Positions 1 through 13,043 of a stretch of DNA of 13,043 bases are shown piece after piece. The notes beneath the pieces are model-generated. The model was not told the DNA's origin, did not search any database, and was given only the letters and a program-made list of their open reading frames with translations. A program made the position numbers and the translations under genes. The stretch spans positions 1 through 13,043 of the forward strand of contig DAOVYA010000018.1 in NCBI GenBank assembly GCA_030635865.1, given 5' to 3'. Source of the DNA: Gammaproteobacteria bacterium. Its GTDB lineage: Bacteria; Pseudomonadota; Gammaproteobacteria; UBA9214. The stretch's first letter is position 1. Every line of letters starts with the position of its first letter.

Positions 1-3000
1 GCCGGCGATGATGTCAGGGATGATGGCAGCATGACGACCAGGAACGAAGCCTCCGCGGCATCATTTGCGGGTAATATTTCGATGCGCCAGGCTCCAGGTT
101 CCGTGTTTTTTCTTTTGCGCAATTGTTTTTCCAAGATCCCATCCTCGTCATAATTTGTTCCGTCCGCGAGGAAGGCAGCGTTGTTGCCACCAACAATTTG
201 TATCTGTGGTGTCTTTGGCAGCAGGATATGGCCCTCGAGATGGCCGCCTGAATGACCAGTTTTGCCATCGGGCATTTTTATAACTGAGAAACCATAATCG
301 GTACGAATTGGTGGCTCGGTAGTATGCAGCAGCCAACGCATCCTGAACTCTGGCTCAGTTGTGCGGACTTGATCAAAGATAACTACGACATCTTCCACAG
401 AATCATATCCAAACGTTCGCCAGAGGCGCTCCACCCGCCGTGTTCTCTGTGAAAATGTTCCCTGGCCGGAATCCGCGTTGGTATAGGCCGGCGTGATATC
501 TGACACTGCGACGACCAGACCGTCCCTGGCAAGGTGCTTTTCGATTTTTCCGGTGTGGTAGATCTCACGTTTGTGCCGCCATTCGGCGAGATCAAGGGGG
601 GCTGCCTCGATACCCCAGCCGGAACCGACACGTCGCTGACCACCGTCATTGGCGATCTGGCGTGGCTCTTTGTTCTCGCGGGGAGCGGGAACCGTATCAT
701 CCGGGTCCCGCACAGTGAGGGTGTTGTGGGCGATAGTCTGGTAGGCATAGTTCATGTGGTGATCAGAGCCGTATCCTTTACCCCCGCCATAGGCGCCGCT
801 GTCAATCGCGAGCGCTCCGCCCTTATAGATGGTGAATGCACCCTGGTCAAGGTGCGTATGTGACCAGTAATTGTCCCCGGCCTTGAAGCTGACGTAGGTC
901 GCATCGGGAGACCAGTCGCTGCGGGCGACAAGCATGCCGATGCCATCGAAATAGCGGGCAAGAGGCAATCGCGACATCGCATCAGGGTCACACAGGCTGT
1001 TATCCGGCAACGGACCCCAGGGCCAGGAGGTGGGTTCCATGCGCCTCGGGCAGCCGTTCAGGCTGTATGCGGCGGCATGCCGGTATTCGATGGCCAGTGG
1101 AACCCTGTCCGGCACGCGGTTGTTAAAATGAGCGCCGTCTCCCCAGCGATAATGCGTACCGTCCGGACGTGTCCTGTAGACAAGAAAATCCAGGAAACCT
1201 CGTATGCCGGGCTCAGTGCTGAACAGGTCTTCACCGGTCGCTTCGCGCCACATGGCCGGTACTTGATACACCGCCTGTCCAATGCCGATACCGATATACT
1301 CGCCGCCTTCGTGCCAGCCGCCATTCTGCCCCATGACCTGTCGCCAGACGGGCAATACCCGGTTTTGCAGAAGATCATAGGCGAACGCCATGACCGGGGC
1401 TCCCCGGCTGTCATCGTCGTACAGCGCGATGGCGCAGGCCATCAGGTCCTGCAACAGCGTGTTGTATAAAATGACATTGTATGGAGAAAGGCGCTCTTCC
1501 CGTATGAAGCGGATCAGATGTTCACAGCCATCCGCGACCTTTGAACGCAGCTGCGCCAGCTGCTCCGGATTCCACTCCTGGTACAGCCAGTCATAGGCCA
1601 GGACAACCTGCTTGACCTCCCCGCTGGCGCGTTTCCTGAATTCGATCGCGAGCAGCCGCTCGAGCAGCGAGTCGAGGTCCTGCGAGCCCCGCTCGATAAA
1701 GGCCATCGTGACGATAGCATCTGCCTTGCCATTCGCACCTGTTGCCCTGCGTGAAAGCTGTTTCAGGTAGGCCGGATTCTGTGAACGCAGTGTGACGATG
1801 TCTTCCGCTGATGGTGCCGGCAGACGCGGATGTTCGTGGTGAAACTGTGCCAGTGGCGCCGGGGGCAGGTCAGCCGGGTCCGGCAGTTCGTGCTCCAGCG
1901 ACCCCGGTGCTGCACCCAGTGAAATGATGGCTCCCAGAAGAAGGCTGGCAAGCGGCAGGGTCAGCAAAACTCCCGTGACCAGCAGTGCGGTTTCATGTCT
2001 TGTTGCCGAGGGCTCGATTGGATTCCGTGTTGCCGCTCGTGGCTGTTTTGTCGCAGCAAGTGTTGTTCGGTGACGCAGCAGGTGCCATGCGGTCAGCCAG
2101 GCAGCGGTTGCCACGATGACGTCAGTGATGTCTGGGTAGCGACCCGGAATGAACTGCTGCAGCAGGTTGACGGCAAGAACGACCAGAAACACGAGGGCGG
2201 CGCCTGCTGCCGGTGTATGGTAAAACCTGCCTCCCAGCCAGTTCCAGGCAAGATAGGCAAGCGCCACGAACGGCCAGCTGTTCTCGAGTATATCGGCGAG
2301 TCCCCGGGTAACGTTGCCGAGCTGGCCTGCAAATGGCATCCAGTTGAATGTCGCGGTCTGTGCGCCAGCCATACCGGCAGGCATGTTCAGGTTCTGGGCA
2401 ATGTAGGCGGTAATGATTGCGGCGGACGCCAGCAAAGAACCCCGCTTCGATTTTCCAGTGCCGAGCGTATACAGCAGAAACACTGCAGCAAGCAGAGCCA
2501 CCAGTGTTTCTGCTTCCAGTGACCGCTCCATGACAGGAACGGCCAGCAACACGATAAGGATCAGCAGTCCTGTGTAGGCATCCCGTATCCGGGATGCAGA
2601 GATTGCGGCAAGCATCACAAGCTGTCCGATGCCGAAGAAGGACAGTGTGTGGGCCGCTATGAGCTGCAAGGAAACCGACGCGGGGTTCTGCAGGGTCGCC
2701 CACAAGGGAGCGATACCCTGCCGAAGACTGCCGACGTCGATCGAGGGGACAAATGGGAAGGTCGACGCCAGTATCCACAATCCGGTCGCTGCGAGCGCGA
2801 CGTTGGGCCCCCGGCCGGGTTGAAACCAGGTGTGTCGCAAGGCCTGTAGCCGATTGCCCAAGGCGTGCTGCGGACTTGCTACCAGTGCCACGACGGCGCC
2901 GGCAGCGGTGCCCAGCATGTTAAGCCCGAGATCCAGGCTGGATGTGTTTCTGAACGGGATGGAATACTGCAGGTACTCCAGCGTCCAGCTCAGTAACAGT

Positions 3001-4226
3001 CCAGCAGCACTGACAAGGCCAATGCAGGATGCCGTAGAAAATCTCTTCCGCAAGGGTATTGCCAGGAGAAGTCCGAATGGCAGGTATACCACGGCGTTGC
3101 TGAAGATATCGGCCAGCGAGACATGTTCAGGCCAGGCGGCAAGCACCCCGGCAAACGTACCGCCCCGGGGAGCCTGCCAGGCGTCGAAGGGATACAGCGT
3201 CCCGTAGATAACAAGACAGCCATAGGCAATCGGGGTGGCGAAACCGGGCGGGAAACGGTAACGTCCGCGCCGCATTTTCTGTCCGCGCTGCGGGCTGACG
3301 GTTGTTTGTGGCACGGGCCGGTACGCCCAGAAAGGATACTGAAAAACGGCAACAAGCAGCACCATCCCGTAATGGAATGCCAGGAAACGACCCAGCAAAT
3401 CAAACCCGCTGGCCAGGTTGGTGCGGTCGGCGCTCAGCAAAAACTGCAGCGCGGAGAATACCTGTTTGTATTTATGGACCTCCTGTTCAAGACCTGGCCA
3501 CAGACAGCCATACGCAGCCGGGAGCGACAGGAGCACGAGCACCATCACAAACAGGATTGCCGGCCGTCCCGTCGCAAGCCTTACAGAAACCAGCGAGCCG
3601 GCCAGTCCGGTAGTGACCATCCACCTGGCAATAAACAGCGTTGCCTGCCAGCTTCCCCCGCCGGCCATCAGTTCGGTCAGGTTGTCCGTTGCGGCCTGTT
3701 CGACGATGATCCAGTGAGAGAGCGCCAGCAGAGGCACGGACAAGATGGCCCAGGAGACAAGCGTACGATATCGGTCTCCACGTTCTGTCCGGAGTAAAGC
3801 GGCTGTAAGGAGGCAGGAGCCGGCGAGCATGATGCCAGAGCCAATAACCAGTCCTGACAGCCGAAACAGGTATTCCCATTCCCATGGCCAGTCCAGAATC
3901 GGTGTTCCGAGGAGGTCATGGATGCTTTCGGCGGGCACGGCGCTGCGCAGGAACAGCCACAAGACGGCTGTCTCTGCAACCAGCAGCAGGGGTAGTATCA
4001 GGACCGCGCGGCTCGATAGTTGTACGAGTCGTGCAATCACTGCGGGGATTCCGAACAGCGCATACAGCGTGCATGACAGCAGCACGGCCTGCATGACCGG
4101 ATTGCGATCTGCCACGAGTTCCTGCAGGTTGTAGGGGATGCCCGGCAAGCTTTCGATGAGCCAGGTGGCGAAAGCCAGCCCCGCCACCGTCATGCCGACC
4201 ACGATGCCGATTCTTGCAGGCTTCAT
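1..4226 (-). CDS. VanZ-like membrane protein fused to heparinase II/III-family polysaccharide lyase (3' end outside window)
   Basis: Read on the minus strand from ATG at 4226, the frame stays open for about 1,408 codons to the window edge, so the C-terminus is missing. An in-frame stop lies upstream near 4339 with no other start between. Residues 1 to about 760 are polytopic membrane protein. Residues about 365-450 resemble a VanZ domain: NAVVYLPFGLLLA, then LEYLQY, then a SSLDLGLNMLGTAAG-type segment. From about 770 the chain is soluble. It contains a helical region with NGGWHEGGEY near 967 and a heparinase II/III-like beta domain with HTHLD at 1123-1127 (HxHxD, a family hallmark), followed by a GGGKGYGSDHH loop. 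Family members cleave uronate polysaccharides by beta-elimination. The likely role is a membrane-anchored lyase acting on secreted polysaccharide at the outer face of the inner membrane. Substrate is unknown. The start has no strong Shine-Dalgarno sequence. The single frame is seen directly; the domain calls rest on motif recognition. Confidence 0.87.
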   Translation of the reverse strand, partial: MKPARIGIVVGMTVAGLAFATWLIESLPGIPYNLQELVADRNPVMQAVLLSCTLYALFGIPAVIARLVQLSSRAVLILPLLLVAETAVLWLFLRSAVPAESIHDLLGTPILDWPWEWEYLFRLSGLVIGSGIMLAGSCLLTAALLRTERGDRYRTLVSWAILSVPLLALSHWIIVEQAATDNLTELMAGGGSWQATLFIARWMVTTGLAGSLVSVRLATGRPAILFVMVLVLLSLPAAYGCLWPGLEQEVHKYKQVFSALQFLLSADRTNLASGFDLLGRFLAFHYGMVLLVAVFQYPFWAYRPVPQTTVSPQRGQKMRRGRYRFPPGFATPIAYGCLVIYGTLYPFDAWQAPRGGTFAGVLAAWPEHVSLADIFSNAVVYLPFGLLLAIPLRKRFSTASCIGLVSAAGLLLSWTLEYLQYSIPFRNTSSLDLGLNMLGTAAGAVVALVASPQHALGNRLQALRHTWFQPGRGPNVALAATGLWILASTFPFVPSIDVGSLRQGIAPLWATLQNPASVSLQLIAAHTLSFFGIGQLVMLAAISASRIRDAYTGLLILIVLLAVPVMERSLEAETLVALLAAVFLLYTLGTGKSKRGSLLASAAIITAYIAQNLNMPAGMAGAQTATFNWMPFAGQLGNVTRGLADILENSWPFVALAYLAWNWLGGRFYHTPAAGAALVFLVVLAVNLLQQFIPGRYPDITDVIVATAAWLTAWHLLRHRTTLAATKQPRAATRNPIEPSATRHETALLVTGVLLTLPLASLLLGAIISLGAAPGSLEHELPDPADLPPAPLAQFHHEHPRLPAPSAEDIVTLRSQNPAYLKQLSRRATGANGKADAIVTMAFIERGSQDLDSLLERLLAIEFRKRASGEVKQVVLAYDWLYQEWNPEQLAQLRSKVADGCEHLIRFIREERLSPYNVILYNTLLQDLMACAIALYDDDSRGAPVMAFAYDLLQNRVLPVWRQVMGQNGGWHEGGEYIGIGIGQAVYQVPAMWREATGEDLFSTEPGIRGFLDFLVYRTRPDGTHYRWGDGAHFNNRVPDRVPLAIEYRHAAAYSLNGCPRRMEPTSWPWGPLPDNSLCDPDAMSRLPLARYFDGIGMLVARSDWSPDATYVSFKAGDNYWSHTHLDQGAFTIYKGGALAIDSGAYGGGKGYGSDHHMNYAYQTIAHNTLTVRDPDDTVPAPRENKEPRQIANDGGQRRVGSGWGIEAAPLDLAEWRHKREIYHTGKIEKHLARDGLVVAVSDITPAYTNADSGQGTFSQRTRRVERLWRTFGYDSVEDVVVIFDQVRTTEPEFRMRWLLHTTEPPIRTDYGFSVIKMPDGKTGHSGGHLEGHILLPKTPQIQIVGGNNAAFLADGTNYDEDGILEKQLRKRKNTEPGAWRIEILPANDAAEASFLVVMLPSSLTSSP

Positions 4227-5039
4227 GTGCGGGGTTTTTCCAGTGGGGCAGGGAGTCCAGTAACTGGAGACAAGCCGGCTGGCTCGTGTCTTGCCGGGGT
4301 GCCTTCGGCAGTTACAGGAGTGCGACCTGACATTATTGAGTTACTGATGACATTGAGCATGCCGGTACATCGACTCATTCAGGATATGACCATAATGATT
4401 TCAGGGCCGCAGGCACAGTTACCGGTGTAGCTTGCATCGATGTGGATTTACTGTACTCATGCAGCATGAGACTGATCTCATGATTTGTGAAAGCTTCCAA
4501 GGTTATGATGACTGCGGGGCTGCGGTATGGCAAGTTGCCAACAAGAAGCATCGCCTGCGGCATGTTCGCAGTAGAGGCAGGAATGAGATACTTTACTGTA
4601 TGCATTGCAGCCGGGTTGCGACGCCGTGACGGGCCGGGTTCCGGAAACCGCCATCATCAACAGGCGTCACCACACTGCAACACTGCTCGCTGGACAGGCC
4701 GGCTGCATCAACTGTGATTCTTCTGTCTTCGCAGGCAGGGGTCCTGTATATGCAGGAAAAGTTTTTGCCCTCAAGGGTGAGCAATGTCCAATACCTCGGT
4801 CCGGTATGCCGGTAGCATGCGGGGGTAGTTCATCTTGAAGTGGGCTACTATCAGCTCTGGCAATATTGGCACTTCTCCGGCTGGCAGGCTGTTCAATGCT
4901 GATTTTCAATGTCAAAATCAAGCATGAAGAACTGAGCTCCCGGTTTTTTCGGGTCTCTCCTGATATGAGTGGCTTGATGCCAGTGTATTTTCGACGACCG
5001 CTAAACGGTAATATTTTTTGATATTCAGATGGAGAAACT
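4227..5039. other. Divergent intergenic region without a convincing gene
   Basis: This stretch of about 0.8 kb separates the divergent lyase/VanZ gene and the protease gene. Several short open frames exist on both strands, but none has a recognisable domain, clear ribosome site or membrane/signal pattern. The region probably holds promoters for both neighbours. Visible structures are a nested palindrome at 4456-4482 and a short CCCG/CGGG hairpin with a T-rich loop at 4939-4953. The hairpin could be a weak terminator or nothing. Confidence 0.6.
4456..4482. promoter_or_regulatory. Nested palindromic operator-like site
   Basis: Three alternating half-sites are present: CTCATG (4456-4461), CATGAG (4465-4470) and TCTCATG (4476-4482). 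The first two form an inverted repeat with a 3-base spacer. The middle and last form a perfect 7-bp inverted repeat, CATGAGA-CTGA-TCTCATG. The middle half-site is shared by both palindromes. It lies in the divergent intergenic region, so a dimeric regulator could act on either neighbour. The binding protein is unknown. Confidence 0.4.
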
Positions 5040-5837
5040 ATGCTGCATTTTGAGGTAGGAAAATCTGATGGGCAAAGCCGGGGCCTGATATATCTGTTTG
5101 TGTACCTTATCATGCTGAGTGGTCCCTGCCTTGCAGACTTACCCGACACCATCGAACGCGCCTTGCCGAGCATCGTCGGAGTGGGCACGGTACAGATGAC
5201 AAGGCGCCCGCCGGCGAAGCTCACGGGCACCGGCTTTGTGGTTGGGGATGGCCGTCATGTCATCACCAATGCGCACGTGATCCCGGAGAAAATCGATGCC
5301 GCCAGGCTGGAGTACCTGGCGGTTTTTACCGGCAAGGGCAAAAATCCAAAGGTGCGCCAGGCGGTGAAGGTGAAGCAGGACAAGACCCATGACCTGGTGT
5401 TGCTCCGGTTCGAGGGTGAGCCGCTACCGGCGCTCTCGCTGGGGCAGTCCTCCCGGGTCAGGGTCGGCGAGGAGTATGTCTTTACCGGCTTCCCGCTTGG
5501 CGTCCTGTTTGGCCTCTACCCGGTCACCCATCGCGGCATGGTCAGTTCCATCACACCCATCGCCCTGCAGGCAAATGCGGCCAGCCAGTTGGATCCAACC
5601 CAGATCCGCCGCCTGCGCTCGCCGTACGATGTCTTTCAACTCGATGCCACGGCCTATCCGGGTAACAGCGGCAGCCCCCTGTATGATCCCGAGACCGGGC
5701 GCGTGGTCGGGACCATCAACAAGGTCTTCGTCAAGGAGGGCAGGGAAAACGTGCTGGCGAAACCCAGCGGGATCACCTATGCGATACCCGGCGAATACGC
5801 CCGACAACTCTTGAAGGCCGCCGGCCTGGCGCCATGA
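5040..5837 (+). CDS. Secreted trypsin-like serine protease, no PDZ domain
   Basis: This 265-residue protein starts at an ATG with a good ribosome site (GGAG a few bases upstream). Residues 1-32 form a Sec signal peptide, with basic and polar residues then a hydrophobic core of about residues 16-28, and probable cleavage after CLA. The rest is a chymotrypsin-fold protease of the HtrA/trypsin-2 type. The predicted triad is H79 in ITNAHVI, D118 in THDLVLLR and S210 in PGNSGSPL. The protein ends soon after the protease domain with YAIPGEYARQLL, so it lacks the PDZ domains of DegP and DegS. A periplasmic location is expected. Substrate is unknown. It could be a housekeeping quality-control protease or serve a nearby system; nothing in the sequence decides this. 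A 129-base gap follows before the next small gene. Confidence 0.9.
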   Translation: MLHFEVGKSDGQSRGLIYLFVYLIMLSGPCLADLPDTIERALPSIVGVGTVQMTRRPPAKLTGTGFVVGDGRHVITNAHVIPEKIDAARLEYLAVFTGKGKNPKVRQAVKVKQDKTHDLVLLRFEGEPLPALSLGQSSRVRVGEEYVFTGFPLGVLFGLYPVTHRGMVSSITPIALQANAASQLDPTQIRRLRSPYDVFQLDATAYPGNSGSPLYDPETGRVVGTINKVFVKEGRENVLAKPSGITYAIPGEYARQLLKAAGLAP

Positions 5838-5966
5838 GCGGGGCATCCGCTTGGATCTGACTGATCAGCAGTGTAGTCTGGTCTGGACGGAGTAACGCGG
5901 CGCACTCGTTGAGTGGCCGTGCGGTGGTTGCGCAGAAAAAATCAATAACCGGAGGAGGGGCTGGGA

Positions 5967-6158
5967 ATGAATCAAATCCTGAAAACAAGCGGTGATCTCG
6001 CGGCGATTCTGGGCATCGCCATCTGTCTGGTCGCCGGGGTCATGCGCCTGGCTGGCCAGCACCACATTGTCGGTATCGAGGCCATTACCCTGTTCACCGG
6101 GGGGATTGCACTGATGGTCATGGGTTGCCTGGCCAAATTGCACAACCTGCAGTCGTAG
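5967..6158 (+). CDS. Small two-helix membrane protein, unknown function
   Basis: This 63-residue frame starts with ATG behind a strong purine-rich ribosome site (GGAGGAGGGG at about 5951-5960), which supports real translation. It has two hydrophobic stretches, about residues 10-29 (LAAILGIAICLVAGVMRLAG) and 37-55 (IEAITLFTGGIALMVMGCL), joined by a short polar loop, QHHIVG. This is typical of a small inner-membrane hairpin protein. I do not recognise the family. It lies downstream of the protease in the same direction, and an inverted repeat at its stop codon may end the transcript. Confidence 0.68.
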   Translation: MNQILKTSGDLAAILGIAICLVAGVMRLAGQHHIVGIEAITLFTGGIALMVMGCLAKLHNLQS

Positions 6159-6179
6159 CCCTGTGGGTTATCCAGGGCT
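6157..6179 (+). terminator. Hairpin overlapping the stop codon of the small membrane protein gene
   Basis: AGCCCTG at 6157-6163 pairs perfectly with CAGGGCT at 6173-6179 across a 9-base loop. The stem begins inside the TAG stop. No T-run follows, so it is not a classic intrinsic terminator. It may mark a rho-dependent end or protect the 3' end of the transcript. Confidence 0.4.
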
Positions 6180-6290
6180 CACGCCTTCAGATTCAGGTGC
6201 TGGTCGGACTTAAGTCTCTGATCGCAGGGCGGAATAGGCCTCTTTGCCAGGCGATTACATAACCGAACCACCCTCTATGATGGGGGCGAG

Positions 6291-6330
6291 CATTTACAAT
6301 GAAGCCATTGTGAAATGTCAATATAGTGAC
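6291..6330. promoter_or_regulatory. Overlapping dyads, candidate activator-binding site
   Basis: CATTTACAATG (6291-6301) pairs with CATTGTGAAATG (6306-6317), giving 11 pairs, one bulged G and a 4-base spacer. A second dyad, GTCA-N6-TGAC (6317-6330), overlaps its end. These sites lie about 145-180 bases upstream of a candidate sigma-54 -12 element, a usual distance for enhancer sites bound by NtrC-family activators. The symmetry is seen directly; the activator role is inferred. A plain stem-loop in an RNA is an alternative. Confidence 0.4.
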
Positions 6331-6458
6331 TATTATTAGATTGACGTACACTGGGAATAACTGGTTGTCAGGTATTTTTACACATCAGGGTGGTTTGTGG
6401 CTGGCTGACGGTTTTCCGGCACCATAAGCACCTGTTTTAATACCTTTGTCCTATATAT

Positions 6459-6474
6459 TGGTGTGAAACTTGCA
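6459..6474 (+). promoter_or_regulatory. Candidate sigma-54 (-24/-12) promoter
   Basis: TGGTGTGAAACTTGCA carries the invariant GG (6460-6461) and GC (6472-6473) exactly 10 bases apart, with TTGCA intact at the -12 element. The -24 element deviates from TGGCACG at three bases (TGGTGTG). The predicted transcript start is near 6485, about 56 bases before the ATG of the Tat-exported protein. No good sigma-70 promoter was seen closer. One 16-base match could be chance, but its position and the upstream dyads favour it. Confidence 0.5.
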
Positions 6475-6540
6475 AGTAAGATTACGATCTAGTCAGGTTT
6501 TAATCAATAATTGTCATCTACGGACGGTGTGATAACTACT

Positions 6541-7275
6541 ATGAATAATAAAGAGGAAGAACTAGGTCACAATCAGCCACCCGCAGTGGGTGAAACTGGT
6601 GGTGCAGAGGCAAGCTCGCCGAATCTGGAAACGCCGGAGGGTAACGGCCGTCGGCGCTTTGTAAAGGGCGTCCTTGCCGCGACACCGGTGATCATGAGCG
6701 TGGCCAGCCGGCCGGCCTGGGGTATCGGCGGTGGCAATTTCTGCTGGTCGGGGCTGCAGTCCGGCAATCTTTCCGGTCACGACCACAACGCCTGTTGTTT
6801 CGGTCGCAGTCCGGGGTATTACAAGAGCAATGTCTCTGCCTACGGTGATGGCCCTGGCTGGCCGCCCGGTTTTCTCCATGGCTGTCCTGATGTAAAAAGT
6901 AACGGGACCATCGATGCAACATGCAAGACTCTGTTCAAAGATCCAGAAGCCGGGATAATAAATGGCACGCAGTTCTCAAGCGTCTTTCCCAGCGGTAGTA
7001 TTGAGTATGATGGTTTGACGTTGATGCAGGTTCTTTGGCAGAAGTCGGGCAGCTTCGGCTTTCATGCCATAGCGGCCTATTTCAATTCACTGAATTTTCA
7101 GGGGTGTTACACCTGGGGGCCGGATGAGTTGAGGGAAATAATTATTGACATCCTGACGCTTGGGCATCATACCGATGGTGATATGATGTGGACCGAGGAT
7201 CAGATGAAGTGTCTGTTCGACGCCAGTTATCACACTGATCCTCATCACGATACACACGTTCCCGGTTGTTTCTAG
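6541..7275 (+). CDS. Tat-exported Cys/His-rich protein of unknown function, probable partner of the downstream PqqD/kinase/nucleotidyltransferase genes
   Basis: This 244-residue protein begins at ATG 6541. A TTG at 6511 would add 10 residues; neither start has a strong ribosome site. Residues 1-36 are an acidic, polar extension containing LGHNQPP. Then comes a twin-arginine motif, GRRRFVKG (36-43), a hydrophobic core (LAATPVIMSVA) and a probable cleavage region near SRPAWG. The mature part starts glycine-rich and has SGNLSGHD, an adjacent CC pair, and GRSPGYYK. The last resembles the PGYWK signature of a widespread class of secreted proteins of unknown function. A later FGFHAIAAYFNSL segment fits the same class. 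By my count the mature chain has eight cysteines and ten histidines, with a His-rich tail (YHTDPHHDTHVPGC). It is expected to be folded, perhaps metal-bound or disulfide-bonded, in the periplasm or beyond. It is first in a cluster with three genes suggestive of peptide modification, 32 bases upstream of the PqqD-like gene. Function is unknown. Confidence 0.82.
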   Translation: MNNKEEELGHNQPPAVGETGGAEASSPNLETPEGNGRRRFVKGVLAATPVIMSVASRPAWGIGGGNFCWSGLQSGNLSGHDHNACCFGRSPGYYKSNVSAYGDGPGWPPGFLHGCPDVKSNGTIDATCKTLFKDPEAGIINGTQFSSVFPSGSIEYDGLTLMQVLWQKSGSFGFHAIAAYFNSLNFQGCYTWGPDELREIIIDILTLGHHTDGDMMWTEDQMKCLFDASYHTDPHHDTHVPGCF

Positions 7276-7307
7276 GTCTGACCGGCATTCAGACCGAGGC
7301 TAGCGCG

Positions 7308-7598
7308 ATGCGGGAACGCGGCTGGCAACTATCACGCGGTCTCCAGTTTCATATCAGTCGTTGGGATAACTCTGTTGTGCTCTATGAGGGGACTTCAGGG
7401 AGTTCCAGCCTGTTGGATCCGCTATCCTTTGAAGTCTTCCAGCTCTTCCAGAAGGCCGACGGGCCGTTAACGGTATCAGGCATTGGTGCGACACTCTCGG
7501 AAAATGGCGAAGCGGAAGACCGTGATGCTTTGCGCAGTGACATCCAGCGGATTGTATATTATCTTGGGCGCCAGGAATTTCTGGATCAGACCCGCTAA
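7308..7598 (+). CDS. PqqD-like (RRE-type) peptide-binding protein, HPr-rel-A type
   Basis: This is a 96-residue protein. I chose ATG 7308 over the upstream TTG at 7266 because GAGG lies 8 bases before the ATG and the TTG would overlap the preceding gene. The sequence has the PqqD layout: a WD pair early (W19-D20), VVLYEGTSGSSSLLDPLSFEVFQLF (residues 23-47, the strand-strand-helix part), then helices ending in a bulky-basic tail. PqqD-like domains bind the leader of a peptide or protein and present it to a modifying enzyme. Its stop (7596-7598) abuts the GTG of the kinase, so translation is likely coupled. The match to the family called HPr-rel-A system PqqD family protein is from memory of sequence pattern. 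It most likely recognises the Tat protein upstream or a substrate elsewhere. Confidence 0.8.
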   Translation: MRERGWQLSRGLQFHISRWDNSVVLYEGTSGSSSLLDPLSFEVFQLFQKADGPLTVSGIGATLSENGEAEDRDALRSDIQRIVYYLGRQEFLDQTR

Positions 7599-8513
7599 GT
7601 GACTGTCGCCTCCCTATCGATTTCCGAACTTCGGTCCCACCTGTCTTCCGCATCTGGCCTGGGCCTGAGGGTAGGACCCTTTAGTCTGCGTATCCGCTCA
7701 CCGCTTGCTGCGATTGCCACGTCGGTGCACCGGATGTATGCCGGTTTCGATATCGTCGAAGACATGCCGTTCGCGGACTTTCACGTCAGCGTAAACCGTC
7801 CTGCAAATATCCGTCGCTGGCTGCGCCCGCAGGTCCAGTTCTACCTGGACGGTATGGAACCCTTCAAGCCGCTGCCGTTGCCGCAGGCCTATGCCATGCT
7901 GGAGTGGGGGTTGAACTGGTGCATTTCCAATTTCAGCAACCAATACCTGATTATCCACGCAGGGGTACTCGCCCGGGGCAACCGGGCCGTGGTGATGCCC
8001 GCGCCGCCGGGGTCGGGGAAAAGCACGCTGTGTGCGGGTCTGGTCAGCCGTGGCTGGCGCCTGCTGTCCGATGAATTGACCTTGATCGATACTTGTACGG
8101 GACTGGTCCAGCCGCTCCCGCGGCCGATCAATTTGAAGAATGAGTCAATCGAGGTGATGCGGCGTTTTGCCCCGGATGTGGTACTGGGGGAGGTGGCCCA
8201 CGATACCGCCAAGGGGACTGTTGCCCATATGCAGCCGCCACAGGGGAGTGTGGCGACAATGGGGGTGCCGGCCAGGCCGGCCATGGTGGTTTTCCCGCAG
8301 TACGCTGCGGGCGCAGCGGCCACCCTGGAAAGGGAGGACAGGGGGGTTGCCTATATGGCGTTGGCCGAGAACAGTTTCAACTACAGCCTGCTCGGGACGC
8401 GTGGCTTCGAGGTACTCAAGGCGTTTATTGACCAGTCAGACTGCTACCGTTTCAGCTACGCTGACCTGGATAAGGCGGTCACTGTCTTCGATGAGCTGAT
8501 GGCGGCGCGCTGA
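7599..8513 (+). CDS. HprK-related kinase (HPr-rel-A type)
   Basis: This 304-residue protein starts at GTG 7599, directly after the stop of the PqqD-like gene. The centre aligns by eye with the catalytic core of HPr kinase/phosphorylase. It has IIHAGVLARG with H120 in the place of the HprK catalytic histidine, a P-loop APPGSGKST (135-143), and RGWRLLSDELTLID (151-164). There D158-E159 take the place of the ADD pair in HprK. It lacks the HprK signature stretch; LPRPINLKNESI follows instead, which I recognise from HprK-related kinase A proteins. The first 110 residues are family-specific. True HprK phosphorylates a serine of HPr, and an HprK-like kinase in lasso-peptide clusters phosphorylates the precursor peptide. 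By analogy this enzyme may phosphorylate a substrate delivered by the PqqD-like protein. The substrate is unknown. The stop is 4 bases before the nucleotidyltransferase start. Confidence 0.87.
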   Translation: MTVASLSISELRSHLSSASGLGLRVGPFSLRIRSPLAAIATSVHRMYAGFDIVEDMPFADFHVSVNRPANIRRWLRPQVQFYLDGMEPFKPLPLPQAYAMLEWGLNWCISNFSNQYLIIHAGVLARGNRAVVMPAPPGSGKSTLCAGLVSRGWRLLSDELTLIDTCTGLVQPLPRPINLKNESIEVMRRFAPDVVLGEVAHDTAKGTVAHMQPPQGSVATMGVPARPAMVVFPQYAAGAAATLEREDRGVAYMALAENSFNYSLLGTRGFEVLKAFIDQSDCYRFSYADLDKAVTVFDELMAAR

Positions 8514-8517
8514 TTCC

Positions 8518-9633
8518 ATGGCGAGCCTGTTGGTCAGCGTGTTACGGGACCCGGGGCAGGTTACCCGGCTGTCGCTGGAAGAGTGGGACCTGCTTGTCCG
8601 CCAGGCGCGCCGGACGAACCTGCTGGCGCGCCTGGCTATTGTTCTGGATGAACATGGCCGGTTTGCCGCTATTCCTGAACAGCCCAGGCGGCACCTGGAC
8701 TCCGTGCGGCTGCTCGCCGCTAAACAGCACCGGGACATACGCTGGGAGGTGCGCTCCATCCGGCGCGCCCTGAGGGGGACGGCCATCCCGGTGATCCTGC
8801 TGAAAGGCGCTGCCTATGTTATGGAAGGGTTGTCTGCGGCCAGGGGGCGGCTTGTCTCTGATCTGGATATTCTCGTGCCGCGCGACGACCTCCCGGACAC
8901 GGAGCAGGCGTTGATGATTGCCGGCTGGCAAAGCAGCCACCTTGATAAGCGGGACCAGCGCTATTACCGGAAATGGATGCATGAGCTGCCGCCGCTGAAA
9001 CACATGCGCAGGTTGAGTGTCCTGGACGTACACCACACCCTGGTACCATTGACCTCCCGCTACCATTTCGATGCGACGCCCTTGTTTACAGACGCCAGGG
9101 TTCTGGAAAAGGCGGCCACACCTGTCGATTCCGACCTGCTGGTACTGTCACGTGAGGATATGGTGATACACAGTGCCGTTCACCTGTTCTGTGATGGTGA
9201 GTTCGATCACGGCCTGCGTGATCTGGCGGATCTGGATGACTTGGTCCGGGAGTTTTCACAGACTGCCGGTTTTTGGGAGGCGCTTCAAGGCCGTGCGCGG
9301 ACGCTGCGGCTGGGCCGGCCCGTTTTCTATGCAATGCGTTATCTCCAGCGCATCCTCGGAACCCCGGTTCCTGAGGCATTGCGGGACCCACGGGTGATGG
9401 GTGGGCCGAACCGGTTGATTCAAGGTGTCATGGATTTTCTGTTCATGCGCGCCCTGGAACCTGACCATCCCAGTTGCGATCGCAGCTTCACGGCTTTGGC
9501 ACGCTGGGTATTATATGTCAGGGCCCACTATCTGCGGATGCCCTTGCACCTGTTGCTCCCGCATCTGCTGGGTAAGGTCCTGCGCCGCGACGAATCACCG
9601 CTTGCCGTTGCGGTACGTAATCCCGGCGAGTAG
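8518..9633 (+). CDS. Nucleotidyltransferase family protein (PF14907-like)
   Basis: This 371-residue protein starts with ATG 4 bases after the kinase stop, which indicates one operon. It matches the uncharacterised nucleotidyltransferase family by its ordered motifs: VILLKGAAY (92-100), then RLVSDLDILVPRDDL (111-125) with the metal-binding pair D115 and D117, and VLDVHHTL (168-175) with a candidate third acidic residue D170. A later AVHLFCDGEFDHGLRDLADLDDL segment is typical of this family. Such enzymes would transfer a nucleotide or related group, but the acceptor is not known to me. Relatives occur beside PqqD-like and HprK-like genes in HPr-rel-A and some lasso-peptide loci. Its position suggests it acts on the same substrate as the kinase. 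It ends 19 bases before the convergent ATPase gene, with no obvious terminator between. Confidence 0.87.
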   Translation: MASLLVSVLRDPGQVTRLSLEEWDLLVRQARRTNLLARLAIVLDEHGRFAAIPEQPRRHLDSVRLLAAKQHRDIRWEVRSIRRALRGTAIPVILLKGAAYVMEGLSAARGRLVSDLDILVPRDDLPDTEQALMIAGWQSSHLDKRDQRYYRKWMHELPPLKHMRRLSVLDVHHTLVPLTSRYHFDATPLFTDARVLEKAATPVDSDLLVLSREDMVIHSAVHLFCDGEFDHGLRDLADLDDLVREFSQTAGFWEALQGRARTLRLGRPVFYAMRYLQRILGTPVPEALRDPRVMGGPNRLIQGVMDFLFMRALEPDHPSCDRSFTALARWVLYVRAHYLRMPLHLLLPHLLGKVLRRDESPLAVAVRNPGE

Positions 9634-9652
9634 CGGATTTGAAAAACTGTAT

Positions 9653-11632
9653 TCACTTTTCCTGGGCTCGCCTGATGTAAATCTCGACGCGACGCTTCAG
9701 GCCGGGGTTATAGCTGGTTGAGTGTTCCAGCCTGGTATCGTGATCACCGCGTCCTTCGGATTGAATGCTTGAATCGGTGAGGCCCTGGTTGACGAGGTAA
9801 TCAACGACCGCCTTTGCCCTGAGTTGTGAAAGATGCAAGTTGTATTCGGCTGCTCCGGAAGAGTCGGCATGTCCCACGACCTGAATAGTCAGTTTGTCAC
9901 GATTGCGCAGGATGTCAGCCAGTTTCTCAAGTGCGGGACGCAGGTCATCCCTTATCCGGGTACTGTCAAAAGAAAATACCCCGTTACCACTGAGGTTAAC
10001 CCTGAGGATATCGTCGTCCATTCGTTCAACCAGCAGCCCGTTTCGCTGTAGTTCTTCTTCCAGTTGCAAGGGGTTGGCCTGCGGGAGATCCGGTTCCTGT
10101 ACAGCTATTTCAATTTCTGCTGTGTCAGTTCCCGGTTCATGACTCACCGGAGGTGATTCGTGAGCCACGGTTCCCTTGAGGTTAACCTTGAGGGTATCGT
10201 CGTCCATTCGTTCAACCAGCAGCCTGTTTTGCTGCAGTTCTTCTTCCAGTTGCAACGGGTTGGCCTGCGGGAGATCCGGTTCCTGTACAGCTATTTCAAT
10301 TTCTGCTGCGTCAGTTCCCGGTTCATGACTCACCGGAGGTGATTCGCGAACCACAGTTCCCTTGCCCATATCCTCATCGGGTTCAGTGATGTCAGGTGAT
10401 GATTCCCCGGTCGCAATACTGACACCCTTTTGTATGCCGGAATGAACCCATGCCATCAGGTTCTTTCCAGTCAGCCAGGTCGATGCAGGGTTTGTTGTAT
10501 ACAGCACTGCGAGTGCCAGACCCGTAATCAGCCCGGTTAGTACCGGCAGCCACCATGAACTCCGCTTTCGCGTCTTCTTTTTTTCGGGTTCTGCCTGATC
10601 CAGCGGTCTTTCCTGTTCCCTGGCGGTGACCTGTTCGGGGGGTGTGTCTGAAGATGGTGCAGTTTCCTGTCGGGCTTTTGTGGTTGGCGGCATGGGTTGC
10701 GGCACTCTTTTCGGCGCAGCCGGGGGCGATTGGCGAGCGGGCTCTTCTTCGTAGGTTTCCTGATGCTGGTCTGCTGGCCAAGGAACTGCTGTAGCCATTC
10801 CCGCCGTTTCCATGGGCATCAAGAACTCCTGACGGAGCTCCTCGACAACAATCATTACGTCCGGTATTCCAAGCCGGTGTTTTTCCTCGATACTGCCATG
10901 CAGGAAAAGACGGCTGCAGATCTGGTTTATCTGTCGTGGTATGCCCTGACTGTATTGCTGGATCATGGCATAGGCCTCTTTGCTGATCAGCGGGTCACCC
11001 GTCCATGCCACACGGCGAAGCCGATGTTTGATATATGCCTCGGTGTCATGGCGATCAAGGGACTCGAGATGCGTCGCGGCAATCATGCGTTGACGTAACG
11101 GCTCCATGGAAGGCGCATCCACCATGTTTCGCAATTGCTCCTGGCCAATCAGGAATACTTGCAATAATGGCTGGCCGCCAGCTTGTATGTTGGTCAGCAG
11201 GCGGAGTTCTTCAAGCGCATCCTCAGCCATGTCCTGGGCTTCGTCAACAATCAGCAGGGGGCGTCGTCCCTGCTGAAATTGCTGTTTCAGGAAGCGGTCC
11301 AGTCGTACCAGCACATCAACCTTGTCTTCACCCCCGGGATCCAGATTGAACGAGTAGGCCACCAGGCGGAGCAGATCATCTGCTTTCATCTGTGTAGTTA
11401 CAAGGCTGGCAACTATTGCCTGCTCTGGTTTGAGCGTTCGCAGCAGATCATGGATCAGGGTTGTCTTGCCTGTTCCCGGGCGGCCCGTAATCATGATAAA
11501 TCCCTCGGCGCGCTGGAAGGCGTGGTGCATGTAGGTCATCGCCTTGCGGTAGGTCCGGTGCTGGTAGCAAAATCGGGGATCCGGACTTAAGCGGAAGGGT
11601 TCGGCGCTTAACTGATAGAAGGTTTCATGCAT
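9653..11632 (-). CDS. ExeA-like AAA ATPase with transmembrane helix and C-terminal OmpA-like domain
   Basis: This 659-residue protein is read from ATG 11632 on the minus strand. Residues 1 to about 275 are an ExeA/GspA-type ATPase. The signs are the start FYQLSAEPFRLSPDPRF, Walker A GRPGTGKT (50-57), Walker B LLIVDEAQD (126-134), LIGQEQLR and GIPRQINQIC. The same fold occurs in the ATPase of exosortase (XrtA) loci. A Pro/Gln-rich charged linker follows, then one membrane helix at about 360-383 (WWLPVLTGLITGLALAVLY). Next are two tandem 62-residue repeats (424-485 and 486-547). The C-terminus (about 548-655) is an OmpA-like peptidoglycan-binding domain. D590 in GHAD and R605 in LSQLRA have the same 15-residue spacing as the diaminopimelate-binding pair of E. 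coli OmpA. Classical ExeA carries a PG_binding_1 domain instead. Likely role: an inner-membrane ATPase that grips the cell wall for assembly or export of an envelope complex. No type II secretion genes are nearby. Confidence 0.9.
   Translation of the reverse strand: MHETFYQLSAEPFRLSPDPRFCYQHRTYRKAMTYMHHAFQRAEGFIMITGRPGTGKTTLIHDLLRTLKPEQAIVASLVTTQMKADDLLRLVAYSFNLDPGGEDKVDVLVRLDRFLKQQFQQGRRPLLIVDEAQDMAEDALEELRLLTNIQAGGQPLLQVFLIGQEQLRNMVDAPSMEPLRQRMIAATHLESLDRHDTEAYIKHRLRRVAWTGDPLISKEAYAMIQQYSQGIPRQINQICSRLFLHGSIEEKHRLGIPDVMIVVEELRQEFLMPMETAGMATAVPWPADQHQETYEEEPARQSPPAAPKRVPQPMPPTTKARQETAPSSDTPPEQVTAREQERPLDQAEPEKKKTRKRSSWWLPVLTGLITGLALAVLYTTNPASTWLTGKNLMAWVHSGIQKGVSIATGESSPDITEPDEDMGKGTVVRESPPVSHEPGTDAAEIEIAVQEPDLPQANPLQLEEELQQNRLLVERMDDDTLKVNLKGTVAHESPPVSHEPGTDTAEIEIAVQEPDLPQANPLQLEEELQRNGLLVERMDDDILRVNLSGNGVFSFDSTRIRDDLRPALEKLADILRNRDKLTIQVVGHADSSGAAEYNLHLSQLRAKAVVDYLVNQGLTDSSIQSEGRGDHDTRLEHSTSYNPGLKRRVEIYIRRAQEK
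9992..10363 (-). repeat. Two-copy in-frame tandem duplication of 186 bp
   Basis: Copy A spans 9992-10177 and copy B 10178-10363, directly adjacent. By my alignment they have equal length with about 10 base differences (roughly 95% identity) and no gaps. Each encodes 62 residues of the ExeA/OmpA protein's periplasmic linker, with motifs SPPVSHEPGTD, AEIEIAVQEPDLPQANP, LQLEEELQ and LLVERMDDD. The length is divisible by three, so the frame is kept. High identity points to a recent duplication or to gene conversion between copies. Confidence 0.95.
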
Positions 11633-11835
11633 AGGAATAGCTTGTTTCAGATTTGCAGGAGCAGAACCAGAGTGAATCGGTCGACTCGTTACACTCCGAA
11701 CTGGGATTCAATAAAATGTCCTTTATTTGTATAGAGGTATTCCCTGACCTTGATTCTACAATTATTTGGACTTGTTTGTCTGGCTCTGCTATTTTTTAGC
11801 TGCATTCAGAATAAATTCTGTTGCGGGGGCCGGTT
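11633..11835. promoter_or_regulatory. Divergent intergenic region between the ATPase and periplasmic protein genes
   Basis: About 200 bases, noticeably AT-rich from about 11700 onward, separate two divergent genes and must hold promoters for both. I could not pick a confident -35/-10 pair on either strand. No strong inverted repeat was noticed. Confidence 0.35.
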
Positions 11836-12468
11836 GTGAACAAATATATAAAGGATTTCTCATTCAAGATTGCTGCTGCCGTGTTGCTGGTCAGCCTGAA
11901 CGTCAGCGCTGAAACCGCGACTGACATTGAAACCGATCCGTCTACCCCTGCTGACGCTGCGGGCGGGGATGATTCCGAAACCGTTACAGTCAAGGTAACA
12001 CGTACCAAGGAGGGTGTCGAAGTGGTAACGCCCAACGGGCGGCATATCTTGCTGAAGGATGACCATACCTGGGAATACCTCGAGGTTGAGCAGTTGCCAG
12101 CCAGCGAAAGCGCAGTACTTGCCGTGGTCAACGTCAAGGAGCTTGGCAATACCTGTGATATTGGTTTCAGGCTAACCAATAACCTGCCATACATGATCAA
12201 GAGCCTGGTACCCCGGTTCTCGGTCTATACCAGGGACCAGCAGGTGTTTGAAACCCGCTCCAAGTCATTTAATTCTATCAAGCCGACCGGTAGCCAGTAC
12301 CGGAAGGTTCGTTTTATCGGCATCACCTGCGCGAATATATCGCATCTCAAGCTGCATGGTGCCGATCGTTGCACAATGGGGCCGTTCACAAAATTCGACT
12401 CGGGCGAGGGTGAATGCCTGAAACGGATTTATGTGCAGGAAAGCGATCTGATAAAGGTTATTAAATGA
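11836..12468 (+). CDS. Periplasmic protein of unknown function
   Basis: I chose GTG 11836 as start, giving 210 residues, because a G-rich ribosome site lies 6 bases upstream (11825-11829) and the protein then opens with a well-formed signal peptide. That signal has NKYIKDFSFK, a hydrophobic core (IAAAVLLVSLNV) and cleavage after VSA (residue 25). A TTG at 11821 would add five residues. After the signal comes an acidic low-complexity stretch (about 26-50). Next is VTPNGRHILLKDDHTWEYLE (about 65-84), which resembles the short 'NGR-x-V-x-L-x-DDGTW' element found in many periplasmic proteins. The C-terminal half looks like a beta domain with four cysteines (NTCD, ITCAN, DRCTM, GECL), suitable for two disulfides. 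I do not recognise a named family. It may be independent of its divergent neighbour. Confidence 0.75.
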   Translation: MNKYIKDFSFKIAAAVLLVSLNVSAETATDIETDPSTPADAAGGDDSETVTVKVTRTKEGVEVVTPNGRHILLKDDHTWEYLEVEQLPASESAVLAVVNVKELGNTCDIGFRLTNNLPYMIKSLVPRFSVYTRDQQVFETRSKSFNSIKPTGSQYRKVRFIGITCANISHLKLHGADRCTMGPFTKFDSGEGECLKRIYVQESDLIKVIK

Positions 12469-13043
12469 AGTTTCCGGCAAGCCTGTCGGAATTTTCAGTC
12501 AGTTCTCAATTTGACCAGCTTATCCGGGAGATATTTTATTTGCCTGGTTTAATCTGATCCGGTTTTAATCTGGCAGTAAAGTATTCTTCAGCGGTAATTC
12601 GTAATCATTCCAGCCGCGTAGCAATAGAAGGCTTTAAACAACAGCAAATATAGGCAAATAAGGCCAACAGGCCAATTCTATTGGGCAGTATAAATCGTAT
12701 AAAATCAGTGATTGCAACAGGATACGCGGACTCAGTCGGAACACTACGAACCAGACGGTCGGGAGTTCGACAAGCCGCGTCAGCGGTGCAGAACGCCGGC
12801 TTTACCGGCGGCCCCGAAGGGGCGAGGGCGAAGCCCGAGTAATCTCTCCAGGCGCGCTATTTCTTTTAACAACAAGGAGTTAAGAGATATTTTCGGCGTA
12901 TTTCTCTGGGCGCTATTGCACTAATCTCCGAATTTACGTTCCATTGTGTGAGAGATTGAGGGTGAACATAACAGGCGGGCGACAAATACGAGATCAGGAT
13001 AAGAATTATCTTTCTCGGACCCGGCTAAGCCTTAATGCCCAAA
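12469..13043. other. Non-coding region with several inverted repeats
   Basis: No supported gene was found in these 575 bases. An open frame at 12712-12924 exists, but it runs through stacked hairpins and looks like a by-product. Contents include a short direct repeat (GGTTTAATCTG / GGTTTTAATCTGG near 12546-12573), the hairpin cluster listed separately, and an imperfect stem TCTTTTAAC / GTTAAGAGA (12862-12870 with 12879-12887). An 8-bp inverted pair, AATCTCTC (12841-12848) and GAGAGATT (12950-12957), is also present. The region could hold a small RNA, a decayed repeat or simply spacer. Confidence 0.5.
12775..12836. repeat. Cluster of four successive GC-rich hairpins
   Basis: Four short perfect stems follow one another: CCGC-GTCA-GCGG (12775-12786), CGCCGG-CTTTA-CCGGCG (12794-12810), GCCCC-GAA-GGGGC (12811-12823) and GGGC-GAA-GCCC (12826-12836). 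Hairpins two and three abut exactly, and the last two share a GAA triloop. No T-run follows on either side, so this is not a simple intrinsic terminator. It could be part of a structured RNA, a REP-like repeat or a remnant of a mobile palindrome. Confidence 0.6.

Follow-up and report, generated by a model that had tools for sequence, protein, structure and literature searches.

The nearest characterised systems to the genes analysed here are the linear polyphosphorylated peptides (LPP) of Bacillota and pseudomycoidin. LPP are encoded by the gene set lppA-K-B-S-D-N; in the study describing them, S3 of the LPP core is the residue that LppK phosphorylates, and deletion of lppN led to no visible change (PMC13381572). 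Pseudomycoidin is phosphorylated by PsmK and its hexoses require PsmN; a review leaves undecided if PsmN is itself the sugar transferase (PMC9266682).

The window, that is, the whole stretch of 13,043 nucleotides analysed, contains four genes on the + strand at positions 6541–7275, 7308–7598, 7599–8513 and 8518–9633, with gaps of 32, 0 and 4 bases, coordinates that bear out their placement in the initial annotation. The combination of a PqqD-like protein, an HprK-related kinase and an adjacent nucleotidyltransferase is the HPr-rel-A trio. Based on its kinase, the window locus is a member of this system (NCBIfam TIGR04352/TIGR04353), and the adjacent NTP_transf_5 gene is present as well. No paper on HPr-rel-A genes was found in the open-access library searched, which lacks most subscription papers. 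We consider it somewhat more probable than the reverse that a secreted phosphoprotein is produced from this cluster in the manner of a RiPP, with the Tat signal of the first gene product doubling as the leader for a RiPP recognition element (RRE).

The product of the third gene (7599–8513, +) is clearly an HprK-related kinase A, scoring 396.7 bits against HprK_rel_A (TIGR04352, cutoff 200), and its residues H120, K141, D158 and E159 are identical in 68 of 68 kinases. The fourth gene (8518–9633, +) encodes an NTP_transf_5 nucleotidyltransferase with the motif GRxxSDxD (PF14907, 186.3 bits), in which K96, G97, R111, D115, D117, D170, H172, H173 and H218 are likewise identical in 68/68. The catalytic residues are intact. 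The PqqD-like protein (7308–7598, +) scores 24.2 bits against TIGR04353 (PqqD), under the cutoff of 35. AlphaFold2 (AF2) models it in the RRE fold with a pLDDT of 94.3; the best PDB match of the model identified by Foldseek is the lasso RRE TbiB1 with its leader (5v1v, E = 1.5e-5), and PqqD 5sxy is also matched (6e-4). The predicted fold agrees with the earlier designation of this protein as an RRE.

The first gene (6541–7275, +) encodes the putative precursor, which based on conservation and the AF2 model comprises a Tat-like leader (R37–R39), a serine arm (C68, S70, S74 and S78) and a helical mature domain. It has 17 relatives in the database, and none of the 47 precursor members scanned matched a Pfam family. 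Several Tat-signal features are present at its N-terminus: GRRRFVKG, a run of hydrophobic residues and a basic residue within the c-region. The leader (6649–6723, +) includes the twin arginine, the hydrophobic region with ATPVIMSV and the c-region ASRPAWG. No NCBIfam or Pfam model, the curated Tat ones among them, matched the window precursor at E ≤ 1. Across 98 precursors the twin arginine is RR in 96 and KR in 2. We did not find tatC in the organism's own genome, which is 83% complete, nor in that of the kinase-bearing G011; within the genus, 10 of 13 genomes yielded it, including all four of the most complete. We read the precursor as a probably exported protein, with Tat as the proposed route.

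The Tat-like leader is common to the precursors and the cores differ. A profile built from 43 type-1 leaders, half of type 1, was tested against 22 control Tat signals: 41 of the 43 held-out type-1 leaders scored higher than the best control, and the same was true of all 12 type-2 leaders, which had been found through the kinase. A conserved leader on variable cores, accompanied by a dedicated, predicted RRE, is one feature of a RiPP, alongside the core modification that is proposed here. The window leader has P-x-I (within ATPVI) with no Y or W at -3, and the YxxP-type motif of LPP leaders is present in 0/86 type-1 and 1/12 type-2 leaders. Because this motif is missing, binding of the RRE to the window leader is proposed by analogy.

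Directly behind the leader lies the serine arm, CWSGLQSGNLS (6742–6774, +), in which S70, S74 and S78 are the candidate phospho-acceptors. Among 86 type-1 proteins, S74 is invariant (86/86) and S70 nearly so (85/86), followed by C68 (83/86) and S78 (74/86); of the twin-arginine residues, R38 is kept in 86/86 and R37 in 83/86. The pattern C-x(1-3)-S occurs directly behind the leader in 78 of the 86 proteins, compared with 6.1 in shuffles, and SxxxS in 86 of 86, compared with 18.5, both patterns having been picked after the sequences were inspected. In the AF2 model the conserved serines fall in a low-confidence, probably flexible arm (pLDDT about 58–79) between the leader and the folded domain of a mature part of about 180 residues, which does not indicate modification of the protein while folded, as had been suggested. 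Similarly, the initial annotation had described the precursor as Cys/His-rich; its histidine richness is not conserved, and what is conserved after the leader is two serines and one cysteine, C68.

The claim that the Tat protein belongs with the PqqD/kinase/transferase trio passed the enrichment test that the initial annotation had proposed. In a precursor-only search, the best matches yielded 30 loci, every one with an adjacent kinase gene, a set that includes the window's own locus and two genomes already met through the kinase. One further strong type-1 match, a second copy, has no kinase in the 4 kb examined, and its genome carries the set elsewhere. Conversely, 65 of 68 loci from a kinase search have a precursor identified by profile or manual pick; in L112, inspection by eye indicates a truncated C-terminal piece of one, giving 66/68 with a precursor whole or cut. 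Of the remaining two, one ends at a contig edge and one is truly without a precursor. The transferase is found in 68/68 (on the opposite strand in L128), and a PqqD-like ORF in 61/68, using a profile built from 38 of those same loci. With the kinase in 30 of 30 precursor-search loci, chance is far from sufficient to account for the arrangement. Some of the linkage, of the leader likeness and of the kinase tree described below could be due to the operon's common descent, and 67 of the 68 kinase loci are from Pseudomonadota; Duganella, Massilia and Methylomonas are among the culturable carriers. An ordinary conserved operon, with unrelated genes held together by descent or horizontal transfer, is nevertheless a very improbable account of the whole: the precursor is kept even where the kinase is only 35–40% identical to that of the window (e.g., L126, L129, L133 and L134), gene order shifts without separation (L086 and L091), and one leader is common to different cores.

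Besides type 1, the precursors include 12 type-2 proteins that terminate in SC[WLYF]xS and five type-2-like ones in which the C-terminus is not exactly of this form. Eight type-2 loci are represented in the kinase tree, where their kinases group together (1 change, a count reached in 0 of 500 shuffles). A third group consists of short peptides, with 1218 database matches, 120 of them inspected. The motif [YWF]xxPx[ILVMFA] is present in 113 of the 113 leaders scored, and motifs of the [YWF]xxP type are those of lasso and LPP leaders (PMC13381572). The leader likeness of the short peptides is partly selected because they were found through the type-1 profile. Where looked for, the HprK-like kinase was not seen in 3 of 11 short-peptide genomes.

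That the leader is the part common to different cores, and that 12 short peptides without exception keep T24 and L25 of A5, would also fit a Tat proofreading device composed of the RRE, kinase and transferase, in which the RRE masks the signal, phosphorylation inside the leader (at the T/S of xTL) controls release, and the exported protein keeps no lasting mark. For RiPPs with Sec signals, PMC12452194 discusses a signal that stays masked until the modification is made. However, apart from R38 no residues are better conserved than S70 and S74, both of which lie outside the leader; the SCxxS at the type-2 C-terminus would go unexplained, and nothing would be left for the transferase to do. We regard proofreading as unlikely.

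Two neighbouring genes flank the cluster. A trypsin-like serine protease (5040–5837, +; PF13365, 93.7 bits) is a common but optional neighbour; 36 of the 104 loci have a homolog within their stretch, which in many cases is short. On the other side is an ATPase of the XrtA/PEP-CTERM type that carries a fused OmpA domain (9653–11632, -; TIGR03015, 306 bits, below the cutoff of 324.5; OmpA PF00691), an exopolysaccharide-type setting.

XrtA-system genes occur in the stretch of 25 of the 68 loci (28 when a VanZ/heparinase-like gene is counted), and nucleotide-sugar enzymes lie close to some of the loci. The trio might modify a polysaccharide or small molecule of the adjacent exopolysaccharide locus, with the Tat protein as a functional partner outside the cell and not the substrate. 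The predicted RRE fold, however, implies a peptide ligand, precursors keep with the trio when they lie on its other side (L086 and L091) or are doubled (L091 and L129), and 40 of the 68 loci are without XrtA-system or VanZ/heparinase-like genes in the stretch examined. We judge this possibility to be quite unlikely.

The reading that we favor, a secreted phosphoprotein made by a RiPP-like route, draws on the linkage observed between the genes, a single leader shared by different cores, the conserved serines and the intact catalytic residues, together with the modeled RRE fold. Because the precursor is nearly always beside the trio, with strictly kept serines after the export signal, these bacteria probably decorate it in the cell before export. 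The RRE would bind the Tat signal as leader, and the HprK-like kinase would then phosphorylate one or more leader-adjacent serines (S70, S74 and S78 in the window); in type 2, the phosphorylated serine is probably near the C-terminus. The NTP_transf_5 protein may subsequently put a nucleotide or sugar on the phosphate, a step that we consider weak since the lppN deletion changed nothing visible. The product would exit by the Tat pathway, with signal peptidase cleaving off the leader.

More tentatively, these loci may belong to an unrecognised large class of proteobacterial secreted phosphopeptides and phosphoproteins in which the Tat signal is the RRE leader and the RRE covers it until the kinase, with or without the transferase, has acted; export would therefore be gated by modification. 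We hold this to be possible but doubtful. It raises the idea of an RRE holding back export until the phosphate is on, and, if true, the class would span type 1 (leader-adjacent serine), type 2 (C-terminal SCxxS) and perhaps at least a thousand short peptides. A sugar- or nucleotide-phosphate on an exported serine could then tie the protein to exopolysaccharide.

None of the nine window proteins scanned is a lasso macrolactam cyclase, B2 protease or radical SAM enzyme, and none is an SpI-like leader peptidase or MsbA-like exporter. The absence of a cyclase and radical SAM enzyme upholds part of the earlier statement that this is not a standard RiPP locus; yet the trio has precedent, being close in kind to the LPP and pseudomycoidin phosphopeptide pathways. 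The window shares with LPP a precursor, a discrete RRE, an HprK-like kinase and an NTP transferase with no cyclase, and in LPP the kinase target Ser3 is also directly behind the leader and the genes are often in polysaccharide loci. In contrast, LPP have an SpI-like leader peptidase, an MsbA-like exporter and precursors of 35–200 residues, and the accessible text does not mention Tat (PMC13381572); in the window the leader is Tat-like and the mature protein, about 180 residues long, includes a folded domain. The lasso peptides paeninodin and pseudomycoidin (PadeK, PsmK and PsmN) similarly combine a Ser-directed HprK-like kinase, a partner of the nucleotidyltransferase type and an RRE (PMC9266682), whereas the window set, with no macrolactam cyclase or B2 protease among the nine proteins, is not a lasso set. 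Bufferins and other MNIO RiPPs likewise have RiPP-type precursors that bear an export signal, which probably takes part in recognition, but differ in using Sec and not Tat and in their MNIO chemistry, mostly on Cys (PMC12452194). Finally, the HPr-rel-A model descriptions name the kinase and PqqD protein, and the Tat-leader precursor is an addition of the present analysis, which offers these genes a candidate substrate and a likely target residue and, if the proposal is true, a RiPP-type pathway that has a Tat signal as leader and whose target is a protein containing a folded domain.

The four genes lie on the forward strand (6541-9633) with gaps of 32, 0 and 4 bases, the one-directional layout described in the initial annotation: a precursor with a Tat-like leader (6541-7275), a PqqD-like protein (7308-7598), an HprK_rel_A kinase (7599-8513) and an NTP_transf_5 transferase (8518-9633). 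Assignment of the last three to the HPr-rel-A trio holds for the kinase (396.7 bits against a cutoff of 200) and for the transferase (PF14907, 186 bits), but not for the PqqD-like protein, which scores 24.2 bits to TIGR04353, under the cutoff of 35. By predicted fold, the PqqD-like protein is a RiPP recognition element (RRE). The AlphaFold2 model, based on 39 sequences, has a mean pLDDT of 94.3, and its closest PDB fold is the lasso RRE TbiB1 with bound leader (5v1v, E 1.5e-5), followed by PqqD (5sxy, 6e-4) and a lasso B1 protein (6jx3, 2.1e-3). At E<=1 the window precursor found no counterpart among the NCBIfam and Pfam models, and 47 members of its family, itself included, gave no Pfam match at E<=0.001.

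Linkage of precursor and trio is very nearly certain. Using the precursor alone (a family of 18 sequences), we obtained matches in 38 of 369 genomes of the class; in the best-match loci of 30 of these, the window included, the kinase adjoins the precursor in all 30. The expected enrichment of precursor homologs near the kinase is thus borne out, with one strong match lacking a kinase. This second window-like copy (L217, reverse strand, contig 20 of genome G316) has no kinase within the 4 kb examined; the genome carries a complete precursor-kinase pair on a different contig, and the copy is perhaps a substrate served in trans. The other eight genomes gave weak matches, which led to the short Tat peptides described below. 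The reverse search of genome contigs by kinase yielded at least 70 loci, with 68 real relatives among the matches listed. A precursor, found by profile or manual pick, is present in 65 of the 68. What L112 shows, on inspection by eye, is a truncated C-terminal piece of one, and L106, where none was seen, starts close to a contig edge; L125, from a Phycisphaeraceae MAG, is the sole case among the 68 with no precursor though room for one. A transposase-like ORF, judged by eye, lies directly upstream of the trio in L125 (4816-5655, forward). The precursor is on the opposite side of the trio in L086 and L091, and L091 and L129 have two precursors each. The transferase occurs in 68/68 loci and a PqqD-like ORF in 61/68, the latter by a profile made from 38 of the same loci. 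Kinase residues H120, K141, D158 and E159 and transferase residues K96, R111, D115, D117, D170, H172, H173 and H218 are identical in all 68 (window numbering). Two sphingomonad HprK-like proteins (L137 5521-6642 and L138 5392-6573, both forward) are possibly RRE-kinase fusions, since their N-terminal part appears PqqD-like by eye; one scan of L137 matched no PqqD model.

Of 98 non-identical precursors whose leader could be used, 96 carry a twin arginine there and 2 carry KR. Partly by eye, these were split into type 1 (n=86, including the window's) and type 2 (n=12). In one alignment of the 86 type-1 proteins, S74 and R38 are present in all, S70 in 85, C68 and R37 in 83, N182 in 81 and S78 in 74; R38, S70 and S74 are invariant in a picked set of 47. 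After the leader, C-x(1-3)-S occurs in 78/86 type-1 proteins versus 6.1 in shuffles, and SxxxS in 86/86 versus 18.5, both patterns having been picked after viewing the sequences. All 12 type-2 proteins have a C-terminal SC[WLYF]xS. Five more type-2-like precursors (L171, L178, L199, L203, L206) have related, not identical, C-termini, with C-x-x-S near the end in four and no Cys there in one. With a profile trained on 43 type-1 leaders, 41/43 held-out type-1 and 12/12 type-2 leaders scored higher than any of 22 Tat signals taken from relatives as controls, about nine of these controls being near-copies. It was the kinase that led to the type-2 loci, so the resemblance of their leaders is not a product of selection. 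In a kinase-only tree of 68 loci, the eight type-2 loci form one group (support 97/76), requiring one change, and none of 500 shuffles was as low; common ancestry of the whole operon may be part of the reason for this grouping. Structure prediction for the window precursor is confident over about residues 85-230 and poor for the leader and Ser arm, and a PDB fold search with the model returned no match.

The short Tat peptides, reached because weak matches were traced onward, form a third precursor group of 56-149 residues in one set examined, commonly several per genome; examples with YxxP and GS lie at L179 9653-10885 (reverse), L184 4576-6391 (forward) and L185 10640-11516 (forward). Twelve aligned peptides keep R8, R9, F11, Y17, A19, P20, T24, L25, A27, A32, G36 and S37. 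A database search with these peptides gave 1218 proteins at E<=0.001; the 120 listed have no Pfam domain, and 118 have GS inside residues 21-60. All 113 leaders that could be excised contain [YWF]xxPx(hydrophobic) and outscore the control Tat signals, a likeness partly selected, since the peptides were found through the type-1 profile. The YxxP motif matches that given for lasso and LPP (linear polyphosphorylated peptide) leaders, [Y/W]xxPx[L/V/I/F/A], in PMC13381572. One peptide is labelled nitrous oxide reductase by one source, a name not suggested by its length of 71 residues. At E<1e-8, 11 genomes had matches: the stretches examined contain an HprK-like kinase in seven (G016, G044, G058, G123, G205, G305, G338), G306 has an HprK_A kinase on a separate contig, and the stretches of G070, G188 and G373 showed none. 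Four such kinases scored 69-85 bits to TIGR04352, under cutoff, and PqqD-like or NTP_transf_5 genes adjoin some.

Around the window locus lie an XrtA-type ATPase with a fused OmpA domain (9653-11632, reverse; under cutoff), with a near-duplicate internal stretch in its translation, and a large VanZ and heparinase II/III-like protein that continues past the window's edge (3-4226, reverse). XrtA/PEP-CTERM genes occur in the stretches of 25/68 loci, or 28/68 counting a VanZ/heparinase-like gene, by self-set score thresholds and in the kinase loci alone. A trypsin-like protease (5040-5837) recurs near such loci, with a homolog in 36 of 104, and could process the exported protein. No tatC match was found in the window's own, incomplete genome; of 13 genomes from the genus, 10 have the gene.

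The kinase probably acts on the precursor, by analogy with LppK and PsmK. It would place phosphate on the arm serines in type 1 or the C-terminal serine in type 2; that these serines are the targets, again drawn from LPP and pseudomycoidin, has about an even chance. A transferase step is less likely than not. An RRE seated on the Tat signal would prevent premature export, a need pointed out in PMC12452194, where Sec-signal RiPPs are described as unusual. According to PMC13381572, LPP loci combine an NTP transferase with an RRE and an HprK-like kinase, frequently in polysaccharide regions; LppK phosphorylates Ser3 of the core, and lppN deletion had no visible effect. Knock-outs in the pseudomycoidin system link its phosphorylation with PsmK and its hexoses with PsmN, and the review does not settle which enzyme transfers sugar (PMC9266682). 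Rather than an LPP or a lasso locus, this one is best regarded as a new variant among the phosphorylated RiPP pathways.
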